Assembly: GCA_937872225.1 (NCBI GenBank)
Contig: CALMRZ010000027.1
Coordinates: 1-48,857, forward strand
Length of the DNA stretch: 48,857 bases
Direction: 5' to 3'
Source: an uncultured Spirochaetota bacterium
GTDB lineage: Bacteria; Spirochaetota; UBA4802; UBA5550
Shown: in pieces, positions 1 through 48,857 of the stretch
How the letters are laid out: each line of letters begins with the position of its first letter
Position numbering within the stretch: the first letter of the stretch is position 1
Translations under genes and position numbers: made by a program
Notes under the pieces: model-generated
What the model was told of the DNA's origin: nothing
What the model saw: the letters and a program-made list of their open reading frames with translations, nothing else
Databases searched by the model: none

Positions 1-1361
1 AATTTGTCAATAAATTCGGAAAGATCAAGAAAATTGTTAACTTCCTTCATTTCATCGCAATATTCGCGGTATAAATAGGCTATGCTGTCGGCCCAGTTCC
101 AGAGGTGTTTGCGGTCAGGGTTTAGCCAGAGAAGATTTCTTGAGCGCTCTCGGATCCTGATGAAAGAATCAAGGCCCGGGTCCTGGTGGTTGTTCCTGCC
201 GTCTCCCAGGACGAGGACCGTGGTTTTCCTGGTAAGGGAGTCGCTGTAGTCCTTCATGAAGTTGTCAAAACAGCGGCCGTAATTGCTTCCCCAGCCGTAG
301 GTGAAATTGGTGTCCTCGAATATCGAGTTGAGGGCCCGTTCGGGGTCCATCTCCATGAAGAGGGGGGTTATCTCGACAATGTTGCTGATGAAGGCGAAGG
401 AACGGACCTTGGAAAAAAGGCTCTGCAGGGTATAGGCCAGGAGGAGCATGAAGCGCGAATACTGGTTTACCGAACCCGATATGTCGCACATGACCACCAG
501 CTGGGGCCGGTCTATCCTCCGGTCCTTGCGGAAGATCTTGAACGGAACGCCGCCGTACTGCAGGCTGGTCCGCAGGGTCCGCTTGATGTCGATGCCGCCG
601 TGCTTGACGCGTTTTTTTCTGAGGCTGATGCGGTTCTTGAGCTTCTGGCCGAACCGCTTGATGAGCTCCCGCATCTCCCTTATTTCTTCCGGCTTGATCT
701 GATAAATCGGCTTGTTGAGGAGGTAATCCTCCCGGTCGCGGATCTGGGTCCCTATTTTTTTTGATGATTGCCGCCTGTTGACCAGCGCCGAAAGGGCGTT
801 AACGATATCCGCCATGTCGTCCGGCCCTTCCTCGGCGCGCTGGCCGCTTCCCGCGGCGGCGCGGTTGCGGTTGCGGACGTTGAACAGCATCTGGCCCAGG
901 CCGCCGGACGATTCGGCCTGCGCGAGCTCGTCGATCATGAGATTCAGGATCTCCTCGGGGCTCCGTTCGAACAGGATTTCATCCGGCAGGCGGTCGATGA
1001 AGTCGGCAAGGGCCTCCTCGATTCCTGCCATCTCCTCCGGCGTCATGCCGCCACGTTCCCGCACCGTGTCCCGGGCGTGCATTTCGCGGAAGGCGTTCAC
1101 CACGTCAATCTGCGGGTCTCCGCCCCCGGAGAAGAATTCGTCAAAGCACCGGTCGAAGATCGGGATGTCGGTATAGTCCTTTACGAGGGTTGTTTTCAGA
1201 GTCTGCCTGAAAACTGATTTGTCCAGCAGGGAAATGTGGGACAGCGCATGGAAGAGCGACAGCACCTCGTCGGAAGAGATATTGATGGAGGCGTCCCTGA
1301 GCACGTCCATGAACTCATAAATCTTGGTCTGGATTGCCGATGCGTCATGAGCTGCTGCCAT
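1..1361 (-). CDS. VWA domain-containing (CoxE-like) protein, 3' end cut by window edge
   Basis: About 453 codons read without a stop from an ATG at 1361 to the left edge, so the C-terminus is missing. The N-terminal 190 residues are helical and polar; a basic stretch (around residues 236-285) leads into a von Willebrand factor A domain whose metal-binding MIDAS motif DISGS lies near residues 293-297. It starts 14 bases after the MoxR ATPase stop, and MoxR plus VWA pairs are a known arrangement in which the ATPase is thought to act as a chaperone for assembling or activating a complex with the VWA partner. The domain and the pairing are seen; the client is unknown. No signal peptide, so probably cytoplasmic. 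No strong Shine-Dalgarno sequence precedes the ATG; translational coupling to moxR is likely. Confidence 0.85.
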   Translation of the reverse strand, partial: MAAAHDASAIQTKIYEFMDVLRDASINISSDEVLSLFHALSHISLLDKSVFRQTLKTTLVKDYTDIPIFDRCFDEFFSGGGDPQIDVVNAFREMHARDTVRERGGMTPEEMAGIEEALADFIDRLPDEILFERSPEEILNLMIDELAQAESSGGLGQMLFNVRNRNRAAAGSGQRAEEGPDDMADIVNALSALVNRRQSSKKIGTQIRDREDYLLNKPIYQIKPEEIREMRELIKRFGQKLKNRISLRKKRVKHGGIDIKRTLRTSLQYGGVPFKIFRKDRRIDRPQLVVMCDISGSVNQYSRFMLLLAYTLQSLFSKVRSFAFISNIVEITPLFMEMDPERALNSIFEDTNFTYGWGSNYGRCFDNFMKDYSDSLTRKTTVLVLGDGRNNHQDPGLDSFIRIRERSRNLLWLNPDRKHLWNWADSIAYLYREYCDEMKEVNNFLDLSEFIDK

Positions 1362-1375
1362 GGCTTGACGTCCCG

Positions 1376-2284
1376 TCAGTGGACAAAAATATTCTTCGAA
1401 TGCTTTTTGGCGTGATCGATGTCTTTTTCGTACTTCAGTATAAAGTTGAGGGTTTCCACCGCCACGTCGTGGGTCAGGTCATTGATGCCGAGGATGACGA
1501 GGGCCTGGGCCCAGTCAAGGGTCTCGCTGATGCTGGGCTCTTTTTTAAGCTGCAGCTCCCTGATCTTGTGAACGGCACGCACCACGTCCGTCCGCAGTTT
1601 TTCGCCGCACTGGGGAACCTTGAGCGACACGATCCGCTCTTCCAGCTCGCGCGACGGGTAGTCGATGTACAGGTGCAGGCAGCGGCGCTTCAGGGCGTCG
1701 GACATCTCCCGGGCGTTGTTGGAGGTGAGAAACACCACCGGCTTGGTGTCCGCCCGTATCGTGCCGATCTCCGGTATGCTCACCTGGAAATCGGAGAGGA
1801 CTTCCAGCAGAAAGGCCTCGAACTCAGAATCTGATTTGTCGATTTCGTCGAGGAGGAGGAGGGTCCTGTTCGGGCTGGTGATGGCTTTCAGGATCGGCCG
1901 GGGGAGCAGGAACTTGTTGGAGAAGAACACGTCGTCCTCCTGCGAGAGCCGCTCCACCGCTTTGGCCATGGTGGTTTCATGCTGCATGATGGCAGAGAGT
2001 TTGTCTTTCAATATCTGCGTGTAGAGGAGCTGCTTGGCGTATTCCCACTCGTACAGGGCCTTCGACTCGTCAAGGCCCTCGTAGCACTGGAGGCGTATCA
2101 GGTCCATGTTGAGCGCCGCTGCTATGCATTTGCCGAGCTCGGTTTTGCCGACGCCGGCCGGTCCTTCCACCAGGATCGGCTTTTCCATCTTCAGCGCCAG
2201 GTAAACCGTGGTGGCTATTTCCTCTGAAGCGATATATTTCTGGGCCGCCAGCCCTTCTATGGTGCTTTTTACGCTGTCAAACAT
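1376..2284 (-). CDS. MoxR-family AAA+ ATPase
   Basis: 302 residues, the usual length for a compact MoxR ATPase. Walker A is GPAGVGKT (41-48), Walker B is LLLLDEID ending near residue 149, and a sensor-like TSNN followed by LKRRCLHLYIDYP (arginine-finger region) comes after it. MoxR proteins are AAA+ ATPases that act with a VWA-domain partner, and the next gene on this strand encodes one with only 14 bases between. The pair is probably one transcription unit. The function is therefore a likely chaperone or complex-assembly ATPase, with the target unknown. Some relatives serve CO dehydrogenase or other metalloenzymes, but no such enzyme lies in this window. Confidence 0.93.
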   Translation of the reverse strand: MFDSVKSTIEGLAAQKYIASEEIATTVYLALKMEKPILVEGPAGVGKTELGKCIAAALNMDLIRLQCYEGLDESKALYEWEYAKQLLYTQILKDKLSAIMQHETTMAKAVERLSQEDDVFFSNKFLLPRPILKAITSPNRTLLLLDEIDKSDSEFEAFLLEVLSDFQVSIPEIGTIRADTKPVVFLTSNNAREMSDALKRRCLHLYIDYPSRELEERIVSLKVPQCGEKLRTDVVRAVHKIRELQLKKEPSISETLDWAQALVILGINDLTHDVAVETLNFILKYEKDIDHAKKHSKNIFVH

Positions 2285-2771
2285 GGGGATATTGTTGCGG
2301 TGTGACCCGTTATTGGCAAGGAATTAATTGGATTATGGTCATTTTTCCAGGGTCTTGCCGGACGGATTTTCATGCCTGATAACGTCGGGTGGCCGATATC
2401 GGTTATGTCTGGTCCTTCTTGTTGATCCTTTTCTTAACCCTGCCCCATGTGCCGGCGAAAGTTTCAGTTTCCCCTTTATGGTATTATGAATAACAGCCGG
2501 GCGTCCCCCTCTCACTCCGATTCCATGAGGGGAACGATCCTTTACGCGCCGGCGACGGGGGCCGGTAAGATCAAGTTGCAAAAAAAATCAGCGGCGCAGT
2601 TGCTGGAATGATCCATCCGGTGTCGAGGCATGGGTGCTGCATGATGAGGAATACACGGGTGTTCGCGGCGTTTGATGCCGTCACCGGTGAGTTGGCTTTT
2701 TAACTTGTCAATTTTTTACCCGGGTGGTATCTTTTCCTGTATGTGGCATAACGATTTACGAGGAGAAAATC
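2285..2771. other. 487-base intergenic region with divergent starts
   Basis: This separates the MoxR gene (minus) from the small exported protein (plus). No convincing gene is seen; an 80-codon minus-strand reading frame at 2339-2581 is very basic, has no ribosome-binding site and no recognisable domain. The right part holds a promoter-like pair at 2705-2733 and a strong ribosome-binding site at 2761-2765. Nothing else is recognised. Confidence 0.5.
2705..2733 (+). promoter_or_regulatory. Sigma70-like promoter for the 2772 gene
   Basis: TTGTCA at 2705-2710 and TATCTT at 2728-2733 are separated by exactly 17 bases. This would give a leader of about 30 bases ending in an AGGAG ribosome-binding site before the ATG at 2772. 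Confidence 0.45.
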
Positions 2772-3020
2772 ATGAAAAAAATAACGGCGCTGGTTGCTGT
2801 TGCCTTGATTGGCGTGATGTCATTTTCGGCTTTCGCCATGAACGCAGTGAGGAACGTAACCCGGCGACCTGTATTCTTGAGGCTGAATAGCGGTAAGACC
2901 GTGAGGCTGCAGCCCGGGAAATCGGTCGCCGTGAGCGAGCAGGACCTGAAAAATCCCGTCATCGCCGAACTGATAAAGATCGGAGATGTTGTCCTGGAAA
3001 AAGACAAGGGCGGGAAATAG
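2772..3020 (+). CDS. Small exported protein of unknown function
   Basis: 82 residues with a clear signal peptide (MKK, hydrophobic stretch, cleavage near FAMNA around residue 22). The mature part, about 60 residues, is strand-rich and basic (RRPVFLRLNSGKTVRLQPGKSV) followed by a short acidic segment. The ATG at 2772 is chosen because AGGAG lies six bases upstream and because the signal peptide begins there; an upstream in-frame start at 2724 would bury it. The gene appears to stand alone with its own promoter. I do not recognise the family. Location is periplasmic or surface by inference. Confidence 0.75.
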   Translation: MKKITALVAVALIGVMSFSAFAMNAVRNVTRRPVFLRLNSGKTVRLQPGKSVAVSEQDLKNPVIAELIKIGDVVLEKDKGGK

Positions 3021-3170
3021 CCGGCATCGGTCCGGAAGAATGCCCGGCGCTTGCGTCTTGTCGCTCCCTTCTCATCAATCAGTAATAGCTTTGACCGGGA
3101 AAATCATCTGCAGCAGGCCATGACACGCATGCAATGGCGCTGTGGGGATACGTTTGTATTGTTTGCGTCA

Positions 3171-3203
3171 ATAAAAAAGGCGATGTCCGTGAACATCGCC
3201 TTT
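3171..3203 (-). terminator. Rho-independent terminator after argG
   Basis: Perfect 8-bp stem, GGCGATGT (3179-3186) with ACATCGCC (3193-3200), loop of six. On the minus strand the stem is followed by six T (3173-3178). It lies about 30 bases beyond the argG stop. The three T on the other side could give weak bidirectional function. Confidence 0.85.
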
Positions 3204-3233
3204 CCTGTTTGTACGTGTTATCGGTATCGGCTG

Positions 3234-4439
3234 TTATTTTCTTTTCTTGCCCAGCAGGGCCTCGACGCGGAGCGGGAGGCCGAAGATCCTGAGGAAGCCG
3301 GTGGCGTCCTTCTGGTCATAGAGAGCGCTCGCGTCGAAGGTGGCGATGTCCGGCTCGTACAGGGTGACGGGCGATTTCCGTCCCACCGCCATGCAGCTCC
3401 CCTTGTAAAGCTTGACCCGCACGGTGCCGGTGACGTTCTTCTGGGTTTCCTCGATGAAGGCGTCCAGGGCCTCGCGCTTTTTCGTGAACCAGAGACCGTA
3501 GTAGACCAGCTCAGCGTATTCGTGGGCCAGCCTGTCTTTCAGGTGCTGGGTCTCGCGGTCGAGGCAGATGGCCTCCAGGTCGCGGTGCGCGGCGTGGAGC
3601 ACGGTGCCGGCCGGTGTCTCGTACACCCCGCGGGACTTGATGCCCACCAGCCTGTTCTCGACGATGTCGACCCGTCCCACGCCGTTTTCACCGGCCAATT
3701 TATTGAGGCTCTTCATGAGCTCGACGGGGCCAAGCTTCTTTCCGTCAAGGGAGACCGGGGTGCCCTTCTCAAAGCCGATCTCCACATAGGTCGGCTTGTC
3801 CGGGGCCTTTTCCGGCGATTTCGTCAGGATGAACATGTTTTCGTTGGGCTCGTTGAAGGGGTCTTCCAGTATCCCCCCTTCGTAGGATATGTGCAGGATG
3901 TTGCGGTCCATGCTGTAGGGCTTGTCCTTGGACACGGGAACCGGGATATTGTGCTTTTCAGCGTAGTCGAAGAGCTTCGAACGCGAATCAAGGTCCCATA
4001 TCCGCCAGGGGGCGATGATCTTCAACTCCGGGGCCAGGGCCATGTAGGTCATCTCGAAGCGCACCTGGTCGTTCCCCTTGCCGGTGGCGCCGTGGCACAC
4101 GGCGTCGGCCTTTTCCTTCAGGGCGATTTCAACCTGGCGCTGGGCGATGATTGGCCGGGCCAGGGATGTCCCCATGAGGTACCGGTTTTCGTATATGGCG
4201 TTGGCCTTGATGGCCTTGAACACGTATCCGGACACGAATTCCTCTTTGAGGTCTTCGATGTAGCATTTGCTCGCGCCGGTCTTTATGGCTTTTTCCTCCA
4301 GGCCGTCCAGCTCCTCCTCCTGGCCCACGTCGCCGACCACGCAGACGACCTCGCAGCCGTAGGTTTCAATGAGCCACTTGACGAGTATTGAGGTATCGAG
4401 CCCTCCTGAATAGGCAAGAACGACTTTTTTAATATCCAT
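3234..4439 (-). CDS. argG: Argininosuccinate synthase
   Basis: 401 residues, the normal length. It joins citrulline and aspartate using ATP to form argininosuccinate, the next-to-last step of arginine synthesis, in the cytoplasm. The PP-loop ATP-binding motif AYSGGLDTS lies at residues 9-17, and the family motifs [13 protein letters not shown] and EGGILEDP are present. GAGGTG precedes the ATG by a few bases. It is a single-gene unit with its own terminator (3171-3203) and not next to argH, which is not in this window. argF, argD and argJ are elsewhere in the window on the same strand. Confidence 0.98.
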
Positions 4440-4714
4440 AGTACACCTCTATTGTTAATTGGCATTTACCATGAGTGTTTCACATCCTAATAATTTCAAT
4501 GAAAAAAATTGGTATTTCAAGAAACAGGTGTTTGGCCCACCTGACATGCTTGGATCCGCGTTATCCGATCCGTGCGGGAGGAAGTTATTTAGCCGGGAAA
4601 GTTCTGTAATTTCTTGACAAATTTATATACGGGTTTTTGTATAGAGCAGGGAATGGAGCGATCCCCCGTGTAACATAAATATAAAAAATCAACTGTTAAA
4701 CGTTGTCCTTCCAT

Positions 4715-5122
4715 ATGCTGGTATTTGAGAAGACCATCCCAAGCACGCGAGAAGCGTCGAGGTCCCTGATTCGCGAGGCCCTGGAATTTTTTTCCCTTCT
4801 CAAGAGAAAGGGATACGCCTCCGGCGTTTCGGAGTTCACCATGCGTCTGGTCATGGATGAGGCGCTGGAAAACGCGATCCGCCATGGCAATCGATACAAT
4901 GAAGAAAAAATAATACTGTTCAGGTTGATGGGAAACAAAAAAAAGGTTAGCGTTACCGTACAGGACCAGGGGGGCGGTTTTCATCCCGACCGGCTGCCGG
5001 ACCCGCTCCATGGGAACAACCGGTTTGCCCCGGGCGGACGCGGCCTTCTCCTGATGTCGAACATCGGCATTGTCACGTGGAATGCCGAGGGAAACTGCGT
5101 TTCGATAGAATTGCCCCGGTAA
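4715..5122 (+). CDS. RsbW-like anti-sigma factor / serine kinase (HATPase_c_2)
   Basis: 135 residues from the ATG at 4715 (a TTG at 4703 is an alternative). It is a GHKL ATPase of the anti-sigma factor type: N box VMDEALENAIRHGN near residues 49-62, G1 box VQDQGGGF, and G2 region GGRGLLLM near the end. In characterised systems such a kinase phosphorylates a STAS-domain antagonist on serine and binds a sigma factor or other target when the antagonist is phosphorylated. No sigma factor or PP2C phosphatase is adjacent; a STAS protein lies 23 kb away at 28117. The partner is therefore unknown. The ribosome-binding site is weak. Confidence 0.88.
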   Translation: MLVFEKTIPSTREASRSLIREALEFFSLLKRKGYASGVSEFTMRLVMDEALENAIRHGNRYNEEKIILFRLMGNKKKVSVTVQDQGGGFHPDRLPDPLHGNNRFAPGGRGLLLMSNIGIVTWNAEGNCVSIELPR

Positions 5123-5173
5123 TCCTTATCATTTTTCGCGGTATCCTTGCCTCTTTTTCCGGCATAATTAATC

Positions 5174-5202
5174 TTGATTTTTGGATTTACCTGCCCAATA
5201 AT
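5174..5202 (+). promoter_or_regulatory. Possible sigma70-like promoter for the binding-protein/kinase operon
   Basis: TTGATT (5174-5179) and AATAAT (5197-5202) with a 17-base spacer, 93 bases upstream of the lipoprotein start at 5295. It follows the RsbW-like gene by about 50 bases. Confidence 0.35.
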
Positions 5203-5294
5203 GGCCGTTGAAATGTAAAAAATTCCGTGCGCGGGGTGCGGGCATTGTGTTGTCGCTACAACATGCATGTCATGGTACCGCGGGGGATGGCGCG

Positions 5295-6458
5295 ATGAAA
5301 AAGATTGTCATACGTGTAATTATTGGCGCCCTTTTTCTGTCATTTTCATGCAAAGGTGAAAAGACCGGCGAGATCAGGGTGGGCGGCATCTTCGACCTCA
5401 CCGGGCCCACCTCCGAGACCGGGAGCATGTTCGCCAATGGCGTGAAGGGCTATATTGACTACATCAACGAAAAGGGCGGCATCAACGGCAGGAAGGTCAG
5501 GCTTATATCGATCGATACCGCCTACATCCTGGCCCGGGACCTCGCGGCCTATGACCGCCTGGTTAACGGGGAAAAGGTCCATCTGATCATCGGATGGAGC
5601 ACGGGGTCCACGGAAAAGCTCGCCCCCCGGCTGGCAGAGGACAGGATTCCCTTTACGAGCGTTTCCTACTCGAGGAAGCTTGCCGATGTGGAGCGGGCGC
5701 CCTATAATTTCATCATGGGCCCGACCTATTCCGACCAGATGAAAATAGCGCTGAAATACATCAAAGACAACTGGAAGGTCCCCGCGCGGAATCCCCGCGT
5801 CGCCTTCCTTTATAACGACAAGGAGTACGGACGGTCCCCGATATCCGACGGCAGGGCCTACGCACAAAAGACAGGCGTCGACCTGGTGGCCGAGGAGATC
5901 GTTTTCCTGGACGCCCGGGAGGCGCGCGAGCAGATATTGAAGCTCAGGGAAAAGAAGCCGGATTACGTCATCATCAACAACACCGCCTGGCCCACCTACG
6001 TGGTCCTCCGCGACGCGAAAATGCTGGGCCTTGACGCGAAGTTTATAGGCCTTATCTGGAGCAGCGATGAAAAGATCATCACCCTCGCCGGCAGGGACGC
6101 GGAGGGCTTTATCGGCACCACGCCCTTTGTCGCCATGGACCCCCGGCTGCCCGGTGTAAGGGAAATAATTGATTTCAACAGGCGCAGAAACGGCCGGTCG
6201 GACAGCGTCATGTTCCTCTACGCGAACGGCTGGACGACGGCGAAAGTTATGCTGGAGGGGGCCCGGCGGGCGGGGGACGACCTGTCCGGGGAGAGGATAA
6301 GGAAGGAGCTGGAGGGCTTGAGCAGTTTCAGCACCGGGGGCATCACCGATGTCTACTCCTTCAGCGAAAACAATCATGTGGGCCTGCGCAGGCTCAGGTT
6401 GTGCCAGGTCACCGCCGGGAAATGGCGGCCCATCACAGACTTTGTCGGGGCGGAATAA
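5295..6458 (+). CDS. Periplasmic solute-binding lipoprotein (branched-chain amino acid type, Peripla_BP_6)
   Basis: 387 residues from the ATG at 5295, which follows GGGGGATGG and begins a lipoprotein signal (MKKIVIRVI..., LSFSC as a loose, spirochaete-like lipobox with Leu at -4). The mature part is a type I periplasmic binding protein: GGIFDLTGPTSETGSMFANG, YIDYINEKGGINGRKV and YNDKEYGRS are characteristic of the LivJ/amide-binding family. No permease or ATPase gene is nearby. Instead a membrane histidine kinase starts three bases after the stop. I infer a sensory role: ligand binding outside is reported to the kinase. The ligand cannot be told from sequence. Confidence 0.9.
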   Translation: MKKIVIRVIIGALFLSFSCKGEKTGEIRVGGIFDLTGPTSETGSMFANGVKGYIDYINEKGGINGRKVRLISIDTAYILARDLAAYDRLVNGEKVHLIIGWSTGSTEKLAPRLAEDRIPFTSVSYSRKLADVERAPYNFIMGPTYSDQMKIALKYIKDNWKVPARNPRVAFLYNDKEYGRSPISDGRAYAQKTGVDLVAEEIVFLDAREAREQILKLREKKPDYVIINNTAWPTYVVLRDAKMLGLDAKFIGLIWSSDEKIITLAGRDAEGFIGTTPFVAMDPRLPGVREIIDFNRRRNGRSDSVMFLYANGWTTAKVMLEGARRAGDDLSGERIRKELEGLSSFSTGGITDVYSFSENNHVGLRRLRLCQVTAGKWRPITDFVGAE

Positions 6459-6461
6459 TCG

Positions 6462-8159
6462 GTGTCACTTAAAAACAGCCCGGCGCTGCATTCCATAATG
6501 ACCAAGATCACCGGCGGCTTTGCGATCCTCATCATCGCCATCGCCGTCATAGGGTTCTATTCCTATAACAGCCTGAATTCCGTCGGCGGTATCGCCCGGC
6601 AGCTGATGGACCGGGACAATTCCCGCTCCCTGGTCAAGGACATCATCATCAAGAGCAAGAATATTGACAGCCATGTTGAAAAGTACCTGCGGTCTGTCGA
6701 TGCCCAGGACAGGGAAAACCTCCGTTACATCATCATCGATGAGCTGAGGATCATCAAGGAATTCCTCAACCAGGTCCATTCCCGGGAGCTCATTCCCGAG
6801 GAGCACGATATGCACATGAAGCTGGAGGAGGTCTTCGTCAGCTATAACGGCGCGATCCGGGAGCTTTTCGCCGGACGGTTTGACCGGGAGAATTTTTATT
6901 ACCTGAACAACAGGTTCATAACCCGGATAATCCATTTTGACACCAGGGAAACGGAGCTGATGTACGAATCCTGGGACCATGCCGGCGACCGTATCGGGAT
7001 GATCAAGTTCTTCATCATTGTCTCCATCACCATCGCCCTGGCGATAGGCGCCTTGCTCATCGTCATGAGCTACCGGACGATCGCCCTTCCGATCAAGAGG
7101 GTCGGGGCGATACTTGACCGGTATGGCGCCGGCGACTTTACCGTGAGGGCCCCGGTCACGGGAAAGGACGAGATCGGCAATTTCGCGCGCCGTTTCAACG
7201 ATATGCTGGGACAGATCGGCGATTACGCCCGGCACATAGAGGAAACCAACCGCTTCCTCCAGCAGAAAAACCGGGAAATCCTCAACACGCGCCACCATCT
7301 CCAGAACATGATCGATTCAATGCCCTCGGTGATGATCGGGATAGACGGCAGCGGCGCGGTCACCCACTGGAACCTCGTCGCGGAGCGTACCACGGGGATA
7401 TCCCGGGAAAGGGCCGAGGGTATGCCCATTGAAACGATGTTCCCGGAGATTACCCCCCACATGGAGCGTGTCCGCCGCGCCATGGCCGAGCGGACGCCCC
7501 AGGTGGCGGAAAAGGTGCTCCACTCCAGGGGCGGCGAGGCGGTCTATTCCGACTACACGTTTTATCCCCTCGTCACCGACGGCGTCGAGGGGGCGGTCAT
7601 CCGCGTCGATGACGTCACCTCCCGGGTCCGGATCGAGGACATCATGGTCCAGACGGAAAAGATGCTGAGCGTCGGCGGCCTCGCGGCGGGCATGGCCCAT
7701 GAGATCAACAACCCCCTGGGCGGGATACTGATGGGCGTCAACAACATCCTCCGGCGCGTTTCCCCGGACCTCCAGAAGAACAGGGAGGTTGCCCTCGAGT
7801 GCGGCATCGATCTGGAACGGCTCGGCCAATACCTGGAGAAGCGCGAGGTCCAGAAAATGATCGAAGGGATCAGGGAACTGGCGGTGCGGGCCACGGGGAT
7901 TGTCGGCGACATGCTCAGCTTCAGCAGGGCCAGTTCATCGCGGTTCGAAACGGTCTCCCTTGCGGACATCGTCGAAAAGACCGTGTCCCTGGCGGCCCAC
8001 GACTATGACCTAAAGAACAATTATGATTTCCGCAAGATAGAGATCATACGCGAATTTGACCCGGACCTTCCCCCGGTCCCCTGCGTGGCCGTTGAGATCG
8101 AGCAGGTGCTGTTCAATGTATTGAAGAACGCCGCCCAGGCCATTGCCCCGAAAAAGTAG
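6462..8159 (+). CDS. PAS-domain sensor histidine kinase, N-terminal part (ends at in-frame TAG)
   Basis: 565 residues from a GTG at 6462, three bases after the binding-protein stop. TM1 at about 18-36, periplasmic helical domain about 40-178, TM2 about 181-204, HAMP about 205-258, coiled coil to about 280, PAS about 283-395, HisKA with phospho-acceptor His413 in AHEINNPL, and the ATPase N box NVLKNAAQAI at about 552-561. Translation stops at TAG 8157-8159, but the same frame continues after it with the missing G1, F and G2 boxes (8208-8438). A single base change would join the halves. As read, this part has no complete ATP-binding lid. No response regulator lies nearby. Confidence 0.9.
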   Translation: MSLKNSPALHSIMTKITGGFAILIIAIAVIGFYSYNSLNSVGGIARQLMDRDNSRSLVKDIIIKSKNIDSHVEKYLRSVDAQDRENLRYIIIDELRIIKEFLNQVHSRELIPEEHDMHMKLEEVFVSYNGAIRELFAGRFDRENFYYLNNRFITRIIHFDTRETELMYESWDHAGDRIGMIKFFIIVSITIALAIGALLIVMSYRTIALPIKRVGAILDRYGAGDFTVRAPVTGKDEIGNFARRFNDMLGQIGDYARHIEETNRFLQQKNREILNTRHHLQNMIDSMPSVMIGIDGSGAVTHWNLVAERTTGISRERAEGMPIETMFPEITPHMERVRRAMAERTPQVAEKVLHSRGGEAVYSDYTFYPLVTDGVEGAVIRVDDVTSRVRIEDIMVQTEKMLSVGGLAAGMAHEINNPLGGILMGVNNILRRVSPDLQKNREVALECGIDLERLGQYLEKREVQKMIEGIRELAVRATGIVGDMLSFSRASSSRFETVSLADIVEKTVSLAAHDYDLKNNYDFRKIEIIREFDPDLPPVPCVAVEIEQVLFNVLKNAAQAIAPKK

Positions 8160-8207
8160 GCGGATGAAAAGCCCCGCATCATACTGCGGCTTGGGCGGGA
8201 GTGGAGC

Positions 8208-8438
8208 ATGGCGCGCATCGAGGTCGAGGACAACGGGCCGGGCATGGACCAGGACACGGCAAAGAGGATCTTCGAACCCTTCTTCACCACCAAGCCGGTG
8301 GGGCAGGGAACAGGTCTGGGACTTTCGGTGTCCTATTTCATCGTCACCCGCAACCATCACGGCATGATGAGCGTCGAGACCGTGAAGGATAAAGGAACGA
8401 AATTCATCATATCCCTGCCCCTGACCAGAGAGGAATGA
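8208..8438 (+). pseudogene. C-terminal ATPase part of the split histidine kinase
   Basis: 76 residues in the same frame as the kinase upstream. It contains G1 DNGPGMD, F box FEPFFTTK and G2 GTGLGLS, the half of the HATPase domain missing before the TAG at 8157. The 16 codons between TAG and this ATG also read as normal kinase sequence (ADEKPRIILRLGREWS), so the interruption is one codon only. The ATG at 8208 has GGAG a few bases upstream, so separate translation by reinitiation is possible. Most likely an interrupted gene or a sequence error; a working two-piece kinase cannot be excluded. Confidence 0.75.
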
Positions 8439-8465
8439 GCGGGGGAGGGCAGGAGGTACCGGCTT

Positions 8466-9077
8466 ATGAAACGAACACTTGTGGCAATTCTGGGCATCCT
8501 TGCGGTCTCCTGCGCAGTAACGGCAAAGGAGGACCCGCGCGTCGAGCATATCCGGCGTCTCTACCAGGATGCCCTGAGGATGGAGGCCGCGGACGCCCCC
8601 ATGCCCGTCCATGAGGTGAAATTCGAGAGCAATCTGGCGGCCATCGGGAACCAGACGACGCGGGTGACCTTCGTATACACCTCCTGGCAGGCCGATCCGG
8701 AACGGGACCCCTACCTGATGGGCCACCGGCTCCTCAAGGTGAATGTCAGGTATAACATCGCGGCGATGAGCGGGTTTCTCGTGGAGTACCTCTACGATGA
8801 AAAGGAGCGGCCGGTATTTTATTATGCCCGGGAGGAAACGGAAACCTACAAAGGCAGGGACTCGAAGATCGTGAATGAGCGGCGGTATTATTTTGACAAC
8901 GGCTCCCTCATCATGGCCATGGTAAATTCAACGGATGACGACGGCAAAAAGGAAAAATACAGCGCCACGGGGCCATTCAATAAGAAGGACACGACCCAGG
9001 GCAGGATCGCCTGCCAGAACGCGGAACGGTACCTGAAGTTTTTCAGGCACATGGTGGAAATCGAGAGGCTGAAATAG
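8466..9077 (+). CDS. Exported lipoprotein of unknown function
   Basis: 203 residues. The ATG at 8466 has a perfect AGGAGGT (8451-8457) eight bases upstream. The N-terminus is a lipoprotein signal with Cys16 in LAVSC. The mature protein is strand-rich (FESNLAAIGNQTTRVTFVYTSW, VRYNIAAMSGFLVEYLYDEKERPVFYYAREE), and the toy-like pattern of alternating polar and aromatic residues suggests a beta fold similar to those that bind small molecules or other envelope proteins. Family not recognised. It follows the split kinase by 27 bases and is likely cotranscribed with it and the binding protein, so it may belong to the same sensory unit (inference). Confidence 0.8.
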   Translation: MKRTLVAILGILAVSCAVTAKEDPRVEHIRRLYQDALRMEAADAPMPVHEVKFESNLAAIGNQTTRVTFVYTSWQADPERDPYLMGHRLLKVNVRYNIAAMSGFLVEYLYDEKERPVFYYAREETETYKGRDSKIVNERRYYFDNGSLIMAMVNSTDDDGKKEKYSATGPFNKKDTTQGRIACQNAERYLKFFRHMVEIERLK

Positions 9078-9189
9078 AAAAAAATAAGCCCCGGTCGATT
9101 TTTTTATCTTTTATGTGACATAATATCCTTATTTTTGCAAGATATGGCTTCTTTTTGACTATTTTAGAATATTAATTGTGACATTAAAA

Positions 9190-9216
9190 TTGACATAATG
9201 AGGTATAATATATAAT
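9190..9216 (+). promoter_or_regulatory. Promoter-like sequence before the giant lipoprotein gene
   Basis: In a very AT-rich 217-base gap, TTGACA (9190-9195) is followed by two overlapping TATAAT candidates; the one at 9211-9216 has a 15-base spacer. TGACATAAT occurs twice (9115-9123 and 9191-9199), which could be a factor site. Confidence 0.4.
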
Positions 9217-9217
9217 T

Positions 9218-9257
9218 TCTAATTGTATGCCGTTTGTGGATACATTATACAATTAGA
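9218..9257. promoter_or_regulatory. Perfect 11-bp inverted repeat in leader of the giant gene
   Basis: TCTAATTGTAT (9218-9228) and ATACAATTAGA (9247-9257) are exact inverted copies 18 bases apart, just downstream of the TATAAT and 37 bases before the start codon. It may be an operator or an RNA hairpin in the leader. Confidence 0.55.
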
Positions 9258-9294
9258 TGTTCCTTCATGAAAGGATTAGGCTTCGGTTCTATAT

Positions 9295-12200
9295 ATGATT
9301 AAAAGAAAACCGGGAATATTACTGATAATTCTTCTTTCATCATTATTCTTTGTTCAGTGCGCGAGGAACAGCCTCGAAACAAATTCCACTGATGCAACAT
9401 CCCTATTCGGCATGGGCTTTTTGTTCGCCACGTCGCCGATAACTATCCAGGCCGGAGGTCTGGATTACCGGACCAACGGCACCTATAATTTCGGCACCGT
9501 CACCACGGGGTCCACGGGCCAGCTGATAACCTTTTCCATTCAGAATACCGGGAATGAAAACATATTATTCCCGAGCCCTCCCGTTGCGGTCGGCGGAGAT
9601 AATGCCGCCGATTTCACCGTCACGGACCCCGGCATCACGAACCTGGCGCCCGGGGCAACCGCAACCTTTACGGTCATTTTTACCCCCGGCGGTGATGGCC
9701 CCCGCAATGGCGTTATCACCATTATGAACAGTGATAATGAAGTAATTTACACCCTGAACCTGACCGGTACCGGGTCAGCGACTCCTGTTCCGGACATCTA
9801 TCTTGAGACCGGCGGAACGTATTACGCGTCCGGGAGCGGCTATGATTTCGGCTCCGTTTCGTTGGGATTTTCCTCATCTGTGATAACCTTCACCATTGGG
9901 AACTCGGGGCAGTCGTCCCTTGCACTCACCGGTTCGCCCACCGTGGCGACGGGAGGCGCTGACGCGTCTGATTTTACCGTAAGCGGCCCTGCCGGAACAG
10001 CCATCGCGGCAGGCGCGACCGACACCTTTACCGTGACCTTCACGCCTTCCTCCCTTGGCCAGTGCAGAGCGACCATTACTGTCCAGTCGGACGACCCGGA
10101 CATCGGGACCTATACCATAAATCTCACCGGCACCGGTATAGCGCTTCCGACCATCTCGCCGGTTACGATTGCGTCGAACAACGCAAACACATCCTTCGCG
10201 CGGCCGGGCGATACGGTAACGCTGTCATTCACGGCGGACGTGGCGATCCAGACGCCGACCGTGACCATTGCCGGCAACGCGGCAGCGGTCACGGGAGGCC
10301 CGACGTCGTGGACCGCGACCTACACCATGACCGCGGTTGACGCGGAAGGCACCGTGCCGTTCGTCATATCCAATATCATGAACCTTGCCGGGGCCCCCGT
10401 TGCGGACGTTACCGCCACGACCGACGGGTCAGGCGTGACCTTTGATCGAACCGTTCCCGCTGGCTATACGGCAGCCATTGACCAGGCGATGATAAATACC
10501 GCCAACCAGGCCGCATGCTCCTTCACTTTTAACGGTGCGGAAATCGGCACGACCTATGATTTCACGATAACGAGCAGCGGCGGCGGGACAGCCGTTACCG
10601 GCAGCGGCACGGTCGCCGCGGCCGGGGAAACGATTACCGGCATCGATGTTTCCGGCCTCGGTGATGGCACCCTGACCCTGAGCGTCACCCTGACCGACGC
10701 GGCCGGGAACGCGGGAGCGGCGGCGACCGACACGGTGGCGAAAGACGCAGCCGTCCCATCTGGCTATAACGTTAGCATCGATCAGCCATATATCAACAAC
10801 GGCAATGTGGGGGCCTTCTCCTTTACGTTCGCCGGCGCCGAAGTGGGCGCAACCTATAACTACACGATCTCCAGCTCCGGCGGCGGCACGAATGCCACCG
10901 GCAGCGGTACGGTCGCCGCAATCAATGAGACTATTACAGGAATTAACGTCTCCGGCCCGAATGACGGCACCCTGACCCTGAGCGTCACCCTGACCGACGC
11001 GGCCGGGAACGCGGGAGCGGCGGCGACCGACACGGTGGCGAAAGACGCAGCCGTCCCATCTGGCTATAACGTTAGCATCGATCAGCCATATATCAACAAC
11101 GGCAATGTGGGGGCCTTCTCCTTTACGTTCGCCGGCGCCGAAGTGGGCGCAACCTATAACTATACGATATCCAGCTCCGGGGGCGGCACGAACGCCACCG
11201 GCAGCGGCATGGTCACTTTAGCCAATGAGATTATTACCGGGATAAACGTCTCCGGTCCGAATGACGGCACCCTGACGTTGAGCGTCACCCTGACAGATAC
11301 GGGCGGCAATACCGGAATAGCGGCGACGGACACGGTGGTGAAAGATGTAGTCGTGCCGACGGTATCTTTTACATCGACCCCGGCCATCACCGCGGCAAAC
11401 GCATCAAGTTATAACGTAACCGGGACCTGTTCGGACAGCGGGCGGATGGTTATTGTGAGCATCAACGGAACTCCGAACGTGGGACCGCCCTGCCTGGGCG
11501 GGACATTCAGCGCCACGGCCATGGACGTCAGCGGCGAGCCTGACGGTACGGTGGTCGTAACGGCCGACCACAGCGATGAAGCGGGAAATAACGCTGTCCA
11601 GGCCTCTTCCTCGGTTTCGAAAGACGCGTTGCCGCCCTCGGGATATAGCGTGAGCATCGACCAGGCCGCGATCAACAGCGGCAACGTGGCGGCGTTCTCG
11701 TTTACGTTCGCCGGCGCCGAGGTTGGCGCAACCTATAACTATACGATCTCCAGCTCCGGCGGCGGTACGAACGCCACCGGCAGCGGCACGGTAACCGCGG
11801 CCAATGAGAACATTTCGGGTATCAATGTTTCCGGTCCGAACGACGGAACCCTCACATTGAGCGTCACCTTGACCGACACGGGCGGGAACACCGGAATAGC
11901 GGCGACAGACACGGTGGCGAAAGACGCGGCCGCGCCATCCGGTTATTTCGTGAGCTTTGGGCCGTCAGCTGTCAATAGCCTGAATGTGTCCAATATCTCC
12001 TTCGCATTCACCGGCGCCGAAGTGGGCGCAACCTATAACTACACGATTTCCAGCTCCGGCGGGGGCACGAACGCCACCGGCAGCGGCACAGTTACTTTAG
12101 CCAATGAGGTCATTACCGGGATAAATGCCTCCGGGCCAAACGACGGCACCCTGACGTTGAGCGTGACTCTGACGGATACAGCCGGTAACGCGGGAACAGC

Positions 12201-15200
12201 TGCGACCGATACGGTGGATAAGGACGTGGTCGCACCGGCAGGTTATTCAGTATTCATTAATCCGGCATATATCAACAGCGGCAACGTGGCCGGATTCTCT
12301 TTTACCTTCACCGGCGCCGAAACAGGCACTATCTGCAATTACACGATTTCCAGCTCCGGCGGCGGAACCAACGCCACGGGCAGCGTCGGGATCATCGACG
12401 CCAATCAGACCATTTCAGGCATCGATGTCTCCGGTCCGAGCGACGGCACCCTGACATTGAGCGTTGTCCTGATGGATTCGCTCGGCAACACGGGGTCTGC
12501 CGCGACCGACACGGTAGCGAAAGACGTGATTGCGCCGACGGTGGCCATCGGCGCGCCTTCACCGGCTGTAATTAATAATTCCGGCAGCGTGGACTTCGGC
12601 ATAACCTATGCCGGTGCGGATTCGGTAAGCCTGGGCGGTGGGGATGTTACCCTAACGACGACCTCTGGCACCGCATCATGCTCCACGGTCAACGTCACCT
12701 TTGGCACTACACCGAATCCAAAGGTAAAGATTTCCGGCTGCGTCGGCAATGGCACGATAAACATTACCATTGCCGCGGGCCGGTCATCCGACCTGGCGGG
12801 AAACACTGACCTCGGGGCGGGCCCCAGCACCGATTTCACGGTGGACAACCTGAACCCGTCGTTATCCTTCAATTCAGTGCCGCCGATAAACGCGGCGAAC
12901 GCGGGTGCCTATGTGGTATCCGGCTTCTGTACCGAGGAGGGAAGGGCGGTGAACGTCACCGTCGGCGGATCGGTCTCCAATTCGCCGGTCTGCACCGGTG
13001 GCATGTACACGACCGATGACATGGATGTAAGCGGCATTTCAGATGGCGGCTCTGTAAGCGTGGCCGCAAACCATAGCGACGGAGCCGGCAACACGGAAAA
13101 TATCTCCACCAATGTGGTGAAGGACACGGTGATACCGACCCTGACGATGTCCCCCGTGCCGGGTACTATAACCTATGCGAACCAGAATGCCTATGCCGTG
13201 TCGGGAGTATGCTCCGAGGAAGGGCAAATGGTCACTGTCACGGTAATCGATGATGAAAGCTCGTCGGTCTCCCAGGGGCCGATCTGCTCCAGCGGGTGGT
13301 ACACCACGACCCTTGATGTAAGCGGACTATCGGATGGAGTTGGAAGATTGACGATAACACATACTGACGGTGCGGGAAATACCAGTCAGACCGGAATCGA
13401 TCCCCTGGCCAAGGACACCGCATATCCGGCAATGAATGTACGCATCAATGGCACAAGCCAGCCGACCAGCAGTATGTATAGCTTCGGGACCGTTGAGACC
13501 GGGACCACCAAGGCTGTCACAGTGGATATTTACAATACGGGCACCGGTACCCTGATTCTCCCGATATCGCCGGTAGCCTTCACCGGAGCAAACTTTAATG
13601 AATTCACAACGGCCGATCTTGAGTCCGGGGCGATATCGATCAATCCGGGCGACATGGCCACGTTCATTCTGAATTTCACCCCCACGGATGTTGTGAATCC
13701 CAGGGACGCATTAATGTCGATAACGTCAAACGATCCGAATACCCCCGTATATACTATCACGCTCCAGGGCAACGGTTCTGCCTCGAACACGCCAGATATC
13801 AATGTAAAGGTCAATGGCCTTAGCCTAAATCCCGGAGGCGAATTTGATTTCGGCACGGTCAGCACGGGGACCACCAAGACCGCCAGGGTGGATGTGTATA
13901 ATAATGGATCGGCAAACCTGACCCTTCCCAATGCGGGGCCGATCTGGCTCACCGGCGTCAATCCGAGCGAATTCCTTGTAAACGGCGCCATTAAGGGACC
14001 GATAACTATCCCGGCGGGCGGCAGCTTCTCGTTCATGGCATCTTTCGCGCCTACACAGGCGCTCGTCAGGTCAGCGCAGCTTGTTATAACCTCCGACGAT
14101 CCGGACGTGGGGTCATTTGTCGTCACCCTTCTCGGCACGGGCACTGCCGCCACGACGCAGGACATCAGCCTGAAGATCAATAACCTGGAAGTGGCGAATA
14201 CCGGCACCTTTGATTTCGGGCAGGTGCTGACGACCCTCTCCAAGACCGTGGCGGTGGAAATCGCCAACAAGGGTACTGCGGACCTGACTCTTTCATCTTC
14301 TGGAGGTCCGGTTTATCTCACCGGCACCAATTTCCCGGATTGGGAACACCTGACCGGGGCGCCCGGCCTCGGAACGGTCATAGCTGCCGGGACGTCCGTC
14401 ACCTTTACCATGGATTTTATTCCCCCTGTGGACGGGCTCCGTTTCGCACAGCTGAGGGTCCTTTCCGACGATCCGGATACCGGGACTTATGTGGTCAACC
14501 TGAAGGGGTCCGGGAGCCTGGCACCGGTGCCGGATATAGACATAGAACTTGACGGCCTGCCATACTCGTCGGCGAGCACCTTTAATTTCGGCGCTGAACT
14601 TGTTGATACGCCCATATCAGTGAATGTTGATATTTTTAATGGCGGTTCGGATATCCTGAACATTTCCGGCGGGACCGTGGTCAGCATAAGCGGCCCCGAC
14701 TCTGCTGATTTTGCTGTTATCGGCAGTGGCGCCTGGCCGGCGCCCGAGTCGGTGCCGGCCGGCAGCTCCCTGGTTATCAGCAGCGGCACAGGATCCACCG
14801 TGGAATTTACTCCATCCGGTCCCGGCGTCCGCAGGGCCCAGATGACCGTTGTTTCCGACGATCCGGACACGGGGACCTATGTCGTGAACCTCCATGGCAT
14901 CGGCGTGATGCCGCGGGTGATGGTTTGCGGCGGCGGCACAAGCGATACGGCGATCTATAACCCGATGACGGGCGTCTTCTCTGCGGGCAACCCCACCGGT
15001 GGGCTGACAGTCAATGCCGGCGGCCACAGCTTCAAGATGCAGGACGGGTCGAATCGGCACGTGCTCATTTACGGCGCTAATCCGCAATGGGCCATTTTTG
15101 ACCCGACGTCTAAAACATTCACGACTCAATCCAGCTTTGGAACGAATGCCAATCCAGGCGCCAACAGCTTCCCGGTCATTGGCGGAAATTATGACAAAAA

Positions 15201-15969
15201 CTATATAACTCTTCTCGCAAACGGAACGGTAACAAAACGTTGCACTCTCTCCCCTTCAATGGTGACGTATAACACTCTAAGCAGTATCGCTAACGGGTCA
15301 TTCTCTTTCCCGATTCCTTCAGGCGGCGGGCAGATGATGATAATTCACGGCGGTTTCAGCACCACGCTGACGGTTTTCGATCCGCTCGGCAATGCCGGCA
15401 ACGGCAGTTTCACGACCATCGGCAATACATTGACCAGCGGCGCGCAGTACGGCGCGCACTCGATCATGATAGACGCTCTGGACAGCCCATACAACGGTTC
15501 GGTGTTGGTGATTCTCGGCGGCGGCTCAAATGGGGTCAATCTGTACTCCGGCGGTTCATTCAATAATTTCGGCGGGAAAACACTTTCCGGTTCAGCCGGA
15601 GATGGAGCGAGCAGTGTGCCCATATTGACCGGCCTGCACAGGGGGAAATGGCTGATCATTCATGCAGGCACCTCGCCGGGTACTCCCACTACCACGCTCT
15701 TCAATCCCCTGGTGGATGATGCGACGACCTTCACCCCGGGTCCAAACCTGTACAACAACTACAATGCAAGTTATGGGTCATTCTCCTTCGTGGTCGAGCA
15801 TGGCCCCAACGCCGGTCTTATCGTGGTAGTGCACGGCGGGTCGTCTTTCAGAACATCGGTATGCGATCCTAAGATTGAACCCCTGCAGTTTAATGCGGGT
15901 CCGAACCTGCCAAATGCGGGATATCAATACACGGCCGGAAACGGCGCGCACAGTTTCCCGCTCAAGTGA
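9295..15969 (+). CDS. Giant repeat-built surface lipoprotein (2224 aa: ASH/choice-of-anchor D, Ig-like repeats, kelch-like C-terminus)
   Basis: A lipoprotein signal (LLSSLFFVQC, Cys22) is followed by: two choice-of-anchor D/ASH-like domains (about residues 45-285; YNFGTVTTGST, FTVTFTPSS), one Ig-like domain (about 290-380), six copies of a roughly 100-residue unit beginning GYxVSIDQ and ending ATDTVAKD (about 388-1080, with one different Ig-like domain inserted after the third), three further Ig-like domains, four more anchor-D domains (about 1380-1870), and a C-terminal region with repeated GGG/IYN/HGG patterns like a kelch or galactose-oxidase propeller. Such proteins are typically displayed on the outer surface. 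No catalytic motif is seen. Function unknown; adhesion or matrix binding is a guess. A strong terminator follows. Confidence 0.9.
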   Translation: MIKRKPGILLIILLSSLFFVQCARNSLETNSTDATSLFGMGFLFATSPITIQAGGLDYRTNGTYNFGTVTTGSTGQLITFSIQNTGNENILFPSPPVAVGGDNAADFTVTDPGITNLAPGATATFTVIFTPGGDGPRNGVITIMNSDNEVIYTLNLTGTGSATPVPDIYLETGGTYYASGSGYDFGSVSLGFSSSVITFTIGNSGQSSLALTGSPTVATGGADASDFTVSGPAGTAIAAGATDTFTVTFTPSSLGQCRATITVQSDDPDIGTYTINLTGTGIALPTISPVTIASNNANTSFARPGDTVTLSFTADVAIQTPTVTIAGNAAAVTGGPTSWTATYTMTAVDAEGTVPFVISNIMNLAGAPVADVTATTDGSGVTFDRTVPAGYTAAIDQAMINTANQAACSFTFNGAEIGTTYDFTITSSGGGTAVTGSGTVAAAGETITGIDVSGLGDGTLTLSVTLTDAAGNAGAAATDTVAKDAAVPSGYNVSIDQPYINNGNVGAFSFTFAGAEVGATYNYTISSSGGGTNATGSGTVAAINETITGINVSGPNDGTLTLSVTLTDAAGNAGAAATDTVAKDAAVPSGYNVSIDQPYINNGNVGAFSFTFAGAEVGATYNYTISSSGGGTNATGSGMVTLANEIITGINVSGPNDGTLTLSVTLTDTGGNTGIAATDTVVKDVVVPTVSFTSTPAITAANASSYNVTGTCSDSGRMVIVSINGTPNVGPPCLGGTFSATAMDVSGEPDGTVVVTADHSDEAGNNAVQASSSVSKDALPPSGYSVSIDQAAINSGNVAAFSFTFAGAEVGATYNYTISSSGGGTNATGSGTVTAANENISGINVSGPNDGTLTLSVTLTDTGGNTGIAATDTVAKDAAAPSGYFVSFGPSAVNSLNVSNISFAFTGAEVGATYNYTISSSGGGTNATGSGTVTLANEVITGINASGPNDGTLTLSVTLTDTAGNAGTAATDTVDKDVVAPAGYSVFINPAYINSGNVAGFSFTFTGAETGTICNYTISSSGGGTNATGSVGIIDANQTISGIDVSGPSDGTLTLSVVLMDSLGNTGSAATDTVAKDVIAPTVAIGAPSPAVINNSGSVDFGITYAGADSVSLGGGDVTLTTTSGTASCSTVNVTFGTTPNPKVKISGCVGNGTINITIAAGRSSDLAGNTDLGAGPSTDFTVDNLNPSLSFNSVPPINAANAGAYVVSGFCTEEGRAVNVTVGGSVSNSPVCTGGMYTTDDMDVSGISDGGSVSVAANHSDGAGNTENISTNVVKDTVIPTLTMSPVPGTITYANQNAYAVSGVCSEEGQMVTVTVIDDESSSVSQGPICSSGWYTTTLDVSGLSDGVGRLTITHTDGAGNTSQTGIDPLAKDTAYPAMNVRINGTSQPTSSMYSFGTVETGTTKAVTVDIYNTGTGTLILPISPVAFTGANFNEFTTADLESGAISINPGDMATFILNFTPTDVVNPRDALMSITSNDPNTPVYTITLQGNGSASNTPDINVKVNGLSLNPGGEFDFGTVSTGTTKTARVDVYNNGSANLTLPNAGPIWLTGVNPSEFLVNGAIKGPITIPAGGSFSFMASFAPTQALVRSAQLVITSDDPDVGSFVVTLLGTGTAATTQDISLKINNLEVANTGTFDFGQVLTTLSKTVAVEIANKGTADLTLSSSGGPVYLTGTNFPDWEHLTGAPGLGTVIAAGTSVTFTMDFIPPVDGLRFAQLRVLSDDPDTGTYVVNLKGSGSLAPVPDIDIELDGLPYSSASTFNFGAELVDTPISVNVDIFNGGSDILNISGGTVVSISGPDSADFAVIGSGAWPAPESVPAGSSLVISSGTGSTVEFTPSGPGVRRAQMTVVSDDPDTGTYVVNLHGIGVMPRVMVCGGGTSDTAIYNPMTGVFSAGNPTGGLTVNAGGHSFKMQDGSNRHVLIYGANPQWAIFDPTSKTFTTQSSFGTNANPGANSFPVIGGNYDKNYITLLANGTVTKRCTLSPSMVTYNTLSSIANGSFSFPIPSGGGQMMIIHGGFSTTLTVFDPLGNAGNGSFTTIGNTLTSGAQYGAHSIMIDALDSPYNGSVLVILGGGSNGVNLYSGGSFNNFGGKTLSGSAGDGASSVPILTGLHRGKWLIIHAGTSPGTPTTTLFNPLVDDATTFTPGPNLYNNYNASYGSFSFVVEHGPNAGLIVVVHGGSSFRTSVCDPKIEPLQFNAGPNLPNAGYQYTAGNGAHSFPLK
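10456..12530 (+). repeat. Six ~300-bp in-frame tandem units inside the giant gene
   Basis: Units begin near 10456, 10753, 11053, 11629, 11929 and 12229; each encodes about 100 residues with FSFTFAGAEVGATYNYTISS and DGTLTLSVTLTD as core. Units are spaced by exactly 300 bp where tandem. The stretch 10666-10862 is identical base for base to 10966-11162 (197 bp), pointing to a recent duplication or conversion. Other copies have diverged at synonymous and some nonsynonymous sites. Confidence 0.92.
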
Positions 15970-15992
15970 TAACTGTTTAAATGGCCTGGCAC

Positions 15993-16025
15993 GCCCCCTG
16001 TTTCTCCAGAGCAGGGGGCTTTTTT
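15993..16025 (+). terminator. Rho-independent terminator after the giant gene
   Basis: GCCCCCTG (15993-16000) pairs perfectly with CAGGGGGC (16012-16019), loop of 11, followed by six T (16020-16025). It lies 24 bases after the stop. Confidence 0.92.
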
Positions 16026-16087
16026 ATATGGCATCTATGCTTTAATAATTACGTGGAATCTCCATACTATACATTACACTAAATATT

Positions 16088-16597
16088 ATGATGATACGCA
16101 TTAAACCATACCCGATAGTTGTCGCCATTGTCCTCACCCTCATCCCCGCCTGCGGCGGCTGGGTCGGGAACAGGGCGGTCATGAGACAATATGCCACGGA
16201 AGACGTTGACATCTCCCCGGACCTGGTGAAAACCAATATCGCCACCACGGATTACTCGGCCATCGTGCATATCACGAGGGGCAGGGTGAAGGAGAATTCG
16301 CCCCTGCGCCGCCTCGGCGGATACGTGAACCATATCTACCAGGCTAGGGTGATCGAGAACCTGCGCGGGCCGCGTTACGAAACAATCACCTTCTCCGTCA
16401 TGGCCGACAGCGACATCGACCCCATCCTGCCGGACCACCCGGTCATTGTGAGCCTCTGCGGTAAATCGGGCGACGCAATGTATGTTCCCGACAACGGCTA
16501 CGAGCTTCCGGCGACCCCGGCGCTGACAGCCGCGGCCCGGGACGCCGCACGCAGGCTGAAAGCATCATCGCACCTCAGGAGTGTCTGCACGGAATAG
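16088..16597 (+). CDS. Small lipoprotein, unknown function
   Basis: 169 residues (start 16088 or the adjacent ATG at 16091; no clear Shine-Dalgarno). The signal ends in LTLIPAC, a good lipobox with Cys22. The mature domain has the pattern IVHITRGRV, HIYQARVIENLRGPRYETITFSV, PVIVSLCG, which resembles the OB-fold of NTR/TIMP-like bacterial lipoproteins (strand, helix, then a turn with a conserved Cys). This likeness is weak and by eye only. It follows the giant gene after a terminator and lies tail to tail with argF, 149 bases away. Confidence 0.75.
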   Translation: MMIRIKPYPIVVAIVLTLIPACGGWVGNRAVMRQYATEDVDISPDLVKTNIATTDYSAIVHITRGRVKENSPLRRLGGYVNHIYQARVIENLRGPRYETITFSVMADSDIDPILPDHPVIVSLCGKSGDAMYVPDNGYELPATPALTAAARDAARRLKASSHLRSVCTE

Positions 16598-16746
16598 CAG
16601 CAATACGGAATTCTCCCGCTTGCCTTCCGGCCATTGAATCTTGATAAAGATGGAGCTGTCCTCCGGACGCCGCACTGCCTGTGCAGAGCGAAATCGAAGA
16701 AAGCCTGTCGAAGTGGGATTTAGGAGGCTTCCAGGACGGCCGCGGG

Positions 16747-17691
16747 CTACTTCCGGGCCATGAGGGCGCACATCACCGCCTTCTGCACGTGGAGCCTGTT
16801 CTCAGCCTCGTCGAAGACGATGGAGCGGCCGGAATCAAGGACGTCTCCCTCGATCTCTTCCTCCCGATGGGCCGGGAGGCAGTGCATCACCTTTGAGTCG
16901 GCGCGTCCCTTGCTGAGCAGCTCTTTGGTTATCTTGTATTTCGCCAGGGCCTTTTTCTTGACAGCGGCCTTTTTTTCCTCGCCCATGCTGATCCACACGT
17001 CGGTGTAGATGTAATTCGCGTTCTTGACCGCCGCTTCCGGGTCCCTGGTTATGACGACCTCGGAGCCGGCCCGGGCCGCGACTTTCCGGGCGTCGTCCAC
17101 CACGTACTGGTCGGGCTCGTACTGCTTCGGGCATGCGACGTGCATGTTCACCCCCAGGATGGCGGCGCACTGGATCAGGGAATTGGCGACATTGTTGCCG
17201 TCTCCGATGTAGGCCATCTGTATTCCCTTGAAGCCGCCTTCACGCTCGTAGATGGTGAAGAAATCCGCCAGGGCCTGGCAGGGATGGTGCTCGTCGCTGA
17301 GGCCGTTGATGACCGGCACGGTGGCGCTCTTGGCCAGCTCCACGACGTTGTCGTGGGAGAAGGTCCGAATCATGATGCCGTCGACGTACCGGGAAAGGAC
17401 CTTCGCCGTGTCGACGATCGATTCTCCCCGCTTTATCTGTATGTCGTTGCCGTCGAGGAACAGGGCGTGCCCGCCGAGCTGGGTGACGCCGGTCTCGAAG
17501 GAGACCCTGGTCCTGGTTGAGCTTTTTTCGAATATCATGGCGAGCGACTTCTTCATTAAAAAGTCGGGGTGCCGTTCCCGGGCGGCCTCCTTCTTGAGGT
17601 TGGCCGTCAGGTTGAAGATGTCCATGATCTCGCCCCTGTCGAGGTCGCTCACGGTGATAAGGTCTTTGGTTTTGACTTTCGGTATTCTCAC
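16747..17691 (-). CDS. argF: Ornithine carbamoyltransferase
   Basis: 314 residues, normal length. It makes citrulline from ornithine and carbamoyl phosphate. The carbamoyl-phosphate loop SSTRTR is at 57-62, HPCQ at 136-139, and the ornithine-binding HCLPAHR at 270-276; all are intact, which separates it from aspartate carbamoyltransferase. The start is GTG, overlapping the argD stop by four bases (GTGA at 17688-17691), so the two are translationally coupled. The product feeds argG, encoded 12 kb to the left. Confidence 0.97.
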   Translation of the reverse strand: MRIPKVKTKDLITVSDLDRGEIMDIFNLTANLKKEAARERHPDFLMKKSLAMIFEKSSTRTRVSFETGVTQLGGHALFLDGNDIQIKRGESIVDTAKVLSRYVDGIMIRTFSHDNVVELAKSATVPVINGLSDEHHPCQALADFFTIYEREGGFKGIQMAYIGDGNNVANSLIQCAAILGVNMHVACPKQYEPDQYVVDDARKVAARAGSEVVITRDPEAAVKNANYIYTDVWISMGEEKKAAVKKKALAKYKITKELLSKGRADSKVMHCLPAHREEEIEGDVLDSGRSIVFDEAENRLHVQKAVMCALMARK

Positions 17692-18905
17692 TGTTTTCCC
17701 CCCGCTTCAATGAATAGGCGTTCAAGGATCTTCATCCCTTCCCGCGCCGTCTTCAGGGTGATGTTCAGGGGCGGCATTATCCTGATGACCCTTTCCGCGG
17801 TGCAGTTGATCACCAGGCCCATTTCCAGGGCCCGGGGCACCAGGGACGCTCCGGCCATGGAAAGCTCGATGCCGATGTGCAGGCCCATGCCGCGCACTTC
17901 TGTGATGAAGTCCACTTTCTTCTTCAGGCCGTTCAGGGCGTCGAAAAAAAAGGCGCCCACGGCGTTCACGTTGTCAAGAAAGGCCTTGGCGCGCACCTGC
18001 TTCAGCACCGCCGCGACCCCGGCGCAGGCGAGGTGGTTGCCGCCGAAGGTGCTGCCGTGGGTTCCCTTCGGCAGGAATTCCGGCAGGAAGTTCTTCGCGT
18101 GTATCGCGCCGACCGGGATGCCGCCGGCCAGGCCCTTGGCCATGGTGATGATGTCCGGCACGACGCCGAACTGCTGGTAGGCGAACATGGTGCCGGTCCT
18201 GCCGATGCCGGTCTGCACCTCGTCCACGATGGTGAGGATGCCGTTCTTGTTGCAGAGGCGGAAGAGCTCCTTGACGTAGCCCCGGTCTGCGACCTGGATG
18301 CCGCCTTCTCCCTGTATCAGCTCTATCATGACCGCGCAGACGCCCCGGTTCTTCTTTATTTCCTTTTCAAAGGCCCTGATGTCGTTCCCCGGAAGGTAGA
18401 TGAAGCCGGGCACCAGGGGCCCGAAGCCGTCATGGATCTTTTTCTGGGCCGTGGCGGTCATGCCGCCGAAGGTCCTTCCGTGGAACGAGTTGTCAAAGGT
18501 TATGATATGGTACCGGTCTTTCCCCTGGCTCAGGCCGTAGCGGCGCGCGAGCTTGATGGCGGCCTCGCTGGCCTCGGTCCCGCTGTTGACAAAAAGGGTC
18601 TTCCCCGGGAAGGACACCTCGTTCAGGAGCCTGCCGGCCTCGTTCTGCTCCCTGTTGTAAAAATGGTTGGAGCTGTGGATAATGCTGTCCACCTGGCGGT
18701 GCAGGGCCTTCGAGAGGGCCCTGTTGCCGTATCCCAGGCTGGAAACGGCTATGCCGGAGAAGAAATCGACGTACTTCTTGTTGTCCTGGTCATAGAGGTA
18801 GCTGTTCTGGCCCCTGACGAAGCACACCTTCTGCCTGTCCCCGTAATTCTGGAACAGGTTGTTCTTGTCTTCGGCCATGATTTTTTTCAACTTTGCTGAG
18901 CCCAT
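17688..18905 (-). CDS. argD: Acetylornithine aminotransferase (class III PLP enzyme)
   Basis: 405 residues. It transfers an amino group from glutamate to N-acetylglutamate semialdehyde, giving N-acetylornithine. The PLP lysine is Lys257 in MAKGLAGGIP, preceded by DEVQTGIGRTG (228-238) and SGTEA (108-112). Related class III enzymes (succinylornithine, GABA or ornithine aminotransferases) are alternatives, but the coupling with argF fits argD. The start at 18905 has no Shine-Dalgarno sequence and sits only about 5 bases from the predicted transcription start; the ATG at 18878 (MAEDKNN) is an alternative. Confidence 0.93.
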   Translation of the reverse strand: MGSAKLKKIMAEDKNNLFQNYGDRQKVCFVRGQNSYLYDQDNKKYVDFFSGIAVSSLGYGNRALSKALHRQVDSIIHSSNHFYNREQNEAGRLLNEVSFPGKTLFVNSGTEASEAAIKLARRYGLSQGKDRYHIITFDNSFHGRTFGGMTATAQKKIHDGFGPLVPGFIYLPGNDIRAFEKEIKKNRGVCAVMIELIQGEGGIQVADRGYVKELFRLCNKNGILTIVDEVQTGIGRTGTMFAYQQFGVVPDIITMAKGLAGGIPVGAIHAKNFLPEFLPKGTHGSTFGGNHLACAGVAAVLKQVRAKAFLDNVNAVGAFFFDALNGLKKKVDFITEVRGMGLHIGIELSMAGASLVPRALEMGLVINCTAERVIRIMPPLNITLKTAREGMKILERLFIEAGGKQ

Positions 18906-18916
18906 AATTATATCCC

Positions 18917-18945
18917 GGTATAATAGTTACTATCATTCATAACAA
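18917..18945 (-). promoter_or_regulatory. Promoter candidate for argDF with small palindrome
   Basis: On the minus strand TTGTTA (18940-18945) and TATACC (18917-18922) have a 17-base spacer. The spacer contains ATAGTTACTAT, a perfect 5-bp inverted repeat around one base, which could bind a regulator; it is not a convincing ARG box. Confidence 0.35.
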
Positions 18946-18961
18946 GATAGCTTCCGAGTAT

Positions 18962-19059
18962 AGCCCCCCAAACCCCCCTCAGGGGGGCTTTCTATCCAGT
19001 CGATGTGGATGAACCACCTGATGATAAAGTCCCCCTCCGGGGGATTTAGGGGGGATAGA
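18962..19059. repeat. Inverted pair of G/C-run palindromic elements, locus 1
   Basis: The left copy (18962-18989) has AGCCCCCC and GGGGGGCT arms; the right copy (19027-19059) reads AAAGTCCCCCTCCGGGGGA then TTTAGGGGGG. Read on the minus strand the left copy has the same order AAAG, C run, G run, TTT, G run, and both are followed by a TACTC motif. So the element is present twice in opposite orientation about 40 bases apart. A related pair is at 32362-32457. Confidence 0.8.
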
Positions 19060-19078
19060 AGGATACTCAGACCCCCCC

Positions 19079-19109
19079 AAAAAAAACAAAATCGGGAACG
19101 ATCCCGATT
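19079..19109 (-). terminator. Rho-independent terminator for the 19236 gene
   Basis: AATCGGGA (19090-19097) and TCCCGATT (19102-19109) form an 8-bp stem with a four-base loop. On the minus strand it is followed by TT, G and eight T (19079-19089). It lies about 125 bases past the stop at 19236. Confidence 0.85.
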
Positions 19110-19235
19110 ACCAGATAAAAGTCATGAATGAAATGATTAATTATCGTAACGTAAAGCGTAAAATATAACTTCTTTATGTCAAGAAATTAATGAAGGAAAA
19201 CGATAAATTGGGCCCGCGTAAGGAAATGCCGCCTG

Positions 19236-20336
19236 CTACAGATGGAACCCTATGCCGAAGAAGATGGTGATGAGCGAAAGCGATTTGCCCCTGAAAAATG
19301 CCGATTTGTATCCTCCGCCGACATGGATCTCCACCGGCTTGAACTGGAGGTTGAACGAGGCTGCCATGTTCAGGTAGGGATCGGTGGACTTCTTCTCCGG
19401 TCTCAGGCCGATAAGGGGATTGTCAGATGTGCTCATGGTGATCTTCCCCGTTGAGGCGCCGAACCCGGCGGAGAACCTCACCCCGAAGTGCTCGAAGAAC
19501 AGGTAAGAGAAATCGGCATTGAGGGTGATGCCCCACATCTGCAGCGATGAGGGTTGGAAGACATTTATGGTGCCGTTCTCGGCGGCGAGGTAGTCAGCCT
19601 CCGCCGTGAGGCCGAACCAGGCCAGTATGCCGTACGAGAGGTAGGGCGTGTAGTAGGTCGAGTCCTCGTATACCTTCGAGAAGGGGCCCTTGATGAAGAA
19701 CCTGCCCGTCTTCACGCCGAAGGAAAGGCCGCTCAGGGCCCGGTATGCCTTCAGGAACGGCGATGGTCCGATCGGCTGCTGCTTTCCGCGGCCTCCGCGG
19801 CCTTTGCCGCCTTCCCTGGCCTCCTTCCGGTACACGCCCAGCTTCTGCTCGATGGTTTTCGATATGTCGCTGATGGTGGTCCGCAGCTCCGCCCCGGTCT
19901 CGAAGCTGTCTTTGAATATGCCGATGAAGTCCCGCGTCCCGATGTTGACCAGGGCGAGCTCCAGGGAGAGCTTCCTTCCCCTGACCGTCGCCCGGCCGCC
20001 GATGATGTACTGGGCCCCGTACCGGTCGCCGATCATCTTCATGTCGTCGTAGAATGCGTCGCTGCCGATGTCCTTTAACGGCATCTCGCCGTCGAGTTTC
20101 ACGGCCTGTATCCTGCCCGCGGTGTTCAGGTCCTGCGTTATGGTATGGGGGATGATGTAGGAGAAATGACCGAACTGGTCGTCGCTGGGCTTCCGGCGCT
20201 CGTCGACGAAGATGCTCTTTTCATAGGCTATGGAGATATTGTATATAAGGACCTTCTCCTTCCGCGCCTGGGCGGAAGCGGCCGTTGACAGCGCCAGGGC
20301 CAGAATGGCCGTTATGAAAATTCGCTTGGGCATCAT
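19236..20336 (-). CDS. Exported protein with FlgT/TolB-N-like domain fused to an outer-membrane barrel
   Basis: 366 residues; signal peptide MMPKRIFITAILALALSTAASA. Residues about 28-175 (KEKVLIYNISIAYEKSIF, GDRYGAQYIIGGRATVRGRKLSLELALVNI) resemble the CsgG/FlgT/TolB N-terminal family, periplasmic domains that contact other envelope proteins. A Gly/Arg-rich linker (KGRGGRGKQQ) leads to about 170 residues of alternating amphipathic strands ending GIGFHL, typical of a small 8-10 strand barrel. The domain likeness is by eye. A TTGACA-N17-TACAGT promoter and a terminator make it a single-gene unit. Starts at 20336 and 20333 are both possible. Confidence 0.82.
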   Translation of the reverse strand: MMPKRIFITAILALALSTAASAQARKEKVLIYNISIAYEKSIFVDERRKPSDDQFGHFSYIIPHTITQDLNTAGRIQAVKLDGEMPLKDIGSDAFYDDMKMIGDRYGAQYIIGGRATVRGRKLSLELALVNIGTRDFIGIFKDSFETGAELRTTISDISKTIEQKLGVYRKEAREGGKGRGGRGKQQPIGPSPFLKAYRALSGLSFGVKTGRFFIKGPFSKVYEDSTYYTPYLSYGILAWFGLTAEADYLAAENGTINVFQPSSLQMWGITLNADFSYLFFEHFGVRFSAGFGASTGKITMSTSDNPLIGLRPEKKSTDPYLNMAASFNLQFKPVEIHVGGGYKSAFFRGKSLSLITIFFGIGFHL

Positions 20337-20658
20337 ACATTGATTATGGGTGCGTCCACTGGTTTTTTTACTGTAGCCGCTGTCGGCGTTATTGTCAACT
20401 GAAATTGTTTACACGGTGTAAGGATGGAATGATGTAGAGTAGCCGGAGAATAGCGTTATCCCATGGATCGGGATATGCGTTTAATGCAGATTACAACTAG
20501 TCCTTTTAATGCTTTTTGTGTTGAAAATAACTGAATAATGTATCATCCTGACCGGCACCAAGCCTGTATGCACATGCAATAAGCAAGCGGTAGAGGGTCT
20601 GTTCTGCCGGATTATACTATGCAGACCAAATTTGGGAATACATTGTAAAGGAGACAAT
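20337..20658. other. 322-base divergent intergenic region
   Basis: It separates the minus-strand gene at 19236 from the plus-strand barrel gene. It holds the minus promoter (20370-20398), a 13-base palindrome TTACAC-G-GTGTAA (20409-20421) just upstream of that promoter, and, to the right, a TATACT at 20613-20618 without a good -35. The Shine-Dalgarno AAGGAG for the right-hand gene is at 20648-20653. No gene seen. Confidence 0.6.
20370..20398 (-). promoter_or_regulatory. Promoter of the FlgT-like/barrel gene
   Basis: TTGACA (20393-20398) and TACAGT (20370-20375) on the minus strand with a 17-base spacer, giving a leader of about 30 bases. Confidence 0.55.
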
Positions 20659-21567
20659 ATGCTTCACAAGATAGCGGTGCTTTGTGTCATTGCGGCATTT
20701 CTATTCGGCTATGTCGGAATTTCACACTCGCAGGAGCTGGACAAGTCAGCCGGAGCGGAAAATGAGGATCGCCGGGTGAAATGTGTGGTCGCATTCACTG
20801 CTTATTACGCCAACTGGGCGCCGGTATGGAAAAAGTACCGATATACGTTGCCTAAGTATTCCGAAGGGGATTTTTCCCTCCCTAAAGGCACCTTCATGTA
20901 TGGTCCGTCCCTGTCGATAACAATAGACCGCTGGCAGATCTCGGGAAACTTTTTATATGGCGAATTTGAGGGGAATCTCGTTGCCTATGATTTCCTGCCA
21001 GTTTTTTCCGCGAGCGGCTTTGGCTATATTATTCCATACAGTAAGAAGATGGACGTTAAAAAATATGATTGCGATCTTCTTGTCAGCTATCAAATTAATA
21101 GTTTTTTCAAAATTTTCTTCGGGCCCAAGTACCAGGGCTATCAATATAAAACAACAACTTCACTAAGCGTGCCATCGACAGAAGATATTGAGCACCATTC
21201 CGGCGGACTGGGCGTCGGCATCGGGTGCACGCTGCCCATTGCCGGCGACTTCTACCTGATGATGAATTTTTCCGGCGTGGTGCTTGTCGGCATGCAGAAG
21301 GGAAGCGAGGACGAGGGCGACCGGATCTCCATTGCCTATGGCGGGAATGAAACGATCGCACTTACCTATTACATCAGGGCGGCCCATATCGTCATTTCCG
21401 CAGGGGGAAGGCTCCAGTATCTCTATTTCCATACAACCCCCAGTAAATATTATCTCTCCAAGCATGACATTTTTTTACGGCATCAACCTGTTGGCGGGCG
21501 CCTCGTTCTGAACAGGGACCCGGTCAGGCCCCGGAGCCGCTCTGTCCCGCGGAATGATGCGGGATAA
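20659..21567 (+). CDS. Outer-membrane beta-barrel protein, C-terminus probably frameshifted
   Basis: 302 residues as read from the ATG at 20659, which follows AAGGAG by five bases. Signal peptide MLHKIAVLCVIAAFLFGYVGISHSQ, then alternating strands through about residue 270. The last 30 residues (RHQPVGGRLVLNRDPVRPRSRS...) are unlike a barrel. In a run of seven T (21470-21476) the loss of one T would give HDIFYGINLLAGASF and a stop at 21509-21511, ending in the Phe typical of outer-membrane barrels. A paralogue at 35128-36084 shares GGGLGLGITIPLGAGFYLMTNVSG and the GGR motif. Lower GC than its neighbours. Function unknown; possibly a porin-like or structural barrel. Confidence 0.85.
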   Translation: MLHKIAVLCVIAAFLFGYVGISHSQELDKSAGAENEDRRVKCVVAFTAYYANWAPVWKKYRYTLPKYSEGDFSLPKGTFMYGPSLSITIDRWQISGNFLYGEFEGNLVAYDFLPVFSASGFGYIIPYSKKMDVKKYDCDLLVSYQINSFFKIFFGPKYQGYQYKTTTSLSVPSTEDIEHHSGGLGVGIGCTLPIAGDFYLMMNFSGVVLVGMQKGSEDEGDRISIAYGGNETIALTYYIRAAHIVISAGGRLQYLYFHTTPSKYYLSKHDIFLRHQPVGGRLVLNRDPVRPRSRSVPRNDAG

Positions 21568-21604
21568 GACGCGGATTTCTGGAAAATAAATCAAGGTAAG
21601 GACC

Positions 21605-24559
21605 ATGTTTGAAAAGATAGGATATTATTCCGTACGGTTCAGATATTTCGTTATCGCCTTCTGGGTCACCGCGGTCGCCCTGGCCACGCTGCTGGCGCCC
21701 AACCTGTCGGAATTGAGCATATCGGACCAGTCGGCGTATTTAAGCGCGAAGGAGCCCAGCATCCAGGCCCAGAAAATGATCAGGAAATATTTCCCCAGGG
21801 AGGTTTTTTCCAATTCGGCAATCCTGGTGCTTGAATCGGTAAAAGGTTCTTTGAGAAGCGCGGAAGGTGCGGCCGCCATAAGGGATCTCACCGGGTGGAT
21901 ACAGTCTCTCCGGGACCCGAAAATCTCGGAGAATATCCTTTCCCCCGCGGATCCCAACCTCGCGGAACGGCTGATAAGCGCGGACGGACGCGTGGCCATC
22001 ATCTTCGTGGGAATAAACGGCGCCCCGGACGACAAGGCCGTTGAGAAGACCATGGGCAGGTTGATGGAACACATGCGGCACGTCCCCGCCGGCTACAGGG
22101 GCCATGTCACCGGGGACGTGCCCATTACCAACGCCTACAAGATCTGCACCATCGAGAGCGCGGAAAAAACCATCGTCATCACCATCGGTCTCGTCATCGT
22201 ATGCCTGCTGCTGATCTACCGCTCGCCGATCCTCCCCTTCGTGCCGCTGATCATCATCGGCGTCGCCTACGGGATAGCCCGGGGCATCGTGGCTTTGCTC
22301 GCGCTGCACGGCCTGGTTATCTCATCCATGACGGACCTGTTCATGGTTGTGCTCCTTTTCGGCGCCGGCACCGATTACTGCCTCTTCATCATCAGCAGGT
22401 TCAAGGAATACATGGCCGACGGCATGGCCGGACCTGACGCGGCCGTCAGCACGATGACGCGCGTGGGCGAGACGATCACCAGCAGCGCGGGCACGCTCAT
22501 CGTGGCCGACATCGCCCTCAGCTTCGTTTCCGTGAAGCTCTTCTCCAGCACCGGCCCGAGCCTGGCGATAGCCCTGGTGATCGCCCTGTGCGCGGTGATG
22601 ACCCTCACGCCCGCCATGCTGGCGATCATCGGCAGGCGCGCCTTCTGGCCCGGCAGGCCGAGGCACGCCCATGACGCGACGGTGTGGGGCCGCCTGGGAG
22701 ACTGGATCACGCGCATGCCCTGGGCCCCCCTGGTGCTGGCCCTCGGGGTCATGGTCCCCCTCGCGGTGTTCGGCCAGGGCCAGAAGCAGACCTTCGACAT
22801 GCTGGCGGACCTGCCGAAGGACAACATGGCGCGGGTCGGCTACAATATCCTCGCCGAAACGTTCGGCGTGGGGGAGATGCTCCCGGTGGACGTGCTGGTG
22901 ACCGGCGTGAAGGATACGCGCACGCCGGAGGGCATCGCGAAGATAACGAAGACCACGGAGAAAATGCGGAAGATCCCCGGCGTGACCGGCGTGCGCAGCC
23001 TGACCAGCCCCACCGGGAAGGCCGACGCCTTCACGTCCCGGGTGCTCCGGGTCGATTTCCAGCTGGCCATGATAGCGGGCCAGGTGGACGCGGTCGGCGC
23101 GGCGGTCAAGGATCCCCCGAAACTGAAAGCATATATTTACGGCGCCGGGGACATGTTCTCGATACTGAATGAATATTTTTCCGGCCTGGCCGGGTCGTTT
23201 CCCGGCCTTGCCTCGGACGCCGACTATGTCAGCGCGATGGCGTCGCTGAAGCGGGTGAAGGAGAAGTATGATTCGTCCGCCCGCCTGGTCAGGGTGCCGG
23301 CACAGCTGGCGGAGATCGATGTAATTCTCAAGAATTCAAAGGACACCGACCCGGCCCTCGTCGAACCGAAGCTCGAGATGCTGCGGCTCTATTTCGCGGG
23401 ACTGGCCCGGGTCGCTCCGCAAATCAAGGAAATGAACGGATACGCCGGCGCGGTTTCTTCGCTCGATAGGCTGCACGAAAGATTTGCTCAATATAAGAAA
23501 ATGCCGCTGGTGACGAGGATCGTCATCATGGTGCTGCAGTATGTCGAGCTGGAGAATCACAAAACGAGGCTTTCCGAAAACCTGCGCGTTCTGGCCGCTG
23601 AAGCCGGGAAGAAGATCCCGGAGGTCGTGTACGTGCCGCCGATCATCCCGGCGGAAATGAACTATATCCTATCGCCGATCCTGAATGACCTGAACGCGTT
23701 CCAGGCCTCGGTGCGCGGCCTTTCCGCGAAATTCGCCGGCCGCCCCGGCGGATACTACGCGCCGGTCGAGCTGGCCAGGCTCCCGGGCGGGGACGCCCTG
23801 ATGATGCTTCTCGATACCTACACGACCCTGAAGGGCGACGCGGTCCGCTACCAGCTCCTGCTTAAGGATGAGCCCTTTTCCACGGCGGCCGTGGAAACCG
23901 TGAAGAGGATACGGGACATGGACCTGCCGGACAGGTTTTACGTGGGGGGGAACATCCCCGTGCTCTCCGACCTGCGCGACGCGATGAAGCGCGACACGGT
24001 GCTCATGTGGCTCCTGGTCTGCGGCGGCATCATGATCGTTCTCGTGTTCCTGCTGCGGAGCATCGTGGCGCCCGTCTATCTCCTGGGGACGATACTGCTG
24101 AGCTACAACGCCTGCATGGGGATCATGCGGCTTGTCTTTGAAGTTGTCCTGGGCAGGGAAATAGCCTGGTTCGTGCCGTTTTTCATGTTTGTCCTCCTCC
24201 TGGCCCTGGGCATGGACTACAATATATTCCTGATGGGGCGGGTGCGCGAGGAGGTCGCCGTCCACGGAACGAAAAAGGGCGTGCGGCTGGCCGTGCTCCA
24301 TACCGGCGGCATCATCACCTCCGCCGGCATAATCATGGCCGGTACCTTCGCCGCCATGATGTCCTCCTCCATCCTTGGCCTGGTTCAGCTGAGCTTCGCC
24401 GTCACCGTCGGCGTTCTCCAGGACACCTTCATCACGCGCACCATCCTGGTCCCTTCCATATTCGTCCTGCTTGACCGGTGGAACTGGTGGCCGGGGCATC
24501 TGGTCCGCGGGGAGCGGGGCGGGAAGGACGCCCCGGCGGGGATCGGCACCGATGACTGA
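21605..24559 (+). CDS. MMPL-family RND transporter
   Basis: 984 residues in the two-fold RND plan: TM1, a large periplasmic loop, TM2-6, then TM7, a second large loop and TM8-12. Both proton-relay Asp-Tyr pairs are kept: GAGTDYCLF near residue 255 and LGMDYNIFLMG near 870. MMPL proteins export lipids or other hydrophobic compounds across the inner membrane using the proton gradient. Start at ATG 21605, 38 bases after the barrel gene as read (94 after its likely true stop), so the two may be cotranscribed; a barrel beside an RND pump could be related to envelope transport (inference). No adaptor protein or regulator is adjacent. Substrate unknown. Confidence 0.93.
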   Translation: MFEKIGYYSVRFRYFVIAFWVTAVALATLLAPNLSELSISDQSAYLSAKEPSIQAQKMIRKYFPREVFSNSAILVLESVKGSLRSAEGAAAIRDLTGWIQSLRDPKISENILSPADPNLAERLISADGRVAIIFVGINGAPDDKAVEKTMGRLMEHMRHVPAGYRGHVTGDVPITNAYKICTIESAEKTIVITIGLVIVCLLLIYRSPILPFVPLIIIGVAYGIARGIVALLALHGLVISSMTDLFMVVLLFGAGTDYCLFIISRFKEYMADGMAGPDAAVSTMTRVGETITSSAGTLIVADIALSFVSVKLFSSTGPSLAIALVIALCAVMTLTPAMLAIIGRRAFWPGRPRHAHDATVWGRLGDWITRMPWAPLVLALGVMVPLAVFGQGQKQTFDMLADLPKDNMARVGYNILAETFGVGEMLPVDVLVTGVKDTRTPEGIAKITKTTEKMRKIPGVTGVRSLTSPTGKADAFTSRVLRVDFQLAMIAGQVDAVGAAVKDPPKLKAYIYGAGDMFSILNEYFSGLAGSFPGLASDADYVSAMASLKRVKEKYDSSARLVRVPAQLAEIDVILKNSKDTDPALVEPKLEMLRLYFAGLARVAPQIKEMNGYAGAVSSLDRLHERFAQYKKMPLVTRIVIMVLQYVELENHKTRLSENLRVLAAEAGKKIPEVVYVPPIIPAEMNYILSPILNDLNAFQASVRGLSAKFAGRPGGYYAPVELARLPGGDALMMLLDTYTTLKGDAVRYQLLLKDEPFSTAAVETVKRIRDMDLPDRFYVGGNIPVLSDLRDAMKRDTVLMWLLVCGGIMIVLVFLLRSIVAPVYLLGTILLSYNACMGIMRLVFEVVLGREIAWFVPFFMFVLLLALGMDYNIFLMGRVREEVAVHGTKKGVRLAVLHTGGIITSAGIIMAGTFAAMMSSSILGLVQLSFAVTVGVLQDTFITRTILVPSIFVLLDRWNWWPGHLVRGERGGKDAPAGIGTDD

Positions 24560-24672
24560 CGGGGGCGCCCGCCGGAAACGGGAAGGGTACTGTTGCGTCA
24601 TGAAAAAATAAGCATGGCTCTATACGGCGGTGATCGGCATGGTAACTTTTTGGCCGGCCGCTGAAGAATGTA

Positions 24673-24700
24673 TTGACTCTTCCGGTCCCCCTGTTATCAT
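24673..24700 (+). promoter_or_regulatory. Promoter of the FlaA-like gene
   Basis: TTGACT (24673-24678), 16 bases, TATCAT (24695-24700); GGGAGG (24745-24750) follows as ribosome-binding site eight bases before the ATG. Confidence 0.5.
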
Positions 24701-24758
24701 ATATACCATGGTGAGAAGCAATGTTTCGTAGGCAAAAAATATTCGGGAGGACCCATTG

Positions 24759-25424
24759 ATGTTTAAGAAAATTATCGTGGCGATCGCGGCGCTCGCTTTC
24801 GTTGCGCCCCTGTACTCGCAGGAAAAGGGCAAGGAATCCGAGGTAAAAAAACCGGCGGGCAACGTGGTGACATGGCAGGAGATCGTGCTGGAGGATTTTG
24901 AAACGACCCCCTACACGAACAAGAACGTGAGCTTCCGGGTGTCTTCAGACCAGGACGCGTCTATCCAGATCAGGGACAATTTGCCGGCCACCTCCAGTTC
25001 AAAGAAATACCTGGGCCTTAAGGTGAAAACGCGGGGCAACGACTCCTTTGTCATAAAACCGGCAAAAGATATTGTCATCGACAAGTTCTGCAAATCGATA
25101 TCGTTCTGGGTGTACGGCGGGAAAACGCATGGAGAGGTGTCCTTCATACTCCAGGACACGGAAAAAAACAACCACAGGCTTGTCGTCGTTCCGGTGATCA
25201 ATTTCGTGGGCTGGAAACAGTTCACGGTCCCGCTGACCGGCAAGGTCGCCCAGGAAAAGGACTTCCTGAACCAGAAGAAGATAATGAAGATCCTGAACAT
25301 CCAGTACCGGACCGTCGGAAACAGGGAGATACAGAAACCGGCCACATGGGAATATGTATACTTCGATGATATCACCGCGACGGTGCGGGAACCCAGGGCC
25401 GGCAAACAGGATGACCAGTGGTAA
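24759..25424 (+). CDS. FlaA-like flagellar filament outer layer protein
   Basis: 221 residues from the ATG at 24759 with GGGAGG eight bases upstream. Signal peptide ends near LYSQ. The mature part has the FlaA pattern: VLEDFETTPY at the start, CKSISFWVYGGKTHGEVSF, FVGWKQFTVPL and a final EYVYFDDITATV. FlaA proteins form the sheath around periplasmic flagella of spirochaetes and are exported to the periplasm. It is shorter than classical FlaA (about 240-340), so it may be a FlaA2-type paralogue rather than the main sheath protein. It stands alone between its own promoter and terminator; no other flagellar gene is in the window. Assignment is by motif likeness. Confidence 0.65.
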   Translation: MFKKIIVAIAALAFVAPLYSQEKGKESEVKKPAGNVVTWQEIVLEDFETTPYTNKNVSFRVSSDQDASIQIRDNLPATSSSKKYLGLKVKTRGNDSFVIKPAKDIVIDKFCKSISFWVYGGKTHGEVSFILQDTEKNNHRLVVVPVINFVGWKQFTVPLTGKVAQEKDFLNQKKIMKILNIQYRTVGNREIQKPATWEYVYFDDITATVREPRAGKQDDQW

Positions 25425-25453
25425 AACAGGAAAATCAGTGATGCATTAAAAAA

Positions 25454-25479
25454 CGGCGATAGGTATCGTCGCTTTTTTT
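25454..25479 (+). terminator. Rho-independent terminator after the FlaA-like gene
   Basis: CGGCGAT (25454-25460) pairs with ATCGTCG (25465-25471) with one G-U, loop AGGT, then C and seven T (25473-25479). Confidence 0.85.
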
Positions 25480-25513
25480 ATGCCCGTCCTGCGTTATCGG
25501 GGCGGTAAAAGGA

Positions 25514-25541
25514 TTGAAAAAAAGACGAATTGAAATATCCT
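25514..25541 (+). promoter_or_regulatory. Possible promoter of the MORN-repeat gene
   Basis: TTGAAA (25514-25519), 16 bases, TATCCT (25536-25541), directly after the preceding terminator and 27 bases before the ATG. Confidence 0.35.
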
Positions 25542-25568
25542 GTGGATAACAATAAAGGAGAGGTGTGT

Positions 25569-26489
25569 ATGGACAAGATTTCTATTCTCGTCGTCCTGCT
25601 GCTGGTTGCTGCGGGGCGGGAGGCTTTTTCCCAGCAATGCCTTAAGGGAGATTGTAAAAGCGGTTCCGGCACCATGACCTGGTCCACCGGAGACAGGTAT
25701 GAAGGCCAGTTCAGAAACGGCACCATGGAAGGCAGGGGCACCATGACCTATAAGAACGGGGTCGTTTACAAGGGGCTGTGGGTAAGGGGAAAAATGCAGG
25801 GGAACGGAGTGATGACCTGGCCCAACGGCGACAGGTATGAAGGTACCTTCCTTAACAATACGATGAGCACCTTCGGCACCATGGCCTATGCCAACGGCAC
25901 AAGGTACACCGGCATGTGGACAAACGGCCGGATGGATAAAATGGGGACCATGACATGGAAAAACGGGGATAAATATGAAGGCTCTTTCAGCAATGGAAAA
26001 CGGGAAGGGCGGGGAACCATGACATGGAAGTCCGGGGACAAATACAGCGGACTGTGGAAGAACGACCTGATGGACGGCGAAGGCACCATGACCTATGCCG
26101 GTAAAAAAGTCGTCAAGGGTCTATGGAAAAACGGAAAGCTGGCCTCTGAGGAAAAACCCCAATCGGCCATCCCTGCCCCGAGCGGCACCTACGGGATGCA
26201 CTGCCTCCTCAACCCCGGCGATTCACGGTACACGGAAAGCCCGGCATGGACCTTTACCTTCGCGGAGGGCGGAACCGGGACCTACCGGAGAGTCGGCAGC
26301 GAAACCGAGGTTTCGGGAAAGATCGCATGGAAACTGGAGGGGAAAACGCTGACGATGACTCTCCAGGGTATGGAAGACGGGCCGCAGAAGTACGATTATG
26401 ATGGGGCCAAGAAATGGTTTGCGAAGAAGCCGGAACCGTACGGTCCCAACGGCACGGTGGTGAGCGTCTGTATAATCAAGAAGAAATAA
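25569..26489 (+). CDS. Exported MORN-repeat protein
   Basis: 306 residues from ATG 25569 with AAGGAG at 25555-25560. Signal peptide MDKISILVVLLLVAAGREAFSQ. Residues about 30-195 hold seven MORN repeats of 23 residues, each close to GTMTWKNGDKYEGSFSNGKREGR (repeats are cut or varied in the second to fourth copies). The last 95 residues (SGTYGMHCLLNPGDSRYTE..., TFAEGGTGTYRRVGSETEVSGKIAWKLEG) look like a small lipocalin-like beta domain. MORN repeats usually bind membranes or act as scaffolds; exported bacterial examples are common but uncharacterised. Role not known. It has its own promoter candidate and a shared terminator. Confidence 0.9.
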   Translation: MDKISILVVLLLVAAGREAFSQQCLKGDCKSGSGTMTWSTGDRYEGQFRNGTMEGRGTMTYKNGVVYKGLWVRGKMQGNGVMTWPNGDRYEGTFLNNTMSTFGTMAYANGTRYTGMWTNGRMDKMGTMTWKNGDKYEGSFSNGKREGRGTMTWKSGDKYSGLWKNDLMDGEGTMTYAGKKVVKGLWKNGKLASEEKPQSAIPAPSGTYGMHCLLNPGDSRYTESPAWTFTFAEGGTGTYRRVGSETEVSGKIAWKLEGKTLTMTLQGMEDGPQKYDYDGAKKWFAKKPEPYGPNGTVVSVCIIKKK

Positions 26490-26548
26490 TCACTGGCAAA
26501 CCCCTGGTCGCAGAGGGATTTTAAATCCAGGCGGAATGATTGGTATTT

Positions 26549-26590
26549 AAAAACGGCCGGTTACCTTGGAAACCGGCCGTTTTCGTTTTT
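26549..26590. terminator. Bidirectional terminator between MORN gene and argJ
   Basis: Perfect 13-bp inverted repeat, AAAACGGCCGGTT (26550-26562) and AACCGGCCGTTTT (26571-26583), with T tracts on both strands. It sits between convergent genes. Confidence 0.92.
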
Positions 26591-26633
26591 ATGCTGTTAA
26601 TATCAACAGGGCCTTCGCACCGCGCCCGTCCCT

Positions 26634-27824
26634 TCATGTCGAGTACTCGGCGTTGATCCTCACATAGTCGAAGGATATGTCCGTGGTGAGCATGGACCAC
26701 TCTGATTTCCCCAGGCCGATGTCCACGAATATCTCGAAGATGTTCTTTTTCATGATGCCGACCAGGCCCTCGCGGTCGAATTCCACCGGCGCCCCGTTGA
26801 CCAGGAGGGGCATGTCGTCGAAGGACACGCAGAGCCTTGTCTCGTCAATGGCGGCGCCGGAGTAGCCGGCAGCGCAGGCTATCCTGCCCCAGTTCGGGTC
26901 GTTGCCGAAGAGGGCGGTCTTCACCAGGAGGGACTCCGCTATCGCCTTGGCGATCAGCCGGGCGTCGCCGTCGGAGGCGGCGTCCTTCACGGTGATCCTG
27001 ACGCGCTTGGTCGTTCCCTCGCCGTCGTCAATGAGCATTTCCGAGATGCGCCCCAGCACGGCGCGGAGCGCGTCTTCGAAGGCGGCCAGGTCGCTCCCGC
27101 CGGTGAGGGGCTTCACGGAGCGGGGCGACAGCATGATGGCGGTGTCGTTGGTGGACATGTCGCCGTCGATGCTTATGGCGTTCAGCGTGGGGCCCACGGA
27201 GCGTTTGAAGATCGCGGTGAGGTCCGCGGCCGCCACCGGCGCGTCCGTTATGATGAAACAGAGGAGCGTCGCCATGTTGGGGGCTATCATGCCGGCGCCC
27301 TTGGCGGTGCCCGCCACGCGGAATTCCCCGGCCGAGGTCGTGAAAGAGACGCATGTCTCCTTGGGGACGGTGTCGGTGGTCATGATCGCGCGGGGTATGA
27401 CGCGCCCCGCGTCGCGGCTGAGGCCCGCGACCAGGGCCGGATGGGCGGCCATCATCTTCTCCAGCGGCAGCTGGCGGCCGATGATGCCCGTGGAGGCCAT
27501 CAGCACCGATTCAGGCCCGGACCCGAGGCGTGCCGCTATGTCGCCGGTGAGTGCCTCGGCCGTGCGCAGCCCCTGGTCCCCGGTGCAGGCATTGGCGTTG
27601 GTCGCGTTGACCAGGATGGCCCTGACGGGGCCGCTGATGCGCGCCCTGCATAATTTTACCGGCGCGGCATTGACCTTGTTGGTCGTGAAAACGCCGGCGG
27701 CATTGCACGGCGCGTCCGCGGCTATCAGGCAGTAATCGAGCCTGCCGGTGTACCTGATGCCGCATTCCACGGCGGAAAACGTATAGCCTTTGACCTGTTC
27801 AAGGCCCCCATCGATGAATTTCAT
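26634..27824 (-). CDS. argJ: Glutamate N-acetyltransferase / amino-acid N-acetyltransferase
   Basis: 396 residues, the normal length. It transfers acetyl from N-acetylornithine to glutamate, so the acetyl group is recycled in arginine synthesis; some forms also use acetyl-CoA. It is an autocleaving Ntn-type enzyme: the cut would be before Thr186 in APNMATLLCF, which is intact, as is GTAKGAGMI before it. AAAGGA precedes the ATG. Presence of argJ means the pathway here is the cyclic type. Own promoter candidate; not linked to argC or argB in this window. Confidence 0.97.
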   Translation of the reverse strand: MKFIDGGLEQVKGYTFSAVECGIRYTGRLDYCLIAADAPCNAAGVFTTNKVNAAPVKLCRARISGPVRAILVNATNANACTGDQGLRTAEALTGDIAARLGSGPESVLMASTGIIGRQLPLEKMMAAHPALVAGLSRDAGRVIPRAIMTTDTVPKETCVSFTTSAGEFRVAGTAKGAGMIAPNMATLLCFIITDAPVAAADLTAIFKRSVGPTLNAISIDGDMSTNDTAIMLSPRSVKPLTGGSDLAAFEDALRAVLGRISEMLIDDGEGTTKRVRITVKDAASDGDARLIAKAIAESLLVKTALFGNDPNWGRIACAAGYSGAAIDETRLCVSFDDMPLLVNGAPVEFDREGLVGIMKKNIFEIFVDIGLGKSEWSMLTTDISFDYVRINAEYST

Positions 27825-27851
27825 GGCATTTTCCTTTCAAATGTTTTCATC

Positions 27852-27880
27852 TGGATAAAGAATTATGGCATGCCTGTCAA
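27852..27880 (-). promoter_or_regulatory. Possible argJ promoter
   Basis: Perfect TTGACA on the minus strand (27875-27880), 17-base spacer, then TATCCA (27852-27857). The -10 is only a 3 of 6 match, so this is moderate. Confidence 0.35.
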
Positions 27881-28116
27881 TAGATTTGTCGGATGAACAG
27901 AATATTATATTGTTTTCCGGATTGAAGATCACCTTCCTTCCAACAATATATATTAAAACAGGGCAATATTTTGTTGACTATTGGTTCACTATGGTATTAG
28001 TATTGTATGTATCGTCGCAAAGGTCAACTATTTTGTTGTCGCTGGCCCGATTTATTAAGAGGGAAATGGCGGGATGAATATTTAACTTCCGAATCCGTCT
28101 GATAGAGGAGAATAAC

Positions 28117-28455
28117 GTGGTATCAATCGAGATAGATGACCGGGGAGCAATAAAGATCATACGGATTAAAGGGGAGTTTTTCCTTGGCTACGTGCGCCAG
28201 GTGGAGGACACCTGGAACAAACTGGCGGCCATGTCGCCCGAAATAATAGCGATAGACTGCCACGACATGACCTTTGTCGACTCCTCGGCGATCGGCACCT
28301 TTGTCAAGTTCCTCCATAATTCCATGTCTAACAACATCAAGCTGATATTCTTTGACCTCAACGACTCGATTTCCCGCATATTCGGCAAGGCAAAACTCAA
28401 CAAGATCTTCACCATCCTGAGCCGTGAGGAATTTGATAAACTGGCGCGCCAGTAG
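28117..28455 (+). CDS. STAS-domain anti-sigma factor antagonist
   Basis: 112 residues, single STAS domain. The GTG start at 28117 has GAGGAG six bases upstream. The phosphorylatable-serine region is TFVDSSAIGTF with DSS at 55-57. In the RsbV/SpoIIAA scheme the serine is phosphorylated by an RsbW-type kinase, and the free form releases the sigma factor. The window encodes one such kinase at 4715, 23 kb away, which may or may not be its partner. No PP2C phosphatase or sigma gene is adjacent. Preceded by a 292-base gap with a weak TTGACT (27974-27979) and TAGTAT (27998-28003) pair. Confidence 0.9.
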   Translation: MVSIEIDDRGAIKIIRIKGEFFLGYVRQVEDTWNKLAAMSPEIIAIDCHDMTFVDSSAIGTFVKFLHNSMSNNIKLIFFDLNDSISRIFGKAKLNKIFTILSREEFDKLARQ

Positions 28456-28537
28456 CCGTCTTGCAATCATTCAATTTACGGTTTTTAGGTTTCTGCCCGT
28501 TCAAATATCCCTGTAACGTGCCGATAATCATACCGGT

Positions 28538-29005
28538 ATGAACCGCAGGATTATTTTGATTATCATGTTGCTCCTCACGGCGGCTTCCATGCCGGGGTGC
28601 GGATATTCATGGCACGGCCAGTTTTACGCCTATGGAGAGAGGGGCAGGATCGTGAGGACGGCGCAGCGGTACCTGGGGGTGCAGTACCGTCATGGCGGCG
28701 CATCGCCCCGGGGATTTGACTGCTCGGGCTATGTGATGTACGTGTACGAGAAGAACGGTATCCTGCTTCCTCGCTCGGTGCAGAGACAGTACCAGGCGGG
28801 GCGGCGTATCAGGTTCCGGCAGGCAAAGCCGGGGGACCTGGTCTTTTTCAGTACCTCCCGGGGTAAAAAGCTGTCGCATGTGGGAATTTACATGGGAGGG
28901 AAGAGGTTTATCCACGCTCCCCGGAGCGGCAAAAAGGTCTCCTATGCCGATATGGGCAAGCCGTACTGGAAAAAAAGGTATATCGGGGCGGTTTCGTTCA
29001 TTTAA
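28538..29005 (+). CDS. NlpC/P60-family lipoprotein, cell-wall peptidase
   Basis: 155 residues. Lipoprotein signal with Cys21 in SMPGC. The NlpC/P60 core has the catalytic Cys62 in FDCSGYV, His114 in SHVGIYMG and a third polar residue His126 in FIHAPRSG, all intact. Such enzymes cut gamma-D-glutamyl-diamino-acid bonds in peptidoglycan stem peptides, here anchored in the envelope. No targeting domain such as SH3 or LysM is present. It lies 82 bases after the STAS gene. The 236 bases after it hold degenerate palindromes (29029-29091) and no gene. Confidence 0.93.
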   Translation: MNRRIILIIMLLLTAASMPGCGYSWHGQFYAYGERGRIVRTAQRYLGVQYRHGGASPRGFDCSGYVMYVYEKNGILLPRSVQRQYQAGRRIRFRQAKPGDLVFFSTSRGKKLSHVGIYMGGKRFIHAPRSGKKVSYADMGKPYWKKRYIGAVSFI

Positions 29006-29028
29006 TGGAGCGGGATGGGGGATTGTTG

Positions 29029-29091
29029 CCGATAACTGTCCATCGGTATTAATTTCGGGGTCAGAGTAAAACAAGAACCGATAACAATCGG
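29029..29091. repeat. Degenerate copies of the CCGATA palindrome
   Basis: CCGATAACTGTCCATCGG (29029-29046) and CCGATAACAATCGG (29078-29091) share CCGATA...ATCGG with the 21-bp tandem array at 48758-48857. The second can fold as a 5-bp stem with a four-base loop. Confidence 0.5.
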
Positions 29092-29183
29092 GGTTGAGGT
29101 TATGCTTACCCAATATTCAAAGCTTTATTCTTTATTATATGGTAGCAGTTTAATTTTAGATGGAAATCAATAATAATAAAGTC

Positions 29184-29211
29184 TTGACAGAAATTAAGTA
29201 CCTGTTAAAGT
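29184..29211 (+). promoter_or_regulatory. Promoter of coaD
   Basis: TTGACA (29184-29189), 16 bases, TAAAGT (29206-29211), in an AT-rich stretch 31 bases before the ATG of coaD. Confidence 0.45.
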
Positions 29212-29241
29212 AGCTATGGCTGTGGAGTATTTGGATTATAT

Positions 29242-29730
29242 ATGCGAGTTGGGATTTATCCAGGATCCTTTGACCCTTTAACAAACGGACATCTTGATAT
29301 TATCGAGAGGTCCAGGGGGATTTGCGATAAACTGGTAGTGGCAATAGCGATCAATCGCGAGAAACAACCTCTTTTCACTATAGACGAGAGGTTAGAGATC
29401 ATAAATAACTACTACAAGGATGATAGCTCAGTCGAAGTCGTTTCTTTTGAGGGTTTATTAATAGAGTTTTGCAGGTCGAATGATATATACTATATAATCC
29501 GTGGTGTCAGGAACATAACGGATTTCGAATACGAAATGACCAATGCCTCCATCAACAGCAAACTTGCCCCCGAAATTGAAACCATATTTCTCATGACCAA
29601 GGGCGAATACGCCTTCATATCATCGAAAGCGGTCAAGGAAATAGCGAGCTACAACGGTGATCTCACCAGCCTGGTCCCCCAGTTCGTCATAAGTAGAATC
29701 CAGGAAAAATACTCCTCCTTGCGGTCCTGA
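29242..29730 (+). CDS. coaD: Phosphopantetheine adenylyltransferase
   Basis: 162 residues, normal length. It adenylates 4'-phosphopantetheine in coenzyme A synthesis. The nucleotidyltransferase motif GSFDPLTNGH (8-17) contains the T/HxGH signature, and the C-terminal ISSKAVKEIA is the second ATP-binding motif (usual ISSSLVREIA). It starts the plus-strand run leading to rny and ymdB. Lower GC at the start of the gene than in its neighbours, but the protein is intact. Confidence 0.97.
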   Translation: MRVGIYPGSFDPLTNGHLDIIERSRGICDKLVVAIAINREKQPLFTIDERLEIINNYYKDDSSVEVVSFEGLLIEFCRSNDIYYIIRGVRNITDFEYEMTNASINSKLAPEIETIFLMTKGEYAFISSKAVKEIASYNGDLTSLVPQFVISRIQEKYSSLRS

Positions 29731-29885
29731 CCAGTCAGGGCCTCATCCAGCCTGCTGCAAGATATTTTGAAAACCGGTTTTGGTCCCGCGTATGCACGCG
29801 GAGGCCTCAACAGCGTTCCGGACTTTCACGGCCGCCAGGGGGGCCGGGAGGGCAGGATACCATCACAGGGGACCGGAGGATCTAC

Positions 29886-31421
29886 ATGACAATAGTAACG
29901 ATACTACTGATAATTGCAATCCCGATCGTTGGAGTTCTGGGATATGCCTTCCGCGCGTATCTGGGCAAGATAAAATTGAGCTCGGCCGAAGCCAAGTCGC
30001 AGAGGATCGTGCAGGACGCCATCAAGGACGCCGAGAACAAGCGCAAGGAGCTGCTCCTTGAAGCCAAGGACCAGCTCTTGAAGGAAAAGAACGCCATGGA
30101 GAAGGAGGGCCGCGACAGGCGGCAGGAACTCCAGAACATCGAGAAGCGCCTCCAGCAGAAAGAGGAGGCGATAGACAAGCGCCTGGACCAGATCGACAAG
30201 CAGGAGAAGGTGCTGAAGGTTAAGGAACAGGAAAACATGGAGAAGGAGGAGGAGCTCCGCAAGGAGTTCGAGCGCCACAAGAAGGAACTCGAGCGCGTCG
30301 CCGGCATGACATCCGACGAGGCCAAGCAGGTCCTCCTGAAGAACCTGGAGAACGAGACGCGCTTCGAGGCCTCGAAGATCATCAACAAAATCGAGGAGGA
30401 GGCGAAGCGCGCCGCGGAGAAAAAGGCGAAGGAGATCATCATCACGGCGATCCAGCGCAACGCCTCCGATTACACGTCGGAGAGCACCATCACCACGGTG
30501 TCGCTGCCGTCCGATGAAATGAAGGGGCGGATCATCGGCCGCGAGGGCCGCAACATCCGCACCCTGGAGAACCTGACCGGCGTGGACATGATCATCGACG
30601 ATACCCCCGAGGTCGTTGTCATATCCGGCTTCGACCCGGTACGCCGGGAGATAGCGCGCCTCTCGCTGGAAAGGCTGATCCAGAACGGCAGGATCCATCC
30701 CGCCCGGATCGAGGAAGTCGTGGAGAAGGTCACCACCGAGATCGAGGAAAACATGCTCGACGAGGGCGAAAAGGCGGCCTACCAGCTCGGCATCACGGGC
30801 CTTTCCAAGGAGGCCCTCTATAACCTGGGCAAGCTGAAGTACCGTTCAAGCTACGGGCAGAACGTACTGTCCCACAGTCTCGAGGTGGCCAACATGGCCG
30901 GCATCATGGCCGGCGAGCTCAAGCTTGACGTGCAGCTGGCCAAGCGTTCCGGGTTGCTCCATGACATCGGCAAGGGGAGCGTTGTGGAGGGCGAGGGCGC
31001 CCATGCCATCGTCGGCGCCGAGCTGGCCAAGAAGTTCGGCGAGAGCGACAAGTGCGTGAACGCCATCGCGTCGCACCACAATGACCGCGAGCCCGAGTCC
31101 TTTGAGGCCGTGCTGGTGCAGGTGGCCGACGCCATATCGGCGTCCCGGCCCGGCGCCCGCAAGGAGTCCCTCGAAACGTACCTGAAGCGCCTGGACAACC
31201 TCGAGCAGATAGCCCTGGGATTCAAGGGCGTTGAGAAGTGCTACGCCATACAGGCCGGCCGCGAGCTCCGCGTCATCGTCGACAATTCCATCGTCAGCGA
31301 CGAGAAGGCCGAGGGCATCGCCCGTGAGGTGGCGACCAAGATAGAGTCGGAGCTGAAGTATCCCGGCATCGTGAAGGTGACGGTCATCCGGGAGACCCGG
31401 ATCATAGAATACGCGAAATAA
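29886..31421 (+). CDS. rny: Ribonuclease Y
   Basis: 511 residues, typical. N-terminal TM helix (about 4-24) anchors it to the inner membrane, then a charged coiled coil (about 30-190), a KH RNA-binding domain (GRIIGREGRNIRTLENLTGVD, near 215-235) and an HD domain with LLHDIGKG near residue 360 that binds the catalytic metal. It is an endoribonuclease that starts mRNA decay. GGAGGA lies five bases before the ATG. The next gene is ymdB, a pairing seen in many bacteria. About 155 bases of gene-free sequence separate it from coaD. Confidence 0.98.
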   Translation: MTIVTILLIIAIPIVGVLGYAFRAYLGKIKLSSAEAKSQRIVQDAIKDAENKRKELLLEAKDQLLKEKNAMEKEGRDRRQELQNIEKRLQQKEEAIDKRLDQIDKQEKVLKVKEQENMEKEEELRKEFERHKKELERVAGMTSDEAKQVLLKNLENETRFEASKIINKIEEEAKRAAEKKAKEIIITAIQRNASDYTSESTITTVSLPSDEMKGRIIGREGRNIRTLENLTGVDMIIDDTPEVVVISGFDPVRREIARLSLERLIQNGRIHPARIEEVVEKVTTEIEENMLDEGEKAAYQLGITGLSKEALYNLGKLKYRSSYGQNVLSHSLEVANMAGIMAGELKLDVQLAKRSGLLHDIGKGSVVEGEGAHAIVGAELAKKFGESDKCVNAIASHHNDREPESFEAVLVQVADAISASRPGARKESLETYLKRLDNLEQIALGFKGVEKCYAIQAGRELRVIVDNSIVSDEKAEGIAREVATKIESELKYPGIVKVTVIRETRIIEYAK

Positions 31422-31422
31422 T

Positions 31423-31540
31423 ATTGGTGGCGGTTTTAACCGCCGCCAATAACAAAATATTGTTCTGATAAGCATCGGTTTTAGCCGATGCGTGATTAAG
31501 CGACGGTTTCAACCGTCGGAAATAGGCGGTTTTAACCGCC
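31423..31540. repeat. Array of four palindromes with core CGGTTT(T/C)A(A/G)CCG
   Basis: Palindromes at 31423-31450, 31472-31491, 31501-31518 and 31525-31540 all have the core CGG-TTTTA(A/G)-CCG or CGG-TTTCAA-CCG, with different flanking stems (ATTGG, GCAT, CGA, GG). They fill the gap between rny and ymdB. They lack a proper T tract, so ordinary terminators are unlikely. They look like a REP-like cluster. Confidence 0.85.
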
Positions 31541-31566
31541 GCATGATGATGTGAAGCGATAACACA

Positions 31567-32346
31567 ATGAGCGACACCATAAAAATTCTCGCCATCGGCG
31601 ACGTCGTGGGACGCCCCGGGCGACAGGTCCTGAAGGACAAGCTCCAGGGGATCATCGATACCCACCGGATCGGCATGGTCATCGTCAACGGTGAGAACGC
31701 CGCCGGGGGCAAGTCGATCACGCCGGACATCGTGCAGGAGTTCCTTTCCGCCGGCGTGGACTGCATCACCACCGGGAACCACATCTGGGACAACCAGGAA
31801 GTCATGAAGATCATCGACTCCGAGCAGGCCCTGCTCAGGCCCGCCAATTATCCGGCGGGGGTGCGGGGGCACGGCTGGCACATCATCGAGCGGAAGGGCT
31901 TCAGCGTGTGCATCATCAACCTGCAGGGACGGCTCTTCATGGAGCCGATCGACTGCCCCTTCCAGAAGTTCGATGCGATCTATAAGGAAGTAAAGGATAA
32001 GGCCCCCATCATCATCGTCGATCTCCACGCCGAGGCCACCTCCGAAAAGAAGGCCTTCGGCTGGCACGTGGACGGCAGGGCTTCAGCTGTGTTCGGCACC
32101 CATACCCACGTCATGACCGCCGACGAGGACATCCTTCCCGGCGGGACCGGCTATATAACCGACATCGGCATGACCGGCTCCTTTGACTCGGTCATCGGCA
32201 TAAACAAGGAGAACTCGGTGAAGCGGTTCCTGACCTTCACGAGGGTCAAGTTCGAGGTCGCGGAAAAGAATTGCAAAATCAATGCCGTTGTGTTTGAAAT
32301 AACAAAGGCCGGAAAAACGGAAAAGGTCACGCGGGTCATTGCGTAA
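31567..32346 (+). CDS. ymdB: YmdB-family metallophosphoesterase (TIGR00282)
   Basis: 259 residues, typical. It has the calcineurin-like metal motifs GDVVGRPG near residue 12, NGENAAGG, GNHIWD and GTHTHV with HTH near the middle. In Bacillus the homologue is a 2',3'-cyclic-nucleotide phosphodiesterase that affects RNA levels and biofilm formation. Its location after rny supports a link to RNA turnover. The gap before it is filled by the palindrome array, so it may not be cotranscribed fully with rny. Confidence 0.96.
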   Translation: MSDTIKILAIGDVVGRPGRQVLKDKLQGIIDTHRIGMVIVNGENAAGGKSITPDIVQEFLSAGVDCITTGNHIWDNQEVMKIIDSEQALLRPANYPAGVRGHGWHIIERKGFSVCIINLQGRLFMEPIDCPFQKFDAIYKEVKDKAPIIIVDLHAEATSEKKAFGWHVDGRASAVFGTHTHVMTADEDILPGGTGYITDIGMTGSFDSVIGINKENSVKRFLTFTRVKFEVAEKNCKINAVVFEITKAGKTEKVTRVIA

Positions 32347-32361
32347 GGATTCACTGCTGGA

Positions 32362-32457
32362 ACACCCCCCGGCCCCCCCTGAGGTGGCTTCAGCCTGGCA
32401 TGCGCGGTTCTTGAATAATGGTAAAAAGAAAAGTCCCCCGTTGGGGGATTTAGGGGG
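32362..32457. repeat. Inverted pair of G/C-run palindromic elements, locus 2
   Basis: The right copy (32429-32457) reads AAAAGTCCCCCGTTGGGGG then ATTTAGGGGG, nearly the same as the right copy at 19027-19059. The left copy (32362-32390) is a weaker inverted relative with C run, GG, C run and TGAGG. About 40 bases separate them, as at locus 1. Confidence 0.75.
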
Positions 32458-32492
32458 TAAGATGAAAGGGGCGCCCGACTGGGTCTAGCATA

Positions 32493-34361
32493 ATGTTACT
32501 TGAAAAGATCAACAGCGTCAAGGACCTGAGGAAACTGAAAGTTTCCGAGCTTGAAGGCCTGGCCGGAGAGGTGCGGGAATACATCCTTGATGTGATTTCG
32601 AAGAACGGGGGACACCTTGCCTCCTCCCTCGGCGTCGTGGAGCTCACCATCGCGCTCCATTATGTTTTTAACACTCCCTCGGACAAAATAATCTGGGACG
32701 TCGGCCACCAGAGCTACGCCCACAAGATCCTGACCGGCCGCCGTGAAGCGTTCCGCACTATCAGGCAGTTCGGCGGCATATCCGGGTTCCCCAAGATGCA
32801 CGAATCGGCGTTCGACTCCTTCGATACCGGCCACAGCAGCACGAGCCTTACCCTTGCCTGCGGCTCCGCCATAGGAAGGGACATGACGGGGAAAAATAAC
32901 AATGTGATCGCGGTGATCGGCGACGGTTCCCTCACCGGGGGCATGGCCTTCGAGGCGATCAACCAGATCGGCCACCTGGAACGGGACCTCATCATCATAC
33001 TCAACGACAACGAGCATTCGATCAACGAAAACGTGGGGGCCCTTTCGAAGTACCTCACGCGCATCATATCGGGCTCGACCTACAACCGCATACGCCGAAA
33101 GTCGATGGACCTGGTCAAGAGGATCCCGCGGGTCGGCGGGCCGCTCTTCAATTTCATTTACCGCTCCATAGAAAGTTTTAAGAAAATGATCATACCGGGC
33201 CAGTTCTTCGAGGACATGGGGGTCCGCTATTTCGGGCCCATCGACGGCCATAACATCCAGCAGCTCATACACATCATGGAAAGGGTCAAGGCCATCCATT
33301 ACGGGCCCAAGATCATCCATGTGCTCACCAAAAAGGGCAAGGGATACCTCCCGGCGGAGATGAATCCCGCCCGTTACCACGGCATCGGCCCCTTCGACCG
33401 GGCCACCGGCATCGCCCGGGGCGACGGCAGGCTCTCCTATTCGGAGATCGCAGGCAAGACCCTGGCCCACATCGCCAGGAAGGACAGGAAAATCGTCGCC
33501 ATCACGGCGGCCATGAAGCTGGGCACCGGCCTGTACGAATTCGAGAAGAAGTGGCCCGACCGCTTCTTTGACGTCGGCATCGCCGAGCAGCACGCGGTCA
33601 CCTTCGCCGGGGCCCTGACCGCAAGCGGGGTGAGGCCCTTCGTGTCGATCTATTCGACGTTCCTCCAGCGTGCCGTGGACCAGCTCATCCACGACATCGG
33701 CATCATGAACCTCCCGGTGAGGATCCTCGTGGACCGCGCCGGCGCCGTGGGCCAGGACGGCGAAACGCACCAGGGCCTCTTCGACATCGGCATCATCAAG
33801 AACATTCCGAATTTCATGATCCTCGCGCCGTCCAGCGGCGAGGAACTGCGGGACATGATATACTTCGCCGCGCGGCACGACAGCGGCCCCGTGGCGATCC
33901 GGTATCCCCGCGGCGGGATCGACCGGTGCGAATTTTCATACGATGAGGGGAAGGTCTTCGTCCCCGGCAAAATCAAGAAGCTGACCACCGGCAGGGACCT
34001 TGCCATCTTCACCTTCGGCGACATGGTGCCTGTGGCCCGCAGGGTGCGCGACCTGCTGGCGAAGCGCGGTGTCGGCACCGCGGTGGTCAATCTTCTCACC
34101 ATCAAGCCCCTTGATGTCAGGGGCGTCGACCGGGTCCTGTCCGGCGTGCGGTACGCCATCACCCTGGAAAACGGCATGATCGCCGGGGGAGCCGGCGAGT
34201 ATCTTCTCGCATCGGTCAAGGCCGCCAACCGGAAGAAGATACTCTTCTGCGCCGGATTTCCCGATGAATTCATCACTCACGGCAGAAACGCCGAGCTTTT
34301 TAAAAAGTACGGCATTGACCCCGAGTTCCTGGCGAAGCGATTGTTAACGATGATGAAGTAA
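32493..34361 (+). CDS. dxs: 1-deoxy-D-xylulose-5-phosphate synthase
   Basis: 622 residues, typical. It condenses pyruvate and glyceraldehyde 3-phosphate to start the methylerythritol phosphate pathway to isoprenoids. Thiamine diphosphate binding GDGSLTGG near residue 143; the catalytic Glu is in VGIAEQHAV near residue 364; DVGHQSYAHKILTGR and EHSINENVG are also conserved. The start ATG at 32493 has no obvious Shine-Dalgarno, and the repeat element ends 36 bases before it. In many bacteria dxs is next to tlyA; here about 2.5 kb separates them. Confidence 0.97.
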   Translation: MLLEKINSVKDLRKLKVSELEGLAGEVREYILDVISKNGGHLASSLGVVELTIALHYVFNTPSDKIIWDVGHQSYAHKILTGRREAFRTIRQFGGISGFPKMHESAFDSFDTGHSSTSLTLACGSAIGRDMTGKNNNVIAVIGDGSLTGGMAFEAINQIGHLERDLIIILNDNEHSINENVGALSKYLTRIISGSTYNRIRRKSMDLVKRIPRVGGPLFNFIYRSIESFKKMIIPGQFFEDMGVRYFGPIDGHNIQQLIHIMERVKAIHYGPKIIHVLTKKGKGYLPAEMNPARYHGIGPFDRATGIARGDGRLSYSEIAGKTLAHIARKDRKIVAITAAMKLGTGLYEFEKKWPDRFFDVGIAEQHAVTFAGALTASGVRPFVSIYSTFLQRAVDQLIHDIGIMNLPVRILVDRAGAVGQDGETHQGLFDIGIIKNIPNFMILAPSSGEELRDMIYFAARHDSGPVAIRYPRGGIDRCEFSYDEGKVFVPGKIKKLTTGRDLAIFTFGDMVPVARRVRDLLAKRGVGTAVVNLLTIKPLDVRGVDRVLSGVRYAITLENGMIAGGAGEYLLASVKAANRKKILFCAGFPDEFITHGRNAELFKKYGIDPEFLAKRLLTMMK

Positions 34362-34397
34362 CGATAAGAAAGCTGCAGGCGGATGCGGCTGCCGGGG

Positions 34398-34763
34398 CTA
34401 TGACCGGGAGTACTCGTTCAGCTTTTCCATCACCAGGTCCCTGATGGCGGCGTCAATGCCGCCGGAGCTTTCCACGAATTTGCTCATGACCATGTTGTAG
34501 GGAAATATCCCGTCGTCGACGAGGATCGGCGTGCCCGCGTAGCTCTGCGGGGACCGCGAGTTGTCGATCCTGTTATGGCTGAAGCCGGAGTCCCGGTGCC
34601 AGGTAAAGGCATGCTCGTTCCTGTTCTTGTCGTAGCAGAGCTGGAAGCCCGTTATCGTTTTGGTGTCAAGATCGTACCAGACGATCAGGTCGAAGTAATC
34701 GTCCTGGAACCAGCGCCTGAACACGTTTTCTTCCTTCTGGCTCACGTATGATTCATGAAGCAT
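34398..34763 (-). CDS. Small protein of unknown function (conserved-looking)
   Basis: 121 residues from ATG 34763, with AAAAGGA nine bases upstream. Acidic, rich in aromatic residues: WFQDDYFDLIVWYDLDTKTITGFQLCYDKNRNEHAFTWHR, SYAGTPILVDDGIFP, VMEKLNEYSRS. No signal peptide. It has good coding character (balanced third positions), but I do not recognise the family. It follows the 35-codon GNAT fragment on the same strand by 12 bases, possibly cotranscribed. It lies tail to tail with dxs. Confidence 0.8.
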   Translation of the reverse strand: MLHESYVSQKEENVFRRWFQDDYFDLIVWYDLDTKTITGFQLCYDKNRNEHAFTWHRDSGFSHNRIDNSRSPQSYAGTPILVDDGIFPYNMVMSKFVESSGGIDAAIRDLVMEKLNEYSRS

Positions 34764-34775
34764 GGTGGGTCCTTT

Positions 34776-34883
34776 TCATGAATGAAAGAGTATGACGGCA
34801 TGGCTGTTTTCATTGTAATGGTTGAATATGTCTATGACCGGGACCCCGTGGGCCTCTTCAAGCTTTTCAAAACGAATGTCCAT
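34776..34883 (-). pseudogene. Truncated GNAT acetyltransferase N-terminus (35 codons)
   Basis: An ATG at 34883 with GGAG eight bases upstream starts MDIRFEKLEEAHGVPVIDIF and continues NHYNENSHAVILFHS to a TGA at 34776. This matches by eye the first strand and helix of GNAT acetyltransferases (RFxxLxxxHxxPVxDIFNHYxxNS), but the rest of the domain is missing. The next gene on the strand starts 12 bases later and is unrelated. Read as a gene remnant; a short functional peptide is possible but less likely. Below most gene-calling length limits. Confidence 0.55.
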
Positions 34884-35127
34884 GTCAATGCTCCGGTTCA
34901 AGGGCGTCGGATGAGCCTGGTACGGCCATCATGTAGCCCGGTCGGCGCTTTCTGTCAATTATATAATTATCTCTTCATATCCCCCTCCCTGGCGCGGTAC
35001 ATAGAGTGGACCATTGAAATTATTGTATTGACATTTGTGGAAATAATAATATGATAAAGAGAGGGGTTGCATCAGCCCCTTGTGAGACCGCAGCGTCACT
35101 GAAACTGTGCTGGAGGACTATGGTCAC

Positions 35128-36084
35128 ATGAAAAAATATTTTATTTTTCCGGTCATCATGGTTGTTCTGAAGTCAACCGCATCCTTCGCGTCGGTTGACC
35201 TGAGTATCGGCGGCACCGCCTGGTACGCCTGGTGGAAGCCTGCCTGGTCGGACGCAAAGACGACATCCTTCGTTCTCGCCGGAGAACCGACGGTATTCAG
35301 GGAGAATTCCCGGGATTTCACTATGCCATCGAATGCCATGGCGGGGCCGGTCGTGTCGATCGGGTTCCTGGACAGATGGTCGATCCAATCGGTGTTCGCC
35401 ATGGGAAGGTTCAAGGCCTATTCACAGGGAATGGCGAACAGCATGATGCTGACGGTCCTGGGAGAAATGATGGCCTCCCTTTCGTATAAAAAATATTCCC
35501 GGGACATCCTCAAGTGGGACAGCGATACGTCTATCGCGTGCGCCGTGCACCGGATGGTGAAGATCTTTGCCGGCTTCAAGGCCCAGGGATACCGGTACGA
35601 GGAGCGTCTCGATGATCTCCTTTATCTCGGGAACCTCATGATTATACACAGGGTCCTTACTGATGACGTGAAAGCCTACGGCGGGGGCCTCGGGCTGGGC
35701 ATTACCATTCCACTGGGCGCCGGTTTTTACCTCATGACGAACGTTTCAGGCCTCGCTCTCTGGTCCGTTGAAAAAATAAACATTAACTACAGGAAATCCT
35801 ACACTATCTCCGATGCTGTCGAGCTCCTGCCGGTGTGGCTCAGGAAAGGAAGATATTTTTCATACGGTGGCAGCGCTGCGCTTTCTTTCGCTTATCATAT
35901 CGAAAAAATCAGCACAACGATTTCGCTCGGCGGCAGGTATCAGATCCTGTTCAACCGTCAGCGGAACAATAATATTTTCTTTAACGACGTGGCCATGAAC
36001 ATCATTGACGGGAAATACGATCACTTTTTCGGCATCACCATGTCCGCCATATACACGTTCCATATCGGGAAGAGGGAAGGTTAG
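35128..36084 (+). CDS. Outer-membrane beta-barrel protein, paralogue of the 20659 gene
   Basis: 318 residues from ATG 35128 (GGAGG 11 bases upstream; an upstream GTG at 35107 is less likely). Signal peptide MKKYFIFPVIMVVLKSTASFAS, then amphipathic strands. Shared with 20659: KIFAGFKAQGYRYE against KIFFGPKYQGYQYK; GGGLGLGITIPLGAGFYLM against GGLGVGIGCTLPIAGDFYL; SLGGRYQ against SAGGRLQ. The C-terminus (YDHFFGITMSAIYTFHI GKREG) has a barrel-like last strand plus four residues. A membrane protein follows three bases later. Function unknown. Confidence 0.88.
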   Translation: MKKYFIFPVIMVVLKSTASFASVDLSIGGTAWYAWWKPAWSDAKTTSFVLAGEPTVFRENSRDFTMPSNAMAGPVVSIGFLDRWSIQSVFAMGRFKAYSQGMANSMMLTVLGEMMASLSYKKYSRDILKWDSDTSIACAVHRMVKIFAGFKAQGYRYEERLDDLLYLGNLMIIHRVLTDDVKAYGGGLGLGITIPLGAGFYLMTNVSGLALWSVEKININYRKSYTISDAVELLPVWLRKGRYFSYGGSAALSFAYHIEKISTTISLGGRYQILFNRQRNNNIFFNDVAMNIIDGKYDHFFGITMSAIYTFHIGKREG

Positions 36085-36087
36085 GTC

Positions 36088-36552
36088 GTGACGGGCCGCG
36101 GGTTGAGGCGATTCTTTTTCAGCGACAGGGAATGGTCCGGATACATCTTTATCCTGAAGGCTCTCGCCGCCTACATCGTCCTGGGGGCCGTCCTTACCCT
36201 TGCCCTGACGCATCCGTCAGCCCGGGCCTGCCTTGAATATCTCCCTGATGCCGCCGGCTTCCCCGTCTACGTGATGATCGCGGCGCTCCTCCTCGGCGTA
36301 CCGGCCTTTAACCTGTGCCGAGCCGCGGTGGCGAAGCATAAAGCGAAAAGCAGGGGACTGCCCGCCGTCCTGGCCGTCATCGCGGCATTCGGCGCCTGCG
36401 TCATTATACCACAGTTGTTCCTGCCGCGGCTATTCCCGGTTTTTACTTCGGTCCTTGTGCTTCTCTTTATCAGCTTCTTCTTTCTCTGGGGCGTCTGGTT
36501 TGTCGTTACACGGGTCATTCAGGGCATTCGAAGGTCGCTGAGGAGCAGGTGA
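36088..36552 (+). CDS. Small inner-membrane protein, four predicted TM helices
   Basis: 154 residues from a GTG at 36088, three bases after the barrel gene stop, with GGAAGG upstream. Hydrophobic segments at about 20-42, 58-78, 92-112 and 117-142. Basic ends. No known family recognised. Tight spacing suggests coupled expression with the barrel protein. Confidence 0.75.
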   Translation: MTGRGLRRFFFSDREWSGYIFILKALAAYIVLGAVLTLALTHPSARACLEYLPDAAGFPVYVMIAALLLGVPAFNLCRAAVAKHKAKSRGLPAVLAVIAAFGACVIIPQLFLPRLFPVFTSVLVLLFISFFFLWGVWFVVTRVIQGIRRSLRSR

Positions 36553-36562
36553 AGCCGTCCCT

Positions 36563-36709
36563 TCATTCTTCAGGCTGATTGTTAAACCCGTGCTCTACCC
36601 TGTGCGCCCGGTAGTCGAAATAGGTCTTGAACAGGATCAGCAGCGCGGCCGGCCGAGGGTTCCCATCCGCCGGCGGTCCTGGTCGGTGCTGTATTGTTTT
36701 TTTGACCAT
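36563..36709 (-). pseudogene. Possible remnant of a membrane protein (48 codons)
   Basis: A reading frame from ATG 36709 to TGA 36563 contains PAALLILFKTYFDYRAHRVE then HGFNN at its end, which looks like the C-terminal helix and basic tail of a multi-pass membrane protein. There is no ribosome-binding site and the first half is not hydrophobic, so it is probably a decayed 3' end. Low confidence; no family assigned. Confidence 0.3.
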
Positions 36710-36932
36710 GAACTTGTATCAGCATGATAGACGTAACGCTTTTCATGGATCATGTGCCGTGTTTCGATTGAAACTTTGTCGTCGCGTCTTGAAACATCCG
36801 GTATTTACAGCCCGGGGTGCATTATTAATTGAATTCTTTTTATTTAAGAAGGCGACTTCAATTGGGTCACTAAAGAGTTTTTCATTTGACATCGATGTGT
36901 AATTGGAACACCTTTCATGTGAGCGGGTCCCC

Positions 36933-37781
36933 ATGAAAAAAACACGCCTTGACATCTTCCTTGCCCGGAGCGGACTGTCACCGTCGCGGGAAAAGTCGAA
37001 GCGCGAGATCATGGCCGGGTGGGTGAAGGTGGACGGCGAAACCGTCACGGACCCGGCGAGGCAGGTGGCCGGAACGGAGCGCGTCACCGTGGAAAGGCCC
37101 GGCGGTCTTTACGTGAGCCGCGGGGGGCAGAAGCTCAAGTATGCCCTGGACCGGTTCGGCATCTCCCTCAGGGGAAAGACCGCCGTCGACCTCGGCGCCT
37201 CCACCGGCGGGTTCACCGACTGCATGCTGAAGGAGGGCGCCGCGAAGGTGTTCGCCGTTGACGTGGGTTACGGCCAGCTCGACTACTCCCTGAGGAAAGA
37301 TCCCCGCGTCACGGTCATGGAAAAGACCAACGCCCGGAGCCTGACACGGGAACAGTTCAGCGGGCGGGTCGATTTTGTGACCGCGGACCTGTCCTTCATC
37401 TCCATCATAAAGGTCTTTGACACCATCCGGGACATCTTCGCCCCGGTCGAGGGGGTCATACTGGTGAAGCCCCAGTTCGAGGCGGAACCGGGAGAGCATA
37501 AAAAAGGCGTGGTCCGCAGGAAGGAGATCCATGTTGAGATCCTTTCGCGCGTTGTGGCGGCCCTGGAGGAAAAGGGGATGATCATGAAGGGGATCGCCCC
37601 TTCGCCGGTGACGGGCCCCAAGGGGAACATCGAATTTGTTGTGTATTTTGAATGCGGCACGGGGAACGCCGGCATGACGGAGCCGGCGCGGGACACGGCA
37701 ATTGCCGAAGCGGTGTCCCGTGCCCATGAACAGTTCGGAACCATGGCCGGTAATGACGTTCCCGCCGATGACGAGCGGTGA
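36933..37781 (+). CDS. tlyA: TlyA-family rRNA 2'-O-methyltransferase / hemolysin-like
   Basis: 282 residues from ATG 36933. N-terminal S4 RNA-binding domain (RLDIFLARSGLSPSREKSK... MAGWVKVDGE), then the conserved YVSRGGQKL and a SAM-binding VDLGASTGGFTDCML. TlyA methylates ribose in 16S and 23S rRNA. The last 30 residues are extended and hydrophilic. In many bacteria it is next to dxs; here the 34398-36709 segment lies between. A 223-base AT-rich gap before it shows no strong promoter. Confidence 0.95.
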   Translation: MKKTRLDIFLARSGLSPSREKSKREIMAGWVKVDGETVTDPARQVAGTERVTVERPGGLYVSRGGQKLKYALDRFGISLRGKTAVDLGASTGGFTDCMLKEGAAKVFAVDVGYGQLDYSLRKDPRVTVMEKTNARSLTREQFSGRVDFVTADLSFISIIKVFDTIRDIFAPVEGVILVKPQFEAEPGEHKKGVVRRKEIHVEILSRVVAALEEKGMIMKGIAPSPVTGPKGNIEFVVYFECGTGNAGMTEPARDTAIAEAVSRAHEQFGTMAGNDVPADDER

Positions 37782-37869
37782 TGATAAATAATTCTTGACC
37801 GCGAGGGGAAATCGGGGTATCACCTCCCTGTATTCTAAATCAAAAACTTCGGGCCTGTGACATGCTGTC

Positions 37870-39198
37870 ATGAAACGCGTTATTATATCACTTCTGGGAG
37901 TCTGCTGCATGGTGCTGTCCGCGACGGCGGCGCGCGCCTACAACACCGGCGGGATCATCGTGTGGCCGGTGCCCTTTTATCCGGGGAGCGGCATCGTGCA
38001 GGTGACCGACCTGCAGGCCCTGGCGCTGGAGGCCATGGGCTATCCCGGCGGGGCCCTGTTCAACAAGGTGAAGGTGAAGGTGTACACCCCGGAAGGAGAG
38101 GAGGTCAACTCGGGCATGTTCCCCGGCTACCCCGCGATCTGGAACGGCAGGGACCGCGGCGGCAACCGGGTTGAGCCCGGCATGTATATCATCAAGGTGG
38201 AGTCGGAGGACGTGCGAAGCGGCCTCCACGGCACCAGGACCGTGAAGGTCCTGGCGAACGGGAGGAGCAGGGGGACCTTCACCCGGGGCGGCTTCGTCGG
38301 CGGAAAGTACGTCGCCATGGGCAGGAACGGGGAGGTCACCGCAGACGACGTATACTCCATCTACTGGAACCCGGCGGGCCTGACCGAACTGCGCCATGCC
38401 CAGATCCTGACGGAAAAGGAGATAAAGGAGAAGGCCGAGAAAGGCAGGGTCGATGATATTAACGAAGCGGATCTGATACGGTTCTCCGAGGAGGAGAAGC
38501 GGTTCTCGGTGCAGGTGGCCGCCAGCGGGTCAATGCTGACCTACGGGGCCAGCACCGCCTTTTTCGGCATGGCCATCAACCTCCCCGCGGGGGTCCTCGG
38601 CATTGGCTCCTATACCATGTTTTCCGGGGGCGTGGGCCGGATGGATTATAACGGCGTGAGGACCGGCACCCTTGACTACCTGGCCACCGCCGGCTACATT
38701 TCCTACGGGGTTTCCCTGGGTGTCACGTCCCTGGGTTTCAGCGTCAAGGCGCTGTACGAGAAGATCGGGAACGATTATTACCTGGGGTGCGGCACCGATA
38801 TCGGCACCCAGGTCTATCTCCTTCCCTTCCTCAAGATCGGCCTTATGGTGCAGGACCTGGGCACCGGCATGTACCCCATGGTGAAGAGGGCGGGCATCGA
38901 CCAGTCATACGCCTTCGCCTATCCGACCCTGAAGCTGGGCATTGCCGTCATAACCAACCGGAACTTCACCCTGGCGGTGAGCGGCTACAAGAAGCTTGAC
39001 GTGAAGACCTTCGGCTACAGCGTCGGGGCCCAGTATGACATCATGAAATGGGCGTCGATCCACATAGGCCTGAAGGACCTCGTTTTTTCCGCGGGCCTGA
39101 CCTTCCACGTGGTGCGGTTTGACGTCTCCTACGCCTTCACCATGGACACGGTCACCAAGGGCTTCAACCATATCGCTTCCGCCACGGTCATGTTCTGA
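37870..39198 (+). CDS. FlgD-like Ig domain fused to PorV/UPF0164-type outer-membrane barrel
   Basis: 442 residues. Signal peptide MKRVIISLLGVCCMVLSATAARA. Residues about 30-130 form a FlgD-type Ig-like domain (KVKVYTPEGEEV, IWNGRDRGGNRVEPGMYIIKVES), the sort of 4-strand module used to bind other envelope proteins. From about residue 135 the sequence is a PorV/UPF0164-like beta barrel (SIYWNPAGLTEL is its hallmark), ending in ATVMF. The domain order is unusual. It is upstream of folP by six bases and belongs to the tlyA-to-pdxJ run. Likely outer membrane; function unknown. Confidence 0.85.
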   Translation: MKRVIISLLGVCCMVLSATAARAYNTGGIIVWPVPFYPGSGIVQVTDLQALALEAMGYPGGALFNKVKVKVYTPEGEEVNSGMFPGYPAIWNGRDRGGNRVEPGMYIIKVESEDVRSGLHGTRTVKVLANGRSRGTFTRGGFVGGKYVAMGRNGEVTADDVYSIYWNPAGLTELRHAQILTEKEIKEKAEKGRVDDINEADLIRFSEEEKRFSVQVAASGSMLTYGASTAFFGMAINLPAGVLGIGSYTMFSGGVGRMDYNGVRTGTLDYLATAGYISYGVSLGVTSLGFSVKALYEKIGNDYYLGCGTDIGTQVYLLPFLKIGLMVQDLGTGMYPMVKRAGIDQSYAFAYPTLKLGIAVITNRNFTLAVSGYKKLDVKTFGYSVGAQYDIMKWASIHIGLKDLVFSAGLTFHVVRFDVSYAFTMDTVTKGFNHIASATVMF

Positions 39199-39204
39199 GG
39201 CGCC

Positions 39205-40002
39205 ATGGACCGCGCAAGGATAATGGGCATAGTGAACGTCACGCCCGATTCATTTTACGACGGCGGCAGATACGCCGACGCCGGCCGGGCGGCCGAGCGG
39301 GCCTTCCTCCTGCGCGACGAGGGAGCGGACATCATCGATGTCGGCGGCGAATCGAGCCGTCCCGGCGCGAAGCCGGTATCGGCATGGGAGGAGATCGACC
39401 GGGTGTGCCCCGTCATCGAGAGGATCGCCGCCGGCATCGGCGTCCCGATTTCGGTCGACACGACCAAGTCCGCGGTGGCCCGTGCGGCCCTCGGGGCCGG
39501 GGCTTCCATCATAAACGACATCAGCGGCCTCTCCTTTGACGACGACATGGCCGCGGTCGCGGCGGAATCCGGCGCCTCCCTGGTTCTGATGCACATCCAG
39601 GGCACGCCGGAGACGATGCAGCGCGATCCGCGCTACGGCGACCTTGTCGGGGAGATAGGCGGCTTTCTGGCCGCGGCGGCGGAGAAGGCCGTCGCGCGCG
39701 GCGTCGGCCGGGAAAAAATTATCGTTGATCCGGGCATCGGTTTCGGAAAAACGCTTGAGGATAATTACCGGATAATAAAGAATCTCCATGAGTTCAGGAA
39801 GCTCGGCTTTCCGGTCCTCGTGGGGCTGTCGCGCAAGTCCCTCATCGGGAAGCTCTACCGGGGCGACGAGGACCGCCTGCCGGCGACCATCGCCCTGAAC
39901 GCGGCATCGGTGCTGAACGGGGCGGACATCATCAGGGTCCATGACGTGAAAGAGCACCGGCTGGCCCTTGAAGCCATCGAAATGCTGAAGAGGATATCGT
40001 AG
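39205..40002 (+). CDS. folP: Dihydropteroate synthase
   Basis: 265 residues. It joins p-aminobenzoate to dihydropterin pyrophosphate in folate synthesis. Motifs: NVTPDSFYDGG (residues 10-20), DVGGESSRPGA, SVDTTKSAVA, IIVDPGIGFGKTLEDN and GLSRKSLIG. Starts six bases after the barrel stop; the next gene cdaA starts five bases after its stop. folP beside cdaA is a common layout in spirochaetes and Firmicutes. Confidence 0.97.
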   Translation: MDRARIMGIVNVTPDSFYDGGRYADAGRAAERAFLLRDEGADIIDVGGESSRPGAKPVSAWEEIDRVCPVIERIAAGIGVPISVDTTKSAVARAALGAGASIINDISGLSFDDDMAAVAAESGASLVLMHIQGTPETMQRDPRYGDLVGEIGGFLAAAAEKAVARGVGREKIIVDPGIGFGKTLEDNYRIIKNLHEFRKLGFPVLVGLSRKSLIGKLYRGDEDRLPATIALNAASVLNGADIIRVHDVKEHRLALEAIEMLKRIS

Positions 40003-40006
40003 CGCA

Positions 40007-40834
40007 ATGATAGAATTGGCAAACAGCGTGACACAGTATCTCAGGATATTCTGGGAATATTTCCGGAACGTGATCGATATCGTCCTGGTGGCGTTCATCT
40101 TCTACCTGGTGTACCGCTTCCTGGCCAACACCCGCGCCATCCAGCTCCTCAAGGGAGTCATGATCATCATCATCGTGGCGATACTGGCCAAGTTCCTCCA
40201 CTTCGACACCCTGGACTGGCTCATCACGAACATTGCCTCGTCGGTGGTGATCGCGGTCATCATCCTGTTCCAGCCGGAGCTGCGGCGCCTCATCACGCAG
40301 TTCGGCCAGCGGAACTGGCTTGCCACCGAGGCGGGGAAGGAGCCCTTCCCCCTGGACGAGCTGGTCAACGCCGTGGTGTCGATGTCGGAGGAAAAGATCG
40401 GCTCCCTCATCGTCATCGAGCGGAACACGGGCCTCAGGAGCTATGCCGAAACCGGCGTCCTGGTCAACGCGGACATATCGGAGGAATTCATCCGCACCGT
40501 TTTTTTTCCGCTGACGCCGCTTCATGACGGGGCCATCATCATACAGGAGGGGCGGATAACGGCCGCGGCCTGCTACCTCCCGCTGAGCGATTCGAAGCAG
40601 CTGAAGAAGCAGCACGGCGCCCGCCACCGGGCCGCCCTGGGCATTGCCGAGGAGTCGGACGCCCTGGTGCTCCTCACTTCAGAGGAGACCGGCAGCATCT
40701 GCATCATGGTCAACGGCAGGCTCTTCTCCCGGGTACGTGCGCAGGACCTGAAGAACATGATCCTCTTCTTCATGAACCCGAAAACGGCGTACGAGGAACG
40801 CTTCCGCGTGCCGACACGGAAGGGCGCGGAGTGA
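40007..40834 (+). CDS. cdaA: Diadenylate cyclase CdaA
   Basis: 275 residues. Three N-terminal TM helices (about 22-40, 46-63, 76-92), then a DisA_N domain with both catalytic motifs intact, DGA (174-176) and RHR (206-208). It makes cyclic di-AMP from two ATP, a messenger that in other bacteria controls potassium uptake and cell-wall balance. The YbbR-domain gene follows by four bases; YbbR (CdaR) regulates CdaA in Firmicutes. No c-di-AMP phosphodiesterase (GdpP/PgpH) is in the window. Confidence 0.97.
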   Translation: MIELANSVTQYLRIFWEYFRNVIDIVLVAFIFYLVYRFLANTRAIQLLKGVMIIIIVAILAKFLHFDTLDWLITNIASSVVIAVIILFQPELRRLITQFGQRNWLATEAGKEPFPLDELVNAVVSMSEEKIGSLIVIERNTGLRSYAETGVLVNADISEEFIRTVFFPLTPLHDGAIIIQEGRITAAACYLPLSDSKQLKKQHGARHRAALGIAEESDALVLLTSEETGSICIMVNGRLFSRVRAQDLKNMILFFMNPKTAYEERFRVPTRKGAE

Positions 40835-40838
40835 TTTT

Positions 40839-41819
40839 ATGAAAGTTATAAAAGAAAGAATCATGTTTGTCGTTCGGGAGCGGGACTTCCTGGCAAAGGG
40901 CGTGTGCCTTCTCCTGGCGGTGATCCTGTGGGCCTTCATCATCAGCGGCAAGACGGAAAAACTCCGCTACAAGGTCCCCCTCGCCATCAAGAACCTCCCG
41001 GCGAACATGGCCGTGTCTGGCCTTTCCGGCAGGTCGGCGGTGGTCATCCTCGAGGGGAAGAAGGAGGAGCTGAAAAGCGTCAATATCAAGAACATACGGG
41101 CCACCGTCGATCTCGAGAAAGCCAGCCTTGGCGGGCCCCGGGACTATCCCGTGCAGGTGGAGAAGCAGGAGGTCCCCGAGGACATCTCCATATCGCTCGT
41201 CGACCGCGAGGTGACCCTGACCGTCGAGAAGAAGGAATACCGGTGGGTCAGGGTCGTCCCCCTCATCACCGGCGAGGTCGGCAAGGGGAAGATAATCATA
41301 GACAAACAGGTGGTGCCCGAGCAGGTCATGATATCCGGACCGCGGTCGGTCATCAATGATATCGATTCGATAGAAACCGAAGAGGTATCGGTGGAAAACG
41401 AGACCGGGGAGATGAAGCGGCAGGTGGGGCTGGATGCCGAAAAGTACAAGGACATCTCGTTCAGCGAAAAGAACTTCACCGTCAGGGTACTGGTCACCGA
41501 CCTGAAGGACCTGGAGGTGATCACGGTGCCGGTGGTCGTTAAGAACGTCCCCCGGGAGTACGATTATGAAGTAAAAGACCGGGAGGTCGAGGTGTATATC
41601 CGCCTTGCGGAAAAACAGCCGGTGGCCCCCGGCGACATCGAGGCCTTTGTCGACGCCGGGAAGGTAAACGCCAGGTTCCTCCTGGCGAAAGAGCGGAAGG
41701 ACACGGTGGTGAAAGAACTGCCCGTCGCGGTGGCGGGAAAGAACATGAACGCGACAGATATCATCTCGGTCATGCCGAAAAAGGTCATGGTGAAGATAAC
41801 GCATAAACAGAACATGTAA
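40839..41819 (+). CDS. YbbR-domain membrane protein (CdaR-like)
   Basis: 326 residues. One N-terminal TM helix (about 20-38), then three or four YbbR repeats, extended beta domains outside the membrane (KVPLAIKNLPANMAVSGLSGRSAVVIL, VRVVPLITGEVGKGK, ITVPVVVKNVPREYDYEVKD). In Firmicutes the YbbR protein binds CdaA and tunes its activity. Four bases after cdaA, so coupled. Shorter than some CdaR forms (about 480) but complete. Confidence 0.92.
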   Translation: MKVIKERIMFVVRERDFLAKGVCLLLAVILWAFIISGKTEKLRYKVPLAIKNLPANMAVSGLSGRSAVVILEGKKEELKSVNIKNIRATVDLEKASLGGPRDYPVQVEKQEVPEDISISLVDREVTLTVEKKEYRWVRVVPLITGEVGKGKIIIDKQVVPEQVMISGPRSVINDIDSIETEEVSVENETGEMKRQVGLDAEKYKDISFSEKNFTVRVLVTDLKDLEVITVPVVVKNVPREYDYEVKDREVEVYIRLAEKQPVAPGDIEAFVDAGKVNARFLLAKERKDTVVKELPVAVAGKNMNATDIISVMPKKVMVKITHKQNM

Positions 41820-41833
41820 GGGCACGGAAGACC

Positions 41834-42586
41834 ATGGGGAAGGTTAAACTCTGCGTGAATATCGATCATATAGCGACGGTCCGCGAGGCCCGGGGGACTT
41901 CATACCCGGACCCCCTGGAAGGGGCGCGGCTCTGCGAGGAAAGCGGCGCCCACGGCATCACCGTGCACCTGCGCGAGGACCGGCGCCATATCCAGGACCG
42001 GGACGTGGTGGCCCTCAAGGACATAGTGAAGGGCACGTATAACCTTGAAATGGCCCTCTCCGATGAGATCACGGCCATCGCCCTCAGGGTAAAGCCGCAC
42101 CAGGTGACCCTGGTGCCGGAAAAGCGCGAAGAGGTGACCACCGAAGGCGGCCTTGACGTGGCCGGGAGCTTCGAGCGGATAAAAACCGCGGTCAAAAAAT
42201 TCCACGATGCTGGCATCATCGTCTCCCTCTTCGTCGAGCCGGAAGAGGACGTCGTGTACCGTTCGAAGGAGACCGGCGCCGATTATATCGAGATCCATAC
42301 CGGGGCCTATTGCGTCGCGGCGGACGCCTTCGGCGGGGACCTGTACCGGGAGATGCCGGCCGACGTGAAGGGCGAGCTTGAGCGCATCTACCGCGCCGCG
42401 GAATATGCAGTCGAAATCGGCATCGGCGTCAACGCCGGGCACGGCCTGAACCGCTACAACCTGGGGCCCGTCCTGGCGGCGCGGGGCCTCGACGAGCTGA
42501 ATATCGGACATTCCATTATCGCGCGCTCCATATTCGTGGGGCTCCCGGGGGCCGTGAAAGAGCTGCTTGACATAATTTCGCGGTAG
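41834..42586 (+). CDS. pdxJ: Pyridoxine 5'-phosphate synthase
   Basis: 250 residues, normal. It condenses 1-deoxyxylulose 5-phosphate and 3-amino-2-oxopropyl phosphate to pyridoxine 5'-phosphate. Motifs NIDHIATVREARGTSYPDP, HLREDRRHIQDRD and NAGHGLNRYN are intact. pdxJ shares 1-deoxyxylulose 5-phosphate with dxs, encoded 7 kb upstream. Starts 14 bases after the YbbR gene. Confidence 0.97.
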   Translation: MGKVKLCVNIDHIATVREARGTSYPDPLEGARLCEESGAHGITVHLREDRRHIQDRDVVALKDIVKGTYNLEMALSDEITAIALRVKPHQVTLVPEKREEVTTEGGLDVAGSFERIKTAVKKFHDAGIIVSLFVEPEEDVVYRSKETGADYIEIHTGAYCVAADAFGGDLYREMPADVKGELERIYRAAEYAVEIGIGVNAGHGLNRYNLGPVLAARGLDELNIGHSIIARSIFVGLPGAVKELLDIISR

Positions 42587-42636
42587 GTTTCGAATGGCCC
42601 CCGCAGTGAAGGAACGACTTTCTGGAGTTATGCTTG

Positions 42637-42855
42637 ATGTTTGCACAGTTGCTGAAAATCATCTTTATCGCGATAATCATATACGCGCTCGTAAGCCTGG
42701 TGCGGTTCCTGGTCGGGATCGGAAGGGCCGTAAACGTCGAGCGCGCCAAGGCTGAGGAGCAGGCGCGGCGGAATGTCCGCGAAGACGGCCCCCGGATGAG
42801 GCGGGACGGCAGGGGGACCATCGAGCTTGACAAGGACCAGTACAAGGTGGAATAA
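42637..42855 (+). CDS. Small single-TM protein
   Basis: 72 residues from ATG 42637 (GGAG at 42624-42627). One TM helix (about 5-24) followed by a strongly charged tail rich in Arg, Glu and Asp (VERAKAEEQARRNVREDGPRM), as in small membrane proteins that bind other envelope or cytoplasmic partners. Family not recognised. In the pdxJ run, 50 bases after pdxJ. Confidence 0.7.
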   Translation: MFAQLLKIIFIAIIIYALVSLVRFLVGIGRAVNVERAKAEEQARRNVREDGPRMRRDGRGTIELDKDQYKVE

Positions 42856-42874
42856 TCTATACAGGATGTTGATT

Positions 42875-43288
42875 ATGAAGATACGCCGGCTCGCCCGCAT
42901 GGCCGTTTTCCTGGCCGTCGTCCTCGGGGCGGTTTCCTGCTCCATGGAGGGTACCTTCGGGTTCAAGAAATTCGGCCAGGACACCTACCATAAGTTTGAA
43001 GGGACGCCGGAGTTCGCCTCGGACGAACCCGTCGGCTGGGCCTTCGTGTTCAAAAAGAAATACGGTGAGCGCGTCATCGGCATCGTGTACCAGAAGAAGG
43101 AGCTGGTATGGGTGGAAGTCTTCACCAGGTCTGCCAGGATCGACAACTTCAACAAGGTCGTTTATGGAACCATCAAGGACCTGGAGCCCGGGCAATACCG
43201 GATCGTTATAACGGAGCTCGAAAAGGACAACAAGCTCATCGACAGCAAGGATTTTATAATTTACGAGAAAGAAACCGACGAGGAGTAG
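42875..43288 (+). CDS. Small lipoprotein, unknown function
   Basis: 137 residues from ATG 42875 (an ATG at 42866 in the same frame is an alternative). Signal with Cys20 in GAVSC. The mature domain is a short beta-rich fold (KFEGTPEFASDEPVGWAFVFKKKYGERVIGIVYQKKELVWVEVFTR..., IRVVITELEK...) with no known family. Last gene of the plus-strand run; four bases before the convergent small membrane gene. Confidence 0.75.
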   Translation: MKIRRLARMAVFLAVVLGAVSCSMEGTFGFKKFGQDTYHKFEGTPEFASDEPVGWAFVFKKKYGERVIGIVYQKKELVWVEVFTRSARIDNFNKVVYGTIKDLEPGQYRIVITELEKDNKLIDSKDFIIYEKETDEE

Positions 43289-43292
43289 CTGC

Positions 43293-43559
43293 CTATCGGC
43301 CGCCCCTTGTGTTTTTCTGCCTGCCTGACTTTATCTCATCAAGCTTTCCATTCATGTGCTGTATCGCTTCCTGTTTCGTGCGGGGAACTTTCTGCCCCGT
43401 GTAGACCAGGTAGGCAGCGTAGAGCACCAGGAGCGCCAGGAAGAACACGGCGACCTTGACGAGTTTTTTCACGACGGAGAGAACGATCACGATGCTGATT
43501 ATCACCGCGATGATGAGGATGATCTTGTGGGTTACCAGGAACGTTATTATGCTTTCCAT
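43293..43559 (-). CDS. Small membrane protein just downstream of the tRNA pair
   Basis: 88 residues from ATG 43559. Two hydrophobic segments (about 4-30 and 34-55), then a basic tail (RTKQEAIQHMNGKLDEIKSGRQKN). Family unknown. Only 19 bases separate its ATG from the 3' end of the elongator tRNA-Met on the same strand, and there is no Shine-Dalgarno sequence. It is probably cotranscribed with the tRNAs and translated from a leaderless or nearly leaderless message after tRNA processing (inference). Confidence 0.7.
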   Translation of the reverse strand: MESIITFLVTHKIILIIAVIISIVIVLSVVKKLVKVAVFFLALLVLYAAYLVYTGQKVPRTKQEAIQHMNGKLDEIKSGRQKNTRGGR

Positions 43560-43578
43560 ACGCGGCGGCAAAAATGAT

Positions 43579-43652
43579 TAGCGAGGGAGGGATTCGAACC
43601 CTCTACGCCGCGGGTATGAGCCGCGTGCTCTAACCAGCTGAGCTACCTCGCC
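43579..43652 (-). tRNA. tRNA-Met(CAT), elongator
   Basis: 74 bases on the minus strand, cloverleaf complete: acceptor GGCGAGG with CCTCGCT (one G-U at the end), D arm GCTC...GAGC, anticodon stem CGCGG/CCGCG with loop CTCATAC (CAT), T arm GAGGG/CCCTC with TTCGAAT. The CCA is not encoded. The lack of initiator features makes it elongator Met; tRNA-Ile with modified CAT is less likely. Confidence 0.95.
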
Positions 43653-43658
43653 ATTGAT

Positions 43659-43731
<73 letters not shown>

Positions 43732-44048
43732 ATCTGTCCGTCAAACTATAGCATACCCCGTAAGTGTCAACATATTTTTACGATTGCGATAGCCTGCATA
43801 TATAATATACACAAGATGATCTCCCGTATCAAGTTAAAACGATTTCAGCACAGCCTGAATTGCTGCCTTTCTGCACAGGTCAATTATGACGAAATATGAC
43901 ATGCTGTATTAATATTGACAGTAACGAAGTGAGCGAATATCATGTTATGAACATGCTGGCTGCAGGTCCGGTGGCAGACGTATGCACATCAGGCTGTTCA
44001 GCACCAGTCTGTGTTAGAGAGCCGGAAACCTGCACCGCTCAGCAGCAT
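43732..44048. other. 317-base region before the FecR-domain lipoprotein
   Basis: Holds the divergent tRNA promoter near its left end (43745-43770). The rest is AT-rich and shows no gene: the frame of the following lipoprotein extends upstream to 43896 but that part is rich in Cys and codes for nothing recognisable. No plus-strand promoter of good quality is seen. Confidence 0.5.
43745..43770 (-). promoter_or_regulatory. Promoter of the tRNA-Met pair
   Basis: On the minus strand TTGACA (43765-43770) and TATAGT (43745-43750); spacer 14, or 16 if TGTTGA (43767-43772) is used. The expected start lies about 7 bases before the initiator tRNA. Confidence 0.45.
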
Positions 44049-44951
44049 ATGCCTGTGAATACATCCAAGGAGGATTCCATAAACAAGAAGAAGATCGTTT
44101 TCTATTCCATGTGCGCAGGCCTGATTCTGATGCTGGGGATTTTACCGTCCTGCACAAGGGAAAGCGGCCGGACGATGATTACCTTCTTCATGGGTAAAGC
44201 GCAAGTGCTCCGCGCGGGAGTTACCCTGAAACCGGTTATAAAAATGCAGATCAATGACAGCGATGTTATAGCCACCGGGCCCGATTCTTTTGTCCTGCTC
44301 CAGGTCGCCGAGTCATCGGTCATCCGCATCACGGAAAATTCCAGGGTGGAGATGAAATCGCTCCTCAGCGCGAAGAACCGGGAGCTCATGGTGAAGCAGG
44401 GGAAGGCCCTCTCAGCTGTGAAGAAGCTCGGCAAGGGCGACGCCTTCACCGTAAAGACCGCAACCATAACAGCGTCGGTGCGCGGCACTGAGTTCAGCGT
44501 ATCCTCGCAGCCGAAGGAATCGGTCGTGGCCGTGCGGAAGGGGAACGTTGAAGTGACCATCATCGCGTCGGGAAGCGGGGAAACGGTCAGCGAGGGGAAG
44601 TCCTTCGTGTACACGGACAGGGCGTCGACGCGGGCCATCACCGCCGACGAGGACAGGGAGCTCGAAATGATATCAGCCATACCGGCGATACCGGGGCTGG
44701 GGGAGAAGACCGAAAAGGAGATACGGGACATCATCCTGCCGCTCCTGGGCGACAGCGCGATGGCGGCGATGACCCTTGAAGAGGTGAAGGCGAAGCTCAG
44801 GCGAACCGACACTGTTGTGCTCTATGACGGCAGGGTTATTACCGGCGTGATCATATCCCGCGGGCCGGTCTACACGATCATGACCTCCACCGGCGTTGTG
44901 TCCGTTCCCGAGAAGAAGATCAGGAACACCCGGGTGACCCCGCTGCAGTAG
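44049..44951 (+). CDS. FecR-domain lipoprotein, start codon uncertain (ATA after strong Shine-Dalgarno)
   Basis: 300 residues from ATG 44049, or 290 if it begins at ATA 44079. The lipoprotein signal NKKKIVFYSMCAGLILMLGI ends in LPSC. A FecR-type domain follows (VLLQVAESSVIRITENSRVEM, TASVRGTEFSV), as found in proteins that carry sensory or anchoring modules in the envelope. The last 50 residues (VVLYDGRVITGVIISRGPVYTIMT) are an SH3-like/LSm-like strand motif that also occurs twice in the next protein. AAGGAGG at 44067-44073 is followed five bases later by ATA, while the ATG 44049 lacks one. Probably an operon with 44992. Confidence 0.8.
   Translation: MPVNTSKEDSINKKKIVFYSMCAGLILMLGILPSCTRESGRTMITFFMGKAQVLRAGVTLKPVIKMQINDSDVIATGPDSFVLLQVAESSVIRITENSRVEMKSLLSAKNRELMVKQGKALSAVKKLGKGDAFTVKTATITASVRGTEFSVSSQPKESVVAVRKGNVEVTIIASGSGETVSEGKSFVYTDRASTRAITADEDRELEMISAIPAIPGLGEKTEKEIRDIILPLLGDSAMAAMTLEEVKAKLRRTDTVVLYDGRVITGVIISRGPVYTIMTSTGVVSVPEKKIRNTRVTPLQ
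44067..44081 (+). promoter_or_regulatory. Strong Shine-Dalgarno next to an ATA codon
   Basis: AAGGAGG (44067-44073), five bases, then ATA (44079-44081) in frame with AAC AAG AAG AAG, the expected start of the lipoprotein signal. ATA is a rare start; ATG to ATA would need one change. Confidence 0.6.
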
Positions 44952-44991
44952 TGTGCCCCTGATAAACCATGAACACTGCCGGGACAACGCC

Positions 44992-46449
44992 ATGAATATG
45001 AAAAGCCATGCCAGATTCGCCGCCGCCGTGACCGCGGCGGCGCTCCTTGCCGGTGCGGGGGCCCCCATGGCCCGGGCCGAGGTGGTCTTTCTCCGCGACG
45101 GAAAGATAGTCGAGGGGAAGATACTGAATGATACGCCGGCTGCCCTGACCGTGAAGCAGAAGAACGGCGCCACGGTCGTTGTGGGGCGGAACAACGTGCT
45201 CCGCATCCTCTACACGCAGGTCTACATGGGGAAGGTCTACATCCACCGTACCGACGGCAAGGTGGTGGAGGCCTTCATCGTTGACGAGGACCAGGAATCG
45301 TACACGGTGCGCACCGACATCAATTCGCCGAAAGAGACGGTGATCAAGCGTCAGGACGTGCTCTTCATGGTGCGGAAGAACCCTTCGGCCCTGAAGGAGA
45401 AGGTGTCCCTGCGCCACGTGGACCTGTCCTGGCTCGCGCCCTTCAACCCGGTAAAGCATTACCGGGTCTACATCCGGCCCCGGGGAGGGGAATACCGCCT
45501 TGACGGCACGAGCTTATTCACCAGGTACCGCGCCACGGGCCTGTCGTGCAACACGGCCTATTCCGTTTATGTGACCGCCGTGGATCGGGACAACTACGAG
45601 TCCCTCCCGAGCAACGAGGTGCAGTTCACCACTCTCAAGGGAGAGCCGCAGCCGCCGGGCGGCGTGGTCATGACGGTTGATAAGCAGGACCCTAAAAAGC
45701 CCTTCGCTGCCCGCATCACCTGGGAAAAGACGAAGGACCCCTGCGGCGGCTCCATTGCCGATTACCGGCTCTACCGCAAGGGAGCCGGCGGATACGCCCT
45801 GGTGGCCGCTACCCGGACCACTGCCTGGGACCTGAAGAACCTTGACCCGCTGGACAAGCACCGCTTCGTGGTCCGCTCCGTCGACGACCGGGGGGCTGAA
45901 TCGTCCAACAGCAGGGTGGTATCAGCAGACCCGATGCCCGGGGCCATCATCTCGGCACGGGGCGACTTCATCGTCCCGCTGCGCGATTACGGCAGGCTCT
46001 ACCGGTACGGCTTCGGGGGCTCCCTGGCCCTGTACGGGAAAAACCTTATCACCCGGTGGGTCGATATCGGCGCCGAGTCTGGGTTCTATTATTTTTACGG
46101 GAAGGTCCGCCGGGTCAAGTCAGCCTGGCTTGTGCCCTTCATGGCAGCCCTGGGGTGCCGCATGCCCCTGGCCGGGTGGGTATCTCTGGGCCCCCGGGCG
46201 TCCTTCGGCGGCGTGTACGACCGCGTGAAGTACGTTCCGGAGATCGCCGGGCCCGCAGTCATGTTCCTCAAGCCGCCGTTCAGGGAGAAGAGCGCGGTGC
46301 AGATGATGTTCTCTCTCGGCATTAACTGCTCCTTCACTGTGAAGGACACCGCCCTGCTGGAGATCGGCGCGGATTACCGGGGCATCATCGAGAAGGGCGG
46401 CGTCATGGATTTCATCTCCGTGTATGCCGGGGCCGGGGCCACTTTTTAG
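44992..46449 (+). CDS. Fibronectin type III outer-membrane barrel protein
   Basis: 485 residues from ATG 44992 (GGGA upstream; ATG 44998 also possible). Signal peptide ends in ARA. Two SH3-like motif copies (EVVFLRDGKIVEGKILNDTP; KVVEAFIVDEDQESYTVRTD) are followed by about 200 residues with two fibronectin type III domains (HYRVYIRPRGG, TAYSVYVTAVDRDNYESLPSN; ADYRLYRKGAGG, HRFVVRSVDDRGAESS), then a barrel of about 160 residues ending GAGATF. The Phe end suits an outer-membrane barrel. The shared motif with the FecR lipoprotein upstream suggests the two act together (inference). No catalytic motif. Confidence 0.87.
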   Translation: MNMKSHARFAAAVTAAALLAGAGAPMARAEVVFLRDGKIVEGKILNDTPAALTVKQKNGATVVVGRNNVLRILYTQVYMGKVYIHRTDGKVVEAFIVDEDQESYTVRTDINSPKETVIKRQDVLFMVRKNPSALKEKVSLRHVDLSWLAPFNPVKHYRVYIRPRGGEYRLDGTSLFTRYRATGLSCNTAYSVYVTAVDRDNYESLPSNEVQFTTLKGEPQPPGGVVMTVDKQDPKKPFAARITWEKTKDPCGGSIADYRLYRKGAGGYALVAATRTTAWDLKNLDPLDKHRFVVRSVDDRGAESSNSRVVSADPMPGAIISARGDFIVPLRDYGRLYRYGFGGSLALYGKNLITRWVDIGAESGFYYFYGKVRRVKSAWLVPFMAALGCRMPLAGWVSLGPRASFGGVYDRVKYVPEIAGPAVMFLKPPFREKSAVQMMFSLGINCSFTVKDTALLEIGADYRGIIEKGGVMDFISVYAGAGATF

Positions 46450-46463
46450 CGGGAGTTAACGAT

Positions 46464-47987
46464 ATGAACTCGCATGCATTCAGGACGATAGTTATCGGTA
46501 TGATGGCGGCGCTGTCCCTGCTGGTATCCGCCTGTGATGAACTGAACACGGGACTGGTGAAGAGGGGGTACAGTTTTCTGGTAAACTTTCATTTGAGATG
46601 GACACACCCTGAAAACCTCGGTGCGGATATGGTTGATTTTAATGAAAGCGGTATTTCAGGAGCCGCAGATCCCCGGGTTGCGATGGATGGACACGGTAAT
46701 GCTGTCATAGTATGGCGCCAAAAACCGGACGGTGAAACGTATCACATCTATAAAAGCGAGTTTCGCAACAACGCCTGGATCAATCCGGCTGATAAGGATG
46801 ACCATCTGAATTATTCCGGAGATTTGTATGGTGATGTCAAAAAGCCGGCAGTTGCGATGAGCAATGATGGGACCGCCATAGTATCCTGGTTGCAGGAATA
46901 TCGGGATGAAGTCATGATGCCGTTTGAGCAAAGCGCCTGGGTGTATCAATATGGAAATGGGATATGGAATTTCCTTTCGCCAAATCCAAGAGTATCGTAT
47001 AACCTTTCTGAGCATCTATCAGTAGATATGAACGATCTCGGAGTTGCAGAAGTGATAACAACCATGTATTATTCAGCGACTATATACCAGGTCTGGGTAT
47101 CAGAAATTACAAATGGAATTAACAATTACAATAAACCATTAAGCAGTGGTGCAACAGATTCAACCAACCCTGACGTGGCAGTGAATAATAGTGGTTCTGT
47201 ACTGGTTGCATGGGAGCAGGATTCAAGAATATATATGAACATGAAAACAGGATCCGTGTGGAGTGGAGATGAAACAGGCACTCCTATCGGTCTAACCGGT
47301 GCTGAAGTTTACACAGCAATCAAGCCAAAAGTGGCGATCAGCGATAATGGTACAGCCGTTATAGTGTGGACTCAGCAATTCAATACTGTAGGATTTCCCA
47401 CCCATGTTTATCGAAGCTACTATAACGGCACATCATGGAGCCATCCGGCGGCAATGATTGATTCTGTTGATCCGATGGATCCGGGAGATCCTCACCTGTA
47501 CTGGGCTGACTCTGCCGACGTTGCCATGGATGGTTCCGGCAACGCGATCATGGTATGGCGTATGCAGCGACCCGACGGCGAAGTCCATCTGCAGATGAGC
47601 CAGTGCAGCAATGGTGTGTGGTCAGTTATTCCATACAGCGAGGTCGCGTCGCATTTCGATCCAGATGGAGGTGTGGCCAATGAACCTGATGTGGCCATGG
47701 ACAGTTCCAGTAATGCTGTCATAGTTTGGGACCAGTATGACGGCGCGGCATATAATCATATATATAAAAGTGAATACCGTAACGGCCGATGGACCCATCC
47801 CGCCAGTCTTGATGATAACATTGACTCTGAAAGTCCCGCGGAAAGGTCGGGGTTTACACCTCAGGTGGCAACGAATCCAGGCGGTGAAACCATTATTGTA
47901 TGGGACCAGTTTCTTGATATGTCAAATCGTCACATCTACAAAAGCGAATGCCGTCCCTACCGGGAGATACTGCCGTTGTTGTATTAA
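46464..47987 (+). CDS. Repeat lipoprotein (propeller-like), AT-rich
   Basis: 507 residues. GGGAG precedes ATG 46464. Signal with Cys24 in LLVSAC. The mature part has six or more repeats close to PRVAMDGHGNAVIVWRQ ... HIYKSEFRNNAW, a pattern of about 60-70 residues that suggests a beta propeller of six or seven blades. Third-position GC is lower than in the neighbours, so it may be a recent arrival. Similar repeat proteins are common on the surface of spirochaetes; function unknown. 14 bases after the fibronectin/barrel gene. Confidence 0.85.
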   Translation: MNSHAFRTIVIGMMAALSLLVSACDELNTGLVKRGYSFLVNFHLRWTHPENLGADMVDFNESGISGAADPRVAMDGHGNAVIVWRQKPDGETYHIYKSEFRNNAWINPADKDDHLNYSGDLYGDVKKPAVAMSNDGTAIVSWLQEYRDEVMMPFEQSAWVYQYGNGIWNFLSPNPRVSYNLSEHLSVDMNDLGVAEVITTMYYSATIYQVWVSEITNGINNYNKPLSSGATDSTNPDVAVNNSGSVLVAWEQDSRIYMNMKTGSVWSGDETGTPIGLTGAEVYTAIKPKVAISDNGTAVIVWTQQFNTVGFPTHVYRSYYNGTSWSHPAAMIDSVDPMDPGDPHLYWADSADVAMDGSGNAIMVWRMQRPDGEVHLQMSQCSNGVWSVIPYSEVASHFDPDGGVANEPDVAMDSSSNAVIVWDQYDGAAYNHIYKSEYRNGRWTHPASLDDNIDSESPAERSGFTPQVATNPGGETIIVWDQFLDMSNRHIYKSECRPYREILPLLY

Positions 47988-48002
47988 CGAGTGGGTTCGG
48001 GT

Positions 48003-48623
48003 TTAGTCCTTCACGCACCGCACCGACAGGCTGTTGCTCTTCGCGAAGAGGGACCGCTCCGCGTAAGTCTCGTCATACCTTAATACGCGGGCATAGGCGT
48101 CCTGGCTCCCTTCCGCGGTGGAAGTCCAGAAATAGGCCAGCTCGCCGAGAAAGTGGTATGAATTGTCGTAGAAGAGACAGGCGCCGCCGGGGAAGGCGTT
48201 GAAGCCGCTCTCGTTGTTGCCGTTTCCGTTTTCGTACCAGCCGGTCGCCGATTTAAGCTTCATGCCCAGCCCCTCGGCCCTTTTCCTATTTTTATCGAAT
48301 TCATCGGGGCTCATGCCAAGGTTCAGCTCCAGTGTCTTCCACTCCGCGTCTGCGGGGAGGTGCCATCCCTTCGGGCACGCCTCCTGCGCTGCGGCCCAGT
48401 CGTAAAGGTAGCCGTATTTTTCAACGTTCTTCATGTCGTCGCCCCAGGCCCTGATGCCCGATTTTGCCTTGTACGCGAGGTTCTTCGCCATCCATATCTG
48501 GCTCCCGATCTTCACCGTGGGATATTCCTTTCCGTCGCGGCTGTCTTTCAGGATGCCCTGTTCCTGCGTTAAGGCCACAAGGCAAAAGAGGGTAATTATT
48601 GAGGCGATAACTATCTTTTTCAT
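48003..48623 (-). CDS. FISUMP-domain exported protein
   Basis: 206 residues with AGGAGG before ATG 48623. Signal peptide MKKIVIASIITLFCLVALTQEQ. The rest is one Fibrobacter succinogenes major paralogous (FISUMP) domain: DGKEYPTVKIGSQIWMAKNL, YGYLYDWAAAQEACPKGWHL PADAEW, FNAFPGGACL, FWTSTAEGSQDAYARVL and SVRCVKD with paired Cys. These domains occur in extracellular proteins of many lineages. No further function can be said. Lies tail to tail with 46464. Confidence 0.93.
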   Translation of the reverse strand: MKKIVIASIITLFCLVALTQEQGILKDSRDGKEYPTVKIGSQIWMAKNLAYKAKSGIRAWGDDMKNVEKYGYLYDWAAAQEACPKGWHLPADAEWKTLELNLGMSPDEFDKNRKRAEGLGMKLKSATGWYENGNGNNESGFNAFPGGACLFYDNSYHFLGELAYFWTSTAEGSQDAYARVLRYDETYAERSLFAKSNSLSVRCVKD

Positions 48624-48757
48624 TGAATCCTCCTGTTTATGGGCGGATCGGGCAGCGGCCGCAGCCGGGTTATGTATATTAATATCATTTTTAACCGGTT
48701 GATTGAGTCTATATCCGTCATGAATAATGTCAAGCTGTTGTTGGCCCTGGTTGTATT

Positions 48758-48857
48758 GCCGATAGTTATCGGTGTCAGGCCGATAGTTATCGGTAGCAGG
48801 CCGATAGTTATCGGTGGCAGGCTGATAGTTATCGGTAGCAGGCCGATAGTTATCGGT
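48758..48857. repeat. 21-bp tandem array of the palindrome CCGATAGTTATCGG, reaching the edge
   Basis: Four complete 21-bp units (48758, 48779, 48800, 48821) and part of a fifth (48842-48857), differing at one or two positions. Each has CCGATA-GT-TATCGG (one unit CTGATA). No spacers, so not CRISPR. The array continues outside the window. Confidence 0.9.

Follow-up and report, generated by a model that had tools for sequence, protein, structure and literature searches.

The stretch of DNA considered here (the window, all 48,857 nucleotides of a contig from an uncultured Spirochaetota bacterium) ends in a tandem array of short palindromes, which raises the question of what these palindromes are and what, if anything, recognises them. 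Dispersed palindromes in bacteria are usually classed as transposon litter of the REP type, whereas here the sequence points to a protein partner. The reading favoured below, at a probability of about 0.57, is that the palindrome (P) is a double-stranded operator of about 16 bp which has spread within the genus and would be bound by members of a small protein family, the family's own genes being among its targets.

The array at the window edge and its relatives

The preliminary description had reported palindromes repeating at exactly 21 bp, and the unit positions bear this out: five units start at 48759, 48780, 48801, 48822 and 48843, four of them exact copies of CCGATAGTTATCGG and one, CTGATAGTTATCGG, with a single mismatch, separated by the spacers TGTCAGG, TAGCAGG, TGGCAGG and TAGCAGG. 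Tandem Repeats Finder returned a period of 21 with 4.8 copies, 92% matches and a score of 172, the array being interrupted by the end of contig C27 (48857 bp), where the last unit lies. Over the window, 26 sites match P with three mismatches or fewer, compared with 4.2 ± 2.1 in shuffled sequence. A three-unit array in a sister genome (G004, L188:10845-10900) is syntenic with that of the window, with different spacers, and lies beside homologues of the neighbouring genes and a 31-residue fragment of a FISUMP protein; no orthologue of the gene following this second array was found in the window's own genome, in a search run without a positive control. The FISUMP-domain reading frame of the window (Table 1) is a neighbour of the array only, and no functional link is implied. 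No gene of the candidate protein family discussed below was found in the window. Repeats with a 300-bp period occupy positions 10597-12526, within a reading frame of 2224 aa.

Table 1. Positions of the palindrome P, the motif Q and a neighbouring reading frame in the window.
Feature	Position	Strand	Basis
Tandem array of five P units with a period of 21 bp (CCGATAGTTATCGG + 7-bp spacer)	48759..48857	+	repeat finding; syntenic array in G004
Decayed P copy CCGATAACTGTCCATCGG	29029..29046	-	G004 orthologue still CCGATAACTATCG
Q motif GGGGTCAGAGTA	29057..29068	+	fits the TIRYT terminal-repeat motif GGGGWSAS, as given in parts of PMC6006769 and PMC3733652
P variant CCGATAACAATCGG (= CCGATTGTTATCGG), adjoining Q	29078..29091	-	sequence match
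FISUMP-domain ORF, array on its upstream side	48003..48623	-	PF09603 E 1.3e-38; TIGR02145 E 5.4e-49

The two relatives of P in the interior of the window had been described as lone. Both are real, and they sit between an NlpC/P60-like reading frame and coaD (products named by eye), but they are far from alone: the exact 14-mer CCGATAGTTATCGG has 47 copies in the genome, compared with 0 for a reversed control, and CCGATANNTATCGG with at most one mismatch has 162 sites, compared with 3. The orthologous nlpC-coaD gap carries a P cluster in this genome (G000) and in G004, in differing forms, and none in G001, G002, G003 and G005, while a TTGACA-type coaD promoter is retained in all six genomes of the genus. 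Gain or loss of P at this locus leaves the promoter untouched.

Exact P was found in 18 of 59 genomes (the window's own and 58 relatives), including all six of the genus, where it numbers 5 to 129 copies each, the highest figure being that of G004 with array units counted singly. In the window's genome 34 of the 47 copies are intergenic. Location data cover about 0.74 Mb of this genome, the window included, and about 1.45 Mb from three sister species. Densities of exact P per 100 kb of intergenic and genic DNA are 25 and 2.1 in G000, 44 and 1.1 in G003 and 30 and 1.5 in G001, for stretches mostly picked for holding P, and 11 and 0 in G004, for blocks that were not so picked, as some filler contigs also were not. 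Genes were called by codon usage, which misses AT-rich genes, so that some of the 'intergenic' P are in-gene sites of the protein family described below; the caller also put a spurious reading frame over the window array, and the P sites of the window were entered by hand. Within 50 bp past stop codons, clusters of P reach their highest density (0.84 per kb), and in the 50 bp ahead of start codons they are scarce (0.22 per kb). On one 965-kb contig (G004:C1) no exact P occurs among the first 100 of 129 matches, listed in contig order, and only 1 of 45 exact copies of Q, and both motifs seem to avoid about a megabase of sequence.

P-like 14-mers also arise by chance where DNA codes for (P)IVIG or IVIA. 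Two such sites lie in the window (46485-46498, one mismatch, ...TIVIG...; 48604-48617, three mismatches, ...KIVIA...), and the start of carB, which codes for GSGPIVIG in many phyla, even imitates a 21-bp pair of P. Exact copies in other genera that were read by eye as PIVIG coding (e.g. L018, L019, L030 and L032) were set aside. Among 21 stretches of other genomes with P pairs at 21 or 22 bp, 18 are the carB start (GSGPIVIGQA coding, by eye), two belong to Spirochaetes bacterium Zod_Metabat.30, a contig of which holds the same array as G003:C24, and the last is an isolated pair in a gammaproteobacterial genome; no P pairs were found in viral contigs. No published counterpart of P or of its pairing with a protein was found in the literature on RAYT/REPIN, RHH proteins and Spirochaetota repeats at the level of titles and listings, nor do the letters of P appear among the matches listed for papers matching the P and Q sequences.

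Spacing and variation of the palindrome

Distances between adjacent copies of P, with one count per cluster in four genomes, gather at 21-22 bp (19), 41-45 bp (19), 61-65 bp (12) and 82-84 bp (6); distances of 52-56 bp make up a minor group (6), and others fall in between. For neighbouring copies without Q between them (n=63) the best period is 10.4 bp (R 0.60, p 2e-4), and when the 21/22-bp arrays are removed (n=39) it is 10.2 bp (R 0.55, p 8e-4). The null for both scans was a jitter of ±21 bp, again with one count per cluster, and the test cannot separate 10.4 from 21 bp, that is, one helical turn from two. In the sister genome G005, whose distances were unused in finding the pattern, they are 41, 41, 41, 41, 48, 19, 85, 101 and 103 bp. 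Pairs are in direct orientation in 113 of 132 cases. The P-P spacings thus lend support to protein bound along one helix face, as had been proposed from the window array. Of eight arrays, three have copies of P that are 81-100% identical and spacers that are only 33-57% identical, and five have similar spacers as well (81-94%), as expected from tandem duplication. The arrays of G004 include some of 8, 15 and 16 units, which differ in their spacers.

Variation within the palindrome is lopsided. At 249 sites around the inner core GATNGTTATC, 164 retain both the left CC and the right GG, 58 are altered on the left side only, 7 on the right only (65 one-sided in all) and 20 on both; among these both-sided changes, Watson-Crick compensation is seen at 5 of the 249 sites, or 7 with G-T wobble. 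The profile of P is accordingly directional, with GAT(A/T)GTTATCGGTA strong and the leading CC weaker. In the flanks of 148 P sites the only preferences are a T (85%) and an A (60%), on one side, and no GTAG or CGTC tag was found at the foot of the palindrome. The helical phase, together with the rarity of compensated changes, suggests a protein site on double-stranded DNA in preference to a hairpin.

A small protein family as candidate partner

Several copies of P fall within the reading frames of one family of small proteins of about 150 aa. For two members, Pfam and NCBIfam gave nothing at E 0.001, but a ribbon-helix-helix (RHH) fold is likely, if weakly shown, from more distant comparisons. 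A 17-member profile matched CopG (1b01, E 0.0098) and MazE7 (E 0.011) among PDB chains; RHH_5, RHH_1 or CopG_antitoxin was the Pfam match in 6 of 8 members, all below cut-off; and phrog_876, annotated as a transcriptional repressor, was matched by 6 of 17 members, at best with E 3.8e-5 over residues 2-116, which takes in both halves of the protein. When aligned with each other by hhalign, these halves stay in register over 37 columns (E 4.9e-5, probability 68%), and a search of the PDB with the second half alone found no RHH chain. The family probably carries two RHH halves per chain.

The family was found in 23 of 59 genomes, at 1 to 45 copies each. Of the 18 genomes with exact P, all but one (17) have it, as do 6 of the 41 others (p 6e-9), an association that is partly circular, P lying often inside a family gene outside the genus; those 6 others carry the family without any exact P. 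Co-occurrence of P with Y1_Tnp transposases is weaker (p 0.04). Outside the genus, a family gene is present at 11 of the 23 P loci examined, or at 10 of 21 distinct places. A tblastn search with one member (E 1e-3) found no relatives among 72,556 records of plasmids or 50,697 of phages, and PADLOC gave scattered weak matches only.

In family f7 (G025, G029, G034, G041; L015-L017, L031, L033, L234, L243, L256, L257) the RHH gene reaches up to 45 copies per genome. Where f7 paralogue pairs were compared, homology stops within about 26 bp of the gene, with identities of up to 95%, and the gene appears to behave as if it were mobile on its own, bare of flanking DNA. A recurring stretch resembling TTCGTATA(T/C), seen by eye 40-60 bp upstream of many tandem-RHH starts in several genomes (L229-L258), is possibly the promoter of family genes. 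In L231 and L253 (G004 and G003) a gene resembling umuC and Y-family polymerases (VDCNNFYVSCERVF, by eye) lies directly downstream of the RHH gene.

The relation between P and these genes is most visible at a short stretch coding for DNY, where most of the genes carry P in frame. In the 22 members first seen, many of them found through P, the DNY codons are almost fixed while other codons vary. A set less biased towards P consists of 30 loci from a protein search, or 18 when 12 genes of the query alignment are removed. DNY occurs in 29 of the 30, as GAT AAC TAT in 26 of the 29 (expected 0.155), and a preceding Thr is ACC in 21 of 23 cases. Among the 18, DNY occurs in 17 and is GAT AAC TAT in 16 of these (expected 0.14, p 3e-13, in a test that ignores kinship among members); the preceding Thr is ACC in 12 of 14 cases (0.20 elsewhere), the base ahead of the preceding codon is T in 12 of 17, and members share a median of 29% pairwise identity. 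The 11-mer CCGATAACTAT is present in 23 of the 30 loci and 13 of the 18 outside the query alignment, and missing from 7 and 5 respectively. The residue before DNY may be Thr, Pro or Ala, yet the DNA letters CC are kept. Given the fixed synonymous codons and the CC retained across three residues, it is the DNA at this site, and not the protein alone, that looks conserved, with its strong end as in the intergenic sites. Exact P lies upstream of the family start in 3 of the 30 loci (L236 at 77 bp, L246 at 116 bp and L255 at 109 bp), of which only L255 is independent, the genes of L236 and L246 having entered through P searches. In G021 (L026:1482-1533), a long and perfect inverted repeat has an exact P at its middle, some 120 bp ahead of a family gene.

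Binding of P by the family would be the simplest way to account for the fixed codons, for the shape and phasing of the site and for the probable RHH nature of the protein. P would then be read as TACCGATAACTATCGG on its stronger strand, and each member of the multi-copy family, with two RHH halves, would act as a built-in pseudo-dimer, from which the pseudo-palindromic form of P, strong at one end and weak at the other, would follow. With sites spaced by two helical turns (21-22 bp, or multiples of this), bound proteins would lie on the same face of the DNA, and arrays such as that of the window would allow cooperative loading. With P near the 3' end of most family genes and in front of a few, the family may control itself, and in the genus P would have spread to many gene-free spots, with copies arising, disappearing and multiplying in tandem, frequently alongside a transposase-linked motif, Q. 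Binding might affect transcription or chromosome structure. A classical promoter operator fits less well, in that P clusters shun the 100 bp before start codons, and binding leaves unexplained a preferred distance of 20-24 bp between P and Q; nor do P-Q distances share the 21-bp period. The preliminary description had held that occurrence in unrelated intergenic gaps would make the unit a plain repeat; P is indeed widespread in such gaps, but a plain repeat is not the best reading, because one would not expect it to show phased spacing, one-sided variation without compensation, or codons fixed in probable RHH genes.

A wider version of the same idea is offered tentatively, as a possibility for which the odds are against. 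The family would be self-addressed throughout the order, most copies carrying their own operator within the coding sequence and paralogues restraining each other, and in one genus the operator would have seeded helically phased extragenic arrays throughout the genome, coated by the protein, as a lineage-specific nucleoid or silencing system.

Other explanations and known systems

P might instead be a passenger similar to REP or TIR sequences, moved together with Q by Y1 transposases (RAYT/TIRYT), with 21 bp reflecting module size and slippage; this we consider unlikely, although several observations agree with it. Many P clusters contain Q, GGGGTCAGAGYAA, which fits GGGGWSAS, described in parts of PMC6006769 and PMC3733652 as the terminal-repeat (TIR) motif of TIRYT transposons, and Q (with at most two mismatches) lies by three of five Y1_Tnp loci of the window's genome and by Y1_Tnp in several other genera. 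Intergenic gaps hold both motifs in 39 cases, P only in 40, Q only in 22 and neither in 736 (odds ratio 33). Centre distances between P and Q favour the 20-24 bp mentioned above and are non-uniform, with a best period of 11.8 bp (p 2e-4); a 21-bp period was not seen in them (R 0.20, p 0.14), periodicity of Q-Q distances was not significant (p 0.40), and G003 has P-Q-P-Q units of 42-43 bp. The presence of the nlpC-coaD cluster in two species and its absence from four, the REP-like preference for gene 3' ends and the similar spacers of five arrays would also suit a passenger. However, exact P was found in none of nine Y1_Tnp loci of the genus examined (of 26 matches in six genomes), on which ground RAYT/REP was rejected as a direct explanation of P; near-matches there comprise one- and two-mismatch sites in L049 and a two-mismatch site in L052. 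A passenger of this kind is also at odds with the missing GTAG/CGTC tag and the rarity of compensated changes, with the lack of a significant strand bias by GC skew (70 and 64 clusters, p 0.67; at skew >0.02, 64 and 47, p 0.13), and with a phase that persists between copies outside the 21/22-bp arrays, and it leaves the fixed codons in RHH genes unexplained. The C-terminal HTH that marks TIRYT transposases was not found in the 4 proteins scanned, for which Pfam at E 0.001 gave Y1_Tnp only.

A second, less probable alternative accepts that P is a protein site and assigns it to another DNA-binding protein, for example a nucleoid protein, with the RHH genes as just one target. The spacing and variation of P name no protein, and P is densest near gene 3' ends, as are the REPs of E. 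coli, which are bound by gyrase and IHF. Such a binder would have to be reconciled with the presence of the RHH family in 17 of 18 P genomes and with a site that is fixed within those genes in several of the order's families. A hairpin in RNA or DNA, acting as a terminator or RNA processing signal in genes and between them, is highly improbable: CCGAT-NGTT-ATCGG could fold and P clusters peak after stop codons, but the changes in the palindrome are one-sided and mostly uncompensated, the spacing is phased, and Rfam at gathering score matched two tRNAs in the window and nothing else. That the array is an iteron origin or a centromere or partition site, as the preliminary description had also suggested and as its 21-bp direct repeats, a layout shared by iterons and ParR-type centromeres, might imply, can be practically dismissed, given that one genome (G004) has arrays at several loci, of 3 to 16 units and with differing neighbours, the dispersal of P and its concentration past stop codons, a family member without plasmid or phage relatives in the tblastn search, and no replication or partition genes apparent beside eight arrays whose neighbours were read by eye.

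Known systems resemble P to different degrees. With the TIRtron/TIRYT group (Y1_Tnp subclass 2.1, as outlined in parts of PMC3733652 and PMC6006769) the likeness is that of Q, which fits the terminal motif, adjoins Y1_Tnp and is dispersed in clusters, while exact P itself is absent from the transposase genes examined. P resembles REP, BIME and REPIN sequences and their RAYTs in being intergenic, multi-copy, palindromic, clustered and biased to gene 3' ends, and differs from them in its helical phasing, its seldom compensated changes, its lack of a GTAG or CGTC tag and its absence from the RAYT genes examined. Plasmid-origin iterons share direct repeats about 21-22 bp apart, whereas P is dispersed over the chromosome, and no link to a replication initiator was noticed.

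RHH repressors such as CopG, Arc, MetJ and ParR combine a small protein, a palindromic or pseudo-palindromic site and a regular spacing of two turns. The same combination is suggested here by a small, probable RHH protein, the (pseudo)palindrome P and a two-turn spacing indicative of cooperative loading, and P is found within most genes of the family, or in front of a few, much as in those systems. In contrast to them, there are two RHH-like halves per chain and 1 to 45 paralogues per genome, and the site is both fixed inside most of the genes and scattered over dozens of gene-free spots. If the favoured reading is correct, an operator in synonymous positions of a gene, followed by phased spread over the genome, would be an unusual way for autoregulation to give rise to a protein array spanning the chromosome.
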